NCBI GenBank assembly: GCA_002720855.1
Contig: PBIN01000010.1
Coordinates: 1 to 64,000 of the forward strand
Length of the DNA stretch: 64,000 bases
Direction of reading: 5' to 3'
Origin: Rhodospirillaceae bacterium
GTDB taxonomy: Bacteria; Pseudomonadota; Alphaproteobacteria; MPNO01; UBA2964
Shown here: positions 1 to 64,000 of the stretch, piece by piece
Layout of the letters: each line of letters begins with the position of its first letter
Position numbering within the stretch: the stretch's first letter is position 1
Translations under genes and position numbers: made by a program
The notes under the pieces: generated by a model
What the model saw: the letters and a program-made list of their open reading frames with translations, nothing else
Database searches by the model: none
What the model was told of the DNA's origin: nothing

Positions 1-26
1 AACCTAAGGCTTATAAAGTTCACAGT

Positions 27-128
27 GATGAATAGGTTCTCCTATGCATCACGTCATTGGATCCTCATCCCATCCTTTTGACGCCTCCCTGTTGAAACTA
101 GAACCGGCTTTGTGGCGGTTCTTTTTTG
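27..128 (+). ncRNA. Structured small RNA, copy 1 of a tandem pair
   Basis: No protein is encoded here. Three hairpins follow one another: 27-50 (GATG/CATC and ATAGG/CCTAT around TTCT), 52-83 (CGTCA/TGACG enclosing GGAT/ATCC), and a Rho-independent terminator at 100-127. Between the last two lies the unpaired motif CCTCCCTGTT (84-93), which resembles an anti-Shine-Dalgarno stretch. The central part recurs almost unchanged exactly 200 bases downstream, while the outer hairpins differ in sequence but keep their pairing. This looks like a trans-acting, Hfq-type alphaproteobacterial sRNA. From memory it resembles the suhB/alpha-r8 (MmgR) RNA family, but I could not search Rfam. The 5' end is inferred from the first hairpin. 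Confidence 0.72.
100..127 (+). terminator. Rho-independent terminator of sRNA copy 1
   Basis: AGAACCG (100-106) pairs with CGGTTCT (116-122) and is followed by a run of six T. Compared with copy 2, one A-T pair is replaced by G-C on both sides, so the stem has been kept by a compensatory change. Confidence 0.85.
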
Positions 129-189
129 TCTACGTAATTAAGAAATGTTTCTTTCGATGCTCAATCGAGTTCTAAACAAGTAATATTTG

Positions 190-205
190 TTAACCTTTCA
201 TTAAC
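190..205 (+). promoter_or_regulatory. Candidate CtrA box (TTAA-N7-TTAAC)
   Basis: TTAA at 190-193, seven bases, then TTAAC at 201-205: an exact match to the full CtrA recognition sequence of alphaproteobacteria. It lies 24-39 bases before the inferred 5' end of sRNA copy 2, which is the -35 region where CtrA usually acts. The next protein gene downstream resembles rcdA, a regulator of CtrA degradation. The surrounding DNA is AT-rich, so a chance match is possible. Confidence 0.45.
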
Positions 206-228
206 TATAACAACCTATGTTTGTATTT

Positions 229-327
229 GACGGTTGGTCTCCCTTCCGTCACGTCAATGGATCCTCATCCCATCCTTTTGACGCCTCCCTGTTGAACTAG
301 AGCCGCCCTCGTGGCGGCTCTTTTTTC
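229..327 (+). ncRNA. Structured small RNA, copy 2 of a tandem pair
   Basis: Same architecture as copy 1. A 5' hairpin at 229-250 (GACGG/CCGTC) is followed by a hairpin at 252-283 (CGTCAA/TTGACG enclosing GGAT/ATCC, with CCTCATCCC in the loop), the motif CCTCCCTGTT at 284-293, and a terminator at 299-326. The middle hairpin is better paired than in copy 1. About 100 bases separate it from the end of copy 1, enough for its own promoter, and a CtrA-type box sits in that gap. It probably base-pairs with ribosome binding sites through its C-rich loops; this is inferred from the motif. Family assignment as for copy 1. Confidence 0.75.
299..326 (+). terminator. Rho-independent terminator of sRNA copy 2
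   Basis: A perfect nine-base stem, AGAGCCGCC (299-307) with GGCGGCTCT (313-321), around CTCGT, followed by six T. It separates the RNA from the protein gene that starts at 393. Confidence 0.9.
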
Positions 328-392
328 TTTTCAGGTGCATTTCTTTTGATTTCGCATTAAGCAACGAGCTGAATAACACTTTGAACGCTTCG

Positions 393-800
393 ATGTCAGA
401 TACAGCGCCATTAAATCCCTTCGTCGAAAAAACGTATCAGGATACATACGAATTGCTGGTATCCATCCGCGATTATATTTCGGGCCCCATGGAACAAGAG
501 GCGGAGAAGCTGGAAGCGCCGGATCAACTCAGGTTAACTCGAGAGCTGTCCAGTATGACTCGCGATTTAACGGATGCAATGGCGTGGCTAATGATGCAGA
601 AGGCGATTGAAGCAGGCGAGCTCAGCCAGGAAGATGCTGACGCCGAACCCGCCGGAAACCTCGTCAAAAATGCCGGCGAAACAGACGAATTAGAAGATGC
701 AGAGGGATTAGCGCGGCTGCCGATTACCGCCCGTAGTTTGATCGACCGATCACGCAGGATTTGCGCCATGGTTCGACAATTGTCGACAGACCAGGATTAA
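393..800 (+). CDS. rcdA: DUF1465 / RcdA-like protein (regulator of CtrA degradation)
   Basis: A 135-residue acidic, helical protein with no signal peptide. The C-terminus, around ARLPITARSLIDRSRRI, matches the ending I associate with DUF1465, the family of Caulobacter RcdA. In Caulobacter RcdA is an adaptor that helps ClpXP degrade CtrA at the G1-S transition. An ATG at 393 is preferred over the in-frame TTG at 381; neither has a strong ribosome binding site. The gene converges with rpmE and follows the sRNA pair. The family call is from memory of the domain and is moderately secure. The cell-cycle role is known for Caulobacter and only inferred here. Confidence 0.65.
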   Translation: MSDTAPLNPFVEKTYQDTYELLVSIRDYISGPMEQEAEKLEAPDQLRLTRELSSMTRDLTDAMAWLMMQKAIEAGELSQEDADAEPAGNLVKNAGETDELEDAEGLARLPITARSLIDRSRRICAMVRQLSTDQD

Positions 801-826
801 ATTTTGATTGGGCTCGCAGGAGCTTA

Positions 827-1051
827 TTATTTCAGGCCGAAGCTTTCGAACTTCTTGTTGAATTTTGCTACCTGGCCGTCCTGCGTGTTGATCCGTTGCG
901 CACCACCTGTCCATGCAGGATGGCTGTTGGGATCGATATCCAGCTTTAAGGTATCGCCAGGGCTGCCCCAGGTCGAACGCGTTTTATAGCTGGTACCGTC
1001 GGTCATGACGACGGTAATTTCGTGATAATCGGGATGGATATCAGCTTTCAT
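827..1051 (-). CDS. rpmE: 50S ribosomal protein L31
   Basis: A 74-residue bL31 with the usual alphaproteobacterial opening [10 protein letters not shown] and the HPAWTGG motif. It lacks the zinc-binding cysteines, so it is of the C-minus, zinc-independent type. It binds the central protuberance of the large subunit and contributes to intersubunit bridging. It is transcribed divergently from the ABC exporter and converges with the RcdA-like gene 26 bases away. Length and sequence are typical. Confidence 0.96.
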
Positions 1052-1209
1052 CTCTTCCTCCGCAACGGGGGCGCGTTATATATCAGAAACCGGCCCTAGG
1101 GCAAGCCCCGAGATAGCTGGGTATGCTGAAACCCTTGCGCGTTGACGAAGCGCCGCCGGAATGCTTGTTAGATGGAAATCGATGTCGGATAGGGGGAATT
1201 GGCGAAACA

Positions 1210-3033
1210 ATGGCACGACGGCCAAGAAATTCTGAGAATTTATCAGAAGGTGGCGAGCGACCGCTTGCGGCAATCAGTGCCTTGCGCGGTATTGTCCCCT
1301 ATCTGAAACCCTATAAACCCGCCATCGCAGGTGCCCTGGTTGCCTTAACCGTTGCCGCAGCAGCTGTTCTTGTGATGGGCGTCGGACTGCGCGCGCTGGT
1401 AGATCAGGGTTTTAGCGGCAGTAATGAAGAACTTCTCGATAATGCCTTAGTTGGGTTGTTGATTATTATAGTAATCCTGACTGCAGCGACATACGCCCGA
1501 TTTTTTCTTGTGTCATGGATTGGCGAAAGAGTTGTTGCCGATATTCGCCGCGATGTCTTTGATCATGTCCTGGGCCTCGATTCAAAGTTTTTTGAAGAAA
1601 CACGCGTTGGCGAGGTCCTATCCCGGCTCACCACGGATACAACCTTGTTACAATCCGTCGTAGGCTCGCAGGTCTCTGTCGCTTTACGTAATTTCCTGTT
1701 GTTTCTGGGTGGATCGGCGATGCTTGTCGTCACTAGTCCACGGCTGACGGGATTTGTTTTTCTGGTGGTGCCGCTGGTCGTAGCGCCAATAATTATTTTT
1801 GGCCGTCGTGTCCGCCGATATTCTCGTGCAAGCCAGGACAGGGTCGCTGACGTAGGAGCATTTATAGAAGAAACGCTCAATGCGGTGCGAATTGTGCAGG
1901 CATTTGGTCACGAAAGAGTTGATCAGGCCGCATTCGCGGACCGAGTGTCAGAGACTTTGAACACCGCAATGGGGAGAATTCGAGCGAGAGCCTTTTTGAC
2001 GGCGACCGTGATGTTGCTCGTATTTGGTTCGATTGGTGTCATCTTATGGCTGGGTGGTCAGGATGTAATTTCGGGACGGATTTCTGCCGGCGAACTTTCG
2101 GCGTTTGTATTCTACGCCATCGTTGTTGCCGGGTCAGTCGGAGCGATTAGCGAGGTCATTGGTGACTTGCAACGAGCTGCCGGTGCGAGCGAAAGGTTGA
2201 TTGAACTATTAGGTACAATACCAACGCTTCGATCTCCGGATACCCCCCAACCGTTGTTGGAAATGGCAACCGGTGAGGTGAATTTCGACAATGTGACCTT
2301 TCACTATCCTTCGCGGCCGGAAACGCCGTCGTTGGCTGACTTTACGCTCAACGTTAATCCAGGAGAGACAGTGGCGCTTGTCGGCCCGTCCGGCGCTGGG
2401 AAATCAACGGTATTTCAGCTTCTGATGAGGTTCTACGATCCGACGGACGGCATCGTAAAATTGGAGGGGCTTGACCTGCGTGACATTGATTTGCATGCGC
2501 TACGAGGCCGCATGGCCATCGTCCCGCAAGATGCCGTGATTTTTGCCGCAAACGCATGGGACAATATCGGATATGGGCGACCGGATGCTGCGCAGGACGA
2601 AATTCGCGCGGCTGCTGACGCTGCAATGGCGACCGAGTTTCTGGATTCTCTACCTGATGGTTTTGACTCATTTCTCGGAGAAAAAGGCGTACGGTTGTCA
2701 GGCGGTCAACGGCAGCGTATTGCAATCGCCCGCGCTATTCTCCGGAACGCGCCATTGCTTCTCCTTGATGAAGCTACCAGTGCGCTGGACGCGGAAAGCG
2801 AAAGTTTTGTGCAACAGGCTCTCGTTCAGGCGATGTCTGATCGAACGACGATTGTTATTGCCCATCGTCTCGCGACCGTCCTCAAAGCGGATCGCATTGT
2901 TGTTATGGATAAAGGCCGAATAGTTGCAACCGGTACGCATGAAGAATTGATCGGTGAAGGTGGTCTATACGCACGTCTGGCTGCACTACAGTTCGATCGC
3001 GAAGATCTCACACGAGACACAAATGACTCATAA
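1210..3033 (+). CDS. MsbA-like ABC exporter (fused permease and ATPase)
   Basis: A 607-residue half-transporter that would work as a homodimer in the inner membrane. The N-terminal half is a six-helix exporter domain; the C-terminal half has Walker A GPSGAGKST (about residue 391), the signature LSGGQRQ (about 495), Walker B LLLLDEATSALD (about 516) and the H-loop histidine (about 550). It belongs to the ABCB/MsbA group, whose members flip lipids or export drugs or peptides; the substrate cannot be read from the sequence. The open frame extends upstream to an ATG at 1123, but MARRPRNS at 1210 fits family length better and has a purine-rich stretch before it. Confidence 0.88.
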   Translation: MARRPRNSENLSEGGERPLAAISALRGIVPYLKPYKPAIAGALVALTVAAAAVLVMGVGLRALVDQGFSGSNEELLDNALVGLLIIIVILTAATYARFFLVSWIGERVVADIRRDVFDHVLGLDSKFFEETRVGEVLSRLTTDTTLLQSVVGSQVSVALRNFLLFLGGSAMLVVTSPRLTGFVFLVVPLVVAPIIIFGRRVRRYSRASQDRVADVGAFIEETLNAVRIVQAFGHERVDQAAFADRVSETLNTAMGRIRARAFLTATVMLLVFGSIGVILWLGGQDVISGRISAGELSAFVFYAIVVAGSVGAISEVIGDLQRAAGASERLIELLGTIPTLRSPDTPQPLLEMATGEVNFDNVTFHYPSRPETPSLADFTLNVNPGETVALVGPSGAGKSTVFQLLMRFYDPTDGIVKLEGLDLRDIDLHALRGRMAIVPQDAVIFAANAWDNIGYGRPDAAQDEIRAAADAAMATEFLDSLPDGFDSFLGEKGVRLSGGQRQRIAIARAILRNAPLLLLDEATSALDAESESFVQQALVQAMSDRTTIVIAHRLATVLKADRIVVMDKGRIVATGTHEELIGEGGLYARLAALQFDREDLTRDTNDS

Positions 3034-3039
3034 TAGAGT

Positions 3040-3444
3040 TTATTGTTTTTCCCGACCCGGTATTGCGGTGATCGCCGTAACCCAACTCTGAGCGGATCTG
3101 AACCAACCCTGATATTTTGGTGTTAGTTGACTGCACTGGTTTGTTGTTGGGGTTCTGATACGAAATTCTTTCGTGCCTTCGCCGACGGAAGTAGCATAAA
3201 TATGTGTGCCGCAGTCGGAGCAAAATACCTGCGCACGTTGGTTCCCGCTTTCTGCAGTTTTTATGTAGGTCTTAGGGGACCCTGACAATAAAGAAAAACT
3301 TTCTTCCTTTGCGACAACACCAATTCGAAATGCGCCACCAGAGAAATTTTGACAGTCCGTACAATGGCAAATACCCGCCGTATCGGGATCTACCGTGGCT
3401 TCGTAAGTGATCGCGCCGCAGTGGCAGCTACCGTCGATTTTCAT
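3040..3444 (-). CDS. GFA family (CENP-V/GFA domain) zinc protein
   Basis: A 134-residue protein with the cysteine pattern of glutathione-dependent formaldehyde-activating enzyme folds: CHCG near residues 7-10, CHCTDC at 26-31 and CSDCGTH at 75-81. These bind two zinc ions. Most genomic members have no proven substrate, so formaldehyde chemistry should not be assumed. It converges with the ABC exporter six bases away and stands alone. Confidence 0.85.
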   Translation of the reverse strand: MKIDGSCHCGAITYEATVDPDTAGICHCTDCQNFSGGAFRIGVVAKEESFSLLSGSPKTYIKTAESGNQRAQVFCSDCGTHIYATSVGEGTKEFRIRTPTTNQCSQLTPKYQGWFRSAQSWVTAITAIPGREKQ

Positions 3445-3576
3445 TTTCCAACCCTTTTTCGATACTTAAACGCAAATCATCGTCTGACACTCTGCCGTGT
3501 TTTCGACTTGAAAGAGAGCCGCCGCGTGATAGTCTTTTGGCGGTTTTTGAAGAAGGAATAATGGGGAGACCATTTG

Positions 3577-4866
3577 ATGAATTCTATTAAGAAGATACTT
3601 TCGGCTGCCGGGATCGCGGCAGCCAGTGTCGGTGTCAGTGTAACGGCTGCTCAGGCCGATGCGGTCGCCGATTTTTATAAGGGTAAAACTCTCAAAGTCA
3701 TCGTCGCTTCCAGCGCCGGTGGCGGGTATGACGCCTATAGTCGTGTTCTCGCGGAACATATTGTCCGCTTTTTACCCGGAGCTCCTAGTGCCGTGGTTCA
3801 GAATATGCCAGGTGCCGGCGGTTTGCGCGCTGCGAACTTCCTCTACGTTCGTGCACCGAAGGATGGAACCTATTTTGGTCACGTACAGCGGACCGCTCCG
3901 TTCCATGCTATTATGGGTCGCCCTGGCGCTGCTTTCGATCCCAACAAGTTCAACTGGATTGGCAGCCTTAACAACGAAGTAACGATTTGTGTCGTTCGAA
4001 AGGGCGCGAAAGCAAAAACCTTTGAAGATTTACGTAAACATCAGACCATCATGGGTGGATCCGGTATTGCTTCTGATAGTGAAACTGTACCGACCTTCCT
4101 GAACAATATGCTCGGATTCAAGTTCAAAGTTGTATCTGGCTATCCTGGGTCGACAGAGACCGCCCTCGCCGTGGAACGGAAAGAGCTCGACGGTATGTGC
4201 GGTTCCTATTCCTCGTTGACATCAGCGCAGAAGCGTTGGTTTAAGCCAGGAAAGGAATTCGTGAACATCCTCGTGCAGGCTTCCACACGTAAGCATGCAA
4301 AAATTCCCCACGTGCCGCTTGCCAAGGATTTGGCTCGGAACGACAAGGATAAGGCTGTCATGGAACTCAACGACGCGCGCCTTGAAATGGGTCGTCCGTT
4401 CGTTGCGCCGCCAGGCGTACCGCAGGATCGGGTGAAAGCATTGCGTGTTGCTTTCAATAAAATGGTCAAGGATCAGAAATTTGTTAATTCGATTCTGAAA
4501 TTGGGCCGCGAACTGAATCCTGTTACCGGTCAGGACGTTCAGGGTTTGATTGCCCGTGTTACCAAGGCGGATGCAACGGTTATCAAAAATCTGAAAGAAG
4601 CGCTTATTTACAAGGGTAAGAAGGGCAAAGTCGTCTTCAAGATGGTCAGCCATACCGGTAAGGTTACCCAGACCAAGCGCGGTAACCGTCGTGTTTGGAT
4701 TTCTTACAAAGGCAAGGAAGTAAAAGCCAAGGTTTCGGGGTCACGTACGAAAGTGACCGTGGATGGTAAGAAGGTGAAGCGGAAAGCCATTAAAGTAGGC
4801 ATGACCTGCACCTTTATTTATCCCTCGCCTGGTTCAGAAGCCAAGAAAATTGATTGCAAAAGCTGA
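3577..4866 (+). CDS. Bug/TctC-type solute receptor with an extra C-terminal module
   Basis: A 429-residue exported protein. The signal peptide is about 27 residues, ending near AAQA. Residues about 30-340 match tripartite tricarboxylate transporter receptors, including the GGGYD motif and the NMPGAGG segment. Such proteins deliver carboxylates or similar solutes to TctAB, but no tctA or tctB lies in the window. The last 85 or so residues are unusually lysine-rich, with two cysteines near the end (TCTFIY and IDCKS); the related gene at 12410 lacks this part. ATG at 3577 follows a GGGGAG site at 3563-3568; the TTG at 3574 is less likely. A strong terminator follows. Confidence 0.85.
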   Translation: MNSIKKILSAAGIAAASVGVSVTAAQADAVADFYKGKTLKVIVASSAGGGYDAYSRVLAEHIVRFLPGAPSAVVQNMPGAGGLRAANFLYVRAPKDGTYFGHVQRTAPFHAIMGRPGAAFDPNKFNWIGSLNNEVTICVVRKGAKAKTFEDLRKHQTIMGGSGIASDSETVPTFLNNMLGFKFKVVSGYPGSTETALAVERKELDGMCGSYSSLTSAQKRWFKPGKEFVNILVQASTRKHAKIPHVPLAKDLARNDKDKAVMELNDARLEMGRPFVAPPGVPQDRVKALRVAFNKMVKDQKFVNSILKLGRELNPVTGQDVQGLIARVTKADATVIKNLKEALIYKGKKGKVVFKMVSHTGKVTQTKRGNRRVWISYKGKEVKAKVSGSRTKVTVDGKKVKRKAIKVGMTCTFIYPSPGSEAKKIDCKS

Positions 4867-4890
4867 AACTTGAGCAACAACAATAAGAAA

Positions 4891-4919
4891 GGCCCCGCTT
4901 CGGCGGGGTCTTTTTTTTT
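4891..4919 (+). terminator. Rho-independent terminator after the solute receptor gene
   Basis: GGCCCCGC and CGGGGTC form a stem around TTCG, followed by nine T. The T tract runs into the stop codon of the opposite-strand MotB-like gene, so the two convergent genes share almost no spacer. Confidence 0.93.
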
Positions 4920-6237
4920 AGCGACCTGTAAGCTTGAATTCTATCCGGCGATTTCTGCTAAGGGCTGCTGCATTGGACCGCTTATCAAGTGGCCGGAATT
5001 GGCCAAAACCTGTCGCCGCTAAACGATGAGGTGGTATCCCCTGCGCGATTAATTTTTTTACAACCGCGATAGCGCGTGCCGACGAAAGTTCCCAGTTTGA
5101 TGGAAAACGCGCTGTTTTGATTGGCCTGTTATCGGTGTGTCCATCAACACGTAATATCCAATCGACGTCCTTTGGAATACGGGAGGCAATATCCTTCAGT
5201 GTCCCGGCTAGCTGACTTATTTGTCGTTCGCCTGGGCCAAATAGATTGGCCGAACTCGATGGGAATAAAACTTCAGACTGAAATACGAAACGATCACCCT
5301 CAATCCGTACGCCCTTCGTGTTGCCCAGGGCATCGCGTAACTTTCCGAAAAACTCAGACCGGAACCGTGCCAGCTCCTGAACTTTGCTTGCCAATGCTTC
5401 ATTGAGTCTTTTACCCAGATTGACGATCTGGACATTTTGGGACCGCGCCTTGGCTTCCGAGGCTTCCAATGCACTCGATATTCTTGCGATTTGTTGCCGC
5501 AACGCTGCAATTTGCTGATTAAGAAGCGCGACGCGCGCCCGAGCCTTTTCCGATAATGATTTTTCATCTTCAAGGGACTTGGCCGATTTCACTGCTGCCG
5601 TCTGCATCTCGCGCAATCTCAAATCCTTTTTCTCAATTTCTTTTTGAGCGAGAGCCGTCCTTTCCTGCGCGGTAGCGAGCCGCGCTTCGAGTTCCTTGCT
5701 GCGATCACGGGCAACAGTTAATTCGTTTCTATTTTTCTGGAGCGACGCGGCTAAAGAACCGACTTTTTCTTCGAGGGTCGCGCGTACTTTCTTGAGGGCC
5801 TCGATATCTATTTTGAGACTTTGCAGTGTCGCTAGCTGAACTCTGATTTTCTCGCGGTCGACTTCCAGCTCCTGGGATTTTGTTGCGAGCGCATCCGTGA
5901 GCCGATCTCTCTCGCCGGTCATTGCAGCAAGTCTTTGAACGAGATCATCACGAGTGGCAAGTGAGCTTTGCAGTTGGGTGGATAGGGACGCAATTTCCTG
6001 TCGCAAACCTTCGTTTGATTTTTTCTCGAGTGCCAGGACCTCGCCGAGTTCCGCAATCTGACGATTGAGCCTGTCTAGCGCATCATTTCGGCCTGTGAGA
6101 ATTTCCGAAAGGAAAAACTGCGCGATCGTGAAGACCATGAGCAGAAAAATGACAATGATAAGGAGTGTTGAAATTGCATCGACGAACCCGGGCCAGATAT
6201 TGGAGGTGCTTCCGCGCCTATAGGATCGCGTTGCCAT
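4918..6237 (-). CDS. MotB/OmpA-type peptidoglycan-binding protein with long coiled coil
   Basis: 439 residues with one N-terminal membrane helix (about 17-43), a coiled coil of roughly 230 residues, and a C-terminal OmpA/MotB peptidoglycan-binding domain (about 300-439) containing GHTDNRP and an ending of SRNRRIEFKL type. It lies 20 bases after the MotA/ExbB-like gene. The pair probably forms a proton-driven stator-like complex that spans from inner membrane to cell wall. No flagellar genes are present. Such pairs occur as core genes in alphaproteobacteria, and their exact role is unknown to me. Confidence 0.8.
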   Translation of the reverse strand: MATRSYRRGSTSNIWPGFVDAISTLLIIVIFLLMVFTIAQFFLSEILTGRNDALDRLNRQIAELGEVLALEKKSNEGLRQEIASLSTQLQSSLATRDDLVQRLAAMTGERDRLTDALATKSQELEVDREKIRVQLATLQSLKIDIEALKKVRATLEEKVGSLAASLQKNRNELTVARDRSKELEARLATAQERTALAQKEIEKKDLRLREMQTAAVKSAKSLEDEKSLSEKARARVALLNQQIAALRQQIARISSALEASEAKARSQNVQIVNLGKRLNEALASKVQELARFRSEFFGKLRDALGNTKGVRIEGDRFVFQSEVLFPSSSANLFGPGERQISQLAGTLKDIASRIPKDVDWILRVDGHTDNRPIKTARFPSNWELSSARAIAVVKKLIAQGIPPHRLAATGFGQFRPLDKRSNAAALSRNRRIEFKLTGR

Positions 6238-6257
6238 TTTCTAGCGAGAACGCTTCG

Positions 6258-7397
6258 TCATTGGTTTGCCCGCTCAGCAATAGCAGCCATCGTACGTGAC
6301 AGAACTCTTATTTCACTTCTCAGTTCTGATACAAGCTCGTTGCGCCCGGTGCCCATTTCCTCGATTAGCCGCGCCAACTGGGTATCAATACTTCGAATTG
6401 ATTTATCCATTGCCTCGTCTGCTCCACCCGCAATGGATTCCTCAGCCAGTTTGGCCAGCAACGGTTTAATTTCGAGCTGCGTTTCGGCCAACTTCATCAT
6501 GAGTGACTGTTCTGTACGCATTTGATCTGTAAGCGTATCGAGTTTCTCTGTGAGAGAAACGATGCCGTTGTTTGCAGAAATCCGGCTTTCCTCCCCGCGT
6601 TCCAATGTGCGTTGCAGACTTTCCAGACTATCCGCCGTCTGTTCCAGAAGCGCCTGAACATATGCCGGTACGCTCTGATCGCCTTCTCCAATTGCCAGGC
6701 TCCCGGACGAAAGCCGGGTTTGGCCTGCAAGCCACTCTTCCAAATCATTATAAAAACGATTCTGCGCCTGCCCTGCTTGAAGCTCCAAAAATCCCAAAAT
6801 TAGGGATCCAGCCAAGCCCAACAGTGATGAGCTAAATGCCGTTCCCATACCTGCCAACGGTGCCTTTAAGCCGGCTTTTAGTTTCGTAAAGACCTTGGCG
6901 AGGTCACCGCCACCCACCGACAGGCTGCCAATTACATCACCGACAGCGCCAATCGTCTGCAGCAGCCCCCAAAAAGTTCCGAGGAGACCAAGGAAAATCA
7001 GCAGACCGATCATATAACGCGATAAATCGCGTGACTCTTCCAGACGAGAAGAAATGCCATCCAACAGAGACCGCAACGACAGGGCGGAAAGACTAAACTG
7101 CCCGCCTCGTTCTCCCAGCATTGCGGCCATCGGGGCTAAAAGCCGTGGCGGCGTTTGATCGGAAAGGCCTTGCTGATCGTTTCGAAAACTTTCAAGCCAT
7201 GAAACCTCCCTCATCAACAGGCCCACTTGGCGGAAAATGTAGATGATGCCAAGGAGGAGCACGCCAAGTATGAGACCATTGAGTGCCGGGTTTGCCATGA
7301 AGGCGTCAACCAGCGGTGCATAAAGGGCTGCTACCGCCAGCGCGACAGCGACCACGAACAGCATCATTCTAATTAAATAACGCCGGGGACCGTTCAT
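6258..7397 (-). CDS. MotA/TolQ/ExbB-family proton channel-like membrane protein
   Basis: 379 residues. Two hydrophobic helices occupy the first 55 residues; two more (about 127-150 and 185-208) flank the conserved channel-type segment with GLLGTFWGLL. The C-terminal 150 residues are hydrophilic and helical, probably a cytoplasmic tail. It is cotranscribed with the MotB-like gene and together they resemble MotAB, ExbBD or TolQR in layout. The long tail recalls ZorA of Zorya defence systems, but no Zorya effector gene is nearby, so a housekeeping envelope role is more likely. Confidence 0.78.
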   Translation of the reverse strand: MNGPRRYLIRMMLFVVAVALAVAALYAPLVDAFMANPALNGLILGVLLLGIIYIFRQVGLLMREVSWLESFRNDQQGLSDQTPPRLLAPMAAMLGERGGQFSLSALSLRSLLDGISSRLEESRDLSRYMIGLLIFLGLLGTFWGLLQTIGAVGDVIGSLSVGGGDLAKVFTKLKAGLKAPLAGMGTAFSSSLLGLAGSLILGFLELQAGQAQNRFYNDLEEWLAGQTRLSSGSLAIGEGDQSVPAYVQALLEQTADSLESLQRTLERGEESRISANNGIVSLTEKLDTLTDQMRTEQSLMMKLAETQLEIKPLLAKLAEESIAGGADEAMDKSIRSIDTQLARLIEEMGTGRNELVSELRSEIRVLSRTMAAIAERANQ

Positions 7398-7461
7398 CCA
7401 AGGTTTCCTGCTGCTGTTGGCAATTCCGACGTTATAGGGTCAGACTCTCGATTGTAGCTGA

Positions 7462-8472
7462 TCAACGTGTTGTGACGATGATATCGATGCGGTCGGTTGG
7501 ACCATTGCCAGATTTGTTTCCGAGAGCGCGAACATCGATACGCGTGCTTCGAATCCCCGCGTCTATCAGGTAAGAGCGAGCCGCAAGGGCGCGTGACAGC
7601 GAAAGACGCCGGGCCTGACTGGCGGAGCCGTCTTTCGAACCGGCATAGGCCAGAAGCTGGATGCGAAGGGTGCCGTTCTTCTTCAGGGAATCCGAAACGC
7701 CTTTGAGACGTGCGGATGCATCGCTGTTTAACTTCGCGGAGCCGGCACTAAATCCAATTCTGGTCGTGGACCCAGCTCTCAATACCTGGTCTGGCGGAGG
7801 CAGAGCCGCGACACGTGTTTTAGGTTGAGATTTCGGTTTGGCAATTTTAGGCGCTGCCGGAACAGAATTCTGCGGCACAATTTTTAAAGGTGCTGGTGGC
7901 GATAATGCAACGGTACTAACCTGCTGTTTAGGAGGCGGTTTAACCTTTGGTGCGGCAGGTACGGCAGGCGCGACCGGTACCGGGCGCGCGGGTGCAGCAA
8001 ACTTAGGCGGCGGCGGTGCAGTTACGGCCTTTGGTGGCGCTAACACCTTCGGTGGCGTTAGAGGACGGATTTTCCGACCTACCGATGCCGGACTACGACG
8101 CGCTGTACGCAATGGTCTCTTGATCGCTTTACGGGTTTTTCTGGTTCTCTTGGTAACCCGCCGTTTAGCGGCCTTGGGTGGCCGCAATACAATTCCACCG
8201 GTTTTTGACGATGACTTGCCGGAGGAAATTATCGGAAATCTCGGGGCAGGTGCGGAATATGTGTTTGCCGGTACAGCAGACGCTCCCGGGACACCGAGAA
8301 GTACCTGCGGAATGTTCGGTGCCCGCCCCAAAGAATCGATGATGCTGTAATCAACCACGACGCTCGATTGGCCGCTGCCGCCTAAAATTTGCTGAGCATG
8401 TATGGTGGTAATCGGGACAACGACCGATAGTGTAACAACGAGTGGTAATTTGGTCAGGTAAAACGCTTTCAT
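7462..8472 (-). CDS. Periplasmic OmpA-domain protein with Pro/Lys/Arg-rich linker
   Basis: 336 residues. A signal peptide of about 27 residues ends near IHAQ. Residues 90-150 are very basic and 150-240 are proline/alanine-rich, followed by an OmpA-like domain of about 105 residues at the C-terminus that ends in TDRIDIIVTTR. The basic and proline-rich parts probably span the periplasm. The gene lies just upstream of the MotA/MotB-like pair on the same strand, 64 bases away, so the three may form one wall-spanning complex. Its own function is not known. Confidence 0.75.
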   Translation of the reverse strand: MKAFYLTKLPLVVTLSVVVPITTIHAQQILGGSGQSSVVVDYSIIDSLGRAPNIPQVLLGVPGASAVPANTYSAPAPRFPIISSGKSSSKTGGIVLRPPKAAKRRVTKRTRKTRKAIKRPLRTARRSPASVGRKIRPLTPPKVLAPPKAVTAPPPPKFAAPARPVPVAPAVPAAPKVKPPPKQQVSTVALSPPAPLKIVPQNSVPAAPKIAKPKSQPKTRVAALPPPDQVLRAGSTTRIGFSAGSAKLNSDASARLKGVSDSLKKNGTLRIQLLAYAGSKDGSASQARRLSLSRALAARSYLIDAGIRSTRIDVRALGNKSGNGPTDRIDIIVTTR

Positions 8473-8632
8473 GGCACTCCACGTTCAACGGTAAACTGAC
8501 AGGCAGGTTCCGTTATTCTTTCCACATTAATCAAACTAACCAATATGGTTAAATCCATTTCCCAATCTAGCGCAGCGGGGTTCCGGCTACAACAACTTAG
8601 CCCGACTCACCTCCAGCAGGGATTGTAGGATA

Positions 8633-9427
8633 TTAATTCCGCATCGCGTCCCGCAGCATGTTGCCAACGGGATCAAACAACGCATTATTCGCAGCCAGAA
8701 TTGTGCCGCCATTAAGGGGGTCGTTCCGACCATCGAGTTCACTCACCAGACCGCCCGCCTCGCGGACCAAAATAATTCCAGCGGCAACATCCCATGGAGA
8801 AAGACCGATTTCCCAAAATGCATCATATCTGCCTGCAGCGACGTAAGCGAGATCAAGGGATGCGGCGCCAAATCGACGTAACCCTGCTGTTTTCTCCATT
8901 ACCGGTACAAGTGCGGCCAGCATTTCTTCTTTGCCCGGGCGACCACCAAAGGGGATTCCAGTTGCCAGTACGGCGACATCGAGGTTGCTTCTGGCGGAAA
9001 CGCGAAGCCGCGTATTATTCAAGAAACACCCACCACCACGAACGGCCCAAAAGGTTTCATCCCGGAGAGGGTCGTAAATCATACCTGCTTCGAGTTCACC
9101 GTTTTGTTCATGCGCAATGGAAATAGCGAAATGGGGAATGCCGTGCAGAAAATTCGTCGTGCCATCAAGAGGGTCTACAATCCACCGGTCAATCGCTTCT
9201 TCAGAGCCAACCGCCCCTTGTTCTTCAAGCAGCAACGAGAATTCAGGCCGCGCCTTTGAAAGTTCAAACTGTAGTATCTGTTCCGCGCGTCTGTCCGCTT
9301 CGGAGACAAAATCCGCCGGGCCTTTCTTTGAGACCTGAAGATGTTCGACTTCGCCAAAATCATGAACGAGACTACGGGCAGCCTTGCGAGCAGCAGCGTC
9401 CATAACATTGATAATTGGTGGCCACAT
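8633..9427 (-). CDS. suhB: Inositol-1-monophosphatase family phosphatase (SuhB-like)
   Basis: 264 residues with the magnesium-binding signatures of the family: LLEEQG (about 68), IVDPLDGTTNFLHG (about 83-96) and SPWDVAAG (about 209). It hydrolyses inositol phosphates or related sugar phosphates; some homologues also act with the transcription and ribosome-maturation machinery. It is the last gene of an efp-suhB pair, 46 bases after efp. Length is typical. The first codon could also be the inner ATG at residue 9. Confidence 0.9.
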   Translation of the reverse strand: MWPPIINVMDAAARKAARSLVHDFGEVEHLQVSKKGPADFVSEADRRAEQILQFELSKARPEFSLLLEEQGAVGSEEAIDRWIVDPLDGTTNFLHGIPHFAISIAHEQNGELEAGMIYDPLRDETFWAVRGGGCFLNNTRLRVSARSNLDVAVLATGIPFGGRPGKEEMLAALVPVMEKTAGLRRFGAASLDLAYVAAGRYDAFWEIGLSPWDVAAGIILVREAGGLVSELDGRNDPLNGGTILAANNALFDPVGNMLRDAMRN

Positions 9428-9473
9428 TTGTAAGAGCCTTTTGAGACGCTATGAGTGGATGATTGCCCGGAAT

Positions 9474-10040
9474 TCAGTCTTTTGCCCGTTCAACATATGT
9501 CGCATCGGCCGTATTGATTACGACCCGCGTACCCGCGCCAATATGAGGCGGCACCATAGTTTTAACGCCGTTTTCGAGGACAGCAGGCTTGTAGGACGAC
9601 GAAGCGGTTTGTCCCTTAACGACAGCATCCGCTTCCGTAATCTCCAGCGTCACCTGCTGTGGCAACCGGACGCCAACCGGCATATCGTCGACCGTATCTA
9701 CAGTCACTTCCATCCCTTCGGTGAGGAAAACGCCTGCATCACCTGCCATTTCAATTGAAACCGCAAATTGATCATAGGTTTCTGAATCCATTAGATTGAC
9801 TTGATCGCCTTCCGCAAAAAGCATCGTGCAGGTCTTCTCAGAGGTCATTAATTTTTCGACGGTTTCCTGGGTCCTGAACCGCTCGTTGGTTTTTACACCG
9901 GTAATGGCATCCCGCATGTCAACGGCGATAAAGGCGTTCCCTTTGCCGGGGAGGATGAGCTCGTACTTGACCACAACATATTTTTTGCCTTCATGCTCGA
10001 TGGCGTGTCCGGGTCTGAGTGTGTTGGCCAGCACCTTCAT
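9474..10040 (-). CDS. efp: Translation elongation factor P
   Basis: 188 residues with the three OB-type domains. The loop LPGKGNAF places Lys33 where E. coli Lys34 is beta-lysylated. EF-P rescues ribosomes stalled at polyproline stretches; this genome encodes clear clients, such as the proline-rich TolA and OmpA-like proteins here. The modification genes epmB and epmA lie directly upstream, so the lysine is expected to carry (R)-beta-lysine. Confidence 0.97.
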   Translation of the reverse strand: MKVLANTLRPGHAIEHEGKKYVVVKYELILPGKGNAFIAVDMRDAITGVKTNERFRTQETVEKLMTSEKTCTMLFAEGDQVNLMDSETYDQFAVSIEMAGDAGVFLTEGMEVTVDTVDDMPVGVRLPQQVTLEITEADAVVKGQTASSSYKPAVLENGVKTMVPPHIGAGTRVVINTADATYVERAKD

Positions 10041-10129
10041 TTTATTCCGATCCTTGTCTCACACGGGTTATTGGGGCGGCGGAAACTAGCAGGTTGACCG
10101 CCGCGTTTCAACGCACTCTATTGACGCAG

Positions 10130-11191
10130 TTAGTCCAAGTATTGGTGGGTGTTCCCTTTCCAGTCAACGACTGTCCAACTGCCGTCATTCTCCAATTTCA
10201 GATAATCCTCTGCAGCTGGGATTTTGCCGTGTCCGCCGGGAATATCAAGCATATAGGTTGGTTGGCATAGGCCGGATAACTGCCCCCGTAATTGCGAAAT
10301 CAGCTTCCGCCCAACAGCGAGGGCAGTCCGAAAATGGCTGGTGCCCTGGGCTTTATCGCCATGATGCAAATAGTACGGTTTCACGCGGCATTGAACGAGA
10401 GTTTTCATAAGCGTTGCGAGCGTGTCGGAGTTGTCGTTGACATCTTTCAGCAGGACGGATTGGCTTAGTACTGGAAATCCGTTGTCAACAAATTGCGCGA
10501 TGGCATCTCTGGCCTCCGGGACAAGTTCGTCAGCATGGTTGCAATGCAAGACAATAAAAACCGGTGTTTTTCGTTTTAGAGCGTCCGTAAGGGTCCTGGT
10601 AACGCGGTGAGGATCAACAACGGGCACCCGTGTATGCACCCTTATGACGGCGACATGGTCAATCGCATCCAAGGCATCAATAATTTCTCCAAGTCTTCTT
10701 TGGGACAAAATCAGCGGATCTCCGCCCGATAGAATAACTTCCCAGATCTCCGGATGGTTGCGGATGTAATCTATGGCGCTTTCCAGGTCATCGTTGTTGA
10801 GCAACCCGTCGCCAACAAATTCGCGTCGAAAGCAAAATCGGCAATAAACGGGGCAGCTGAGCACGGGGGTCAACAGGACCCGGTCGGGATATCGATGAAC
10901 AATTCCGGCGACCGGGCTGTGAGTGACATCGCCTATCGGATCGGCGATCTCATCATCTTCAACAAATGTTTCGTTTGGCGAAGGAACGAACTGCTTGGCG
11001 AGTGGGCTGGTTAGGTTTTGCGAATCTATTTGCGCTGCGATATGAGACGTTAGGCGGACTGGCAGTGTTTTGCAGGCTTCGGTCACCGCTTCAAAATGGT
11101 CTGGCGGTATGAGACCCCTTTCAACGAGAGTCTCTGGTGAAGACACGTGCTTGGATTGCACACTATGGACAAGGTTTCTGACCGCCTTCAT
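10130..11191 (-). CDS. epmB: EF-P (R)-beta-lysine synthesis enzyme, lysine 2,3-aminomutase family
   Basis: 353 residues. The radical SAM cluster motif CPVYCRFCFRR (C-x3-C-x2-C) is intact, and HVAVIRVHTRVPV and the PLP-binding C-terminal part match lysine 2,3-aminomutases. Bacterial members of this length that sit with efp are EpmB, which converts lysine to (R)-beta-lysine for EF-P. Upstream of efp on the same strand and divergent from epmA across about 65 bases. Confidence 0.9.
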   Translation of the reverse strand: MKAVRNLVHSVQSKHVSSPETLVERGLIPPDHFEAVTEACKTLPVRLTSHIAAQIDSQNLTSPLAKQFVPSPNETFVEDDEIADPIGDVTHSPVAGIVHRYPDRVLLTPVLSCPVYCRFCFRREFVGDGLLNNDDLESAIDYIRNHPEIWEVILSGGDPLILSQRRLGEIIDALDAIDHVAVIRVHTRVPVVDPHRVTRTLTDALKRKTPVFIVLHCNHADELVPEARDAIAQFVDNGFPVLSQSVLLKDVNDNSDTLATLMKTLVQCRVKPYYLHHGDKAQGTSHFRTALAVGRKLISQLRGQLSGLCQPTYMLDIPGGHGKIPAAEDYLKLENDGSWTVVDWKGNTHQYLD

Positions 11192-11256
11192 GGTGAGGTC
11201 TCCGTAAATTTGCCTCCGGGATTGCGGCCCGGTGGCCTGTGATTTGGACGCATGCC

Positions 11257-12366
11257 ATGAATGACACTCCGCTAAGCGGTAAGCAATCCCCTAAACTTTC
11301 AGTAACCGATCAATGGTGGCGGCAGGAAAACTTGGAGAAGCGCTTACCGGCCCTGGCAATACGAAATGATGTTAGTGTTGCTCTGCGCGATTTCTTCAGT
11401 AAGCGCGACTTTATTGAAGTGGAGACCGCTGCACTTCAGGTTTCACCGGGTATGGAGCCACATCTCTCAGCCTTTCCAACGGAATTATTTGAACCCTTTG
11501 AGGAAAAGCAGCAGCGCACGCTTTATCTCCATACCTCACCCGAGTTCGCCATGAAGAAGTTGCTGTGCGGCGGCATGGAAAGAATATTCCAACTGGCACG
11601 TGTATGGCGCAACGGCGAACGATCCAGGACGCATCATCCCGAATTCACTATGCTCGAATGGTATCGGTCAGAGGCAAGTTGGCGGGCGACTGCTGATGAC
11701 TGCGAAGAACTCGTCAAACACGTCGTCGGTATGGCACAAAATAGTTTGGGCAAGTCGAAATTCGAATGGCGGGGCCGAAAGTGTGATCCAATGGCCAAGT
11801 GGCAGTATCTTAGCGTCGCAGAGGCGTTTGAGCGCTATTGCGATATTGATATTCTGGCAACGGCATCAAACCCCCTTCAACCTGACGACGTCTTGCTAGA
11901 AAAAGAAGCTTCGCGCGCGGGCATTCGCGTTAGCCATGATGATCGATGGGACGAACTATTTTTCCGGATCTTTCTGGAAAAAATCGAACCAAATCTCGGT
12001 ATCGGCGCACCAACGGTCTTGTTCGACTGGCCGCTTTCGTTGGCAGCTTTGGCGAGACAAAACCCTGATGATCACCGTGTCGCTGAACGGTTCGAAGTAT
12101 TTGTCTGTGGCGTTGAGTTGGCTAACGGGTTTGGCGAGTTAACGGATGCCGTCGAGCAGCGGCGGCGGTTCGAGGTGGATATCGCGCGTAAAAAAGAAAT
12201 TTCCGGTACGAGCTATCCAATTGATGAAGATTTTCTCGTCGCCCTCGCAAGCGGTATGCCCGACGCCGCTGGTATCGCGCTTGGTTTTGACAGGCTTGCC
12301 ATGTTCTGCGCCGGGTCGGAAAAAATTGAAGACGTTCTTTGGGCTCCTGTGGTGACGGCCTGTTAA
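11257..12366 (+). CDS. epmA: EF-P lysine/beta-lysine ligase (LysRS paralogue)
   Basis: 369 residues. It contains a class II aminoacyl-tRNA synthetase core, with motif 2 around RNGERSRTHHPEFTMLEW and motif 3 around GIALGFDRLAMF, but no N-terminal anticodon-binding domain. This is the pattern of EpmA (GenX/PoxA), which attaches beta-lysine to EF-P. The ATG at 11257 (MNDTPL) is preferred over the in-frame GTG at 11239. Divergent from epmB-efp. Confidence 0.93.
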   Translation: MNDTPLSGKQSPKLSVTDQWWRQENLEKRLPALAIRNDVSVALRDFFSKRDFIEVETAALQVSPGMEPHLSAFPTELFEPFEEKQQRTLYLHTSPEFAMKKLLCGGMERIFQLARVWRNGERSRTHHPEFTMLEWYRSEASWRATADDCEELVKHVVGMAQNSLGKSKFEWRGRKCDPMAKWQYLSVAEAFERYCDIDILATASNPLQPDDVLLEKEASRAGIRVSHDDRWDELFFRIFLEKIEPNLGIGAPTVLFDWPLSLAALARQNPDDHRVAERFEVFVCGVELANGFGELTDAVEQRRRFEVDIARKKEISGTSYPIDEDFLVALASGMPDAAGIALGFDRLAMFCAGSEKIEDVLWAPVVTAC

Positions 12367-12409
12367 CTATTTTGGCGGCAGAATCCAGTCTCAACTGGGA
12401 CTGGAAGCA

Positions 12410-13489
12410 ATGTTGCCTTTTGACCGAAAAAAATTTTTAAAACCTCGATCCATCAGCGAACTTGCATACGCAACACTCGCTGCAGGTCTGTGTTTTGCTG
12501 CCGCTTTTCCAGCATTCGCCCAGGTGCCTGATGTTGAAAAACACTTCACAGGTCAAACGATACAGTTTGTCGTTGGCGCCGCACCCGATAGCTCATATAT
12601 GCGTTATGCACGGTTTATCGGCCGTCATATGGTCAAATACATACCGGGTAATCCGTCAATGTCCTTCAAGAGCATGCCTGGAGCGAGCAGCCGTAAAGCC
12701 GCTACCTGGATGTATAACAATGCCAAAAAGGATGGACTTACAATCGCCGCCATTCGCCCAGGCGTGATCATGGAGCCGCTGGTGGGAAATGCCGAGGAGT
12801 TAAACTACGATCCAAGGAAATTTAAATATCTCGGCAGCGCAGCAAGTTCTGTTTTTGTCTGCATTGCGCGCAAGGATGCTCCAGCAACATCATTTTCCCA
12901 GACTTTGAAACGCCGCATGGTTATGGGGGCCAGCCGATTGGGCGGGGCTTCTCGCGATACAACGATGGCGTTGATGAAATTGACCGGTGCGAAATTCCAA
13001 CTGGTCCAGAACTACACAAGTGTTAGCCAGGCTGCTCAGGGTTTGGAGCACAGCGAAGTTCATGGAATTTGCGGACTGGCCTGGTCGACTTTTAAAACCG
13101 AGCGAGCGCACCTGTTAAAGCAGAAAAAGATCAACATTCTGGTTCAGTTTGCGCCTGTCGGTGATCCTGCTCTTAATAAGCTCGGAGTGCCCATGGTTTG
13201 GGACTTCGTTCGCACTCCCGACGAGAAAGCCGCAATGGAGCTGTTGGTTGCGTCGCAGGAATTCGGGCGTCCTTATATCGCTCCGCCGCGTGTCCCGCGC
13301 AAACAGGTTATTGCGCTTCGCATTGCATTCGAACGCACAATGAAGGATATCGATTTTCGCGCCGATGTTCGCAAAGCAAGTTTGCCGGTCTCGCCGACTT
13401 TAGGTGACGATGTCCAGCGGCTCGTGCAGAAGCTCTATAAAGCGCCACCTCATATCGTCGCAAAAGCGAAAGCGGCCTATAAGGGGTGA
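12410..13489 (+). CDS. Bug/TctC-type solute receptor, orphan
   Basis: 359 residues with a signal peptide ending near PAFAQ (about residue 38). It shares the receptor fold and many positions with the protein at 3577, for example GRPYIAPPRVPR against GRPFVAPPGVPQ, so the two are paralogues. It ends without the lysine-rich tail. No membrane partner genes are close. It starts 44 bases after epmA on the same strand and converges with the RND pump. The ligand is unknown; carboxylates are the family norm. Confidence 0.82.
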   Translation: MLPFDRKKFLKPRSISELAYATLAAGLCFAAAFPAFAQVPDVEKHFTGQTIQFVVGAAPDSSYMRYARFIGRHMVKYIPGNPSMSFKSMPGASSRKAATWMYNNAKKDGLTIAAIRPGVIMEPLVGNAEELNYDPRKFKYLGSAASSVFVCIARKDAPATSFSQTLKRRMVMGASRLGGASRDTTMALMKLTGAKFQLVQNYTSVSQAAQGLEHSEVHGICGLAWSTFKTERAHLLKQKKINILVQFAPVGDPALNKLGVPMVWDFVRTPDEKAAMELLVASQEFGRPYIAPPRVPRKQVIALRIAFERTMKDIDFRADVRKASLPVSPTLGDDVQRLVQKLYKAPPHIVAKAKAAYKG

Positions 13490-13508
13490 ATTGCTGAGAT
13501 TGGAGTTT

Positions 13509-16500
13509 CTATAACTCCGCCGTGGCGTAGCGTGATGGCCGGCCGAACAAACGTCTTATATCATCTTGCATCGCCATCAGGGCAGGTACCACAAACAACA
13601 CAAGAGCTGCTGCGAAGGCCAGGCCAAACACGATGGTTACAGCCATCGGGATCAAAAATTGCGCCTGTAGGCTGGTTTCGAACAATAACGGCGTCAATCC
13701 ACCGATAGTCGTTGCCGATGTTAAAATGATAGCGCGCAATCTGTCGCGGGCGCCGCCAATGATTGCGTCGAAAAGCGGCTCGGTTTTGGCCCGCAATTCA
13801 ATGGTCGTCACCAGAATTATCGCATTATTGACAACGATCCCCGAGAGACCGATCAACGCTACGAGGCTGAGGATGGTCAGATTATAGCCCAGCAGCCAAT
13901 GGCCAACGGCGGCCCCGACAAATCCCATCGGAATAATGGCCATTACCACGATTGGGCGGGTGTAGCTGGCAAAGACCCAAGCCAGAACAATGTAGATGCC
14001 GGCCAGTCCGATCATCACACCAATTCGCATATCGCCAAACGTTTCCGCTCGCTCTTCAGACTTTCCTTTAAAAAACGCTGTGACTCCGTGTTTTTGGGCT
14101 ATTTGCGATAAACCGTCGCGCTTGAGAGCGGCCTCCGCTTTAGCAGTGGTGAGGACAGCGGTATTGAGTTTGGCCGTTATAGCAACCTGGCGGTTGCCGT
14201 CTTCCCGGCTTATTCGAGCGAAGCTTTGGTTGGGTCTGCGCGAAATAACCTCAGAAAGTGAAACCTCTGCTCCTATCGGGCTGCGAAGGTAAAGGCGGTC
14301 AAGAATATCGGTATCGAGTTCTTCGTCTGGTAATTTGACGCGAACGGTTACTTCTTCGTCACCTCTTGGGAATCTCTTGGCAATTGCGCCTTCAATTGAA
14401 TTCCGTACCTGCCGTCCGACGCTTGAGGTGTCAAATCCAAGTGCCCGTCCGTGTTGAGACACTTCTAGAATAGTCTCAAGCGTTCCATAGGGTAGATCAT
14501 CTTCAATAGCGCTCGTGCCGGGATACCGTTTAAGCAACAGTTGAACTTCGTTCGCGGCCTTTTTGAGCGCTGAGATATCTGTCCCAACAAGCCTGATATC
14601 TATATCGCGGCCTGGAGGACCTCCAACTGCTTCGCGAATTGTAAAATTATCCGTTCCGGCAATAGGACTGATTTCGGCCCGCCAGGCATCGATTAAGGTT
14701 TGGGTACGGACCTCTCGTTTGTCTGACGTCCTGAGTTCGACAGTCATGCCACCTGTGTTATCTGTTGCGGCACCGCCAGATGCTGCCGGACCGAGGCCTA
14801 CCGCTTTTCCAATCTTCGCAACGGATATTCGGACAAGATCGTTCGTTTCGCCTTCCAATTTACTGGCAACAGCGTTGAGGGCGCGGTTCATCTCGCCCAG
14901 CATTTCCTCGGTTTTCGCCCGCGGTGTTCCAGGCACCATTTCTACATTGGCAAAAATGATGTCTGACTCAGGGGATGGGAAGAAGTTGAACCCAACCCGT
15001 CCACCGGCAACAAGACCAACAGCCAGCAAGAATAGTGCGATCGCGGTCGCCAGCGTTGCGTATCGCCAATGAACGACCATTTCCACCAACCGATGGAAGA
15101 AACCATCGCGAAACGATGCAAACCCGGAGTCGAAAGCTTTGCGATAGCGTGCCGCAAGGCTATTGGACTCAGTCTGGGATTTGCCAAAAGCACCCCGTAA
15201 ATGTCCGGGCAAAACAAAGAAACACTCGATAAGGCTGGCGATCAAAACGGCCACGACGACAAACGGGATCGCAGCGATAATCTGGCCAATGATGTTGGAT
15301 ATCACCAATAAAGGCAGGAATGCGCTAATGGTTGTCAGGGCCGCCGACATAACCGGAACGGCCATACGCTGCGCGCCACTAACCGATGCCGCTAGCGGCG
15401 ATAGCCCCAGCTGGTGTCGGGAATCGGCATGTTCTCCCACAACAATTGCATCATCGACGATGATGCCGATCGTCATGATCAGGCCAAACAGGCTCACCAT
15501 ATTGATGGTCTGTCCGGTCGCCAGCATGACGCCGAAGGTCGCCATTAGAGATGCGGGGATGCCGACCATTACCCAAAAAGCGACACGTGCCTTGAGAAAC
15601 ACCATGAGCACCAGAATGACGATAACCAATCCACTCGCGCCGTTTCGGATGAGCAGATCGATACGGTCCTGGAGCAGGTCCGTGGCGATTTCATATTTTT
15701 CTATTTTCAAATTTGAGGGAAGCGTCGCTTCAACTTGATCAAAATAGGCTCGTGCAATTGAGGCCTTCTCTAGCGCATCGGCACTGACGGCTCTCCGGAC
15801 ATGGAGTTCGACTGCCGGTTGGGAGCCCCTGCGCACCGTGACACCATCTGCGTCAAACTCTTCCCGTACTTCGGCGACATCCCGTAAATAGATTTTTCTG
15901 CCATCTTTAAGCGCTTTTATTTCCACGCCTTCGAGGTCACGGGCGGTCTTTAACAGGCCGAGGCTTCGAATCTGGCGTTGACCGCGGCCCACGTCTCCAG
16001 ATGGTAAATCCTGTGAGGTGTTTCCAATTTTTGTTGCGATCTCCGCCAGCGTTAGATCGAGCCTACGCAGGGTCGATGACGGAACTTCGACCGAGATTTC
16101 TTCATCAAGCGTGCCGACGAGATCCACCTTGTCGATGCCGCGTTCAAGAAGTCCGTCGCGCATTTTTTTGGCATAGGCCTTTAGCGAAGCTTCGGGTAAG
16201 GGTCCTGAAAGAACCGCCCGCATAATAGTCTCATAGCGGATGATACGTCTGATCTCGGGTGTCTTCGATTCTTCTGGAAACGTCCTTATTCGCGAGATGG
16301 CGGCTTCCACGTCAGATAAAGCCGCCTGCATGTCGCTGCCGGCCTCGAATTCAACCCTGATGCTCGCGAGACCTTCATAGGCAGATGATTTGACGCGTTT
16401 GACGCCATCGATAAAGCGGACTTCGGGTTCGACGGCCTGAACGATGTTGCTATCCACGTCATCGGCCGTAGCACCTGGCCATTCCACGCTAACCGCAACG

Positions 16501-16673
16501 ATGTCTATGCCGAAATCTGGTAAAAACTGTGCGTTCAGTTTTAAGAGGCCATAGACCCCCGCAATCACCATAAGAGCCAGTAGAAGATTGGCTGCATTTC
16601 GGTGACGGGCAAACCGGGCAATTACACCGGTCATCCGGCTAGGGTCATTGTCCTCCAGCTCGTCGGCAGGCAC
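13509..16673 (-). CDS. RND-family efflux transporter (AcrB/HAE1 type)
   Basis: 1054 residues, the usual size. Twelve membrane helices in two repeats and two large periplasmic loops are apparent; helix 4 carries the paired aspartates of the proton relay in GIIVDDAIVVGEH. Two bases separate it from its adaptor gene. No outer membrane channel gene of the TolC type is in the window, so it may use one encoded elsewhere. Substrates may be drugs, bile-like compounds or lipids and cannot be told from sequence. Confidence 0.9.
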   Translation of the reverse strand: MPADELEDNDPSRMTGVIARFARHRNAANLLLALMVIAGVYGLLKLNAQFLPDFGIDIVAVSVEWPGATADDVDSNIVQAVEPEVRFIDGVKRVKSSAYEGLASIRVEFEAGSDMQAALSDVEAAISRIRTFPEESKTPEIRRIIRYETIMRAVLSGPLPEASLKAYAKKMRDGLLERGIDKVDLVGTLDEEISVEVPSSTLRRLDLTLAEIATKIGNTSQDLPSGDVGRGQRQIRSLGLLKTARDLEGVEIKALKDGRKIYLRDVAEVREEFDADGVTVRRGSQPAVELHVRRAVSADALEKASIARAYFDQVEATLPSNLKIEKYEIATDLLQDRIDLLIRNGASGLVIVILVLMVFLKARVAFWVMVGIPASLMATFGVMLATGQTINMVSLFGLIMTIGIIVDDAIVVGEHADSRHQLGLSPLAASVSGAQRMAVPVMSAALTTISAFLPLLVISNIIGQIIAAIPFVVVAVLIASLIECFFVLPGHLRGAFGKSQTESNSLAARYRKAFDSGFASFRDGFFHRLVEMVVHWRYATLATAIALFLLAVGLVAGGRVGFNFFPSPESDIIFANVEMVPGTPRAKTEEMLGEMNRALNAVASKLEGETNDLVRISVAKIGKAVGLGPAASGGAATDNTGGMTVELRTSDKREVRTQTLIDAWRAEISPIAGTDNFTIREAVGGPPGRDIDIRLVGTDISALKKAANEVQLLLKRYPGTSAIEDDLPYGTLETILEVSQHGRALGFDTSSVGRQVRNSIEGAIAKRFPRGDEEVTVRVKLPDEELDTDILDRLYLRSPIGAEVSLSEVISRRPNQSFARISREDGNRQVAITAKLNTAVLTTAKAEAALKRDGLSQIAQKHGVTAFFKGKSEERAETFGDMRIGVMIGLAGIYIVLAWVFASYTRPIVVMAIIPMGFVGAAVGHWLLGYNLTILSLVALIGLSGIVVNNAIILVTTIELRAKTEPLFDAIIGGARDRLRAIILTSATTIGGLTPLLFETSLQAQFLIPMAVTIVFGLAFAAALVLFVVPALMAMQDDIRRLFGRPSRYATAEL

Positions 16674-16675
16674 GA

Positions 16676-17932
16676 TCAGCGCGCCTCCACCCGCAGTCCC
16701 TGCCCAATTTCAGGAAACTGAGTGGTTACAATCTTGGTGCCGTTTGGAATTTTGGTACGGATAAGGACATCCTTAGCCACCCGCCGAATTAGATCGACGC
16801 GTTGAGCAATCAATCTGCCCTTTTCGATTAGATATATCGTGCTGTTGGTGCCGAGCGCACTTTCGGGCAAACGGAATACATCTTTGTAGGTATTGCCTGG
16901 CACCTTAACTACAACAAAGGCACCTGGCCGCAATGGGGTATCGAGATTTGGCGCGTCCAAACGTGCATAAACGCCAATACCACCAGTAGCAGCGTCAATC
17001 TCCGCACCGAGTCGTGCGATGGTCGCGTCAAAATGAAAGACCTGTTGTCCAACACGCCACTCTATTTTGATTTTCCGGCCGACAAGAAGCGGCCCCGATT
17101 CCGGTTTCGCTGTTTGGGCAAGGCGTCCGAAATCGCGGCGGCTAAGTTGGAAAGACACCTCCAGCCGCTCATTTACGATAAGACGGGCGAGGCGGTCACT
17201 GCTGCCCACCCGTTGCCCCACTGCAGCAACGGTGCTGGCCAGGTAACCATCTTCAGGTGCGATGAGCATTGTTTCACTTAGATCGCGTTCGGCTTGGGCG
17301 AGCGCCGCGCGACTGCGCGCCAGCGCCGCTGTTAACTGATCCAATTTGGCATCAAGCCGTTCACTCAGCTGAGTCTGGTTCTGGACCGATTGCTTTGCAT
17401 CGTTATAGGCAATCGACGCGTCGTCCCGAGACTTTCGAGACAAAGAACCACGCGCACTTAACATTTTCTTTCGTTCAAGGTCGGTCTTGCGGAGCTTCAG
17501 CTGGGATTTTGCGATCTGAAGCATTTGACGCTGGGCCCGTAAATCCGAGCGCGTTTCCTTTAGGCGGGCTTGGGCTTCGGCAATTGCTGCTTTTTTGTCG
17601 GTAACATCGACCTCATAGTCGAACGGATCGATCACCGCCAAGGTCTCACCCTTTCTGACCGTCGCTCCCTCCACGAAATTCTTGCCGAGTTTAACGATCC
17701 TGCCGTCAACCAAGGGCCGAAGTTCAACGACACTTCCTGCGACCACGGTTCCGAATTCAGTTATTGGAGGTTGCACGTTCGTTAATTGGGCTTCGACAAC
17801 AGAAACAGGCCAGACCTTCTCAGAGACCGGTTTGGGTGTTGCCTTGGGCCCGGTGGATCGCAAATGGATAAACCCTGCGACCGCTACCGCTATGATCAAA
17901 AAGGGGAGAAAAACCTTGTAGAGCTTTTTCAT
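16676..17932 (-). CDS. RND periplasmic adaptor (HlyD/AcrA family)
   Basis: 418 residues. An N-terminal membrane anchor (about 5-25) is followed by a split lipoyl-type domain, a coiled-coil hairpin (about 125-215, with a run of AQ-rich heptads) and a beta-barrel domain. It bridges the RND pump to an outer membrane channel. First gene of the two-gene operon; about 95 bases upstream is a small inverted repeat that may be an operator. Confidence 0.88.
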   Translation of the reverse strand: MKKLYKVFLPFLIIAVAVAGFIHLRSTGPKATPKPVSEKVWPVSVVEAQLTNVQPPITEFGTVVAGSVVELRPLVDGRIVKLGKNFVEGATVRKGETLAVIDPFDYEVDVTDKKAAIAEAQARLKETRSDLRAQRQMLQIAKSQLKLRKTDLERKKMLSARGSLSRKSRDDASIAYNDAKQSVQNQTQLSERLDAKLDQLTAALARSRAALAQAERDLSETMLIAPEDGYLASTVAAVGQRVGSSDRLARLIVNERLEVSFQLSRRDFGRLAQTAKPESGPLLVGRKIKIEWRVGQQVFHFDATIARLGAEIDAATGGIGVYARLDAPNLDTPLRPGAFVVVKVPGNTYKDVFRLPESALGTNSTIYLIEKGRLIAQRVDLIRRVAKDVLIRTKIPNGTKIVTTQFPEIGQGLRVEAR

Positions 17933-18024
17933 GTTCTAAATGTGTCGTGATGCGAACAAACTAGAGTCTAAAGTGGGGTTTCGTTCAACTAAAACCAGCT
18001 TAACCCACATTTTTTCGGATTCTT

Positions 18025-18039
18025 ATCCAAAAATTGGAT
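18025..18039. promoter_or_regulatory. Short inverted repeat upstream of the efflux operon
   Basis: ATCCAA-AAA-TTGGAT is a perfect six-base inverted repeat in the 221-base gap between the adaptor gene start and the metallophosphoesterase terminator. It could be a repressor site for the efflux operon. No regulator gene is adjacent, and a palindrome this short can arise by chance. Confidence 0.25.
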
Positions 18040-18116
18040 GACGCTCGAACTTTTGTAGCAATAGAGAGTCGAAATGTACGATCAGGCTGTCATGCACTCC
18101 GTTCCGTGGCGACTGT

Positions 18117-18137
18117 AAAAGCCGCCCATAGGCGGTT
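18117..18137 (-). terminator. Terminator after the metallophosphoesterase gene
   Basis: Read on the minus strand, AACCGCC and GGCGGCT pair around TATG, followed by a short T run. It lies 17 bases after the stop codon at 18154. Confidence 0.7.
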
Positions 18138-18153
18138 ATTGCCAAGCTCATCT

Positions 18154-19008
18154 CTACTGTGATCTGAATTTCAGAAGGGATACTTCCGGCGGTACTCTGA
18201 ATCTTACCGGCAGAATACTGGTTCCAATGCCGGGACTAACAAAATATTTTTGAGTCCCTTCCACGATCATCCCCGCTGCAAATCGTGCCCCATATTGTGA
18301 AGGAACTTTCAGGCGACCAAACCACGGCAAATTGACCTGGCCACCATGTGTATGGCCGGCAATCGCCAGGCTTGCCTGTTTGGGAAGATGCGGAAATATG
18401 TCTGGATCGTGGGTAAGAATTATAACAGGCGATCTTCGCGGAACGCCGTGCATTGCCTTACGAATATCGTGAGGCCCTTCACGGAAATCGCTGATACCGA
18501 CAAGATGAAATTTACAATCGTTCAGTCCAATTTCGACGTTGGCATCCTCCAAAAGCGTGATCGGGTTGATCGAAATTGCTTTTGCGACGCGGTTGGCATC
18601 GAGCCACCAGTCGTGATTTCCCAAAATCGCAAACACTCCAAGCGGCGCTCGCAATTTAGATAATATGGGCGCGGTTTTTTCGGGTCCGATGAATTTACCG
18701 CCGAGTACACCGTGAATAACGTAGTCGCCCAGAAGGAGGATCAAATCGGGTTTTTCGGCATTCGTTATTTCCACCACCTTTTTGACTTTATCCAGTCCGA
18801 TATGGGGTGCTCCTGCGTGAATATCGGCAACGATGGCGACGGAAAGTCCGTCACAGGCAGTCGGCCAATTTTTCAGTTTCGTCTCATATTCTTGTATTCG
18901 CAGGCTCGCAGGCTCTATCCAAAATGCCCAAACTCCGAGCCCCGCGACAATAGCGGCAAGGGCCAATAAGACGGCAGAAATGAAATGCCTCACTGGCTTT
19001 TTACTCAT
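18154..19008 (-). CDS. Membrane-anchored calcineurin-type metallophosphoesterase (YaeI/YkuE-like)
   Basis: 284 residues. An N-terminal membrane helix (about 10-30) is followed by the complete metal-binding motif series: IVADIHAG, LLGDYVIHG, GNHDWW, THDPD and GHTHGG. Related enzymes are phosphodiesterases acting at the membrane, some on lipid headgroups. The ATG overlaps the stop codon of an open minus-strand reading frame (ATGAGTAA), and there is no clear ribosome binding site, which suggests it was once translationally coupled to an upstream gene that is now truncated. Confidence 0.87.
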   Translation of the reverse strand: MSKKPVRHFISAVLLALAAIVAGLGVWAFWIEPASLRIQEYETKLKNWPTACDGLSVAIVADIHAGAPHIGLDKVKKVVEITNAEKPDLILLLGDYVIHGVLGGKFIGPEKTAPILSKLRAPLGVFAILGNHDWWLDANRVAKAISINPITLLEDANVEIGLNDCKFHLVGISDFREGPHDIRKAMHGVPRRSPVIILTHDPDIFPHLPKQASLAIAGHTHGGQVNLPWFGRLKVPSQYGARFAAGMIVEGTQKYFVSPGIGTSILPVRFRVPPEVSLLKFRSQ

Positions 19009-19140
19009 GGACGTAGGCCCAATCCTTCACTGGAACAATGACTCCGCCGAAGTCGTATTTAGGATAATTGCCGTCGGGATATTTGTTCTTTTTCCATATC
19101 ACATATTTGTAGCCAGGATAGGTTTCTATACCGGATTTGG
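19001..19140 (-). pseudogene. Possible 3' remnant of a gene once upstream of the metallophosphoesterase
   Basis: On the minus strand an open frame of about 46 codons (from about 19140) ends at TAA 19003-19001, overlapping the next gene's start as ATGAGTAA. The encoded end is rich in Tyr, Lys and Gly (for example KYPDGNYPKYDFGG and VKDWAYVHE) and looks like real protein. No start codon is available, because the frame meets a TauD-like fragment of the opposite strand near 19141. I do not recognise the family. A 46-codon open frame can occur by chance, but the start-stop overlap argues against it. Confidence 0.4.
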
Positions 19141-19141
19141 G

Positions 19142-19375
19142 AATTGCTTCCAGATATTCCAGATCGAAGGCATGGAATATGACGAACGCCGAAAGACACT
19201 CGAATATCTCCGGAATGTTATTGAATCACCCCAAAATGTTTACGAGCATATTTGGCAACCAGGGGATATACTGGTGTGGGATAATCAGTCATGCGTGCAT
19301 GCGCGGACCGATTGGCCCTAAGACGAACGCCGCACGCTGCGCCGTTGCACGGTATATGGCGGACCGCTTTCTTGA
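19142..19375 (+). pseudogene. C-terminal fragment of a TauD/TfdA dioxygenase with an in-frame stop
   Basis: The translation from about 19142 matches the end of the intact dioxygenase that begins at 19387: NVYEHIWQPGDILVWDNQSC here against NVYEHVWTPGDIMIWDNLSC there, both followed by HARTDWP. A TAA at 19319-19321 interrupts it right after DWP, yet homology resumes in the same frame (RRTLRRCTVYGGPLS) to a TGA at 19373-19375. The N-terminal two thirds, including the HxD iron ligands, are absent. It is a decayed paralogue from a tandem duplication or a partial insertion; the 5' break is near 19141. Confidence 0.82.
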
Positions 19376-19386
19376 TGGAGGTGTAG

Positions 19387-20262
19387 ATGGCTACACAGTT
19401 ACGAAGAGGTGTGGAGCTCGATATTGTTCCGCTATCCGATGCCATCGGTGTCGAGGTGCGCGGCCTCGATTTATCCAAACCGATAGACGATGCAACGGGT
19501 CAGGCACTGCGTACCGCATGGGCAGAAAACAGTATCCTGTTGGTCCGTGGTCAGGAGCTCGATTACGATGCCCAGTTCGAATATGCGCGCGTCTATGGCG
19601 AAGTTGCGGCTCGCGTAAAGCCGCCCGTCGAAAAACGGGCCTACCGCCCCGATGCTGAAAATCCCATGCAGCTCGTTACCAATGAGAAAGATACCGAGGG
19701 GCGGCCCGTTGGCTCGCTTGGCGATGGTGAGATGTGGTTTCACACCGACAAGTGCTATGTCGAAAAGCCGCACCGTGCGTCCTTCCTCTACGCGGAGCAG
19801 CTTCCAAGCGAGGGCGGTCACACAAAATATGCCAGCCTCTACAACACCTATGATCGATTGCCCGCAGATCTCAAAGACAAACTCGAAGGCAGCAAGGTGC
19901 TGCAGATGTACGACTATACGAAGACGGAACGCGGCAGTCTCGATCAGCGGCTGGATGATCTGTTGCATTATTGGCAGCCGGCCTTTGTCACCAATCCCGA
20001 TACCGGCCGCAAGGCGGTTTATATGAGCCGGCTTATGTCCGTCCGGGTCGAAGGCTATAGCGACGAGGAAAGCCGCGAGCTGATCGATGCGGTCGCTGAC
20101 ATTACCGAAGCGCCCGATAATGTGTACGAACATGTCTGGACACCGGGCGACATCATGATCTGGGACAACCTCTCCTGCCTGCACGCCCGCACCGACTGGC
20201 CACACGAACAGACACGCAGACTGCGCCGTGTGACGATTAAGGGTGAAGCGCTGATTGGGTGA
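19387..20262 (+). CDS. TauD/TfdA-family Fe(II)/2-oxoglutarate dioxygenase
   Basis: 291 residues. The iron-binding triad is visible as WFHTDK (H and D, about residue 119) and the distal histidine in CLHARTDW (about 258), with a 2-oxoglutarate-binding arginine in RRLRRVTIKG. Family members hydroxylate taurine, aryloxyalkanoates, sulfonates or other carboxylates; the substrate here is unknown. A GGAG site lies close to the ATG. Its broken relative is immediately upstream, and a distant paralogue is at 59808. Confidence 0.88.
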   Translation: MATQLRRGVELDIVPLSDAIGVEVRGLDLSKPIDDATGQALRTAWAENSILLVRGQELDYDAQFEYARVYGEVAARVKPPVEKRAYRPDAENPMQLVTNEKDTEGRPVGSLGDGEMWFHTDKCYVEKPHRASFLYAEQLPSEGGHTKYASLYNTYDRLPADLKDKLEGSKVLQMYDYTKTERGSLDQRLDDLLHYWQPAFVTNPDTGRKAVYMSRLMSVRVEGYSDEESRELIDAVADITEAPDNVYEHVWTPGDIMIWDNLSCLHARTDWPHEQTRRLRRVTIKGEALIG

Positions 20263-20273
20263 TTTTGCCAGCC

Positions 20274-20939
20274 CTACCGGTCGCCAGCAACTTCATCAAA
20301 AATCTCATTATAGGCTTTGACGGCAGCGCCCGGACCATCTGGATGTGTCCAGACGCCAGCGGCTACTGCGACAAAATCAGCCCCGGCTTCAACAATCGAG
20401 CTGCAATTCTTGATTGTAATACCGCCTATCGCGACGCACGGCACCAGCATGGTCTCCTGCCATTGCGTCAGGAGCGCCGGTTCGGCGAAATGCTTCCGGT
20501 GTTTGGTTGTACTGTCAAAAAAAGCACCGAAGGCAACATAGTCTGCACCGGCGTCACCCGCTTCCATCGCAAGATGCGTAGAAGCATGGCAGGTGACTCC
20601 GATGATAGCGTCGTCGCCGAGTAGTTCCCGCGCTTCTGCATAGGGCGTGTCGGTCTGGCCGACATGCACGCCGTCGCAATCTGCTTTAGCCGCAAGGTCC
20701 GCCCGGTCATTCATGATAAAGGCGACGTCTTTTTCGTGACAGATTGGCCGCAAGCGACCAGCCGCTTCGAGAATGACATCGTCATCGACGTCTTTCAGCC
20801 GTAACTGCAAACAGGCGACATCGCCGCCATCGAGTGCGTTCGCCAAAGAGTCCGCAAATGGCGTTAAGGCGTCGCCGCCAATGTCGGGGGGCGTTATTAA
20901 ATAGAGCCGGCAGCGAAGCCGGTCGTCGTCACCGGCCAT
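20274..20939 (-). CDS. thiE: Thiamine phosphate synthase
   Basis: 221 residues with a TIM-barrel sequence typical of ThiE: LYLITPP near the N-terminus, [25 protein letters not shown] and the phosphate-binding VAIGGI. It joins HMP-pyrophosphate and thiazole phosphate to form thiamine phosphate. Six bases from the aldolase gene on the same strand. No TPP riboswitch was seen. thiD is at 39308. Confidence 0.92.
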
Positions 20940-20944
20940 TCGGC

Positions 20945-21868
20945 TTATAACTTGCCCTGATAGATCTTGATGATGGAGTCGAGCATCGCAAGCGCATCTT
21001 CGCGCGGCCGCTGGAAGGTGTTCCGGCCGATGATCGAGCCATTGCCGCCGCCATCACGAATAGACCGGGCCTCGTTAAAGATACCTTCGAGGTCCTTCGC
21101 TTCACCGCCCGAGAAAACCACGATGCGTTTGCCGTTAAAGCAGCTTTGAACGACATGGCTGATCCGCGCCGTCAATGTCGATACGTCAATTTTCTGGGCG
21201 GTGTAAACTTTTTCAGCCGCTTCAAGGAACATGGCGTCGGTTGGCGGTTTGACCTTGATGATGTGGGCGCCGATCAATGCCGCCATATGGGCGGCATAGG
21301 CACAAACATCCATCGCGGTTTCGCCTTCTTTCGACACCATGCCGCCGCGAGGATAAGACCATACGACCACTGCGAGACCGCAGGATTTCGCCTCTTCGGC
21401 CAACTCGCGAATTTCCTCAATGAGTGCGTACTGATCCTCGGAGCCGGGATAGATGGTAAATCCAATGGCCGCGCAGCCGAGCCGCAAGGCATCGTCTACC
21501 GAGGCCGTCACCGCCTGATCCTTATTCGAAGAAAGCGAGTTTGCGCTGTTGCATTTCAAAATTGTCGGAACCGCTCCGGCAAAGCTATCGGCACCGGCCT
21601 CAAGCATGCCCAATGGCGCTGCATAGGCTGAAAGACCGGCATCAACCGCGAGCTGGTAGTGATAGTGAGGATCGTACCCGGCAGGGTTAGGGGCGAAGCT
21701 GCGCGCGGGACCATGCTCGAAGCCCTGGTCGACGGGCAAGATAACCAGCTTGCCGCTTCCGCCAAGCTTCCCGTGCATCAAAATACGGGCAAGGTTTCCC
21801 TTTGTGCCGGGGTTGTCCGACTCATATCCAGCAAGAATCTTCTTAACGCGCTGTGTAACCTTGGTCAT
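20945..21868 (-). CDS. Class I fructose-bisphosphate aldolase (DhnA/archaeal type)
   Basis: 307 residues. [13 protein letters not shown] near the N-terminus and the Schiff-base lysine region [11 protein letters not shown], along with the phosphate-binding VVFSGGEA, mark the DhnA-type class I aldolase. It cleaves fructose 1,6-bisphosphate in glycolysis and acts in reverse in gluconeogenesis. Operonic with thiE downstream. The 79 bases upstream hold a possible promoter with TATAAG on the minus strand. Confidence 0.93.
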
Positions 21869-21947
21869 TTTATCCTCATTTTGAACTTTAACTCTTTGAC
21901 ATTCTTATACTGGAATCTGTCGTCCTAGGGAACGACTCAAGCGCAAT

Positions 21948-22358
21948 TCATGAAAAATGCGCCTGCAACATTTCGCCAGGATTTTCGTATTCCATCAGGT
22001 CAGGCATCTTGGGGCGTCGTGTTCTTACGTCACCATTTGACTGTCCCGCAATCGCCTTGATCTTTTCCGTTACTGTTGGTTTTAGAGAAACATAAATACA
22101 CCCGACGCCCTGTCTTAAAGCCGCCAACGCATTTCCTGCGGCATCGCCACAATCCAGCACGCCGACAATGTTAAGGTCAGGGTATTCGCTTCGGATAATT
22201 CGCACGATGTTGTCAAACCAGGCCGGCCCGAGGGATCCGGCCCCATGGCGCGCGCTCCAAAGCTCAAGCGTGAAACCATCCTGACGGTTAATCGACATCG
22301 CAACTTCGCAGGCAGCGCGCGCGTGATCAATGCCGTGGATCGTGACCCGTTTAATCAT
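21948..22358 (-). CDS. Conserved hypothetical protein next to the aldolase gene
   Basis: 136 residues from the ATG at 22358 (MIKRVTIHGIDHA); the frame is open further upstream to 22439, but that part overlaps the promoter region of the divergent gene. Alternating alpha/beta pattern with no signal peptide or membrane helix. The segment NIVGVLDCGDAAGNALAALR suggests a small Rossmann-like or flavodoxin-like fold. It precedes the aldolase and thiE on the same strand. I do not recognise its family. Confidence 0.65.
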   Translation of the reverse strand: MIKRVTIHGIDHARAACEVAMSINRQDGFTLELWSARHGAGSLGPAWFDNIVRIIRSEYPDLNIVGVLDCGDAAGNALAALRQGVGCIYVSLKPTVTEKIKAIAGQSNGDVRTRRPKMPDLMEYENPGEMLQAHFS

Positions 22359-22471
22359 GGTGTTAGTCTGCCACGTTCGCGAGGCGCTGACGACCGCGGT
22401 TGACGCTTGGCGAGTCGCCATTTTATTCTCGAAAACCATATTTTCTCGATAAGAGCGGACGAGCTACATCG

Positions 22472-22705
22472 ATGGGACAGCTTGAACAAGCGCAGGAACG
22501 GCTGGAAAAGGCCCTAGCACGATTAGAGGACGCCTCGCAGCGTGTCGGCGGAAATTCAACGGCGGCGCAGGTTGAGGGTGAATTAACAGCCTTGCGGCAA
22601 AAATGCGCGACACTTGAAAATAATACTCAGGCGGTGTCAGAACGCCTGGACACAGCTATCGAACGGCTGCAGGCCATACTGGGTGAAAGCAATGGCGCAG
22701 GTTGA
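22472..22705 (+). CDS. Small coiled-coil protein (DUF4164-like) overlapping zapA
   Basis: 77 residues, almost entirely heptad-like (QLEQAQERLEKALARLEDA). Its end overlaps the start of zapA by 14 bases. Small coiled-coil proteins of DUF4164 type precede zapA in many alphaproteobacteria, which suggests a role at the division ring. Start at ATG 22472; the longer frame to 22400 would overlap the divergent promoter. Confidence 0.72.
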   Translation: MGQLEQAQERLEKALARLEDASQRVGGNSTAAQVEGELTALRQKCATLENNTQAVSERLDTAIERLQAILGESNGAG

Positions 22706-23012
22706 CGTTGCCATCAACGGAAAATCGTATCGGATAGCCTGTGATGACGGGCAGGAAGATCATCTCCTGCAACTCGCGGCCTTTGTCGATCAGCGGGTTC
22801 AGGATCTCGTCGCTTCGGTTGGTCAAATTGGCGATGCCCGTCTGCTGGTCATGGCGAGTCTTCTTATTTCAGACGAGCTTTCTGAAATCTATTCTAAGGT
22901 CAATGAGGCCGAGGGAAACGGTGCTGAAGAGGCCGAACATGCCTTGGCACAGGCAACGGATGCATTGGCACAGCGCATAGAACAGATTGCAGCGACGCTG
23001 GAGCCAGCCTAA
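22692..23012 (+). CDS. zapA: Cell division protein ZapA
   Basis: 106 residues. The N-terminal part (VDVAINGKSYRIACDDGQE) and a C-terminal coiled coil are those of ZapA, which bundles FtsZ filaments at mid-cell. The neighbours fix the call: coiled-coil partner before, 6S RNA and 5-FCL gene after, the widespread zapA-ssrS-fau order. Confidence 0.92.
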   Translation: MAQVDVAINGKSYRIACDDGQEDHLLQLAAFVDQRVQDLVASVGQIGDARLLVMASLLISDELSEIYSKVNEAEGNGAEEAEHALAQATDALAQRIEQIAATLEPA

Positions 23013-23021
23013 ATTCAAATA

Positions 23022-23172
23022 GATGCTGCGTAGTGCGAGAGACAATACATCCCTTGGGCCAATGTATTTCTCTAGGGAGCTGTCCCTACCGGAGCCCTGG
23101 TTTCGGCATACGGCGCCCACCTGCTTACGCGGGCCTTAGAGGATGACTTCGTCGAACGGCTATCGCGGCATC
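23022..23172 (+). ncRNA. ssrS: 6S RNA
   Basis: The 204-base gap between zapA and the 5-FCL gene is the classic site of 6S RNA. The ends pair as a long closing stem: GATGC with GCATC, then GCGTAG with CTATCGC (23022-23033 with 23160-23172). The interior contains further short stems and a purine/pyrimidine-balanced central region that could form the open-complex-like bubble. 6S RNA traps sigma-70 RNA polymerase in stationary phase. Exact ends are inferred from the stem. Confidence 0.82.
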
Positions 23173-23216
23173 ACCTATAGATGTGAAGCTCTAGTTTTAG
23201 AAAGTAGACGTTCTCT

Positions 23217-23825
23217 TTGGCGCTATCCCGGATAGACGAGGCTAAGCGGTCTTTGGCGCAGAAAATGCGGCCAATACGCAGTTCGGTTCATAAAAGTTCA
23301 GGCCGCACGGTAGCGGTTGAAATCTGTGAACAGCTGGCTCAGGCGCAAAGCAGGGGCTTGGTGATCAATGATGGCGCAATCGCTTCCGCCTATTGGCCGA
23401 TACGCGATGAGCTCGACCCCCGCAAATTGATGAATGGACTTCATGGGAGGGGTGTGCGTTGCGCATTGCCCATAATGCAGGGGAGAGAGAAAGCCCTAGC
23501 GTTTCGCCGGTGGCAGCCGGGAGATGTTTTGGAAGAGACTACGTTTGGTGTGGCTCAACCGACGGGCGATAAGCCTTCTCTGATACCGGAAATTATTTTC
23601 GTGCCTTTGCTCGCCATAGATAACGAAGGCAACCGATTGGGATATGGCGCGGGTTACTATGACCGGACTATTCAAGAACGCCGCCAGGGTAGAAGCGGTC
23701 CTGTGGTTGCCGTTGGCATCGCCTATGAGGCTCAACGGGTTTCTGCCGTACCCCATGACGAACGTGATGCCAGGCTTGACTGGCTTATCACCGAAGATGC
23801 GGTCTATCGGTTCGGTAACAACTAG
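23217..23825 (+). CDS. fau: 5-formyltetrahydrofolate cyclo-ligase
   Basis: 202 residues, with the family motif RLGYGAGYYDRTI around residue 141. It converts 5-formyl-THF to 5,10-methenyl-THF using ATP. The start is uncertain: TTG at 23217 gives the expected length, whereas the first ATG at 23265 removes 16 residues. It sits after 6S RNA, as in many proteobacteria, and may be cotranscribed with it. Confidence 0.9.
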   Translation: MALSRIDEAKRSLAQKMRPIRSSVHKSSGRTVAVEICEQLAQAQSRGLVINDGAIASAYWPIRDELDPRKLMNGLHGRGVRCALPIMQGREKALAFRRWQPGDVLEETTFGVAQPTGDKPSLIPEIIFVPLLAIDNEGNRLGYGAGYYDRTIQERRQGRSGPVVAVGIAYEAQRVSAVPHDERDARLDWLITEDAVYRFGNN

Positions 23826-23851
23826 CCGATTGTATTGGAGCACATGGATCA

Positions 23852-24691
23852 ATGAGAATTCTGATATTCGGTGACGTTGTCGGGCGTAGTGGCCGCCGCA
23901 AGGTATGCGAAGCGCTACCCTTTCTCCGGCGGGATCTCGCGGTCGATTTTGCGATCGTGAACGGTGAAAATGCCGCTGGAGGTTTTGGAATTACACCGAA
24001 AATCTGCGATCAGTTTATTGCCGCTGGTGCGGACGTTGTGACAACCGGCAATCATGTCTGGGACCAGAAGGACATCATCCCGTATTTTGACAAGGAGAAA
24101 CGCCTTCTGCGGCCGCACAACTATCCCGAAGGCACACCCGGTACCGGAATGGGTACCTATGAGGATAGCGAAGGGCGGCGTGTTCTGGTGATTCACTTTA
24201 TGGGGCTTTTGTTTATGCCATCGCTGGATGATCCCTTTACCGGTATCGAACGCGCACTGCTTAACAAAAAAATGGGCGAGGAATATGCCGCGATCATCGT
24301 TGATTTCCATGGCGAAGCGACGAGCGAGAAAGTGGCAATCGGTCATATGCTGGATGGTCGGGTCTCGGCAGTCGTCGGGACGCATTCCCATATCCCTACT
24401 GCGGATCACCAAATACTCCCCGGCGGCAGCGGATACATTACTGATCTTGGGATGTGCGGCGATTACGATTCCGTAATCGGCATGAAGAAAGAGACTTCTA
24501 TTGCGCGTTTTCGCAAGAAGGTACCGGCGCCACGGCTGGAAGCGGCGCAAGGAGAGGCAACCCTGTGTGGGGTCATTATCGATACCGACGATGACACCGG
24601 TCTGACGACAAATATTACGCCTTTTCGCGAAGGAGGCCGTCTTTCGCCAACACCCCCGTTTGTCAGTAAAAACAATCAAGAACCTCGATAG
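23852..24691 (+). CDS. YmdB/TIGR00282-type metallophosphoesterase
   Basis: 279 residues, opening with MRILIFGDVVGRSGR and continuing with NGENAAGG, TGNHVWDQ and GTHSHIPTAD, the metal-binding motifs of the YmdB family. Members have cyclic-nucleotide phosphodiesterase activity and influence RNA turnover or development in Bacillus. It follows the 5-FCL gene by 26 bases and likely shares its transcript. Confidence 0.9.
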   Translation: MRILIFGDVVGRSGRRKVCEALPFLRRDLAVDFAIVNGENAAGGFGITPKICDQFIAAGADVVTTGNHVWDQKDIIPYFDKEKRLLRPHNYPEGTPGTGMGTYEDSEGRRVLVIHFMGLLFMPSLDDPFTGIERALLNKKMGEEYAAIIVDFHGEATSEKVAIGHMLDGRVSAVVGTHSHIPTADHQILPGGSGYITDLGMCGDYDSVIGMKKETSIARFRKKVPAPRLEAAQGEATLCGVIIDTDDDTGLTTNITPFREGGRLSPTPPFVSKNNQEPR

Positions 24692-24832
24692 TCACTCTAT
24701 TGGCTCTCAAATTGGTAAAAATGGTGCCAAATCCGCCAATTCGACGATTTAATGACTAGAAAATGGGGTCTAACTGCATTAAACCGCTATATATAGTATT
24801 GCTATCTTCTTGAAGATCGGAACAGGACGGTT

Positions 24833-25582
24833 ATGGCCGGGCATTCCCAATTTAAAAATATTATGTACCGGAAAGGTGCGCAGGATAAAAAGCGTGCCAA
24901 GGTTTTCTCGAAACATATACGCGAAATTCAGGTCGCGGCGCGCAGCGGGCTGCCGGATGTCGATATGAATCCCGCGCTGAAAACAGCTGTCGCAGCAGCC
25001 AAAGCAGTGAACATGCCCAAGGATAATATCGAACGGGCAATAAAACGCGGCTCGGGTGAGGGCGACGGCGAAGCTTTTGAAGAGATACGCTATGAAGGTT
25101 ATGGGCCGGGCGGCGTGGCGATTATCGTTGAGACGCTGACCGACAACCGAAACAGAACAGCCAGCGAAGTGCGAGCCGCTTTTACAAAGCATGGCGGTTC
25201 ACTTGGCGAGACCAACAGTGTCAGTTTCCAGTTTGATCGCATCGGTGCAATTAGTTATCCGCCCGAAGCGACGAGCGCGGACGAGATGTTTGAAGCGGCG
25301 CTTGAAGCAGGGGCGAGTGATGTCGAGTCAACCGAAGCCAGCCACGATGTCGTTTGTGAGCCGGACGATCTGCACGCGGTTCGCGAAGCGCTGGAGGCCA
25401 AGTTCGATTCACCACAACTCGTTGAATTACAGTGGAAACCGCAGGTGACTGTTCCTGTCGGCGAAGACCACGTGCAGACTTTGTTCAAGTTGCTCGAAGC
25501 ACTCGATGACAATGACGACGTACGGTCGGTTTCCGCGAATTATGAAGTGGACGATGCGGTAATGGCTACTGTCGCCAACTAG
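24833..25582 (+). CDS. yebC: YebC/PmpR-family protein (translation or transcription factor)
   Basis: 249 residues, full length. [21 protein letters not shown] is the conserved N-terminus (first codon at 24833), and the three-domain pattern continues to the acidic tail. YebC proteins have been described as transcription regulators and more recently as factors helping ribosomes at proline-rich stalls. It leads the ruvCAB block; upstream, TATATATAGTAT at about 24788 may be part of its promoter. Confidence 0.95.
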
Positions 25583-25604
25583 GGCAGGCGACGAAAGGAA
25601 TTGG

Positions 25605-26129
25605 ATGAAGCTTATTGGGCTGGACCCAGGCCTTCGGGCAACCGGATGGGGCATCATCGATGTTGAAGGGAACAACCTTGGGCATGTCGCCGACGGTACA
25701 ATTCATGTCCCTGCAAAACTCGATTTGGCCGACCGGCTGGCGACACTGTATCGGGTATTAGGCTCGGTGATCGAGACATATCGACCAGAAGAAGCAGCCG
25801 TCGAAGAAACATTCGTCAATCGCAATCCATCATCGACATTAAAACTGGGCCAGGCCCGCGGCGTGGTGTTGCTAGCTCCGGCGATGGCTGAAATACCCGT
25901 GAGCGAATATCCAGCAAATGTCATTAAGAAGTCACTGGTTGGTGCTGGGCATGCTGGCAAGGATCAGGTCAAAATGATGGTCCGTACAATTTTGCCCGGC
26001 GCGTCGTTGGAAAGTGCCGATGCTGCAGATGCACTCGCGGTTGCGGTGTGCCATGCACATCACCGACGGAGCCGTGCTCGATGGGATGAAGGTGTAGAGG
26101 TTGTTCATGCCGCTAGTCCGGCGGAATAG
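25605..26129 (+). CDS. ruvC: Holliday junction endonuclease RuvC
   Basis: 174 residues with the acidic catalytic residues in GLDPGLRATGWG (Asp7), VEETF (about 66) and the C-terminal DAADALAVAVCH. It resolves junctions moved by RuvAB. First of ruvC-ruvA-ruvB, with 11 bases before ruvA. No obvious SOS box was seen upstream. Confidence 0.97.
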   Translation: MKLIGLDPGLRATGWGIIDVEGNNLGHVADGTIHVPAKLDLADRLATLYRVLGSVIETYRPEEAAVEETFVNRNPSSTLKLGQARGVVLLAPAMAEIPVSEYPANVIKKSLVGAGHAGKDQVKMMVRTILPGASLESADAADALAVAVCHAHHRRSRARWDEGVEVVHAASPAE

Positions 26130-26140
26130 GGTGTTGTGAA

Positions 26141-26749
26141 ATGATTGCCAAATTGACCGGCGTTTTGGACTCAATTGGCGACGACAATGCGGTCGTTGAT
26201 GTGGCTGGCGTTGGCTATTTGGTCTTTTGTTCTGCCCGAACGCTTCGCGCGTTTGGCCGGACGGGGGAACCGGTTTCCCTGTCCATTGAGACGCACGTCC
26301 GTGAAGATCATATTCACCTTTACGGATTTGCGGATGATGCCGAACGCGACTGGTTTCGTTTGCTCACGACCGTACAAGGCGTTGGCGCGAAAGTTGCCCT
26401 GGCGATACTGAGCACGTTGGCACCAGATGAACTCGCGAATGCGATGATGGCGGAAGACAAAGCAGCGCTGACACGCGCACCGGGGGTAGGTCCGCGTCTC
26501 GCCGTTCGACTTTTGGCCGAACTGCGTGAGAAGGCTTCTGAACTTAGTGTCGTTCGCCATGTGGATTTCGGCGGAACCAGTGCTGTGGACGGGGCGGGCG
26601 CCGTTTCGGACGCTGTGTCGGCGCTGGTCAATTTGGGTTATGGCCGAAGCGCCGCTTTTGGAGCGGTATCACAGGCAGCCCAAGCCCTGGGAGAGGACAC
26701 CAGTGTCGAAGTGCTGGTTAAGGCGGGCTTGCAGGAGCTTAGCGCATGA
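26141..26749 (+). CDS. ruvA: Holliday junction branch migration protein RuvA
   Basis: 202 residues: N-terminal OB fold, helix-hairpin-helix segments ([13 protein letters not shown] and [16 protein letters not shown]) and a C-terminal domain that contacts RuvB. It binds four-way junctions as a tetramer. Its stop overlaps the ruvB start by four bases (ATGA). Confidence 0.97.
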
Positions 26750-27816
26750 CGGAGGAGAGGGTCATAGCCTCTGAATCTGGCCAGGAAGAATCTGTAGAAG
26801 TTTCTTTGCGGCCGCAAAATTTAGGAGATTTCGTCGGCCAACCCCAGTTACGCGAAAATCTCAGCGTGTTTATAAACGCTGCAAAATCACGCGGGGACGC
26901 ACTGGATCACGTGTTGTTTTATGGCCCTCCTGGGCTCGGCAAGACGACGCTTGCTCAGATCGTTGCCCGCGAGCTTGGTGTTGGCTTTAGAATGACGTCA
27001 GGCCCCGTCATCGCCAAGGCAGGAGACCTAGCGGCAATTCTGACAAACCTGGAAAAGAATGACGTATTGTTTATTGACGAGATTCATCGTCTTTCGCCAG
27101 CCGTGGAAGAAATTCTTTATCCTGCAATCGAGGATTACAAGTTGGATCTCGTGATCGGCGAAGGGCCGGCGGCCCGTTCGGTCCGGATCGATTTGCAGCC
27201 CTTTACGCTTATCGGGGCGACAACGCGTTCCGGTCTTATCACGACGCCATTGCGGGAACGCTTCGGTATTCCATTGCGGTTGAATTTTTATAGCGCTGAT
27301 GAGCTGGAAAGCATTGTGCGCCGTGCCGCAAACCTGCTGAACCTGCCGTTAACAGACGAGGGCGCAGGTGAGATTGCGCGCCGGGCGCGCGGGACACCTC
27401 GCGTCGCTGGCCGTTTATTGCGACGTGTTCGTGATTTCGCAGCGGTTGGCGAAGATGGTCCTGTGGATGCAACAATCGCAGATACCGCGCTCAATCGTTT
27501 GGAGGTCGATGTGTTGGGATTGGATGCGATGGATCGGCGATATCTTCACAGCATCTGCGAGAATTACGGCGGTGGCCCCGTCGGGGTTGAAACGCTCGCG
27601 GCAGCGTTGTCTGAACAAAGAGATGCGATCGAAGAGGTAATCGAGCCATTTCTTATCCAGCAGGGTCTGGTTCAACGGACACCCCGTGGCCGGGTGGTGA
27701 CGGCCCGAGGTTTTGAGCATATCGGGTTAACACCCGAGAAAGAGTTGATCAGCCAGCTCGAATTGTTGGCAGCTGAAGAAGGTGAAGCAGAACCCGAAGG
27801 AGATGACAATTCCTGA
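26746..27816 (+). CDS. ruvB: Holliday junction helicase motor RuvB
   Basis: 356 residues, AAA+ ATPase with Walker [10 protein letters not shown], Walker [10 protein letters not shown], the GATTRSG sensor and a C-terminal winged helix. It drives branch migration on RuvA. It overlaps ruvA at the start and the ybgC frame at the end. Confidence 0.98.
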
Positions 27817-28255
27817 GACAGGTTTGGTCAAAAACGGCGTTCACGTCTTTCCGGTCAGGGTCTATTTCGAGGATACGGATAGCGGTGGCATTGTCTATTA
27901 TGCGAACTACCTCAGATTTGCTGAGCGCGCCCGAACCGAGATGCTGCGCTGTATCGGGTATTCTCACTCGGATATGATGACAAATGATGACTTGGTATTT
28001 GCGGTTCGTCGGTGTGAGGCGGATTATTTGCGTCCGGCCCACCTGGATGACGCTCTCGAGGTTGTTACTGGCAATGTCGATATCGAAGCAGCAAGCCTTT
28101 GGCTGGAGCAAAGGATAATGCGGGGCGAAGAAAATCTGGTTCAGTTAAAAATTCGTCTTGCCTGTGTTGGCGAAGGCGGAAAACCCAAGCGTTTACCCAA
28201 TCAATTGCGTGACGCACTTTTGCCACTTTTGGATATTAATAACACGGAACAGTAA
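27803..28255 (+). CDS. ybgC: Tol-Pal associated acyl-CoA thioesterase YbgC
   Basis: 150 residues, single hot-dog domain with the 4-HBT signature [18 protein letters not shown]. YbgC hydrolyses acyl-CoA or acyl-ACP and heads the tol-pal operon in many proteobacteria, as here. The start is unsure: ATG at 27803 lies directly against AAGGAG, too near to be ideal, and GTG at 27782 is in frame. Confidence 0.92.
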
Positions 28256-28270
28256 GGACGGAATCGGGAC

Positions 28271-28996
28271 ATGGAACAAACAGCCGTAGCATCCGCCGCC
28301 ATTGCAGGGTCGGTGGCTCACGATCTTTCTGTCTGGGGATTGTTTCTCCAGGCAGATATCGTCGTGAAACTCGTGATGATTCTTTTGGTTCTCGCGTCAT
28401 TTTGGTGCTGGGCCATAATTTTCGAAAAACTGATCCGCATGCGCCGTCTGGCGGTGCAGGCCGAGGAGTTTGAGGAGGCGTTCTGGTCCGGTGGGTCTCT
28501 GGAAGATTTATATGACCGGATAGACAATCGGCCGAAAGAGCCGATGTCATCGGTATTTATTGCCGCCATGAGGGAATGGCGGCGCTCCGCCTCGAGAGGA
28601 TTGTCGGAAACCTCACAGAAAGCGAGCCTGGCGCAACGCATTGAACGCGTCATGCATGTGACGATGGGTCGTGAGATCGAAGGACTCGAGCGCCATATGG
28701 CGTTTCTGGCAACGGTCGGTTCGACCGCACCATTTATCGGATTGTTTGGCACGGTATGGGGCATCATGAACAGCTTCCAGGCTATCGCTCAGTCCAAAGA
28801 CACATCGCTGGCAGTTGTCGCCCCTGGGATTGCAGAAGCTTTATTTGCAACGGCTCTTGGTCTCGTTGCCGCCATTCCGGCAGTGGTTGCCTATAATAAA
28901 ATTTCGACGGATTTGGGACGCTATGCCGCGCGCCTGGAAGCATTTGGTAGTGAATTTAGCGCAATTCTCTCGCGCCAGTTCGAGGAGACTGACTGA
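28271..28996 (+). CDS. tolQ: Tol-Pal system proton channel protein TolQ
   Basis: 241 residues with three membrane helices and the MotA/TolQ/ExbB signature GTVWGIMNSF. With TolR it uses the proton gradient to energise TolA for outer-membrane constriction during division. Two bases from tolR. Confidence 0.97.
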   Translation: MEQTAVASAAIAGSVAHDLSVWGLFLQADIVVKLVMILLVLASFWCWAIIFEKLIRMRRLAVQAEEFEEAFWSGGSLEDLYDRIDNRPKEPMSSVFIAAMREWRRSASRGLSETSQKASLAQRIERVMHVTMGREIEGLERHMAFLATVGSTAPFIGLFGTVWGIMNSFQAIAQSKDTSLAVVAPGIAEALFATALGLVAAIPAVVAYNKISTDLGRYAARLEAFGSEFSAILSRQFEETD

Positions 28997-28998
28997 CC

Positions 28999-29469
28999 AT
29001 GGCGATGGATGTCGGATCAGGACAGGGCAATAAGTCTAGCCAGTTGGGTAGCAGCTATCGTCGCGCGCCGATGAGCGATATCAATGTGACGCCGCTCGTC
29101 GATGTCATGTTGGTGCTCTTAATTGTGTTTATGGTAACTGCGCCACTCCTGACAGTCGGTGTACCTGTCGATTTGCCCGAAACTGCTGCCAACAGAATTG
29201 TAGGACAGGATGAGCCGCTCGTGGTCAGCGTAAACAGTAACGGTGGGCTCTTTCTGCAAGACACGGAAATCAATTTGGATCAGCTCGTGCCACGGTTGAC
29301 GGCCATTACAGAGAACCGCAAGGACGCACGCATTTTTCTGCGCGGCGACCAGGCGATTGCCTATGGGCGGGTGATGTCGGTCATGGGGGCTCTGAACAGG
29401 GCTGGGTTTAATCGTGTTGCTCTAATTACGCAGGCACCAAGTAAGAAAGCCGGTCAGGGCGCGCGGTGA
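28999..29469 (+). CDS. tolR: Tol-Pal system protein TolR
   Basis: 156 residues: cytoplasmic N-terminus, one membrane helix containing the proton-carrying aspartate (MSDINVTPLVDVMLVLLIVF), and a periplasmic ExbD-like domain. Partner of TolQ. The first 20 or so residues are Gly/Ser-rich. Confidence 0.97.
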   Translation: MAMDVGSGQGNKSSQLGSSYRRAPMSDINVTPLVDVMLVLLIVFMVTAPLLTVGVPVDLPETAANRIVGQDEPLVVSVNSNGGLFLQDTEINLDQLVPRLTAITENRKDARIFLRGDQAIAYGRVMSVMGALNRAGFNRVALITQAPSKKAGQGAR

Positions 29470-29472
29470 GGA

Positions 29473-30315
29473 ATGAGACGTGCAGTAATCATTTCGGCTA
29501 TTCTGCACGTCCTCGTGATTGGCGTTGCCTATTTCGGTTTGCCCATATTGTTCGACCCGCCAAAAGTGGAAACCAGCCCTCCTATGGCAGTCGATATCGT
29601 TGTTCCGGAAGAATTACCCGAGAAAGCGGTACCTGTTGCAAACTCGGAGCCCGAACCAGTGGAGCCGCCGCCGCCAGCACCTGCCGCGCCGGTTCCTCCT
29701 CCTCCGCCCTTGGCAACACCAGAACCTCTGCCCGAACCCGCGCCACCGCTTCCAAAAGCGAAGCCCAAGCCAAAGCCGAAGCCCAAACCAAAAGTGGTCA
29801 AAAAGCCCAAACCCAAACGCGTAGCCCGGGTTGCACCAAAACCAAAGCGAAAACCACGGCCACCCGACGAATTCAGGAAATTGCTCAAGGATCTGACGAA
29901 GCGCAAAAAAAAGCCTGTGCCGAAGGTCGTCAAGAAAGCCCCCGAGATCGCGAAGCCGCGGCCGACACCTGTTCAATCTGCCTATGCACGCCGTCAAGCC
30001 GAGAACGAATTATCGCAGAAAGTCCGGCAACAAATTGTCCCTTGCTGGAATATTCCCGGTGGTGCGAAGGACGCTCAAAAAATGAAAATAAGCGTTCGGA
30101 TACGTCTAAACCGGGATGGATCGTTGCTGGGCAGGCCACGCGTAGTCGATACGGCGCGTTTTCGGAGCGATCAATCATTTCGCGTCGTTGCAGAAAGCGC
30201 TGTTCGCGCACTTTTGAATCCACGTTGCAGTCCTTTGCAATTACCTTATGGTCAATATGATATTTGGAAGGACATCACATTTAACTTTGATCCGAGCGAA
30301 GCTCTCGGCCCGTAG
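29473..30315 (+). CDS. tolA: Tol-Pal system protein TolA
   Basis: 280 residues. One N-terminal membrane helix, then a periplasmic linker of proline-rich and Lys/Pro repeats (about 45-150), then the TolA C-terminal domain (about 175-275) that meets TolB and Pal. The linker is Pro/Lys-rich where E. coli TolA has an Ala/Lys helical stretch; that is common in alphaproteobacteria. The run of prolines makes it a likely EF-P client. Confidence 0.93.
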   Translation: MRRAVIISAILHVLVIGVAYFGLPILFDPPKVETSPPMAVDIVVPEELPEKAVPVANSEPEPVEPPPPAPAAPVPPPPPLATPEPLPEPAPPLPKAKPKPKPKPKPKVVKKPKPKRVARVAPKPKRKPRPPDEFRKLLKDLTKRKKKPVPKVVKKAPEIAKPRPTPVQSAYARRQAENELSQKVRQQIVPCWNIPGGAKDAQKMKISVRIRLNRDGSLLGRPRVVDTARFRSDQSFRVVAESAVRALLNPRCSPLQLPYGQYDIWKDITFNFDPSEALGP

Positions 30316-30341
30316 GGAGCATAGGATGATGAGAAAATAAA

Positions 30342-31691
30342 ATGAGGAAGATCAAAATGCTTTCCTGGACCAGGGTTTCGCGATTGTTATCCGGATTGTT
30401 GGTCATCGGGCTTGTCGTCGGAATAACGCCCGCGCGTGCTGAGCTCAAGGTCGATATTACTAGTGGTAAAATTGAACCGCTACCGATTGCACTGCCAGAA
30501 TTTTTTGGTACGGGATCGCAGGCGCAGACGCTTGGGCGTGACATTGCCCAGGTCGTTTCGGCAGATTTGGCAAGATCAGGTCTGTTCCGGCTCATCGATT
30601 CCAGAGCGTTTATTCAGGGCAGGAGTTCTCTCCGAATAAGGCCCAAATTTCCTGACTGGCGACAGATTAATGCCCAGGCATTGGTTGTTGGCAGGACGCA
30701 AATCAGATCCAACGGGCAATTGCGCGTTGAGTTCCGGCTTTGGGACGTGTTTGCGGGGCAACAGCTCGTCGGTTTGCGAACCGACACCGAACCGCAGAAC
30801 TGGCGCCGGGTGGCCCATATCATCGCCGATGCGATCTATAAACGAATTACGGGCGAACAAGGATATTTTGACACCCGTGTGGTCTATGTTGCTGAGTCAG
30901 GACCGCCGGAAAAGCGTGTGAAACGATTGGCTATCATGGATCAGGACGGCGCGAACCATCGTTACCTGACGAGCGGCAGCGACCTGGTTCTTACGCCACG
31001 CTTTTCACCGACAGCACAGGAAATCACCTATCTCGAATATCGCGCGGGGAAACCACGCGTATACATTTTCAATATCGATACCGGACAGCGCGAGGCGTTG
31101 GGCGATTTTCCCGGAATGACATTCGCGCCTCGGTTTTCGCCAAACGGAAAAAGCGTGATCATGTCCATGGCCCAGGATGGCAATTCCGATATTTTTGTAA
31201 TGGACCTGCCGACCCGTCGGGTTAGCCGTTTAACGAGTCATCCCTCAATTGATACTTCGCCATCATTCTCTCCGGACGGTCGACGGGTCGTGTTCAATTC
31301 GGATCGCGGCGGTCGCCAACAGATTTATGTGATGAATTCGGATGGCGGTAGCCCCAAGAGGATCAGTTTTGGAAACGGAAGATATGCTACGCCGGTGTGG
31401 TCGCCGCGCGGCGATCTTATTGCTTTCACAAAAATTACACAGGGTGAGTTTCATATTGGCGTGATGCGCCCCAATGGCAGCGGCGAACGTCTTTTGACTA
31501 AGGGGTTCCTAGTTGAAGGGCCGACCTGGTCTCCCAATGGGCGGGTCCTTATGTTTTTCCGTCAACCGCGCGCCGGTGCCGGCGGAAGCAAACCAAAACT
31601 CTTTTCTGTTGATTTGACGGGTTACAATGAGCGCGAGATTAAGACGCCAACAGCGGCATCAGACCCTGCATGGTCGCCGCCTAAACGATAA
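30342..31691 (+). CDS. tolB: Tol-Pal system beta-propeller protein TolB
   Basis: 449 residues. The signal peptide ends near TPARA, followed by the N-terminal D1 domain and a six-bladed propeller with repeated SPDG/FSPNG motifs ([26 protein letters not shown]). It binds Pal and TolA in the periplasm. Starts at 30342 or at the nearby ATG 30357. Confidence 0.96.
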
Positions 31692-31807
31692 TATGGAGCG
31701 GAAATTTTTGGAAGAAGGCCTAAGAATATGGGCGAAGAAGTCTTTATTCGATTAAAGAGTAGGCTTATGTTTTTTGAAGAGATGAAGTCATGAGAAGGAC
31801 GTCAGAA

Positions 31808-32344
31808 ATGCGTTGGAAATTCCTTGTTACAATAATGGCTGGGCTTGCGCTCGGTGCGTGCGAAACTACATCTGATAACGCCGGTTCTGCGCAAGGCAGC
31901 GGCAGTGCGTCAGGTACCGGCTCAACTTCTGGAAGCAGTGGTGCTAGTCAGCCACAGGTTTCGAGCTTGGCGCCGGGGGGTGTTCCTGCTGGTAGCCAGG
32001 AAGATCTTGTTACAAATATTGGTGATCGCGTGTTCTTCGGATTGGATAGCGTCGCACTATCGTCTGAGGCGAGAGCGACGCTGGAAAAACAGGCCCAATG
32101 GCTTAGAAGCAATCAAGGCGTGACGGTGACAATCGCCGGGCACGCTGACGAGAGAGGTACTCGCGAATACAATCTCGCCCTAGGGGAACGCCGCGCAACC
32201 GCTGTTCGGGATTATCTTGTCGCTTTGGGTCTTGACCAAAATCGGATCAGAACGATCAGCTATGGGAAGGAACGTCCAGTCGACGCCCGATCTGTTGAAG
32301 CGGCATGGTTGAAAAACCGCCGCAGTGTAACAACAGTAAATTAA
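31808..32344 (+). CDS. pal: Peptidoglycan-associated lipoprotein Pal
   Basis: 178 residues. A short signal with lipobox LALGAC (lipidated Cys), a Ser/Gly-rich linker, and a C-terminal OmpA-like domain with AGHADERGTREYNLALG that binds meso-diaminopimelate of peptidoglycan. The ATG at 31808 is preceded by AGAAGGA at good distance and is preferred to the ATG at 31790. Confidence 0.95.
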   Translation: MRWKFLVTIMAGLALGACETTSDNAGSAQGSGSASGTGSTSGSSGASQPQVSSLAPGGVPAGSQEDLVTNIGDRVFFGLDSVALSSEARATLEKQAQWLRSNQGVTVTIAGHADERGTREYNLALGERRATAVRDYLVALGLDQNRIRTISYGKERPVDARSVEAAWLKNRRSVTTVN

Positions 32345-32407
32345 CAGAGGTCCGCGGAGGAGGAGAGGCTTCAGTCGTTTGACGAGGCTTCTACTGCGGA
32401 ATTGTCC

Positions 32408-33382
32408 ATGAATATCTCGTTGCTGAGTTTTAATTTTCGTAATGGGCTGTTACTCACGGTCGCTGTCATTTTGTTCGCGACGGTTATCGGATCGGCGCAC
32501 GCCCAGCAAACTCAAGATCTCATCAATCGTTTGCAGCGAATGCAGAATGAACTGACGACATTGCAGCGCCATGTATACCGTGGAAAAAAGCCTGGCTCCG
32601 CCGGTGTTGCAGCTTCTTCTCCTGCGATTACCTCCAATACAGCGATGGCACGACTGTCAAACCGGATTGCGCAGCTTGAAGCAGAAATTCGTCGTTTGAC
32701 GGGGACAAATGAGGAACTTAATCACAGGATTTCTCAACTCCAGGGCCGTCTGGACAAAATGTCGACTGATTTGGAGTTCCGTTTAAAGACACTGGAAGGC
32801 GGAAAACCGGCAAGTGCCAATGATACACCGCCACCGGGCACCAATGTCGCGCCGCCAGCTCCGGCGCCTGAGCCAAGGGATAGCACTCCTGTTGCGGGTG
32901 CTGAAAAAGGAGTGAAACCATTTGGTACCACGGCGACTCTGCCACCAAAGGCGAGCGGTCAGACGGCGGCTGTACCACTCGCCAAGACAGAAACGCCCGA
33001 ACAACAATATGACCGGGCGCATTCTTTAATTGTTAAACAGCGGGATTTTGTTGCTGCCGAACGTGTGCTCACAGCGTTTATCGACAAGAACCGAAAGCAT
33101 CGATTGGCACCCAACGCTCACTACTGGCTCGGTCGAACCTATTTCGTACGAAGTGATTTCCAACAGGCTGCCATTGCCTTTGCGGAGGGATTTCAGCGCT
33201 ATCCCAAAAGCAAGAAAGCACCAGCCACGCTTCTTAACCTTGGTATGTCTCTCGCCAGACTTGGAAAAAACCGCGAAGCCTGTACGACATACACGAGGCT
33301 GAAAAGAAATTTTCGAAGCATAGAGGAATCCGTAAAACGCCGCCTTGCGCGCGAACGGAAACGTTCGAAGTGTAGACGCTAA
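32408..33382 (+). CDS. cpoB: Cell division coordinator CpoB (YbgF)
   Basis: 324 residues. Signal peptide ending near SAHAQ, an N-terminal trimerising coiled coil (about 35-125), a proline-rich linker and three TPR-like repeats (about 195-320). In E. coli CpoB links Tol-Pal to peptidoglycan synthesis at the septum. Last gene of the tol-pal set. ATG 32408 is taken over the upstream TTG. Confidence 0.92.
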   Translation: MNISLLSFNFRNGLLLTVAVILFATVIGSAHAQQTQDLINRLQRMQNELTTLQRHVYRGKKPGSAGVAASSPAITSNTAMARLSNRIAQLEAEIRRLTGTNEELNHRISQLQGRLDKMSTDLEFRLKTLEGGKPASANDTPPPGTNVAPPAPAPEPRDSTPVAGAEKGVKPFGTTATLPPKASGQTAAVPLAKTETPEQQYDRAHSLIVKQRDFVAAERVLTAFIDKNRKHRLAPNAHYWLGRTYFVRSDFQQAAIAFAEGFQRYPKSKKAPATLLNLGMSLARLGKNREACTTYTRLKRNFRSIEESVKRRLARERKRSKCRR

Positions 33383-33408
33383 GTCTGCGCTCTCTATTTC
33401 CGGCATTT

Positions 33409-34749
33409 ATGTCCAGTGAAAAAGAAATACCGATCAGCGAAGCTGAATTTTCCACATTGATGGAACGGGTTGGGCCGTTCGAATCCAACCCGGTCATTGC
33501 GGTCGCCTATTCGGGTGGTGCAGATAGCACGGCTTTGGCGATACTTGCATCGCGGTGGGTTAACCGCCGTGGTGGTATGATTTATGCGTTGACCATCGAT
33601 CATGGTTTGCGGCCTGAATCCGCCGCAGAAGCCCGAATGGCTCAGAACAGGGCCAGAAAACTGGGTCTATCCGGCGCAATTCTGCGCTGGCAAAATCATA
33701 ATCCAACCACCGGTATTCAAAATGCAGCCCGCCAGGCACGCTATGATTTGATGACGCGTTGGTGTCGCCGGAAAGGCATCCTGCATTTGCTGCTCGGTCA
33801 TCATCAAGAAGACCAGGCAGAAACATTGCTCCATCGATTGGGCCGTCACACGGGTTCCGATGGCTTGGCCGGTATGGCGGGAATTCGCGAAACGGCAGAT
33901 ATTCGTCTCCTGCGTCCCTGCCTTCATGTTTCCCGTGAGCGGCTTCGGGCCGTCGCCGTAAAGAATAATGTCGAATGGGTGGAGGACCCTTCTAACAGCG
34001 ATCCCGCTTTTGCACGCGTTAGACTGAGAAACTTGCTACCGGCACTGGAAAACGAGCAAATTTCTGCAGATGCCTTGGCGGAATCAGCTCGAAAACAGGC
34101 GCAGGTAAGACAATCGATGGAGCGGCACACAGCAGCAGCCGTAGCAGAAAACGTTGAACTTAACGTCTTAGGTTACGCAAGAGTGCGCTTGGAGATTTTG
34201 CTCAATGACGCGGAAGTTTCACGACGGATTCTGGAAAGGCTTTTAGGCACTATCGGCGGAAACTTTTATCCGGCACGTCGCAAATCGCTCGAAAACCTAT
34301 TGTATGACATCCGTAAAAGCGGTCTTGCAAAGCCCCGTACTCTCGCTGGCTGTCGAATTTTTCGTAAAAAAGGAGACATTTTTGTTGCTCGTGAAGCCAG
34401 GCGCTGTGAAGAAAAATCTGTCTTTAACGGCAATTGGACGGATTGGGATGGTCGGTTCCGCTTGCGCATCAATAATTTCAAAGGAATAGGGCGACGCAAG
34501 TTTTTTATCCGAGCCTTGCAAGGCAATTTTTCCCGGAAAATGGCGAAAAATAGCGAGTGTTTTCAGTTTCCAAACCTAAATTCAGCAGTTCGCAGCTCAT
34601 TGCCCTCCATTTGGGACCATCAAGGGTTGGTATGTGTTCCTCATCTAGGCTATGGACGGACAACGCGAAATCCTGCTAGCGTAGTCCGCGTACAAGTTGA
34701 ATTCTTGCCAAATCGACCGGTTACGAACGCCATTTTTCCGGTTGTTTAA
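33409..34749 (+). CDS. tilS: tRNA(Ile)-lysidine synthase
   Basis: 446 residues with the PP-loop AYSGGADSTAL at about residue 29 and HHQEDQAET further on. It modifies C34 of tRNA-Ile(CAU) to lysidine so that AUA is read as isoleucine. The C-terminal 150 residues are more divergent, as is usual. Between cpoB and ftsH, a common alphaproteobacterial order. Confidence 0.93.
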   Translation: MSSEKEIPISEAEFSTLMERVGPFESNPVIAVAYSGGADSTALAILASRWVNRRGGMIYALTIDHGLRPESAAEARMAQNRARKLGLSGAILRWQNHNPTTGIQNAARQARYDLMTRWCRRKGILHLLLGHHQEDQAETLLHRLGRHTGSDGLAGMAGIRETADIRLLRPCLHVSRERLRAVAVKNNVEWVEDPSNSDPAFARVRLRNLLPALENEQISADALAESARKQAQVRQSMERHTAAAVAENVELNVLGYARVRLEILLNDAEVSRRILERLLGTIGGNFYPARRKSLENLLYDIRKSGLAKPRTLAGCRIFRKKGDIFVAREARRCEEKSVFNGNWTDWDGRFRLRINNFKGIGRRKFFIRALQGNFSRKMAKNSECFQFPNLNSAVRSSLPSIWDHQGLVCVPHLGYGRTTRNPASVVRVQVEFLPNRPVTNAIFPVV

Positions 34750-34844
34750 CGGATGGCGTTCACTATGTACTTTACTGAGGCAAAATCATTGGTATCTATG
34801 CCGCAATCGCGAGATTGCGGTGCAGCGGACAGAGGATTCTAGGC

Positions 34845-36779
34845 GTGAATAATTTCGGTAAAAATATTGCCCTTTGGCTGATCGTCGGCCTGTTACTGGT
34901 TGCGTTATTTAACCTTTTCCAGCAGCCCGGTGGCCGAACTGGACAGGTCGGAATCCCATTCTCTGATTTTCTTGCAGAAGTTAATAATGGCCAGGTTCGT
35001 GAAGTAACCATCAAAGGCAACAATATAAATGGCTTTTATACCGATGGACGCGGGTTTGAAACCTACGCCCCTAACGATCCCAATTTGGTGGAACGGCTGA
35101 CAAAGCGCGGCGTGGTTATAAAGGCAATGCCTTCCGACGATGGCTCGCCATCACTACTTGGGATTTTAATATCGTGGTTCCCCATGCTGCTGCTGATCGG
35201 GGTCTGGATTTTTTTTATGCGGCAAATGCAGGGCGGCGGCGGGAAAGCGATGGGCTTTGGCAAATCCCGGGCTCGCATGCTTACAGAACAGGCAGGCCGC
35301 GTCACGTTTGAAGATGTTGCGGGGATAGATGAATCAAAAACGGAGCTAGAGGAGGTCGTCGAGTTTTTGCGTGACCCCCAGAAGTTCCAGCGCCTCGGCG
35401 GTAAGATTCCGAAAGGTGTCCTGTTAGTGGGCCCTCCAGGTACAGGTAAAACATTATTGGCGCGTGCGATTGCCGGGGAAGCCAACGTTCCGTTCTTTAC
35501 GATTTCGGGCTCGGACTTTGTCGAAATGTTTGTCGGCGTCGGTGCCTCTCGCGTAAGGGACATGTTTGAGCAGGGAAAGAAAAACGCGCCTTGCATTATC
35601 TTTATCGACGAAATTGACGCTGTGGGCCGTCATCGTGGCGCAGGCCTGGGCGGTGGTAATGATGAACGCGAACAGACACTGAACCAGCTCCTTGTTGAGA
35701 TGGATGGTTTTGAAACCAATGAAGGCGTGATTTTGATTGCCGCAACAAACCGGCCCGATGTCCTTGATCCTGCGCTGTTACGCCCTGGCCGTTTCGACCG
35801 TCAGGTTGTCGTTCCCAACCCGGATATCCTGGGACGCGAAAAGATTCTCAAAGTTCATATGCGGAAGGTGCCATTGGCGCCGGATGTTGATGCACGCGTG
35901 ATCGCACGAGGTACGCCGGGTTTTTCAGGGGCTGATCTTGCAAATCTCGTCAATGAAGCCGCCTTGATGGCTGCACGGCGGAACAAACGTCTCGTGACCA
36001 TGGCAGAGTTCGAGGATGCCAAAGATAAGGTCATGATGGGTGCGGAACGTCGATCGATGGTCATGTCCGAGGACGAGAAAAAACTAACCGCCTATCACGA
36101 GGCTGGACACGCAATTGTCGCATTACATGTTCCAAAGCATGATCCGTTGCACAAAGTGACAATTATTCCGCGCGGTAGAGCTCTTGGCGTAACGATGTCT
36201 CTGCCCGAGCGCGATGCCTTGTCGATGTCTAAAATTGAGCTCGAATCCAAAATCGCAATGGCTTTTGGCGGACGAATTGCCGAGAAGCTTATATTTGGCG
36301 ACGAGAACGTTACGACCGGTGCTTCCAACGATATTAAACAAGCTACCGGTATGGCCCGGGCCATGGTTACCGAGTTTGGATTTAGTGAGAAGCTGGGACC
36401 ATTGCGCTACAGCGAGAATGAGGAAGAGGTCTTCCTCGGACACTCAGTCGCGCAAAAGAAAAATGTTTCGGATGCTACTGCCAAGGTGATCGATGAGGAG
36501 GTTCGTAAGCTCGTAGATGCCGGTATGGAAACGGCTGAGCGGATCTTGACCGATCATGGCGACGAACTCGAAACACTTGCCCAGGCTCTGCTAGAGTATG
36601 AAACGCTTTCTGGTGATGAAATAGCGGCGCTGCTTCGTGGTGAAACGATTATCCGGCCTGATCCTGATGAGCCACCCGCTGACCGCAAGGGCCGTTCTTC
36701 TGTCCCCACTTCGGGCAGTACGAAGAAAAAGGATGATGGCGAACCCGACCTCGAGCCGGAGCCGCAGCCCGGGTCATAG
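34845..36779 (+). CDS. ftsH: ATP-dependent zinc metalloprotease FtsH
   Basis: 644 residues. Two membrane helices near the N-terminus, an AAA+ domain with GPPGTGKT and [10 protein letters not shown], and the zinc site HEAGH near residue 418. It degrades misassembled membrane proteins and regulators. GTG at 34845 (MNNFGKN) with AGAGGA upstream matches the family start; an in-frame TTG at 34815 is unlikely. The C-terminal tail is rich in Pro/Glu and charged residues. Confidence 0.97.
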
Positions 36780-36796
36780 CCTTTGCGACTTCTATC

Positions 36797-37870
36797 ATGA
36801 ACATCAATAGAAGCCCCGGTTTCCCCCGGGGTTTCGCTTATGACCCCAAACGTTTGGCGGAAATACAGTTACGCCCAAAATATGGCGGGTCTGGCTCTAT
36901 TTCGCGCGCGGAACTTTATTTACCGGTATCCGACAGTTTAGAAATTATCGACGCAAATGTTACCGACATTACGGATTGGGCCGATGACATTGGTGGGGAT
37001 TTGGCGCGCAGAATTTCCGATCTTCTCAAATCGGCCACTAAACCGAACGCGGAATTCGCTGGTTTACCGCTCTCGGAACCGCTGCTCATTGGCGTTATTA
37101 ATGTTACGCCCGACAGTTTTCACGACGGTGGTCGTTATGACAAAGCACAAGGTGCAATAGCTCAGGGTGTGGCGTTGATCAACGCCGGCGCTAAAATTTT
37201 GGACATAGGCGGTGAGTCAACGCGACCAGGCGCCGACCCGGTCTCTGTAGAAGAAGAGATCGCCCGTGTCGTGCCCGTCATCGAACATTTTGCAGCAGTA
37301 GATATTGAGCTGTCCGTCGACACCCGCCGCCCTGAAGTGATGAAGGCAGGTTTGGTGGCGGGGGCAAAGATCGTTAACGACGTGACAGCGCTACAGTCCG
37401 AAGGTGCGATTGAAATCGTAAGAGACGCCAACGCTTCCGCAATATTGATGCATATGAAGGGACAGCCTCAGACTATGCAGCAGGAACCGTATTATGATAA
37501 TGCACCGTATGAAGTCGCCAGGTTTCTCGAAGGCCGCGTGGAGGTCTGTGAGCAGCGCGGGCTGTCACGCGACCGATTGGCAATCGACCCCGGAATTGGG
37601 TTTGGCAAATTAGATCGTCACAATTTCGAACTGCTACAATCGATCTCAATGCTGCATGGCTTTGGCGTACCTGTTGCTTTGGGTGTGTCTCGAAAAAGCT
37701 TTATCGGACGTGTTGCAAACGTTGAGGATACCAACGACCGCTTGCCGGGTACGGTTGCAGCTACCCTCTATGCCATCACTCAGAACGTCCAGATCCACCG
37801 TGTCCACGATGTCGCGGAGATCAAGCAGGCGCTGACGATTTGGCATCAATGTCAGGAAAACGCGAAGTGA
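36797..37870 (+). CDS. folP: Dihydropteroate synthase
   Basis: 357 residues, longer than the typical 280 because of an N-terminal part of about 90 residues that is common in alphaproteobacterial forms. The catalytic barrel carries GVINVTPDSFHDGG, DIGGESTRPGA and GVSRKSFIG. It condenses p-aminobenzoate with the pterin precursor, the step blocked by sulfonamides. The first codons coincide with a GC-rich hairpin, so the start at 36797 is not certain; no in-frame ATG exists downstream within the N-terminal part. Confidence 0.93.
   Translation: MNINRSPGFPRGFAYDPKRLAEIQLRPKYGGSGSISRAELYLPVSDSLEIIDANVTDITDWADDIGGDLARRISDLLKSATKPNAEFAGLPLSEPLLIGVINVTPDSFHDGGRYDKAQGAIAQGVALINAGAKILDIGGESTRPGADPVSVEEEIARVVPVIEHFAAVDIELSVDTRRPEVMKAGLVAGAKIVNDVTALQSEGAIEIVRDANASAILMHMKGQPQTMQQEPYYDNAPYEVARFLEGRVEVCEQRGLSRDRLAIDPGIGFGKLDRHNFELLQSISMLHGFGVPVALGVSRKSFIGRVANVEDTNDRLPGTVAATLYAITQNVQIHRVHDVAEIKQALTIWHQCQENAK
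36811..36834 (+). terminator. Terminator-like hairpin at the ftsH-folP junction
   Basis: AAGCCCCGG and CCGGGGTTT form a nine-base stem around TTTCCC, followed by TCGCTT. It lies 32 bases after the ftsH stop but inside the first codons of folP as annotated. It is a weak terminator or an attenuator. Confidence 0.45.
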
Positions 37871-37961
37871 GGTGTTTTGGTGTTGTTGCCAGTTGCTTTA
37901 CAGCTCGTCATGCTGCGCGTAAATATCGTGAAATCCCTCGATTGGGCGGAAAAGAGAAGTA

Positions 37962-39308
37962 ATGGCGCGAAAACTCTTTGGTACTGACGGTATCCGCGGT
38001 ACAGCAAATATTGATCCGATGACGGCGGAAGTTGCTCTCAAAGTGGGCATGGCAGCCGGTAAAATTTTTACCCGCGGTGATCATCGTCATACCGTAGTTA
38101 TCGGAAAAGATACTCGGCTTTCAGGCTATATGTTAGAGCCAGCCTTGGCGGCGGGATTTATTGGCATGGGGATGGATGTCATCATGGTCGGCCCAATGCC
38201 AACGCCGGCAGTTGCCATGCTAACCCGCAGTTTACGTGCCGATCTCGGTGTCATGATTTCCGCGTCCCATAACTCATTCGAGGACAACGGCATAAAGTTG
38301 TTTGGTCCGGACGGTTATAAACTTTCCGACGCTACGGAAGCACAGATAGAGGCCCTGGTTGAGGAAAATAATACTGACGAATTGGCTCCCTCTGACAAGT
38401 TGGGTCGCGCAAAACGTCTGGAAGACGCTGAAGGCCGGTATATCGAATTTGCAAAAAATACTTTTCCAAAAGGGCTGCGGCTTGACGGTTTAAAGATTGT
38501 CGTCGATTGCGCAAATGGGGCGGCTTACAAGGCCGCGCCATCCGCATTGTGGGAATTGGGCGCTGATGTTGTTCGGCTTGGCGTATCCCCGGATGGTTTC
38601 AACATTAACAAAGATTGTGGAAGCACGAGCACGGACCTAATGCGCGAAACTGTCGTAATGCAGGGCGCCCATCTGGGAATCGCGCTTGATGGTGACGCGG
38701 ACCGGGTCATGATCGCTGACGAAAACGGCGAAATCATTGATGGCGATCAAATCATGGCGCTGGTTGCTGAATCCTGGAACAGTGGCGGCCGGCTTCTTGG
38801 TGGCGGTATCGTCGGAACAGTAATGTCAAACCTTGGGTTAGAGAATTATCTGAATGGCATTGGACTGGAGCTAGTTCGAACGCAGGTCGGTGACCGGTAT
38901 GTCGTAGAGCATATGATCGAGCATGGTTACAATGTTGGCGGTGAACAGTCCGGTCACATCATTCTCAACGATTACAATACGACCGGCGACGGGTTAATCG
39001 CTGCTCTCGAAGTTCTGGCAGTGTTGGTAGAATCCGGGAAAAAAGCGAGTGAAGTATGCCGCATTTTCGATCCTTTGCCGCAACTATTGCGGAATGTGAG
39101 ATTTAGTGGTGTGCCGCCACTTGAGGAAGATTCCGTAAAGGCGGCGATTAAAGAAGGTGAGAAGAGACTCGGAAAATCGGGTCGATTACTTATTCGCAAG
39201 TCCGGTACCGAGCCCTTGGTCAGAGTTATGGCTGAAGGTGACGACGAGAAACTTATCGCCGATGTGGTCAATGATATCTGCGTCGCAGTTGAGCAAGCGG
39301 CACAGTAA
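37962..39308 (+). CDS. glmM: Phosphoglucosamine mutase
   Basis: 448 residues. The active-site serine loop [15 protein letters not shown], metal-binding DGDADR and the C-terminal [12 protein letters not shown] identify GlmM, which makes glucosamine-1-phosphate for peptidoglycan and lipopolysaccharide. Its stop codon overlaps the thiD start (TAATG). Confidence 0.97.
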
Positions 39309-40105
39309 TGGTTGGCCGCGTTTTAATTGTTGCTGGTTCGGATTCAGGTGGCGGGGCAGGAATTCAGGCCGATATCAAATCGGTTAGTGCGCTTGGTGCC
39401 TTCGCCAGCACAGCAATAACCGCGTTAACGGCCCAGAATACAGAGGGCGTTCACGGGGTTATGCCCGTGCCTGTGGAGTTTATCGATCAGCAGATTAATG
39501 TAGTCATGAATGATATTGGCGCCGATTGCGTCAAAACAGGCATGCTCCATGACGCACCGGTGATAGAGACCGTTGTTGCGGCATTAAAGAGGGATGCTCC
39601 CGAGACACCGCTTGTCGTTGACCCGGTGATGGTTGCCAAGGGCGGCGCACCATTGCTTCAGGATGAAGCTGTTACGACGTTGCGAGACAAGCTTTTACCT
39701 TGTGCCACCCTGCTGACGCCAAACGTTCCCGAAGCAGAGGCGTTGGTTGGCAGAACCTTGCAGGGTGAAGACGATATGGAGGCGTTGAGCCGCTCGCTCT
39801 TTGATCTCGGCCCCGATGCAGTTCTCTTGAAAGGTGGTCATATGGACGGTGCGGTGGTCCGCGATATGCTTATTACGGAGAGCGGAATACGGGTTTACGA
39901 AAACCCCCGTATCGACACCGTTCACACACACGGCACGGGTTGTACCCTTGCATCATCGATTGCGGCAGGTATCGCCAAGGGTGAGGAAATCGAGCACGCG
40001 GTGGAGCGCGCGGAGGCCTTTCTACATACAGCTATCCAGACAGCCCCAGGCCTCGGACGAGGGCATGGCCCGGTAAACCATCTGCACACGGTTCAACGGT
40101 CCTAA
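39308..40105 (+). CDS. thiD: Hydroxymethylpyrimidine/phosphomethylpyrimidine kinase
   Basis: 265 residues, ribokinase fold with GSDSGGGAGIQADIK near the N-terminus and the catalytic THGTGCTLAS near residue 212. It phosphorylates HMP twice for thiamine synthesis, supplying ThiE (encoded at 20274). Translationally coupled to glmM by a one-base overlap. Confidence 0.95.
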   Translation: MVGRVLIVAGSDSGGGAGIQADIKSVSALGAFASTAITALTAQNTEGVHGVMPVPVEFIDQQINVVMNDIGADCVKTGMLHDAPVIETVVAALKRDAPETPLVVDPVMVAKGGAPLLQDEAVTTLRDKLLPCATLLTPNVPEAEALVGRTLQGEDDMEALSRSLFDLGPDAVLLKGGHMDGAVVRDMLITESGIRVYENPRIDTVHTHGTGCTLASSIAAGIAKGEEIEHAVERAEAFLHTAIQTAPGLGRGHGPVNHLHTVQRS

Positions 40106-40120
40106 GAAAAAGCGTTAATT

Positions 40121-40633
40121 TTAGCGGTTCTTTGCCGGGGATGGGTGGTTGCCGCGCTTGATATATTTTTCGCGGTCTTTTTCGTTGATCATACCGAGAA
40201 TAACTTTGCGATAACCTTCAACCGCTTCAGCTCCGGCGTCGCGATAGGCGCGGGCAATTCTTTCCCGTTGGTTTTGTGACAGCTGTTTCTCCAATGAAAT
40301 GCCTTTTTCCGTTAGTTCAAGAAGTCGTTGCCTGCGATCTCTTGTTCCGGGCCGTTGAACTATAAACTCCTCGCGCACCAGCTGACTCAGCACTCGTGAG
40401 AGACTTTGTTTTGTTATTCGTAAAATTTCGAGGAGTTCTGAGACTGTAATACCAGGATTCCGACCGACAAAATAAATAACCCGATGGTGAGCACGTCCAA
40501 AACCATACTCCGCCAGAATGGCATCGGGTTCTGCGGTAAAATCCCGATAGGCATAGAAAACGAGTTCCATGCCTTGTCGCAATTCCTCGTCACGCAGGAA
40601 TAGCGGATTCACACCTGATTTTAAGTCAGTCAT
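40121..40633 (-). CDS. MarR-family transcriptional regulator
   Basis: 170 residues from ATG 40633 (MTDLKSG); a longer frame to 40705 runs into the divergent promoter region. A winged helix-turn-helix is visible around GITVSELLEILRITKQSLSRVLSQLVREE. It is divergent from the branched-chain aminotransferase gene with 94 bases between starts, so that gene is a likely target. The ligand is unknown. Confidence 0.85.
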   Translation of the reverse strand: MTDLKSGVNPLFLRDEELRQGMELVFYAYRDFTAEPDAILAEYGFGRAHHRVIYFVGRNPGITVSELLEILRITKQSLSRVLSQLVREEFIVQRPGTRDRRQRLLELTEKGISLEKQLSQNQRERIARAYRDAGAEAVEGYRKVILGMINEKDREKYIKRGNHPSPAKNR

Positions 40634-40727
40634 GTTGACATATATGACCGCGAATGATACGGAGAGCAACCTGAATTTGAAGTGCTCCGCGCTTTTTTTC
40701 AGCAATAATTATCTAGGTTGTGCCGGG

Positions 40728-41621
40728 ATGCTGAACTTCGACGATCAAGATGGACAGATTTGGTTCAATGGTGCATTGCACGATTGGCGTGATGTCAAAT
40801 TGCATGTTCTGAGTCATGGTCTCCATTATGGAAGCTGTGTTTTCGAAGGCGAACGTGTTTACAACGGCCGTGTTTTCAAACTGCGTGAACACACCGAACG
40901 GCTGATCAAATCCGCTGACACGTTGGGATTTGAGATTCCATATTCTCTGGAAGAAATCGAACAGGCGACATTAGACACAATAGCGGCGCAGGGGTATGCG
41001 GATGCCTATGTGCGCCCGGTTGCCTGGCGAGGCAGCGAAATGATGGGAGTTTCCGCGCAGGAAACGAAGATTCATTTAGCGATTGCCGTTTGGGAATGGC
41101 CCTCCTATTTCTCGCCCGAAGCCCGGATGCAGGGCATCAAGTTGAAATGGGCACCTTATAAACGGCCGTCACCGGAATGTGCCCCTGTCCATTCAAAAGC
41201 GGCAGGGCTCTATATGATTTGCACGTTGTCAAAGCACGCCGCTGAAGCCGATGGCTTTGACGATGCCTTGATGCTGGACTGGCGTGGCCAGCTGGCTGAG
41301 ACAACAGGCGCAAATGTTTTTCTAGTCATTGATGGTGTTATCCATACGCCAACACCTGATTGTTTCCTTGACGGGATTACGCGGCGTTCTGTAATGGAGC
41401 TTGCGCGTCGTCGTGGCATCGAAATTATCGAACGCGCGATCATGCCGGATGAATTATCGAAAGCCGACGAGATTTTTGTCACCGGTACGGCAGCGGAGGT
41501 CACACCCGTGGGTCAAATCGACGATATGAAATTTACGGTCGGTTCGGTCACCAAAACTCTTTTAGAGGATTATGACCGGCTCGTTCGCGAGCCTGCTGAC
41601 GAGAACAGTACGGCGGCATAA
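40728..41621 (+). CDS. ilvE: Branched-chain amino acid aminotransferase
   Basis: 297 residues, fold-type IV PLP enzyme with the lysine in HSKAAGLY and the motif ETTGANVFLV. It performs the last step of valine, leucine and isoleucine synthesis. The ATG at 40728 is preceded by a purine-rich stretch; the longer open frame upstream overlaps the MarR gene and is not real. Confidence 0.92.
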   Translation: MLNFDDQDGQIWFNGALHDWRDVKLHVLSHGLHYGSCVFEGERVYNGRVFKLREHTERLIKSADTLGFEIPYSLEEIEQATLDTIAAQGYADAYVRPVAWRGSEMMGVSAQETKIHLAIAVWEWPSYFSPEARMQGIKLKWAPYKRPSPECAPVHSKAAGLYMICTLSKHAAEADGFDDALMLDWRGQLAETTGANVFLVIDGVIHTPTPDCFLDGITRRSVMELARRRGIEIIERAIMPDELSKADEIFVTGTAAEVTPVGQIDDMKFTVGSVTKTLLEDYDRLVREPADENSTAA

Positions 41622-41644
41622 ATATCCACAGATCTTTTATAGAC

Positions 41645-42103
41645 CTAGGTTGCGTCGCTGCCCCATCGATCGGCGGCATCGTCATCTGAATCGCGGGCAG
41701 CGACCCAATTTTCGCCAGTCTCCGAAGTTTCCAGTTTCCAAAAGGGTGCTTTGGTTTTCAGCCAGTCGATCAGGAAGTGGCAGCTCTCCAGCGCCGCGTC
41801 GCGATGGGCTGATGTCGTTGCAACAAGAACAATTCGGTCACCTGGCTCAAGCCGGCCGTATCGGTGAATGATAAGGACATCCTGAAGAGGCCAACGGCTT
41901 CGCGCTTCCTGTTCAATGGAAGCTAGCTGTTTTTCCGTCATGCCGGGATAATGTTCGAGCGTCATCGCGCTTATTTGCTCGGCGTTGGCCATATCGCGAA
42001 CCAATCCGACGAAACAACCCTGTCCGCCAACAGCATGATTTCCATCGGTCATTGCGGCGAGCTCAGTGCCGATATCGAAATCCTCTTCCTGGACTTTGAT
42101 CAA
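41645..42103 (-). CDS. moaE: Molybdopterin synthase catalytic subunit MoaE
   Basis: 152 residues. GCFVGLVRD and the active-site lysine region KTKAPFWKLE are conserved. With MoaD it inserts two sulfurs into precursor Z to give molybdopterin. Last gene of the moeA-moaD-moaE order on this strand, five bases from moaD. Confidence 0.95.
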   Translation of the reverse strand: MIKVQEEDFDIGTELAAMTDGNHAVGGQGCFVGLVRDMANAEQISAMTLEHYPGMTEKQLASIEQEARSRWPLQDVLIIHRYGRLEPGDRIVLVATTSAHRDAALESCHFLIDWLKTKAPFWKLETSETGENWVAARDSDDDAADRWGSDAT

Positions 42104-42108
42104 GGGTT

Positions 42109-42360
42109 TTAACCTCCGGTCATCGGCGGAAATAACGCAACCTCATCGCCAACCGTAATGGGCGCATCCAAATCGGTCATCTCCTGATTCACTGCAACCC
42201 GGATAGCGGTGAGGTCTTCCAGTGCACTTTGATAACCGTCACCGCGCTGCTTGAGCCATTCCACCAGGGTACGAACATCGGCGATTTCGGCTGGAGGGTC
42301 GAGCGACTCGCGACCCTTGCCGATACGGGTTTTTACCCATCCGAAATAAAGCAATTGCAT
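42109..42360 (-). CDS. moaD: Molybdopterin synthase sulfur carrier subunit MoaD
   Basis: 83 residues, beta-grasp (ubiquitin-like) fold, ending in the required Gly-Gly (PPMTGG) that becomes a thiocarboxylate. Its first base is the last base of moeA. Confidence 0.95.
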   Translation of the reverse strand: MQLLYFGWVKTRIGKGRESLDPPAEIADVRTLVEWLKQRGDGYQSALEDLTAIRVAVNQEMTDLDAPITVGDEVALFPPMTGG

Positions 42361-43613
42361 TAGCGCACCTCATTAAAGGGCAGAAAATCAACCATGTTGC
42401 CGATTTCAACGCCGGTCAAATCTTCACTAAGTTCCACCAGCCCATCTGATGCAACCATGGAAGTAAGTATACCTGCACCGCTCCGCGAAAACTTTTCCGC
42501 CTGCAATTGACCATCGCCGGCAACCGAAAGCATTGCTCGAACCCATTCTCGGCGACCTTGTTTCTTTTTATAGGAAAATGCCGCCGGTACTCGAAAAAAT
42601 TTAGGATCAATATCCGTCGCGCCATTCAGGAGTAACAATGCCGGACGGGCAAACCGCATGAACGTCACCATGCTGGCGACAGGATTGCCCGGTAGGCCGA
42701 TAAAGGGAACAGAATCGATCTGACCAAGTGCAATCGGTCGGCCCGGTCTAATGGCAAGTCGCCAAAAATGTATGCCACCGAGGCTTTCTATGGCCTGACG
42801 AATATGATCTTCCTCTCCTGTTGAGACGCCGGCGGAGGTAATAATTACATCGTGATCTGATTTTGCGGCTGCGAGCGCATCCCGAATAACGTCTTGCTCA
42901 TCGGGAAGGATCCCCAGATCGTCGACTATACAGCCCAACTGGCCGAGTAGGGCAGATATGGAATACCGATTGGAGTCGTAAATGGCCCCCGGTGTAAGAG
43001 TCTCGCCAATGTCCCGAACTTCATCGCCAGTAGAAAATAGAGCGACGCGTAGTGGTTGATAGACCGCCAGGCTGGTTCGTCCGATAGCAGCCGCCAGCCC
43101 GATTTCTTGCGGTCGAAGTCGTTGTCCAGCGCTTAGTATTTTGTCACCATTCTCGATGTCTTCCCCAGCGAAACGGCGGTTTGCGCCGCGTTTTATTCCT
43201 GGTGGAATAGAAACGGTGTCCCCGTCCAATTCGCAATCTTCCTGCATCAAAACGGTATCTGGTCCTTCGGGCATCGGGGCTCCCGTAAAGATACGATATG
43301 CATTTCCTTGATCTGCGGCGCATTCGAGAGGGTGCCCGGCGGCAATACGCCCCTTTACCGGCAGCCGTGTTTCTGAATCTTCCGATAGATCGTCAAAGTA
43401 CACCGCGTAGCCGTCAACGGCTGCATTGTCGTGCCCTGGAACATTCTGGTCTGCGACGACGTCTTCGGCCAAGATGCGCCCTGTAGCTGCCGCCAACGGC
43501 GCATTCTCTTGATCGGATACGCAGGACAGGCGGTTCCGCAATTCTGACAGGGCAGTCTGTGTGGTCATAAGTTCGCCACCAAATGCGAAACAATCGTCAC
43601 TGAGCTGCGCCAT
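42360..43613 (-). CDS. moeA: Molybdopterin molybdenumtransferase MoeA
   Basis: 417 residues from ATG 43613 (MAQLSDD), two bases after the mobB stop. Conserved parts include DNAAVDGYAV near residue 56 and SAGVSTGEEDHIR, and GLPGNPVASMVTF. It inserts molybdenum into molybdopterin-AMP. Operonic with mobB upstream and moaD downstream. Confidence 0.95.
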   Translation of the reverse strand: MAQLSDDCFAFGGELMTTQTALSELRNRLSCVSDQENAPLAAATGRILAEDVVADQNVPGHDNAAVDGYAVYFDDLSEDSETRLPVKGRIAAGHPLECAADQGNAYRIFTGAPMPEGPDTVLMQEDCELDGDTVSIPPGIKRGANRRFAGEDIENGDKILSAGQRLRPQEIGLAAAIGRTSLAVYQPLRVALFSTGDEVRDIGETLTPGAIYDSNRYSISALLGQLGCIVDDLGILPDEQDVIRDALAAAKSDHDVIITSAGVSTGEEDHIRQAIESLGGIHFWRLAIRPGRPIALGQIDSVPFIGLPGNPVASMVTFMRFARPALLLLNGATDIDPKFFRVPAAFSYKKKQGRREWVRAMLSVAGDGQLQAEKFSRSGAGILTSMVASDGLVELSEDLTGVEIGNMVDFLPFNEVR

Positions 43614-43615
43614 GA

Positions 43616-44134
43616 TCAGGCCACTCCGGGCATAGCGGGCCGGCTTAAACCACAATGGTTTTCGATAAAATCTGCAATCGCTGGAACGTTCTCGATATTG
43701 AAACACGGCAATTCAGTTTCGATATCTTTATCGCTCGCAATAGCGACAATGTACGAATCTTCGGGATGCAAAAGGGGTTTGTCGATATCAGCGCGATACA
43801 CTTCCAGCTTCGGATGGGCATGCGCCTTAAAACCCTCAACCAACACAAGATCAACCGGCGTCATTTCCGCGAGCAGGGCAGTGGCATCCGGTTCTGGCGC
43901 CCCACGATGTTCATGCATGAGCGCCCAGCGCTTTTCTGAGGCAATCATCACCTCCGCGGCACCAGCCTGCCGATGTTCAAAAGAGTCTTTGCCAGGTTTG
44001 TCGATATCAAAATTGTGATGCGCGTGCTTAATCGTCGAAACGCTGTAACCCCGCCCCGTTAGCTCTGGTAATAGGCGAACGATCAAACGTGTCTTGCCGC
44101 TGCCGCTCCAACCTGCGAACCCGAATGTTTTCAT
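43616..44134 (-). CDS. mobB: Molybdopterin-guanine dinucleotide biosynthesis protein MobB
   Basis: 172 residues with P-loop GWSGSGKTRL at the N-terminus and the family motif STIKHAHHNFDIDKPGKDS. A GTP-binding helper in formation of the bis-MGD cofactor; MobA itself is not in the window. First gene of the Moco block. Confidence 0.93.
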   Translation of the reverse strand: MKTFGFAGWSGSGKTRLIVRLLPELTGRGYSVSTIKHAHHNFDIDKPGKDSFEHRQAGAAEVMIASEKRWALMHEHRGAPEPDATALLAEMTPVDLVLVEGFKAHAHPKLEVYRADIDKPLLHPEDSYIVAIASDKDIETELPCFNIENVPAIADFIENHCGLSRPAMPGVA

Positions 44135-44163
44135 ATAGTCGATCTCCAGGGTCGTTTTAGGTC

Positions 44164-44754
44164 CTAACCTTTGTGGTGAACCTCGTCCCCCGAGTCATCT
44201 TTTGTTTCCATATGGCGAAGGCCAGCGTGCAAATAGTCATACCCGGTGATAAGGGTCAAGACGGCGGCAATCCACAGGCCAGATTCACCAATCAATCTCG
44301 TGGGTAGAAATTCAGGCCCTGCGTCCCCAACAATAAGAAATCCGATGGCAAACATCTGCAGAGTGGTCTTCCACTTCGCCAGTGTGCTGACCGGAACACC
44401 GACACGAATTTCCGCGAGAAACTCCCGTAATCCCGATACCATAATTTCCCGGCACAAAATGACAATCGCGGGGAGAATGACAAGGCCGGTAATTTGGCCG
44501 AAGCCTGTCATCATCAATAGAGCAGCAGCGACAAGTAACTTATCGGCTACGGGGTCTAGAAACTGCCCCATTTTCGATTGCTGACTCCACGCGCGCGCCA
44601 AATATCCATCAAAAAAGTCAGTAATCGCAGCGACACCAAAAAGAGTACAGGCAAGGTATCTACCGAAATCGGTATCCATATAGAGTAGGGCGACAATTCC
44701 CGGAATCGCGGCTATCCGGAACAAAGTCAACAACATTGGAATATTCGTCAGCAT
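44164..44754 (-). CDS. pgsA: CDP-diacylglycerol-glycerol-3-phosphate 3-phosphatidyltransferase
   Basis: 196 residues with several membrane helices and the CDP-alcohol phosphotransferase signature D-G-x2-A-R-x8-G-x3-D-x3-D (DGYLARAWSQQSKMG, then FLDPVADK). It makes phosphatidylglycerol phosphate. ATG 44754 (MLTNIPM) is preferred to GTG 44778. Downstream of uvrC on the same strand, as in many proteobacteria. Confidence 0.94.
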   Translation of the reverse strand: MLTNIPMLLTLFRIAAIPGIVALLYMDTDFGRYLACTLFGVAAITDFFDGYLARAWSQQSKMGQFLDPVADKLLVAAALLMMTGFGQITGLVILPAIVILCREIMVSGLREFLAEIRVGVPVSTLAKWKTTLQMFAIGFLIVGDAGPEFLPTRLIGESGLWIAAVLTLITGYDYLHAGLRHMETKDDSGDEVHHKG

Positions 44755-44823
44755 TTGCCTGACCCGACAATCCCCCACCGTGCCCCCAGCACGGCATTCA
44801 TACCAAATTGTACCGAACCCATC

Positions 44824-46710
44824 TTAACCATCTGAGTGGAAATGGTCATAAATTTTTTTTGCCAGAGGGCCACTAATTCCCTTTACGGCTTCGAGATCGG
44901 CGACCCCGGCATCTCCGACACTTCGAGCCGATCCGAAATGATGCAGTAATGCCCGTTTGCGGTTGGCACCAACTCCCACGATCTCATCGAGTGGTGACTC
45001 TCCAATTGCCTTTTTTCGGCGCACACGATGACTCCCGATCGCGAATCGATGGGCCTCATCACGTAGCCGCTGCAAAAAATATAAAACGGGGTCATTCGGC
45101 TTGAGCATGAACGAAGGGCGGTCGACCATAAAAAACCGTTCCCGCCCGGCGTCCCGATCCGGTCCCTTTGCGATCGCGACCACCGGTATATCGTCAACCG
45201 CGAGTTCCTCCATAACATCACATACCGCACTTAAATGGCCTTGCCCGCCATCGATTAATACAAGATCCGGCCAATTGCCCGATTGCCTGTCTGGGTCTTC
45301 GCGCTGCGCTCTTTGAAATCTTCTGGTCAGGACTTCCTGCATCATTCCGTAGTCGTCGCCCGGCTCCAGGCTTTGATCCTTGATATTGAATTTGCGATAG
45401 GCGTTTTTTATCAACCCGTCCGGACCGGCAACGATCATGCCGCCGACCGGTTTCGAACCTGAAATATGGCTATTGTCGTATACCTCAATGCGTTGTGGCG
45501 GCGAATCCAGTTTGAGGATGTCTGCAAGCCCTTCCAGAAGTCGCCTTTGGGTGCTGCTTTCAGCCAGCCGTCGTGCGAGCGCTTCACGAGCGTTGGCCAG
45601 TGCGTGATCGACGAGGGTTCGCTTTGAACCTCTTGCGGGTTTACTGAGCGTAACTTTACGACCCGCTCGCACCGACAATGCATCCGCAATTAAAGTACGA
45701 TCGGGTGGTGTTTCACTGACGAGAACAGTCGGCGGGGGGGTTTTATCCGAATAAAACTGACCCAGAAAAGATGCGAGTATTTCGGAAATCGGTAATCCGG
45801 TGGCCCGCGTCGGAAAATAGGTACGGTTGCCGAAGTTTTGGCCATTGCGAAAGAAAAACACCTGAATACAGACTATGCCGCTGCCTGCATGTGCAGCGAC
45901 GATATCCGCATCGCCAACGCTTTGTACATTGATGTCCTGATGCGCTTGGATTTGCGTCAGCGCCTTAATTCTGTCGCGAAATATTGCGGCGGTTTCATAC
46001 TCCATGGCGTCAGACGCGGTTTCCATGCGTTCAAGCAATGCTTTTTGGAGATTGCGGCTGTCCCCAGTGAGAAAATCACGGGCTTCGTCCACGATTGTGC
46101 CATAGTCCTCATGACTGATTCGGTCGACACAGGGGGCAGTACAGCGTTTGATTTGATATTGCAGGCATGGGCGAGTCCGGCCTGCAAAAATGTTGTCCGA
46201 ACAATTTCGCAACGGAAATGCTCTTTGAAGCGCAGCCAGAGTCCGATTGACGGCACCGGCTGAAGCAAACGGGCCGAAATATTCTCCATCACGCGACCGT
46301 CCGCCTCGGTGTTTTATAAGCTGGGCCCAATCGGTACCGCTTGTGAGCAGGATATAGGGAAACGATTTATCATCCCGCAGCATCACGTTGTATCGCGGTT
46401 TCAATTTCTTGATCAGATTGCTTTCAAGAAGCAGTGCTTCCACTTCGGTGTGGGTTTCGACAATCTCCATAGATCTTGTTGCCGCGATCATCCGCTGCAG
46501 CCTTACGGGAAGCCGGTCGGGTCGCGAATAGGTGACGACACGCTTTTTCAGGTTCTTGGCCTTACCGACATAGAGAGGGTTACCGTCCTCATCGAGCATT
46601 CGATAAACGCCGGGACTGCCCGTAAGCGTTTTGACGACTTCCGCAATAATACCGGCGCCGCGTTTTAGCGACGGTGCAAGTATTACAGAGGTCTCCGTTT
46701 TGTCTGTCAT
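44824..46710 (-). CDS. uvrC: Excinuclease ABC subunit C
   Basis: 628 residues. The N-terminal GIY-YIG nuclease (GVYRMLDEDGNPLYVGKAKNL) makes the 3' incision; the UVR domain, RNase H-like nuclease and C-terminal helix-hairpin-helix follow. Nucleotide excision repair with UvrB, encoded at 49357. Upstream is a gene-free, DnaA-box-bearing stretch. Confidence 0.97.
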   Translation of the reverse strand: MTDKTETSVILAPSLKRGAGIIAEVVKTLTGSPGVYRMLDEDGNPLYVGKAKNLKKRVVTYSRPDRLPVRLQRMIAATRSMEIVETHTEVEALLLESNLIKKLKPRYNVMLRDDKSFPYILLTSGTDWAQLIKHRGGRSRDGEYFGPFASAGAVNRTLAALQRAFPLRNCSDNIFAGRTRPCLQYQIKRCTAPCVDRISHEDYGTIVDEARDFLTGDSRNLQKALLERMETASDAMEYETAAIFRDRIKALTQIQAHQDINVQSVGDADIVAAHAGSGIVCIQVFFFRNGQNFGNRTYFPTRATGLPISEILASFLGQFYSDKTPPPTVLVSETPPDRTLIADALSVRAGRKVTLSKPARGSKRTLVDHALANAREALARRLAESSTQRRLLEGLADILKLDSPPQRIEVYDNSHISGSKPVGGMIVAGPDGLIKNAYRKFNIKDQSLEPGDDYGMMQEVLTRRFQRAQREDPDRQSGNWPDLVLIDGGQGHLSAVCDVMEELAVDDIPVVAIAKGPDRDAGRERFFMVDRPSFMLKPNDPVLYFLQRLRDEAHRFAIGSHRVRRKKAIGESPLDEIVGVGANRKRALLHHFGSARSVGDAGVADLEAVKGISGPLAKKIYDHFHSDG

Positions 46711-47087
46711 TAGCTCAATTTAGTGGCCCCGAAGACAATTTTACAGCTGCTGGATGCGCAAGATAAGAATAGTATCCTGTTGCCAATCCGGATAGCGGAT
46801 GTTGTCCACGACTGCTGTGGATAAGTCTGTAGATAAACTAATCACCTTTTGCTCACCCTCTTGCGATCATTGAGTTTATCGCAATTTGCCCAATTATTGG
46901 GCAAATACATAAGCTATTGATTAATATAGGATTTCCTAATTTAAGCGTTAACGAAAGATTACTATTAAGTAAACATATTGTGAAAATTCAACGGCAACAC
47001 ACAAGTTTCGGTAGTTGATGCGTGAATAATGGCTTTGTGTACAAATGCTGCCTTAATTGCCCGCTTCGATTATTTTAGAGCACTAAG
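46711..47087. other. Gene-free region with DnaA boxes, two hairpins and an AT-rich block
   Basis: Between uvrC and folB no convincing coding frame was found. A perfect DnaA box TGTGGATAA is at 46816-46824, a one-mismatch box TGTAGATAA at 46828-46836 and a two-mismatch box in the opposite direction at 46802-46810. Two adjacent perfect inverted repeats follow: TTGCGAT/ATCGCAA (46861-46884) and TTTGCCCAA-TTA-TTGGGCAAA (46885-46905). Then about 90 bases are strongly AT-rich. The arrangement resembles a replication origin or a DnaA-regulated promoter. No flanking gene is a known origin marker. Confidence 0.45.
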
Positions 47088-47495
47088 TTAACTATGTCGC
47101 GAACGCTCGATTTCTACACCAACACTAGCGGCATCTTCAAATATATCTAACTTTTCGACACGAACCCTTACGCGTTCTATTCTTTGATCAGCAAGTATTC
47201 GCGCAGCAATCTTTTCGGCGAGGGTTTCAACCAGGTTTATATGCCCTGAATCGACGATGGTTCGAATTCCATCGACGATTTCTTCATAGCACACGACTTC
47301 TGACAAGCGGTCCTGCACCGGGTTTTCAGCTTCCGGAACTTCCATGTCGAGATTTATACGTACGCGCTGTTTTCCGTCTTTCTCATGAGTATGGATTCCG
47401 ATAAGCGCGGGAATGACCAGATCCCTGATAAATACGTGACGGACACCAGGATGCCCGTGGTGAAGCAATGGGCGAACTGCGCCTTGTGAACTCAT
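47088..47495 (-). CDS. folB: Dihydroneopterin aldolase
   Basis: 135 residues. The central part (FIRDLVIPALIGIHTHEKDGKQR and the conserved glutamate in NLVETLAEKIA) matches FolB, which cleaves dihydroneopterin in folate synthesis. Slightly longer at the N-terminus than the usual 120. Followed on the same strand, in reverse order, by a FolM-like reductase gene upstream. Confidence 0.92.
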   Translation of the reverse strand: MSSQGAVRPLLHHGHPGVRHVFIRDLVIPALIGIHTHEKDGKQRVRINLDMEVPEAENPVQDRLSEVVCYEEIVDGIRTIVDSGHINLVETLAEKIAARILADQRIERVRVRVEKLDIFEDAASVGVEIERSRHS

Positions 47496-47555
47496 CTCGA
47501 TATTCCTTTGATCGTCTGGTCGGTTTTACTTTGTATCATTTAATAAATACTTCCA

Positions 47556-48326
47556 TTACTCGATTGGCCCTGTTTCGTCGTCTGGTTGGGCCCAACCAAG
47601 ATGCTGTCCGCCATCTAATGCTATCATTTGGCCAGTCATGGACCGAGACGAAAGAATAAACTTTACCGTACGGCTGATTTCTTCCGGTGAGGTGCCTTTG
47701 CCAAGAGGTGTGGCAGCACACTGCTCTGCAAATTGGTCGGATGATTGACGCGGGCTGGGCAATGCAGGGCCGGGGCCGATCCCATTGACTCGGATACGAG
47801 GCGCAAGCGCCAGGGCGAGGCTTTGTGTCATAGTCCAAAGTGCAGATTTGCTGATGGTGTAAGAAATAAAATAGGGCGTAAGGTTCCAGACCCTTTGATC
47901 CAACAAATTTATGATATTTCCCGTTTCGTTGTTGGGAAGAAGTTCGGAAAACCGTTGGCTTAGAAAAAGAGGGGCCTGAAGATTAACTTTGAGATGGTGA
48001 TCCCAGCTATCGGAAGACACGGTATCAATCGTGTCCGGTTCAAATACGGAAGCGTTGTTGATCAAGCAGGTGATTGCTCCGATTTCTTCGGTCGCTGCTT
48101 CCACTAGTGAATTGGTCTGCGCTTCCTGCGACAGTTCGGCCTGGAGTGCGACAGCATTACCGCCAGCCGCCTGAATTTCGGTGACGAGGTTTTCTGCCTC
48201 TTCAGCAGATTGTTGATAATGTACCGCGACATTCCAGCCTTCTGAGGCCAAATCACGTGCGATCGCAGCGCCAATTCGCCGGGCACCGCCGGTTACGAGG
48301 ACATTTCTGGAGGATGCGTCAGACAT
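47556..48326 (-). CDS. SDR oxidoreductase, pteridine-reductase/FolM-like
   Basis: 256 residues, Rossmann fold. The nucleotide motif TGGARRIGAAIA has the T-G-x3-R-x-G form of pteridine reductases and FolM, rather than the usual T-G-x3-G-x-G of SDRs. The catalytic YxxxK is present (YTISKSAL). It lies just upstream of folB on the same strand, so a role in dihydrofolate or dihydromonapterin reduction is likely, but is not proven by sequence alone. Confidence 0.82.
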   Translation of the reverse strand: MSDASSRNVLVTGGARRIGAAIARDLASEGWNVAVHYQQSAEEAENLVTEIQAAGGNAVALQAELSQEAQTNSLVEAATEEIGAITCLINNASVFEPDTIDTVSSDSWDHHLKVNLQAPLFLSQRFSELLPNNETGNIINLLDQRVWNLTPYFISYTISKSALWTMTQSLALALAPRIRVNGIGPGPALPSPRQSSDQFAEQCAATPLGKGTSPEEISRTVKFILSSRSMTGQMIALDGGQHLGWAQPDDETGPIE

Positions 48327-48357
48327 AGTGGCACAATGCGAGATTGCTCACGTGGCT

Positions 48358-49332
48358 TCAAGCCCCCGGCAAAATTCCGGCGGGTAAGAAATGCAGCGAA
48401 ATGTACGCGGCATATAGGATCAGTAACACGATGCCTTCCCAACGTTGAATACGCCTACCTGTCAGCATGAACCACATAAAAAGGGCGGTAATGACAAAAA
48501 GGACCCAAATATCAAAACTGACGACAGCGGATGAGAAGGGTAGGGGTGCAGCAATTGCCGCCGCTCCGGTTATACCCAACAGGTTAAAAATGTTGCTGCC
48601 GATAACATTGCCGATACAGACATCAGTTTGTTTGCGGGCCGCCGCGACCAGTGCGGTGGCGAGTTCGGGAAGCGATGTTCCAAAAGCCACCAGCGTGATG
48701 CCGATTACTTCTTCGCTTATGCCAGCTTCCCGGGCAATTGTTGATGCACCGATGACAGTCATGCGGGACCCCGCGACAAGGGCTACCAGACCGATGGCTA
48801 GCGCCAGCAGCATCGCCCACACTTTGTCGGGAAGTCCTGCCTGAAGCTGCTCGCCTTCATCGCTGTGTCGCTGGGCAGTGGCGTCGGTATTCTTGGAATC
48901 AGACCATATCGAGAAGGCCAAATAGCCAAAAAGGACGGCGATAGCGATAGCGCCGTGATACCAAAACGCTATTCCGGTAAGCGCAACACCGATAAACAAG
49001 ATTGTGGCCGCGGCCATCATGACGCCATCGCGCCTGAGCGCTTCAGGATGGACAGATAGCGGGATTACGATGGCGGCGGCGCCGATAATCAAAAGAATGT
49101 TCGCGAGATTACTGCCAATGACATTACCGACAGCAATACCGGGTGATCCGGAAAGCGCGGCATCGACGCTGACGACGACCTCCGGTGCTGAGGTCCCAAA
49201 CCCGATGATCGTTAACCCGACGATAAAGGGAGAAATTCCTGCCCGCCGCGCCAGCCCAACAGCACCTCTAACCAGTGCCTCACCGCCAAAGAGCAGCAGC
49301 GCCAGACCGCCAATGGTCAACATAAGATTCAT
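48358..49332 (-). CDS. Calcium/sodium antiporter (CaCA family, YrbG-like)
   Basis: 324 residues with about ten membrane helices and the two inverted alpha repeats, marked by GFGTSAPEVVVSV and AFGTSLPELATALV. It exchanges Na+ or H+ for Ca2+ (or related cations) across the inner membrane. 24 bases after uvrB; probably cotranscribed only by proximity. Confidence 0.9.
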   Translation of the reverse strand: MNLMLTIGGLALLLFGGEALVRGAVGLARRAGISPFIVGLTIIGFGTSAPEVVVSVDAALSGSPGIAVGNVIGSNLANILLIIGAAAIVIPLSVHPEALRRDGVMMAAATILFIGVALTGIAFWYHGAIAIAVLFGYLAFSIWSDSKNTDATAQRHSDEGEQLQAGLPDKVWAMLLALAIGLVALVAGSRMTVIGASTIAREAGISEEVIGITLVAFGTSLPELATALVAAARKQTDVCIGNVIGSNIFNLLGITGAAAIAAPLPFSSAVVSFDIWVLFVITALFMWFMLTGRRIQRWEGIVLLILYAAYISLHFLPAGILPGA

Positions 49333-49356
49333 GAGGGTTTACCCAAATCCGACGTC

Positions 49357-51510
49357 CTACTTCCGCAGCCGTCTTTTGGCGTCCTGCTTGCGTTGCGCCT
49401 TATTGCGGTACTTGCCACGGCTTTTGGCGTCGGCAGCACGTATGCGGGCGGCAAGACGTTTTGGGCCAACGGGCTCCGGGTCGCCGATACCAAGTTCTAC
49501 GGCCTCTAGCCGGTTAATTTCATCGCGGAGTCGTGCCGCTTCCTCAAATTCGAGATCGCCCGCTGCTTTATGCATGCGTTCTCTAAGGTGCTCGATATGC
49601 TTGGCAAGATTATTGCCGACAAGATGGGTGGTTTCCTCGTCGCCGGTATCGACAGTGAAATGATCGCCTTCATAGACGGATTCAAGAATGTCGCCGATAT
49701 CCTTGCGGACAGATTCCGGCGTGATCCCGTTTGCAGCATTGAAGGCTTGTTGCTTTTCGCGTCGCCTGTTGGTTTCGTCAATGGCGTAGGTAAGCGAGCC
49801 GGTCATATCATCGGCATAGAGGATCACCCGCCCATCGACATTGCGGGCAGCACGTCCAATGGTTTGCACAAGAGAGGTGCGGGACCGCAAAAATCCTTCC
49901 TTATCGGCATCGAGGATTGCCACCAGCGCGCATTCAGGAATATCCAGCCCCTCGCGCAGCAGGTTGATGCCAACAAGCACATCGAAGGCACCAAGTCGTA
50001 AATCGCGAATAATTTCGATGCGCTCCAGCGTATCGATATCGGAATGGAGATAGCGCACGCGAATGCCAGCTTCCTGCATATATTCGGTCAAATCCTCCGA
50101 CATGCGCTTGGTCAGTGTTGTGACAAGCACGCGCTGGCCTTTGAGAGCACATTCGCGGCATTCCGCCATTACGTCGTCCACCTGATTTTCGACCGGGCGA
50201 ATGATACAGACCGGATCAATCAGCCCGGTGGGCCGGATAACTTGCTCGATAAAGGCGCCGCCGGTGCGTTCCAGCTCCCATGGGCCCGGCGTGGCGGAAA
50301 CAAAGACAGTCTGCGGCCGCATACCTTCCCATTCCTCGAACTTCAGCGGGCGGTTATCGACGCAGGAGGGTAGCCGGAACCCGAATTCCGACAGGGTGGT
50401 TTTACGATTGAAGTCGCCCTTAAACATGCCGCCGAGTTGCGGCACGGTGACATGGCTCTCATCAACCACCAGCAAAGAATCTTCCGGCAGATATTCAAAC
50501 AATGTCGGCGGCGGTTCACCCGGTGCACGGCCCGTTAGATAGCGCGAATAGTTCTCAATCCCGGCGCAGTGTCCGGTTGCCTCGATCATTTCCAGATCGA
50601 ACACCGTGCGCTGCTCGACGCGTTGTGCTTCCAAAAGCTTGTTGTCCTTTTGCAGCTCAGCCAGCCGCTTCTTAAGCTCAGCTTTTATACCTTTGACCGC
50701 TTGATGCAGGGTCGGTTTGGGCGTTACGTAATGGCTGTTGGGGTAAATGGTAATCTGCTCCAGCTCGCCGGTTTTCTCGCCGGTCAATGGATCGAACTCA
50801 TGGATCGATTCGATTTCGTCGCCAAACAGCGACAGCCGCCAGCCACGATCCTCATAATGCGCCGGGAAGATCTCTACCAGATCGCCGCGCACTCGAAACG
50901 CGCCGCGTGTGAAGTTCTGGTCATTGCGCCGATATTGCAATTCGACAAAGCGCCGTAATAACCCGCTACGCTCCGCCATATCGCCGACTTTGAGCCGGAT
51001 TGTCATTTCAGAATAGGTTTCGACCGAGCCGATACCGTAAATGCAGGAAACCGACGCGACAATCACCACATCGCGCCGTTCCAGCAGGGCGCGCGTTGCA
51101 GCGTGGCGCATCCGGTCGATCTGCTCGTTTACCGACGCATCCTTCTCGATATAGGTGTCGGTGCGCGGTACATAGGCTTCCGGCTGGTAGTAATCGTAAT
51201 AGGAGACGAAATATTCGACCGCATTGTTTGGGAAGAAGGTTTTCATCTCGCCATAGAGTTGGGCGGCGAGTGTTTTATTGGGGGCCAGAATAAGAGTAGG
51301 GCGTCCGAGTGTCTGGATGGCCTTAGCCATAGTAAAGGTCTTGCCCGAACCCGTGACGCCGAGCAGCACCTGGTCGCGTTCCTCGCCGTTAACGCCTTCT
51401 ATTATTTCGGCAATGGCTTCCGGTTGGTCGCCCGCTGGCTCGAAATCAGATACAAGTTCGAAATCAGCGGCGGCGCCTACGGCAGGACGGTCGGCAAGAA
51501 CGGTGTTCAT
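49357..51510 (-). CDS. uvrB: Excinuclease ABC subunit B
   Basis: 717 residues. Walker [13 protein letters not shown], the DNA-threading beta-hairpin region [20 protein letters not shown], helicase motifs and the C-terminal UVR domain ([12 protein letters not shown]) are all present. Damage verification in nucleotide excision repair with UvrC. A lysine/arginine-rich tail of about 30 residues follows the UVR domain. Confidence 0.98.
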
Positions 51511-51650
51511 AGCTCTTTATATGCTGCTCATTAGCCCGATTTCCAGCCTAGCCTAAAATATCCGATTTTGAACACGGCATATGAAGAATGCCTGGGTGCT
51601 TCAGGCCCACTTACAAATCGACCGCCTGACCGACGCTGTAGAGTATTAGC

Positions 51651-52244
51651 CTATCGATGATTGCCGCCGCTCTCCTCAGCAAACACCAGATAGCGCATTG
51701 GGCCGCCGGGAACGATTGAGTCCAGCGGCCAGCAAGTCACCAGCGTAAGCATGGAGTCACCGGTCCCCGTTTCGGGCGGAAACCATTGCTCGCGTGAGTC
51801 AACGATTGTGCTGCCGGCAACGCGATAGCTAAACCAGAAGCCCTCGTCATTCTGTAAATCGATTGGATCGCCGGGTTTAAGATCGCCCAGAAGGGTAAAG
51901 CTGGTATCGCGATGCCCCGCGATAACACTATTACCCGGCGTGCCCGGCGGCGAGGTGCCATCGAGATGGCCCGGCCCGAAGGCAAGCGTCGCACCCTGTG
52001 CTCCCGCAAGCACTGTGATGTCACGTTTATGTGTCGGAAAGTGCAGCTTGGCGACCGGCCAGGTGTCGGCCCATGGCCACGGCTTGATCTTAACGCCGGT
52101 TGAGATGGTTTCAGCCCAGGCATCGGCGATCATACCTTTGGCAAGAGCGGCCTTGGCGTATATCCAGCCGCCGTCGATCAGCTGCCAGGCCCCAAGCGCA
52201 CCGAATAGCAGTGCGCCCGCTACCAGTAATTTTGACCGTCTCAT
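51651..52244 (-). CDS. Class GN sortase
   Basis: 197 residues: N-terminal membrane anchor, then a sortase domain with catalytic His (AGHRDTSF), Cys (LVTCWPLDS) and Arg (GGPMRYLV). Class GN sortases occur in Gram-negatives, usually with one dedicated target. Its start overlaps the stop of the preceding gene by four bases, so it is translationally coupled to its target. Confidence 0.93.
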   Translation of the reverse strand: MRRSKLLVAGALLFGALGAWQLIDGGWIYAKAALAKGMIADAWAETISTGVKIKPWPWADTWPVAKLHFPTHKRDITVLAGAQGATLAFGPGHLDGTSPPGTPGNSVIAGHRDTSFTLLGDLKPGDPIDLQNDEGFWFSYRVAGSTIVDSREQWFPPETGTGDSMLTLVTCWPLDSIVPGGPMRYLVFAEESGGNHR

Positions 52245-54457
52245 ACCTGCCTCCTGAATAGCAGAAGCATTGAGGCAACGACTAAACCCAACATACCGAT
52301 CAGAATTTGCAATGGACCTGATGTGGCGCCTGTGGGCAGCTGTACAGGTTGGGCAGAGGTCAGGCTCATTTGCTGCGACGCCTGGTGCTCTGGCAAACTT
52401 TTCAGCATCGACGCGAAGTTTCCTTGCATGGGTGGTTTTGCCTGGTTGGCTTTTTTCGGACCCGGTACGCGCAATTGTTTTTGAGATCTTTGTGTTCTCC
52501 AGCCCTCGGGCAGGTTCAGCGGGATTTTGCGCTTAAACACCGGCTCGTCGATGGGGCGGGCTACGGTTTTTTCGACCGCAACCAGACTGGTAAATTTGCT
52601 GACCAGCTTATGACGTAGAGCGGTCGCGATTATGGCCTGCCGGACACTGGCTGGGTCAGCGCCACGGCGCAAGGAACCGGTTAACGCAGTAATCCTTTGG
52701 CGGGCCCAGATTGTGGAAATTCCAGCCGCGGGACGCGCCTGATCGAGGGAGATTGTTTGCGACCAGGGTGCACGTCCCCTGCGGCCGGATAATGTCAGTT
52801 TGGCGGTATCTTTGGGCAATGACCCAGTCGCGCGAATTGCCAACACCACTGGTTCGCCGTCATGCAGATCAGGCAGGCGTTTGGGGTAAGGCGTCAGCCG
52901 GACGCCGTCGCTAATCCCTGCCCAGTCGGCGGCAAGATCAAGCATCGCCGGGCGTTCTATTTTGAGCAGCAGGCGGCGCATTTTGTCTTCGACGTTATTG
53001 ATATCGCCGATATAGGTGAAGCTGCCACGACCGATCTCTGCAGCCCGGCGCATAAAGTGGCTGTTGGGCGCGCTGCCGATACCGACGGTAAACAGGCGTG
53101 CTTCGCGAATATGGCGCGAAATCTCGATAAACAGCTGTTCCTCATTGCTGACTGCGCCATCCGTAATAAAAATTATTTGGCGAAGCCGGTCTGGTTTGGT
53201 GTTACCGATCAGGGAACGCAGTAGCGCCTGGCGTATTTCTGTACCGCCGTCGGCTTCTGTATTGGCGACAAATTTCCTGGCTTTTGCCAGGGAAAACTGA
53301 TTGGCAGGTCTCACCGAGGCGAAAAGCGAGACGGCAACAGTATCGAACCGGATGATATTGAAGCGGTCGTTGGGCCGCAGCCGATCGAGCGCAAATGTTA
53401 GTGCCTTACGGGCCTGAACGATCGATTTACCGGCCATCGATCCCGACTTGTCCAAAACAAAGACGATGTCCCGTGGCGGTACATTTCGTGTATCCGGACG
53501 TGGCGGTGTGACCATGGCAAGATAAAACTTCTCGCCCGCAACGGTTTCCGTGAACAGCGCGGCAGATGGGAGAGAGCCGCGCTTCGGTGTCCATATCAGT
53601 TCAAAATCTTTATCAGCAGGGACGGCCTTTTCAGCCAGTTTGACCGTGGCTTTGCCGTCCTGCCAGTCATCGCTTTTGATATCGTGGTGCAGGCTCTTGA
53701 GATCGGCGAGCGGTACGCCCGCATCAAGTTCTACCGTCAACGCAACTGGATTGGTCTTACCGCGCTTTGGGTCATGGATCGGTGTGTTCAGCCAAGTATC
53801 TTTTTTAGCGTTGCTTTCATTCGGTTTAAAAGGTGCTTTGACAATGTGGGCCTTTGCGGGAGGTACATAGCGCGGCGCAACGACCATCGGGAAGCGCAGA
53901 TGATAGCGGTCCTGATCGAAACGCAAATTCTGCAAATAGGTTATTTCGATAGCGATTGTCGCCTTGGGGCCGATATTGGCGACCCTGGTGCTGAAGACAT
54001 TCGGCCGGTGTTGCTCGATGAGTGCTGCGCGTTTTCCAGCGCGTTTTGCCTGGCTGAAAATTTTGCGGGCTTTTTGCTTTTCCTTAATCTCCGAAACAAT
54101 CTTTTTGTCGCCAGTCGCGACGACCATATGATTGACCGCTGCGTTTTCAGGCAACGGAAAGACGTAACGCGCTTCCAGCCAGGCATCGCTCGGATTGATA
54201 AAACTTTGTTTGACGATGACCCGGGCGACCGGGCCGCTGATACGAATATCAACCTCAGTGCCGAGCAGCGGTGCCGGGATGTGCTGGCCCGGGAACTTGG
54301 TCGCATAGACCAATGACCCGCTATGGACGTTGTCCAGCGTAATCGTGCCGGGAGCATTGCTGGTTTTTACCGGTTGCGGGGCAGAAAAGGCGGTCTGCAT
54401 TGCTGTGAATAAGGCGAGGGTGGCGTATAGGAAGATGCGGTTGATTGATGGAGTCAT
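52241..54457 (-). CDS. Marine proteobacterial sortase target protein (VIT and VWA domains)
   Basis: 738 residues. Signal peptide, N-terminal VIT domain (about 50-180), a VWA domain with MIDAS motif DKSGS (about 330), and a C-terminus with LPTGATSG, a membrane helix and RRQV, the layout of a sortase substrate. The sortase gene overlaps its stop codon. VWA domains suggest adhesion or protein binding at the cell surface; the role of this pair in Gram-negatives is unknown. ATG 54457 (MTPSINR) follows AGGAAA; the longer frame to 54514 is unlikely. Confidence 0.92.
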   Translation of the reverse strand: MTPSINRIFLYATLALFTAMQTAFSAPQPVKTSNAPGTITLDNVHSGSLVYATKFPGQHIPAPLLGTEVDIRISGPVARVIVKQSFINPSDAWLEARYVFPLPENAAVNHMVVATGDKKIVSEIKEKQKARKIFSQAKRAGKRAALIEQHRPNVFSTRVANIGPKATIAIEITYLQNLRFDQDRYHLRFPMVVAPRYVPPAKAHIVKAPFKPNESNAKKDTWLNTPIHDPKRGKTNPVALTVELDAGVPLADLKSLHHDIKSDDWQDGKATVKLAEKAVPADKDFELIWTPKRGSLPSAALFTETVAGEKFYLAMVTPPRPDTRNVPPRDIVFVLDKSGSMAGKSIVQARKALTFALDRLRPNDRFNIIRFDTVAVSLFASVRPANQFSLAKARKFVANTEADGGTEIRQALLRSLIGNTKPDRLRQIIFITDGAVSNEEQLFIEISRHIREARLFTVGIGSAPNSHFMRRAAEIGRGSFTYIGDINNVEDKMRRLLLKIERPAMLDLAADWAGISDGVRLTPYPKRLPDLHDGEPVVLAIRATGSLPKDTAKLTLSGRRGRAPWSQTISLDQARPAAGISTIWARQRITALTGSLRRGADPASVRQAIIATALRHKLVSKFTSLVAVEKTVARPIDEPVFKRKIPLNLPEGWRTQRSQKQLRVPGPKKANQAKPPMQGNFASMLKSLPEHQASQQMSLTSAQPVQLPTGATSGPLQILIGMLGLVVASMLLLFRRQV

Positions 54458-54618
54458 GGTTTCCTGCCCTGTCGATGTTGCGATGGCGCTATATCTCGCT
54501 GGCAAATCGGGCAATCACATGGCTGAAGCTGGACCATTGCACGGCCTTTTTGGGCAGGCACCGTGCCGGTCCAAAACAGTCCACAGATAAAGTGTGAAAG
54601 GCACAGGGTTTCGGTTGA

Positions 54619-55881
<1,263 letters not shown>

Positions 55882-56013
55882 GATCGTATTTAATAACAAG
55901 CATCGTTCGATTCTTTTGGATTCGCTCTTGCATCCCATGCGCGGGGCTGAAAACATATCCCCATAATAAGTCGATAACCGCGATCCGGCGTTCCAAGCCT
56001 CTGATCGAGGCCA

Positions 56014-58113
56014 ATGACCGATGTTTCAGCCGGACCGCTTTACACGGGCGACGCCCTGGGGGAGATGGACATGGCAGGAGCACTAGCAACCGGCACTCGA
56101 TGCGCGGCCCTGGTAGGGCCATATCAAAGCGGAAAAACAACTCTTCTCGAATCGCTTTTGTTCGCCACCGGCGCGATACCGCGTAAGGGTTCGGTAAAAG
56201 ACGGAAGCTCGGTCGGCGATTCCGCGCCTGAGGCCCGTTCGGGGCAGCGCAGCACAGAAATTTCTGTGGGGCAGACGGAATTTCTCGGTGACGACTGGGC
56301 CTTTGTCGATTGCCCGGGGTCCGTTGAGCTGGCGCAAGAGGCCTATAATGCCATCCTTGCGGCCGATGTCGCCGTTATTGTGTGCGAACCCGTTGCAGAG
56401 CGCGCTGTGGCATTAGCGCCGCTGTTTCGCTTCCTGCAAGCACACAGTGTGCCTCACATGGTCTATATCAACAAAATGGATACGGCGACTCAGCCGGTTC
56501 AGTTGGTGCTTGACGCTCTTCAGGCAAATTCAGATCGACCACTTGTCTTGCGGCAGGTTCCAATTGAAGAAGGGGAACAGAATACGGGTTATGTCGATTT
56601 GGTAAGTGAACGCGCGTACCAATATAAACCCGGAGAAGCATCGGATCTGATTTCTATACCGGATTCGCTCGCTGACGATGAGCAACTGGCGCGCCAGGTA
56701 ATGCTGGAAGCCATCGCCGATTTTGACGACGATCTTCTAGAAAAGCTTCTCGAAGATGCCGTCCCCGCAACCGATGAAGTTTATCAGCAGATGACGAAAG
56801 ATCTCCGAGAAGGACATATTGTACCGGTCTTTCTTGGTGCAGCCGAACATGACCATGGTGTTCGGCGGCTTCTCAAGGCGCTAAGGCATGAGACCCCCAG
56901 TCCTGATGAAACCGCGGAGCGAATGGGCATAGAACGCAGTGGTGATGCTGTTGCACAGGTGTTCAAGACGTTGCATGCGGCACAGGCAGGCAAACTGTCG
57001 ATCAGCCGTGTTTGGCGTGGCGAAGTTGCTGAAGGTGACAGCATGGGGGGTAAGCGCATTGGCAGTGTGCTCAAACTCACCGGCAATCAACAAAAGAAAG
57101 AGAATAAGGCTGGTCTAGGCGATGTGGTCGCTTTTGGCCGGATGGATGAGGTTTCCACGGGCGATATGTTGACGCCGTCCGGCGAAGCCCTGGGAGGAAC
57201 GGATCCGTGGCCGGATGCGCTGTCTCCTGTTTATTCGTTCGCGATAACAGCAGAAAATCGCGCAGATGAGGTGAAGCTTTCCGGGGCATTGCAGCGTCTG
57301 CACGAAGAGGACCCGGCACTATCCTTCAAACAGGATACAGATGTTCATCAATTGCTAATTAACGGGCAGGGTGAAATTCATCTCAAAATTGCTATCGAGA
57401 AAATGGAGAGTAAATTCGGCGTCTCCGCCAAGACCGAAAAACCCAAGGTGCCTTACAAGGAGACGATCAAAAAATCAGTATCGCAGCATGCGCGGTTTAA
57501 ACGTCAAACGGGTGGTCATGGCATGTTTGGTGACGTGCATGTCGACATCAAGCCGTTGCCGCGTGGCGAAGGGTTTGCCTTCGCGGATACCGTTGTGGGC
57601 GGCAACGTTCCAAAACAGTTTATCCCTGCTGTCGAAGCGGGTGCACGCGAGTTTATGGATGAAGGCGCTTTGGGATTTCCGGTTGTAGACGTTTCGGTGA
57701 CGTTAACTGACGGCCAGTTTCATGCTGTGGACAGCAATGAAATGTCATTTAAGTTAGCTGCGCGAGAAGCGATGAAGGACGGGTTGCCAAAATGCGCACC
57801 TGTCTTGCTGGAGCCAATCCTAAAAGTCGAAGTTGATGTCCCATCAGATTTTACCAATAAGGTACACGGGCTCGTCAGTGGTCGGCGTGGTCAAATTCTC
57901 GGATTTGATGCAAAAGACGGTTGGACAGGCTGGGATACAGTCTCTGTCCTCATGCCTCAGGCAGAAATCCATGACTTGATTATTGAGCTACGGACAGCGA
58001 CTCAGGGTGTCGCAACTTTCAGGGCTGAATTTGATCATCTTCAGGAACTGACTGGCCGGGAAGCGGATATGGTTGTGGAATCTCACCGGTCTGAGATGGC
58101 CGAAGCCTCCTGA
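56014..58113 (+). CDS. Elongation factor G-like GTPase, atypical paralogue
   Basis: 699 residues with the EF-G domain order: GTPase (P-loop GPYQSGKT near residue 35, NKMD near 153), domain II, III, IV (RQTGGHGMFGDVHVDIKPL) and V. The G3 motif is DCPGSVE where EF-G has DTPGH, so the catalytic histidine is a serine, and the usual switch I RGITI sequence is missing. It is probably a specialised translation or ribosome factor. The canonical fusA is not in the window. Confidence 0.85.
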   Translation: MTDVSAGPLYTGDALGEMDMAGALATGTRCAALVGPYQSGKTTLLESLLFATGAIPRKGSVKDGSSVGDSAPEARSGQRSTEISVGQTEFLGDDWAFVDCPGSVELAQEAYNAILAADVAVIVCEPVAERAVALAPLFRFLQAHSVPHMVYINKMDTATQPVQLVLDALQANSDRPLVLRQVPIEEGEQNTGYVDLVSERAYQYKPGEASDLISIPDSLADDEQLARQVMLEAIADFDDDLLEKLLEDAVPATDEVYQQMTKDLREGHIVPVFLGAAEHDHGVRRLLKALRHETPSPDETAERMGIERSGDAVAQVFKTLHAAQAGKLSISRVWRGEVAEGDSMGGKRIGSVLKLTGNQQKKENKAGLGDVVAFGRMDEVSTGDMLTPSGEALGGTDPWPDALSPVYSFAITAENRADEVKLSGALQRLHEEDPALSFKQDTDVHQLLINGQGEIHLKIAIEKMESKFGVSAKTEKPKVPYKETIKKSVSQHARFKRQTGGHGMFGDVHVDIKPLPRGEGFAFADTVVGGNVPKQFIPAVEAGAREFMDEGALGFPVVDVSVTLTDGQFHAVDSNEMSFKLAAREAMKDGLPKCAPVLLEPILKVEVDVPSDFTNKVHGLVSGRRGQILGFDAKDGWTGWDTVSVLMPQAEIHDLIIELRTATQGVATFRAEFDHLQELTGREADMVVESHRSEMAEAS

Positions 58114-58245
58114 CTCCGGAAAACTGGAAACATGTTTCGTGTCGGAAGAATATGCCAATTTCCTTTATTAAAATGATTATAAACTGGAATATAAGTTACT
58201 GATTACCATATATACACCATTGAAAATTAAGGAATGGAGGTTATT

Positions 58246-58698
58246 ATGGGTGCTAACAGTAATATGGCGGTTGTCGAAGGGTTGTCCCGCGTTCTGGCGG
58301 ATAGCTATACGCTCTATATTAAGACGCATGGTCATCACTGGAATGTCGAAGGACCGAATTTTCCCGCACTGCATGCGATGTTTGAAGAGCAATATACAGA
58401 GCTTGCAGACGCCGTAGACCAAATTGCTGAACGAATCCGCGCCCTGGGTGCTAAGGCGCCGGCCGGTTATGCCGCTTTTGGAGAATTAACCAGTATCCCG
58501 GAAAGTGGGAATGATCTTTCAGCAGAGGAAATGGTCGCTGATCTGCTCAGCGCGCACGAAGCAGTTGCGACATCTTCAAAAGCAGCGTTGGAAGCAGCAG
58601 AGGCAGCAGAAGACGAGGTCAGCATCGATCTCATGGTTCAACGGATCACCATCCACGACAAGACGGCCTGGATGTTGCGGAGCACATTGGCGAAGTAA
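58246..58698 (+). CDS. dps: Dps/ferritin-like DNA protection protein
   Basis: 150 residues with the Dps ferroxidase residues in KTHGHHWNVEGPNF and LHAMFEEQYTELADAVDQIAERI. Dps stores iron using peroxide and protects DNA in stress. ATG at 58246 is preceded by GGAGG at the right distance; the in-frame ATG at 58234 is less likely. The AT-rich 120 bases upstream may hold its stress promoter. Confidence 0.93.
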   Translation: MGANSNMAVVEGLSRVLADSYTLYIKTHGHHWNVEGPNFPALHAMFEEQYTELADAVDQIAERIRALGAKAPAGYAAFGELTSIPESGNDLSAEEMVADLLSAHEAVATSSKAALEAAEAAEDEVSIDLMVQRITIHDKTAWMLRSTLAK

Positions 58699-58826
58699 CG
58701 ATAGAAGCGCATCGTTCACGGATTGGTGAGGCCTATTGCATGGTTCGCGCTATCCTTCATATTAAGCGGTAATAAATGGGGGCGGTACATATAGTCGCCC
58801 CCAGCCGCACAGAAGGAGCCTTTGCG

Positions 58827-59795
58827 ATGCTGCTTAAATCTAAACCCAATTGGGAACTGCCCGAATCCGCCGCGACGTCAGAATCCGTATTTCAAGACAG
58901 GCGCCGCCTCGTGAAAGCAATGGGTCTGGCCCCTATCGTTGCCGCGGGGGCAGCCCTGCCAAACACTGCGGCGGCGGCAACTGCTGACCCAAGCGCAAAG
59001 TTTTATCCGGCAGCGAGGAACCTGCGTTACCGGCTAGATCGTCCGTTGAGTGCCGAAAAAGATGCCACAACCTATAACAATTTTTACGAGTTTGGCTCGC
59101 ATAAATATATCTCCAAGGACGCGCAGGCGCTAAAAACGCGGCCATGGACCGTGACGTTTGACGGTATGGTCGAAAAAAAGATAACCGTCGATATCGATAC
59201 GCTGATATCGAAGATGCAGCTGGAAGAACGGCTTTACCGGTTCCGTTGCGTCGAGGCCTGGTCGATGGCTTTGCCGTGGACGGGCTTCCCGATGGCAGAC
59301 CTTGTCAAATTCGCTCGACCCTTGAAGGGTGCAAAGTTCGTCATGATGGAAACGTTTCATGATGCCGCTATGGCCAAAGGGCAGAAGCAGTTCTGGTATC
59401 CGTGGCCCTATCGTGAAGGTTTATCCCTTGAAGAGGCAACCAACGAGCTGACACTGATCGGCACCGGAGCCTACGGCAAGCCCATGGTTAAGCAAATGGG
59501 CGCTCCATTGCGCCTTGTCGTACCGTGGAAATACGGCTTCAAGTCAATCAAATCGATTGTCCGCTTTAGCTTTACCGACAAGCGGCCAGTGAGTTTCTGG
59601 GAAAAAGTCCAGGGCAAGGAATACGGGTTCTGGGCAAATGTGAATCCCGATGTACCGCATGCACGCTGGAGCCAGGCTACCGAACGCGTCCTCGGCGGCA
59701 AAGGGAAGCGGGTTAAGACACTACTCTATAACGGATATGGCGATCAGGTGGCCGGTCTCTACAAAGACATTAATGGCGAGAATATTTTCTTTTAG
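58827..59795 (+). CDS. msrP: Protein-methionine-sulfoxide reductase catalytic subunit MsrP
   Basis: 322 residues from ATG 58827, which follows AGAAGGAG. A twin-arginine signal (RRRLVKAMG) implies folded, cofactor-loaded export; the molybdenum-ligating cysteine is in FRCVEAWSM. MsrP repairs oxidised methionine in the periplasm. Its usual membrane partner msrQ is not adjacent. The Moco genes at 41.6-44.1 kb supply part of the cofactor pathway. Confidence 0.95.
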   Translation: MLLKSKPNWELPESAATSESVFQDRRRLVKAMGLAPIVAAGAALPNTAAAATADPSAKFYPAARNLRYRLDRPLSAEKDATTYNNFYEFGSHKYISKDAQALKTRPWTVTFDGMVEKKITVDIDTLISKMQLEERLYRFRCVEAWSMALPWTGFPMADLVKFARPLKGAKFVMMETFHDAAMAKGQKQFWYPWPYREGLSLEEATNELTLIGTGAYGKPMVKQMGAPLRLVVPWKYGFKSIKSIVRFSFTDKRPVSFWEKVQGKEYGFWANVNPDVPHARWSQATERVLGGKGKRVKTLLYNGYGDQVAGLYKDINGENIFF

Positions 59796-59807
59796 ACGAA
59801 TGGGCGA

Positions 59808-60695
59808 TTACGCCGCTATATGCTGATCAGCGTATGGCCGATCTCCACCGACGACCGTGCGATGCATCCGCCGTATATCGGGTAGGCCATAACCGCCGAC
59901 TGCCCTATGGCAGATGCACCGATTGTCCCACATCACCAGGTCATTCTCGCGATATTTATGTCGATAGTGGTTCGGACGTTTGCGATCCGTTATCGGAGCA
60001 AAAATAGCATCAAGAATTGGGTCCGATTCCTCTTCGCTCATTCCATGGATTCCAACGGTAAATCGAGGCGAGCAATACAGAGCTTTCTGTCCGGTTTCAG
60101 GATGTTCCAAAACTAATGGCTGAATTACTTTGGGACGCGCTTTTGCTTGTGCCTTGTAGAAATCTTTTGCACCCGGCCGGTCGGGGGAGATTGTGACACG
60201 TTTGTTTCCCACCTTGCTGACGTGATGGATGCCATAGAGCCCGTCGATTTTTTCTTTTATATCGTCCGATAAACCCTCGTACGCGGCGTACATGTTGCAG
60301 AATTCCGTATCACCACCGCGCTCAGGGTTCCTGACCGATTGCAGGATGGTAATCGCTGAGGGTATTTCAATATGAGAAGAGTCCGAGTGCCAGAAATCGC
60401 CTCCATCGACGACGCCAACTGCCGTGCCGTCGGGCCGAATCTCGTTCGACAGGATCATGACTTTGTGTGTCTCCTCTGTCGTATATTCGATATTAGACGG
60501 TGTCTCCAACTCACCCCAGATTTCTGAAAAAGTGACCTGCTGCTCCGGCGTCAGCGTTTGGTCCCTGATCACCAACACCAGATGGTCCAATAATGCCTTG
60601 CGCAGAGCCGACTTGGCGTCTTCGCTTATGGGGTCAGCGAGATTTACGTCTGTAATTTCAGCGCCGACGATCTCTGAAACTGGCGTAACCTTCAT
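59808..60695 (-). CDS. TauD/TfdA-family dioxygenase (second copy)
   Basis: 295 residues. HxD iron ligands in FWHSDSSH (about 100) and the distal histidine in CICHRAVGGY (about 265). Only distantly related to the enzyme at 19387. It converges with msrP 12 bases away. The substrate is unknown; the family ranges over taurine, alkylsulfonates, aryloxyalkanoates and small carboxylic acids. Confidence 0.88.
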   Translation of the reverse strand: MKVTPVSEIVGAEITDVNLADPISEDAKSALRKALLDHLVLVIRDQTLTPEQQVTFSEIWGELETPSNIEYTTEETHKVMILSNEIRPDGTAVGVVDGGDFWHSDSSHIEIPSAITILQSVRNPERGGDTEFCNMYAAYEGLSDDIKEKIDGLYGIHHVSKVGNKRVTISPDRPGAKDFYKAQAKARPKVIQPLVLEHPETGQKALYCSPRFTVGIHGMSEEESDPILDAIFAPITDRKRPNHYRHKYRENDLVMWDNRCICHRAVGGYGLPDIRRMHRTVVGGDRPYADQHIAA

Positions 60696-60798
60696 AACGA
60701 CTTTCCTTGCCGCACTTTCTTCGAACAGGAAATCAATATTTACGCCGTTTGGACGGATTCGTCCATGTTCTCGTGAGGTTCCAATTTACGAGAAAGAC

Positions 60799-60826
60799 AA
60801 AAAAAGGCCGGGCCCGAAGGCCCGGC
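60799..60826 (-). terminator. Rho-independent terminator with TTCG loop
   Basis: Minus strand: GCCGGGCC-TTCG-GGCCCGGC, a perfect eight-base stem, then C and seven T. It ends the ncRNA and any read-through from lysR. Confidence 0.93.
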
Positions 60827-60937
60827 AAGATAACAGGGAGGCTTCACGTCTAGAAGACGTTGGATCCGAAGACCCATTTCCGAATGTTGCACCCGGAAAT
60901 CATGCGCTGAAGAAATTCAGAAGCTTTCCTTCAGCAT
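60799..60937 (-). ncRNA. Highly structured ncRNA candidate with CCTCCCTGTT-plus-terminator end
   Basis: On the minus strand four hairpins follow one another: GCTGAAG/CTTCAGC (60935-60906), ATTTCCG/CGGAAAT (60900-60876), GGGTC-TTCG-GATCC (60875-60862) and ACGTCT/AGACGT (60860-60846). Then comes CCTCCCTGTT (60841-60832), identical to the motif in the two RNAs at the left edge, and a terminator at 60826-60799. Two loops are TTCG. No coding frame was found. The promoter may be at 60940-61040, or the RNA may be processed from the lysR 3' end. The role is unknown. Confidence 0.68.
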
Positions 60938-61043
60938 TCAACGTGTAAATAGGGTCAATTGTGAGCATCGACTACATTCAATTCAGCAACCCAGCCATGC
61001 ATTAATTGCATACCTAATAGAAAGTCACATATAAAACAGATGT

Positions 61044-61934
61044 TTATCGATGGTCTTCGGCGATACGTCGCAATAAAAAGTCACGGAAAACCGCGACACG
61101 GCGGGAATGGCGCATTTCTTCGGGGTATACGAAAAACGCCTTGTGTACCGGGCCCTTGAGGTTCGGCAATACCGGAACCAAACCGCTCGTGAGGCCAACC
61201 ATATAATCCGGCATAGAGGCAATACCCATCGCGTTGGCCGCCGCCCGGTACATTGCATAAAGGTTATTTACCCGCAGAACCGGTTTGCGTTGAAAACCGC
61301 TATCAAGCCCCGCATCGAGCAGCCAATTAATATTGGTAAATGGCGGATGATACGTTTCGTCATAGGCAATCAGCCTGTGATCCTCTAAATCGTTGAGAGA
61401 ATGCGGCATGCCATATTGTTCAAGATATGCGGGTGCGGCAAAGGCACCGTGATGCAAATCAAACAGGTGACGTTGGATCAGATCAGGTTGCTGAGGGGGT
61501 GCTAGGCGGATCGCAATGTCAGCCTGACGCATACTAAGATTGAGTTCGTCTTCACGTAAGATGAGAGCAACCTCAATTTCCGGATACATTTCGAGAAAAT
61601 CTTTTAGGCGCTCTGTGAGCCACATCGAGCCAAATGCGACTGTGGTGGTCACACGTAGCGGGCCACGTGGTCGCTCCATGGATTCTGTAACAAGTGACTC
61701 CGCGGTTGTCAGTTTGCTGGCGATTTCCTGCGCCGTGCGATACAGAGTTTCGCCTTGCTCGGTGAGTTTTAGACCGCGCGCATGCCTGTGAAATAACGGG
61801 ACGCCCAGATCTTCCTCCAAGGCACTAATTTGGCGGCTGACTGAAGATTGAGTCAGGTTAAGACGTTCTCCGGCATGGGTAAAACTTCCGGCCTCTGAGA
61901 CAGTGTGAAATATCCGCAGCTTGTCCCAATCCAT
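61044..61934 (-). CDS. LysR-family transcriptional regulator
   Basis: 296 residues: N-terminal helix-turn-helix (GSFTHAGERLNLTQSSVSRQISALE) and a periplasmic-binding-type effector domain. Not divergent with any adjacent gene, so its target is unclear; trxB is 53 bases upstream on the same strand, and LysR proteins linked to trxB are common in some alphaproteobacteria. The structured ncRNA lies just after it. Confidence 0.92.
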   Translation of the reverse strand: MDWDKLRIFHTVSEAGSFTHAGERLNLTQSSVSRQISALEEDLGVPLFHRHARGLKLTEQGETLYRTAQEIASKLTTAESLVTESMERPRGPLRVTTTVAFGSMWLTERLKDFLEMYPEIEVALILREDELNLSMRQADIAIRLAPPQQPDLIQRHLFDLHHGAFAAPAYLEQYGMPHSLNDLEDHRLIAYDETYHPPFTNINWLLDAGLDSGFQRKPVLRVNNLYAMYRAAANAMGIASMPDYMVGLTSGLVPVLPNLKGPVHKAFFVYPEEMRHSRRVAVFRDFLLRRIAEDHR

Positions 61935-61986
61935 CGCACATCATTCTTTCGTTCGCCCCGTCTTCAAATCGGAGCTAAAGATGTCT

Positions 61987-62955
61987 TTATTCGGCTGCCA
62001 CTCCGGCGGCACTTTCATTTTCGGCGACAAATTGTTCGGCTTCAAGCGCTGCCATGCAGCCCGTACCGGCGGCGGTTACAGCTTGGCGATATATTTTATC
62101 CTGGACGTCGCCTGCAGCAAACACGCCTGGGACACTGGTCGCGGTGCTGTCGGGGGCCGTTAAAATATAACCTTCGTCATCCATGTCGAGGTGGCCGGCG
62201 AATAGCTTCGTTGCTGGGTCATGGCCAATTGCGATGAATAATCCATCCACCGTGAGATCGGTTAAATCCCCGGTTTTTGTATTCTTGAGTTTTAATCCAG
62301 TGACACCCAGCGGGTCTTCCGTGCCGACAACTTCATCGACAGTGGTATCCCATAAAATTTCAATTTTCTCGTGGGCAAACAGCCGTTCCTGAAGGATTTT
62401 TTCGGCACGCAATTCATCGCGACGGTGGATCAGGGTTACCTTGGTTGCGTGATTTGTCAGGTAAAGAGCTTCTTCGACCGCTGTATTCCCGCCGCCAACC
62501 ACGGCAACCTCTTTGCCACGATAAAAGAACCCGTCACAAGTCGCGCAGGCCGACACGCCAAATCCCATAAATTTCTCTTCCGTCGGCAATCCCAACCAAC
62601 GCGCCTGGGCGCCCGTGGCAACGATTACGGTGTCTGAATAATAGACATCTCCAGAATCAGCGACGCATCTGAAAGGTCTCTTGGAGAAATCAATGTCGAC
62701 GATCAGGTCGGTATGCATTTCAGTGCCCACCGCGAGGGCCTGACCTTGCATCTGTTCCATCAGCCAAGGGCCTTGGATTACTTCGGCAAAGCCCGGATAG
62801 TTTTCCACATCCGTTGTGATCGTCATTTGACCACCGGTTTCCATACCGGTCACCAGATGGGGCTTGAGGCTCGCCCGGGCGGTGTAAACCGCTGCAGTAT
62901 ATCCTGCGGGGCCCGAGCCAATAATTAAAACAGGTGTATGAAATTCTTCTGACAT
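61987..62955 (-). CDS. trxB: Thioredoxin reductase
   Basis: 322 residues. FAD motif [10 protein letters not shown] near the N-terminus, redox pair CATC in CATCDGFF (about 138) and NADPH motif [12 protein letters not shown]. It reduces thioredoxin. Same strand as lysR downstream and the unknown gene upstream, with 13 bases between it and the latter. Confidence 0.97.
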
Positions 62956-62968
62956 TTTTTAACCAGCA

Positions 62969-64000
62969 CTAAAAACCAAACATATGATCCAAACTAAATG
63001 CGCCATTTTCGGCAACTAACCCATGATATCCGAACAAGCGACAGGTGGTATCTCTGATAACAATATAGGCTCCGACGCTGGCTTTTCTACGGTCATCTGC
63101 ACTGAAAATGTCGTGGTAACGCAGATGAGCGGATCCGCCACAGGGGATAGCGATTTTCTCTGCCGCAATTTCCGACCCATCATGACCAAACAGGGTCAGT
63201 TTGGTTTCCGAGACGGGATGCCAGGGTGTAGAAGCCGGATAAATCAAATGGCAAAGGGTATCTAACGGGTCTTCGCCTAGCCGGAGGAATAGTCTTGTAC
63301 TAAGGCCGGGTGGCGGGCCGTTATAGGATTGAGGCTCGTCTTTATAGGTTAAAATCGTATTGAATATATGGGCGCCGAAGCTTGTTTCGGCAACGTGGCC
63401 TGTTTCCCGGTTCTCATATCGAAATATACCGTGCAGCCATCCATCGGCGTCACCGCCATCTGCGAAATCATAAATCAGCTCAATATGTCCGGAGCCATGG
63501 GGCAGGGCGCCGTGGCCATTGAGCATTTGTTCTATATCAAGCGACGTCTCGTGGTCACGGGGGAGCCTACCAAAATTGTGGCGGGCAATTTCCTGTCCGC
63601 TGGCATCTATTGCCAGAGCGGCGATAGGTAAATCATTTTGGCAGGTCGCCATTGGCGTCGGCAGTACAACACTCTGCCAGGTTTTTGACGGCAAAATTGG
63701 GCCAGGCAAGATATATCCTTTGCCCATAAGGTTTCCGAGTTCCGGTATCCCGGGGTCAGGTTTCAAATCAACCCGTTCTACATTGACGTGGGCAATCCGA
63801 CGGGCGTTGTTTGAAGAAGTGATTTCGTAACGAGGTCGAACAAAATGCTTACCGGCCTGAACTTCTATTTGTTGTGGCCATTCCGCTTCTGACAGAAACT
63901 CGTTTACGGCGAGCCTATAGGTTCCAAATCCTGGAATTGGTTCATCGAGGTAAACAACCTCATCCTTGCCCATTAGATTGAGCCCAATTTCTCCTGCTGG
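62969..64000 (-). CDS. Hypothetical protein, 5' end beyond the window
   Basis: At least 343 residues. The reading frame has an ATG at 63973, but it stays open to the right edge with a natural-looking sequence (AGEIGLNLMGKD), so the real start probably lies outside the window. Beta-rich, with many Gly, Pro and His residues and no recognised motif; parts such as DGWLHGIFRYENRETGHVAE suggest a beta-sandwich. I do not recognise the family. It is upstream of trxB on the same strand. Confidence 0.6.
   Translation of the reverse strand, partial: PAGEIGLNLMGKDEVVYLDEPIPGFGTYRLAVNEFLSEAEWPQQIEVQAGKHFVRPRYEITSSNNARRIAHVNVERVDLKPDPGIPELGNLMGKGYILPGPILPSKTWQSVVLPTPMATCQNDLPIAALAIDASGQEIARHNFGRLPRDHETSLDIEQMLNGHGALPHGSGHIELIYDFADGGDADGWLHGIFRYENRETGHVAETSFGAHIFNTILTYKDEPQSYNGPPPGLSTRLFLRLGEDPLDTLCHLIYPASTPWHPVSETKLTLFGHDGSEIAAEKIAIPCGGSAHLRYHDIFSADDRRKASVGAYIVIRDTTCRLFGYHGLVAENGAFSLDHMFGF

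Follow-up and report, generated by a model that had tools for sequence, protein, structure and literature searches.

Two predicted tandem small RNA genes at the start of the contig

Two predicted small RNA (sRNA) genes open contig PBIN01000010.1, at approximately positions 27-127 and 228-327, with a spacing of exactly 200 bp. Coordinates refer to the window, that is, the whole 64-kb stretch of DNA that was analysed, and both genes lie on the plus strand. Each copy carries a 5' hairpin, a middle hairpin with a C-rich loop, a free CCUCCCUGUU and a terminator. The sequence-only reading had described a pair of elements of about 100 nt, 200 bases apart, with these parts, and sequence and folding confirmed it.

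Copy 1, with its start predicted at approximately 26-27, consists of the 5' hairpin (27-50, by folding), the middle hairpin (52-83, by folding and covariation) with the C-rich loop CCUCAUCCC, the free anti-Shine-Dalgarno stretch CCUCCCUGUU (84-93, by sequence and folding) and a terminator (100-127) of seven outer pairs, one broken inner pair and a T run. Copy 2 has a predicted start at approximately 228; its middle hairpin (252-283) and free stretch (284-293) were located by the same evidence, and its terminator (299-326) has nine pairs and a T run. A block of 39 nt is identical between the copies (58-96 and 258-296), and the free stretch was invariant in 16 aligned sequences.

The pair is followed by a gene for a DUF1465 protein (393-800, plus strand; PF07323, 61.4 bits, cut-off 25). 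The next gene, at 827-1051 on the minus strand, is by its sequence profile a fixed neighbour of DUF1465 and, read from its sequence, encodes ribosomal protein L31.

RNA structure and covariation

Both copies folded more stably than expected (z = -3.6 for 27-130 and z = -6.6 for 227-327), and none of 200 shuffled sequences was equally stable. Compensatory changes in the stems had been proposed from the two copies. We observed one such change in the terminator (A-U in copy 1, G-C in copy 2), but a second change breaks a pair of copy 1. Similarly, the outer hairpins had been said to keep pairing despite their changes; both 5' hairpins do fold, but they are different sequences.

Covariation became strong only once class-wide homologues were included. 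When the first alignment was folded with RNAalifold, the resulting structure (model R1) had a wrong middle helix; we replaced it with model R2, for which the structure was supplied by hand. Among 41 distinct rows from 35 sources, 18 of the 19 modelled pairs were changed on both sides, in all three modelled helices. In this alignment, which was itself fitted to the structure, 53 cells were changed on both sides; shuffles gave 11.4 such cells and slid-structure controls no more than 19. Two of the rows (L005 and L006, plus strand) are weak and probably due to chance, and the window's own 60.8-kb element, described below, is also included. Copy 2 obtained the top score among all 42 model matches (109.2 bits). 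A longest-stem test of the middle hairpin gave a mean of 6.5 pairs against 4.7 in shuffled sequences (41 sequences), but this test is blunt and selects an incorrect helix for both copies of the window; the same stretch folded in 46 homologues had a median z of only -1.25. The elements are kept in related genomes. Taken together, folding and covariation support the earlier proposal of tandem structured sRNAs under structural selection.

Gene neighbourhood

The gene order quinone oxidoreductase - DUF1192 - sRNA - DUF1465 - L31 occurs in the genus of the window and recurs in numerous distant families (the name quinone oxidoreductase is read from the sequence). The DUF1465 protein of the window scored 44.3 bits against the NCBIfam RcdA model NF051867 (cut-off 170, E = 1.8e-11), and judging from its sequence it is RcdA-like. 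In other species RcdA is one adaptor for CtrA proteolysis (PMC8959179).

We compared the occurrence of both genes in 80 genomes that we picked ourselves. DUF1465 was present in 33 of the 34 genomes with a strong sRNA match (9 in the window's order and 25 outside it at E < 1e-6, among them G393, which has the other sRNA type described below) and in 9 of the 34 without one (18 in the order, weak or decayed matches included, and 16 outside); the remaining 12 genomes were intermediate. Of the 13 genomes in the window's family, six had both, and the other seven had neither DUF1465 nor a strong sRNA match. Among these seven, G008 and G010 gave weak sRNA matches (E = 8e-4 to 9e-4), and that of G010 is of the other type.

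A predicted CtrA-type promoter

A CtrA-type box, TTAACCTTTCATTAA, lies at 190-204 before copy 2, followed by a -10-like element (TATGTT, 216-221) recognised by alignment on the box. No other exact TTAA-N7-TTAA occurs in the 64 kb, where 0.8 would be expected by chance, so that the count means nothing alone; its position does. The promoter of copy 1 is cut by the contig start. The last two bases of its box are window positions 1-2, the remainder (GTTAACCATTCTTTAACC) is found on contig C15 of the same assembly, and a -10-like element (TATAAA, 12-17) follows by sequence and by alignment on the box. The boxes of both copies are perfect. A TTAA-N7-TTAA over the -35 region, a feature of the CtrA regulon, is present at the pair; the spacing of seven is the CtrA rule (PMC12403871, PMC3616915). 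A simple sigma-70 scan found no promoter at the locus, and the CtrA-type promoter rests on box statistics and alignment.

For these statistics we used 45 unique homologues, each having a 17-nt core with at most four mismatches, a T run and at least 110 nt of upstream sequence. The box was exact in 22 of them and had seven or eight of the eight letters in 38. Other spacers gave at most 5 exact boxes and at most 21 with seven or eight letters (the figure of 21 belongs to spacer 6 and partly counts the same sites shifted by one), while shuffles gave 0.37 and 4.9, respectively. The 38 boxed homologues span 18 families, the place of the box is nearly fixed and the -10 element stands at a fixed distance from it. 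Aligned on the box, these sequences share G-1, CC+4/5, T+7, C+15 and the -10 positions T26, A27 and T31, none of them letters used for selection, in rows that are not independent by descent. The implied start, approximately +38, falls at the base of the 5' hairpin in each of the window's copies. Seven homologues had no good box: L057, L070 and L075 (the other sRNA type), L018 and L019 (which look decayed), L040 and L107.

Duplication and decay

Three genomes (G000, which is the window's own, G003 and G007) have individual counterparts of copy 1 and of copy 2, and the doubling therefore predates them. G009 also has two copies, 216 apart. No annotation was found for the related two-copy genomes G003, G007 and G009. 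G001 and G004 have one copy, which combines the 5' hairpin of copy 1 with the 3' flank of copy 2. Since distant single copies within the order have a hairpin like that of copy 2, these one-copy forms may have arisen by deletion between the two repeats. The end of contig C15 (G000:C15:1-155, L002) overlaps the window start and is also a one-copy form, exactly 200 bp shorter, with its crossover within the 39-bp shared block; it is either a one-copy allele or an assembly jump.

Some relatives showed signs of decay. In G023 and G014 (L018 and L019) a degraded sRNA stood together with truncated DUF1465 matches, an apparent joint decay. G001 (L005) had a stop codon in DUF1465, one sRNA copy and a broken T run.

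CtrA and Hfq genes

A search with the NF045991 profile detected no CtrA in the window's genome, which is listed as 98.2% complete. The best match (177.5 bits), a response regulator on contig C15, was rejected as CtrA, being closer to PmrA. CtrA was likewise not found in six of the eight other members of the order with a strong sRNA match. The window's genome also gave no match for FliI, whose gene lies next to ctrA in G007. The ctrA gene of this genome is either in an assembly gap or lost, and it may truly be lost, as FliI is missing too. Of all the evidence, the failure to find CtrA speaks most strongly against a functioning CtrA circuit in the window's organism.

Over the 80 genomes, CtrA exceeded the NF045991 cut-off in 45. 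Outside the order it was present in 22 of 25 sRNA genomes (E < 1e-6) and in 11 of 16 without a match, a weak contrast. Within the order only G009, which has a whole gene, was over the cut-off; a frame-shifted full-length gene was found in G007. The latter (G007:C15:74184-74960, L124) has one frameshift and lies between genes that we presume from their sequences to be fliI and cheR. In the one-contig genome G002 the fliI flank was present and the ctrA part had no match. An Hfq gene was detected in the window's genome (113 bits).

Relationship to known sRNA families

No Rfam family exceeded its cut-off at the tandem pair. BjrC1505 (RF02356) scored 42.5 bits for copy 2 and 26.3 for copy 1, below the gathering cut-off of 50, and 41.3 bits for the one-copy form on C15. 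SorX (RF02784; 38.5 and 29.2 bits, cut-off 46.6) had the smallest E-value of the best sub-threshold alphaproteobacterial matches, and SorY (RF02651) reached 27.0 bits (cut-off 111). Both have CUCCCUGUUG and a terminator in common with the pair.

Relatives of the pair did exceed the RF02356 cut-off, at 4 of 15 loci in one set and 9 of 20 in another. Eight of these loci (L015, L020, L037, L039, L040, L041, L050 and L054) are flanked by DUF1192 and DUF1465, and several relatives over the cut-off have the same DUF1192-sRNA-DUF1465-L31 order as the window. The 3' half of BjrC1505, with UUUGACGCCUCCCUGUU and the GAGCCGCC terminator, is shared by the window pair, which differs in scoring under 50 and in its tandem arrangement. 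Because relatives pass the cut-off and share the gene order, we treat the pair as putative sub-threshold orthologues of BjrC1505, judged by score, synteny and shared core. Positions 1 to approximately 45 of the RF02356 model align with window 184-228, which is CtrA box and promoter DNA; by this alignment the Rfam model probably extends into the promoter, and its cut-off appears too strict for these members. BjrC names originate from Bradyrhizobium japonicum (PMC7143759). In a full-text search of mostly open-access papers, BjrC1505 appeared as a table entry only and no function was found.

Other known RNAs resemble the pair in part. The CcsR or cuckoo RNAs of Rhodobacter, which have a C-rich motif, are also small RNAs in tandem. 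A single RpoH-driven transcript, which also includes a DUF1127 gene, is processed into the four CcsR RNAs (PMC10253847), while the window's copies have predicted separate promoters and terminators and DUF1192 and DUF1465 as neighbours. CcnA of Caulobacter, a CtrA-dependent non-coding RNA that uses a C-rich loop (PMC8959179), resembles in these respects what we propose for the pair; it is encoded at the replication origin, unlike the window pair. Two S. meliloti sRNAs were rejected as the same locus: GspR, which targets ctrA, is flanked by SMc03844 and by the thioredoxin-fold gene SMc03845, and EcpR1 adjoins rpmG.

Proposed function and alternative explanations

We consider it likely, with a probability of roughly 0.7, that the pair represents two tandem BjrC1505-type, trans-acting sRNA genes that are CtrA-activated, Hfq-assisted and anti-Shine-Dalgarno in action. 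The RNA-like structure, the covariation, the BjrC1505 orthology, the conserved box, -10 element and spacing, the DUF1192-DUF1465/RcdA synteny and the presence of Hfq are computed results. From them we infer that each copy would be transcribed as its own unit of about 100 nt, from a CtrA-type promoter with the box overlapping the -35 region to its own terminator. CtrA would bind there and switch the sRNA on in the CtrA-containing relatives. Through its free CCUCCCUGUU and its C-rich loop the sRNA would repress mRNAs by pairing with their Shine-Dalgarno regions, probably with the assistance of Hfq; any particular target, and any effect on RcdA, would be hypothetical. Anti-Shine-Dalgarno action through a CCUCCC core has been shown for the alpha-r8 sRNA SisA (PMC12559287).

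It had been suggested that the copies resemble suhB/alpha-r8 (MmgR) RNAs, and the pair could in principle be tandem-duplicated members of that family (MmgR, SisA-D). The architecture is indeed the same: hairpin, free CCUCCCU and terminator, with an anti-Shine-Dalgarno mode, and alpha-r8 copies may also stand side by side (PMC12559287). The match to suhB (RF00519; 27.4 bits, E = 0.00097) is nevertheless below the cut-off of 41 and below both BjrC1505 and SorX. The 10-mer UUUCCUCCCU, which defines alpha-r8 in the same paper, had no match in the 64-kb window. Most single alpha-r8 copies adjoin a formylglutamate amidohydrolase gene, and the upstream regions of the Caulobacter siblings have no common motif (PMC12559287); the window pair has DUF1192 and DUF1465/RcdA as neighbours, and its upstream regions share a motif. 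We regard membership of suhB/alpha-r8 as very improbable, and the family link proposed earlier was not supported. An unlikely but less remote explanation is that promoter, hairpins and terminators form a regulated leader (attenuator) of the downstream rcdA, through which CtrA regulates rcdA, the short RNA being a by-product. Only 66 nt separate the end of the copy 2 T run from the rcdA start codon, and DUF1465 co-occurs with the sRNA as described above. In addition, CtrA motifs upstream of rcdA have been published for S. meliloti (PMC3616915) and for agrobacteria, whose sites reportedly stand at a greater upstream distance than those of Caulobacter (PMC10469942). On the other hand, families f45, f61 and f84 have the sRNA and its box next to DUF1192 but rcdA at another place (preceded by a separate box in the two f84 genomes), which argues that the box is not merely that of rcdA. 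In f68 and f71 the box is kept although neither neighbour was detected within 1.5 kb of the sRNA, and two full copies with two terminators would be odd for a leader.

The pair in the window's genome might also be a relic, CtrA having been lost and the locus starting to decay. The missing CtrA and FliI, the broken pair in the copy 1 terminator and the decay in G001, G014 and G023 are consistent with this. Against it, copy 2 has the top score of all model matches, both boxes are perfect, the DUF1465 reading frame is open, and ctrA may sit in an assembly gap. We find a relic rather improbable and retain the reading as CtrA-activated, BjrC1505-type sRNA genes.

The pair thus belongs to a known kind of sRNA, and the link with CtrA and RcdA is the interesting part. 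These results suggest a specific place for an uncharacterised, class-wide sRNA family, under CtrA and beside the gene of an adaptor for CtrA proteolysis. More tentatively, and at somewhat less than even odds, the BjrC1505 family may be a conserved sRNA that the CtrA regulon has as its own throughout the Alphaproteobacteria. From a single place, the DUF1192-rcdA locus in which the sRNA would be embedded, CtrA would switch on both an anti-Shine-Dalgarno riboregulator and, by read-through, the adaptor for its own destruction; in the window's genus the sRNA would have been doubled with a separate CtrA box for each copy. In the mostly open-access literature that was searched on rcdA, sRNAs and CtrA, no description of an sRNA of the window type was found.

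A target scan over the 59 open reading frames of the window gave no convincing mRNA target. In three related records (L004, L005 and L006), AACAGGG(A/G)G precedes the start of a gene 3.2 kb downstream that we take from its sequence to be of the TctC type. The match to the free motif is 9 nt in L004 and L006 and contains one G-U in L005; in the window only GGGGAG is present.

Other RNA elements in the window

A third sRNA-like element was observed at 60797-60904 on the minus strand, between genes that read as LysR-type and TauD-like. It has a hairpin with a UUCG loop, a hairpin ACGUCUUCUAGACGU, GAAGCCUCCCUGUU and a strong terminator, and scored 31.2 bits for SorX and 27.1 bits for suhB, both below cut-off. 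The same sRNA type occurs in G010 (L070), G014 (L075) and G393 (L057), without a CtrA box. A 6S RNA was also detected, at 23020-23175 on the plus strand (73.7 bits, cut-off 46.4).

Follow-up and report, generated by a model that had tools for sequence, protein, structure and literature searches.

Gene organization of the locus

The window, meaning the whole 64,000-nucleotide stretch of DNA that was analysed, carries on its minus strand a predicted sRNA gene about 100 nt after the stop codon of a lysR gene, with trxB and lysR lying upstream on the same strand. Downstream of the RNA are a TauD-family dioxygenase gene on the same strand and a convergent msrP. The grouping of trxB, lysR, the sRNA and msrP (58234-62955 of the window, where dps is also present) is found at many related loci. 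The core of the RNA was described by R1, a covariance model built from VtlR-linked homologues. The features are as follows.

60799..60940 (-): predicted sRNA, about 142 nt; fold z = -4.8; model R1 84.3 bits at 60799-60895
60799..60826 (-): intrinsic terminator, 8 bp, TTCG loop, T run; helix 3 of R1
60832..60841 (-): aSD2 motif CCTCCCTGTT, mostly unpaired; CCTCCCTG invariant in 48 aligned rows
60846..60860 (-): hairpin 4, ACGTCT-TCT-AGACGT, 6 bp; helix 2 of R1
60862..60875 (-): hairpin 3, GGGTC-TTCG-GATCC, 5 bp including one G-U pair; helix 1 of R1
60876..60900 (-): hairpin 2, ATTTCCG/CGGAAAT, 7 bp; covaries in near relatives
60906..60936 (-): 5' hairpin (hairpin 1), 7 bp core, lineage-specific sequence, by direct sequence reading
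60947..60953 (-): predicted -10 element CCTATTT, about 43 nt after the box
60988..61000 (-): predicted LsrB/VtlR box GCATGGCTGGGTT, a perfect match to GCAT-N3-TG-N3-T and part of the inverted repeat ATGCAATTAATGCAT
61044..61934 (-): VtlR/LsrB-type LysR regulator, 296 aa; Pfam HTH_1 and LysR_substrate
61987..62955 (-): trxB, thioredoxin reductase; TIGR01292, 411 bits

Structure and conservation of the RNA

Read directly on the minus strand, hairpin 1 has a 7 bp stem (GCTGAAG/CTTCAGC), and the terminator is an all-G/C helix, GCCGGGCC-TTCG-GGCCCGGC, followed by a T run. The minimum free energy of the RNA is -58.0 kcal/mol versus -39.6 +/- 3.8 kcal/mol for shuffled sequences, none of the 200 shuffles being as stable, and aSD2 (CCUCCCUGUU) has an unpaired probability of about 0.5-0.95. 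A preliminary description had proposed a minus-strand ncRNA of four hairpins with a 10-mer and a strong terminator; the reading from 60937 to 60799 and the z-score bear this out. The perfect stems of 7, 7, 5 and 6 bases that it listed are right in length, although hairpin 3, with its G-U pair, is not strictly perfect, and its 5' end agrees with a promoter-based start. The ATG frame at the 5' end of the RNA, read by eye, has only six codons, so that coding is unlikely.

Support for the RNA is mainly comparative, since its homologues retain the hairpins through compensatory changes, the reverse of the hairpin loss that the preliminary description had named as evidence against it. In alignment A3, which is model-guided and leans towards its own structure, 92.3% of cells are paired versus 71.1% after shuffling and at most 48.5% in slid controls, and 16 of 18 pairs show two-sided changes: all 5 pairs of hairpin 3 (81.9% of cells paired) and all 8 of the terminator are among those changed on both sides, while hairpin 4 has 95.7% of cells paired. 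Ten near relatives folded independently of R1 (alignment A2) yield the same helices, with compensation in 13 of 34 pairs, including the 5' hairpin; relatives retain an equivalent of that helix, all 5 of its pairs having changed on both sides. The consensus fold of a plain MAFFT alignment (A1) recovers hairpin 4 only, probably because terminators of different length are misaligned, and A3 was used for this reason.

The deep core consists of hairpin 4, GAAG, CCTCCCTGTT and the terminator; hairpins 1 and 2 are lineage-specific in sequence. In 152 of 206 sequences hairpin 4 has UCCCA following CGUC, which makes its loop CUCCCA. In the window's genus the loop is CUUCUA in place of CUCCCA, which leaves aSD2 as the only anti-SD motif there.

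The trxB-lysR neighbourhood

The main clue, absent from the preliminary description, is the trxB-lysR(VtlR/LsrB) neighbourhood with its LsrB-type box; these connect the RNA with the regulatory circuit of AbcR. The window LysR and S. meliloti LsrB share 48% identity. In Agrobacterium the gene order is trxB-vtlR-abcR1-abcR2 (PMC7486931), and the same circuit was re-found in the S. meliloti record, where the two RNAs behind LysR score 110 and 107 bits for ar15 (RF02345). The window RNA thus occupies the place that AbcR1/AbcR2 have behind trxB-vtlR/lsrB in Sinorhizobium and Agrobacterium.

A LysR protein search of 289 class genomes, together with the loci of relatives, gave 149 distinct LysR loci. 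Among these, trxB lies upstream in 127 and CCTCCCTGT downstream in 97; some of the 52 without CCTCCCTGT have the RNA a few kb away. Both were located in 104 genomes: the best R1 match follows LysR at less than 600 nt in 86 of these, at up to 6 kb (0.9-6 kb) in a further 12, and lies elsewhere in the other 6. In much of the class Alphaproteobacteria the RNA is a neighbour of this master-regulator gene. In many relatives msrP lies close to the RNA, in keeping with the role in redox sensing that has been reported for LsrB.

Predicted promoter

The published LsrB/VtlR consensus is GCAT-N3-TG-N3-T (PMC8844928), and the predicted box in the window overlaps an inverted repeat, ATGC-N7-GCAT. Of 92 core-bearing loci, 78% have a LysR-type box, ATGC-N5-8-GCAT, in the interval from LysR to the core, versus 1.3% after shuffling; the stricter LsrB consensus is found in 29% versus 1.5%. 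A -10-like match is present in 35 of 72 loci, and in 28 of these 35 it follows the box at a distance of 42-43 nt. A consensus sigma-70 scan gave no promoter at the window RNA, and the -10 element was derived from conservation instead. The box and the conserved -10 spacing together predict a start near 60940.

Range of the family

The covariance-model search that the preliminary description had proposed was carried out with R1, which matches 146 of 289 sampled class genomes (110 of 218 genera) and has one strong locus in this genome. Part of the region was recovered by blastn in 35 of 61 relatives, nearly always behind the same LysR. The exact 19-mer GACGTGAAGCCTCCCTGTT occurs in at least 118 stretches among 84,980 species genomes, a scan that selects for the 19-mer and so says nothing about the conservation of the 19-mer itself; among the matches listed, a LysR lies at most 1 kb upstream in 82 of 118 (median 220 nt). 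The 80 matches listed with names all belong to Alphaproteobacteria or are named only as Proteobacteria. Carriers of the core include Azospirillum, Magnetospirillum, Roseomonas, Reyranella, Kiloniella and many uncultured lineages; one genome of the window's own order (G013) is a Defluviicoccus MAG, as judged by identity of sequence.

Some loci carry more than one copy. Two to three tandem CCTCCCTGT-type RNAs stand behind LysR at L124 and L130 (genomes G163 and G259), like the AbcR1/AbcR2 tandem. In Minwuia and relatives (L121, L126, L166, L172, L185) the RNA seems to have the motif twice, since another copy of CCTCCCTGTT is found some 40 nt upstream of the core.

A phage origin was rejected, no match being found in 50,697 phage records. 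A full-text search of the open literature with core words gave no sRNA paper among the 20 matches listed of 441; these came from short 10-mer words and none from 15-base core words. The core is also absent from the main text of an Azospirillum sRNA paper.

The shared 10-mer and the left-edge RNAs

The preliminary description held that the window RNA shares its 10-mer with two RNAs at the left edge of the window. Exact copies do lie at 84, 284 and 60832, three where about 0.1 would be expected from base counts (an estimate); a shuffle test allowing one mismatch was unremarkable. The motif search across the genome that it had proposed returned 8 exact copies versus 5 for the reversed control, which is no enrichment for the 10-mer by itself. 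Copies in an sRNA context were found only at the window locus, at the left edge and at a contig end belonging to the same repeat. The 10-mer alone was therefore rejected as a family marker, half of the genomic copies having no terminator behind them.

The left-edge RNAs were scored with R1:

29..129 (+): left-edge RNA 1, probable sibling; R1 22.4 bits
235..329 (+): left-edge RNA 2, probable sibling; R1 39.9 bits, E = 1e-9

The view of the window RNA as a distinct RNA sharing a 3' module with them needs amending in one respect: it is a distinct ncRNA gene and the module is shared, but the R1 matches indicate that the left-edge RNAs are not unrelated to it and are probably its divergent siblings. 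They also resemble BjrC1505, SorX and SorY: left-edge RNA 2 scores 42.5 bits for BjrC1505 (cut-off 50), and the left-edge RNAs reach 38.5 bits for SorX (cut-off 46.6). A third sibling copy, at a contig end (C15:27-127, minus strand), mixes features of both left-edge RNAs, and the contig break thus probably falls inside a tandem sRNA array.

The same module had been described as regulatory or Hfq-binding. The module itself stands, but the best interpretation of its 10-mer is as an anti-Shine-Dalgarno motif for base pairing, like those of aR8/SisA and RFMSmelC671. The U-tail of the terminator is a likelier basis for Hfq binding than the 10-mer.

Comparison with known sRNA families

At gathering score, the only Rfam match in the window is 6S RNA, at 23020-23175 (+). 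The family of the window RNA had not been recognised in the preliminary description, and Rfam 15 indeed has none for it.

AbcR is the closest known system in organization. AbcR has motif M1 (CUCCCA) in the loop of a hairpin and M2 (GUUCCC) in a single-stranded stretch (PMC5461406), and both motifs pair with ribosome-binding sites (PMC8844928). Two reports on the control of AbcR by LsrB in S. meliloti disagree (PMC7486931, PMC8844928). Both RNA groups lie behind trxB-vtlR/lsrB, have an LsrB-type box and an intrinsic terminator, often occur in copies, and combine a CUCCCA hairpin loop (in most members of the window-RNA family) with a second, single-stranded aSD. They differ in that M2 GUUCCC lies between hairpins 1 and 2 of AbcR, whereas CCUCCCUGUU stands right before the terminator of the window RNA; the window-RNA family also has a far wider taxonomic range. 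In the window RNA itself the loop is CUUCUA, and CCUCCCUGUU replaces GUUCCC.

The ar15 model gives 97-127 bits for AbcR of S. meliloti, Shinella and Rhizobium and no match at 60700-61050 with E up to 10; in 193 class genomes it was silent, as it was in the control genomes. R1, run on S. meliloti, Shinella and Rhizobium, does not find AbcR. A search for homology to AbcR at the level of sequence thus gave no model match in either direction. By its sequence, then, the window RNA is not a member of the AbcR family, while resembling it in position, promoter box and anti-SD motifs. It is a syntenic counterpart of AbcR built of similar parts, and common descent is possible.

Other alphaproteobacterial sRNAs share parts of the 3' module. 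SorX (RF02784) and SorY (RF02651) of Rhodobacter have the CCUCCCUGUU and terminator module, and their models score 31.2 bits (cut-off 46.6) and 23.7 bits (cut-off 111) on the window RNA; SorX differs in being processed from the ompR-1 3' UTR. BjrC1505 (RF02356, cut-off 50) has GACGCCUCCCUGUU and a terminator, and was not among the matches at 60700-61050 with E up to 10. RFMSmelC671 has a single-stranded CUCCCUGU between variable hairpins and the terminator (PMC3927594), but it has been described in Rhizobiales only. The aR8 family (MmgR, SisA-D; Rfam suhB, RF00519) is class-wide like the window RNA and has a CCUCCCU aSD core after a hairpin and before the terminator; its 10-mer is UUUCCUCCCU and it is linked to FGase genes, whereas the window RNA has GAAGCCUCCCUGUU and lies beside lysR. 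In Rfam, ar15 and suhB belong to one clan.

In Paracoccus denitrificans (L294, 3537-3625), an RNA scoring 52.6 bits for SorX (cut-off 46.6) lies directly behind a VtlR-like LysR (46% identity), and trxB was not found next to it; R1 matches this RNA weakly (25.9 bits). The pairing suggests that the Paracoccus RNA and its LysR are a Rhodobacterales version of the same circuit.

Proposed mechanism and alternative readings

The reading that we consider likely is that the window RNA is a VtlR-activated, Hfq-dependent, trans-acting anti-SD sRNA, a counterpart of AbcR outside Rhizobiales. We infer that it is expressed as a base-pairing sRNA from its own promoter and ends at its intrinsic terminator. 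The upstream VtlR/LsrB-type LysR most likely activates it through the ATGC-N7-GCAT box about 50-60 nt before the start. On Hfq, whose gene is present in this genome, the exposed CCUCCCUGUU would pair with GGGAGG-type ribosome-binding sites, as the CUCCCA loop of hairpin 4 would in most relatives, and such pairing would repress translation of transport and catabolic mRNAs. The RNA would fill the position of AbcR, and probably its role, outside Rhizobiales: by analogy with AbcR in rhizobia and Brucella, it probably covers the ribosome-binding sites of genes for nutrient uptake and catabolism and so turns them off.

Candidate targets were sought as CAGGGAGG-N3-9-ATG, which occurs at 12 places genome-wide, against 3 with the reversed control. 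Most of these places precede catabolic genes, and one precedes the gene of a TRAP transporter binding protein. The longer candidate ORFs, named from their translations, encode a Rieske oxygenase, an ornithine-cyclodeaminase-like protein, a second TauD, a VOC protein, an alpha/beta hydrolase and the TRAP-transporter binding protein; several ORFs in the list are short and doubtful. As evidence on targets the search is weak: some of the matches are ordinary Shine-Dalgarno sequences, a function that GGGAGG also serves, and the ORF names come from reading the translations.

Other origins can be considered for the same RNA. Its position on the lysR strand, about 100 nt after the stop codon, would suit a processed 3' UTR of the lysR mRNA, freed by RNase E, as SorX, which has the same 3' module, is from the ompR-1 3' UTR in Rhodobacter (PMC8625941); its terminator could also serve the trxB-lysR transcript. 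A LysR box nevertheless separates lysR from the RNA in most core-bearing loci, followed at a constant distance by a -10-like element wherever one was detected, and the RNA lies 0.9-6 kb away in 12 genomes and elsewhere in 6, which makes this origin improbable. We give about the same low credence to a paralogue of the aR8 family (MmgR/SisA-D, Rfam suhB) standing beside lysR by chance. The CCUCCCU core between hairpin and terminator is common to both RNAs (PMC12559287), and RF00519 does score 27.1 bits at the window RNA; that score is nonetheless under the family cut-off of 41 bits, the aR8 10-mer UUUCCUCCCU is absent, GAAGCCUCCCUGUU being present instead, and the linkage is to trxB-lysR and not to an FGase gene. 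At both FGase loci of this genome, moreover, CCTCCCT is absent.

Those FGase genes, at C14:267760-268464 and C7:48530-49183, have no aR8-type CCTCCCT nearby, and the usual FGase-linked aR8 RNA may thus be missing or diverged in this genome. That the element is no regulator at all, merely a strong terminator with hairpins or a repeat, is very hard to credit: the unpaired 10-mer is near-invariant, the helices upstream of the terminator covary, this genome has one strong locus, and the linkage across genomes is to one gene.

Evolution and significance

The RNA is one of a known kind. The locus is a structured and deeply conserved sRNA gene representing a new class-wide family that is missing from Rfam 15, and its analogy with AbcR is well supported. 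At the post-transcriptional level AbcR is a major regulator of metabolism, symbiosis and virulence, and it has so far been treated as a Rhizobiales RNA. Tentatively, and with somewhat less than even confidence, the VtlR/LsrB-sRNA circuit may be class-wide and ancient, the window RNA being its older form, AbcR a derived or replacement version in Rhizobiales, and the SorX/SorY-like RNAs the version in Rhodobacterales. If this is true, the RNA was rebuilt, yet a single regulator that senses redox state or nutrients retained an aSD sRNA as its partner throughout Alphaproteobacteria. An RNA in the place of AbcR, with a promoter box and anti-SD motifs of the same kind, would in itself make the origin of AbcR a tractable question and provide the carrier groups beyond Rhizobiales with a predicted, testable global regulator.
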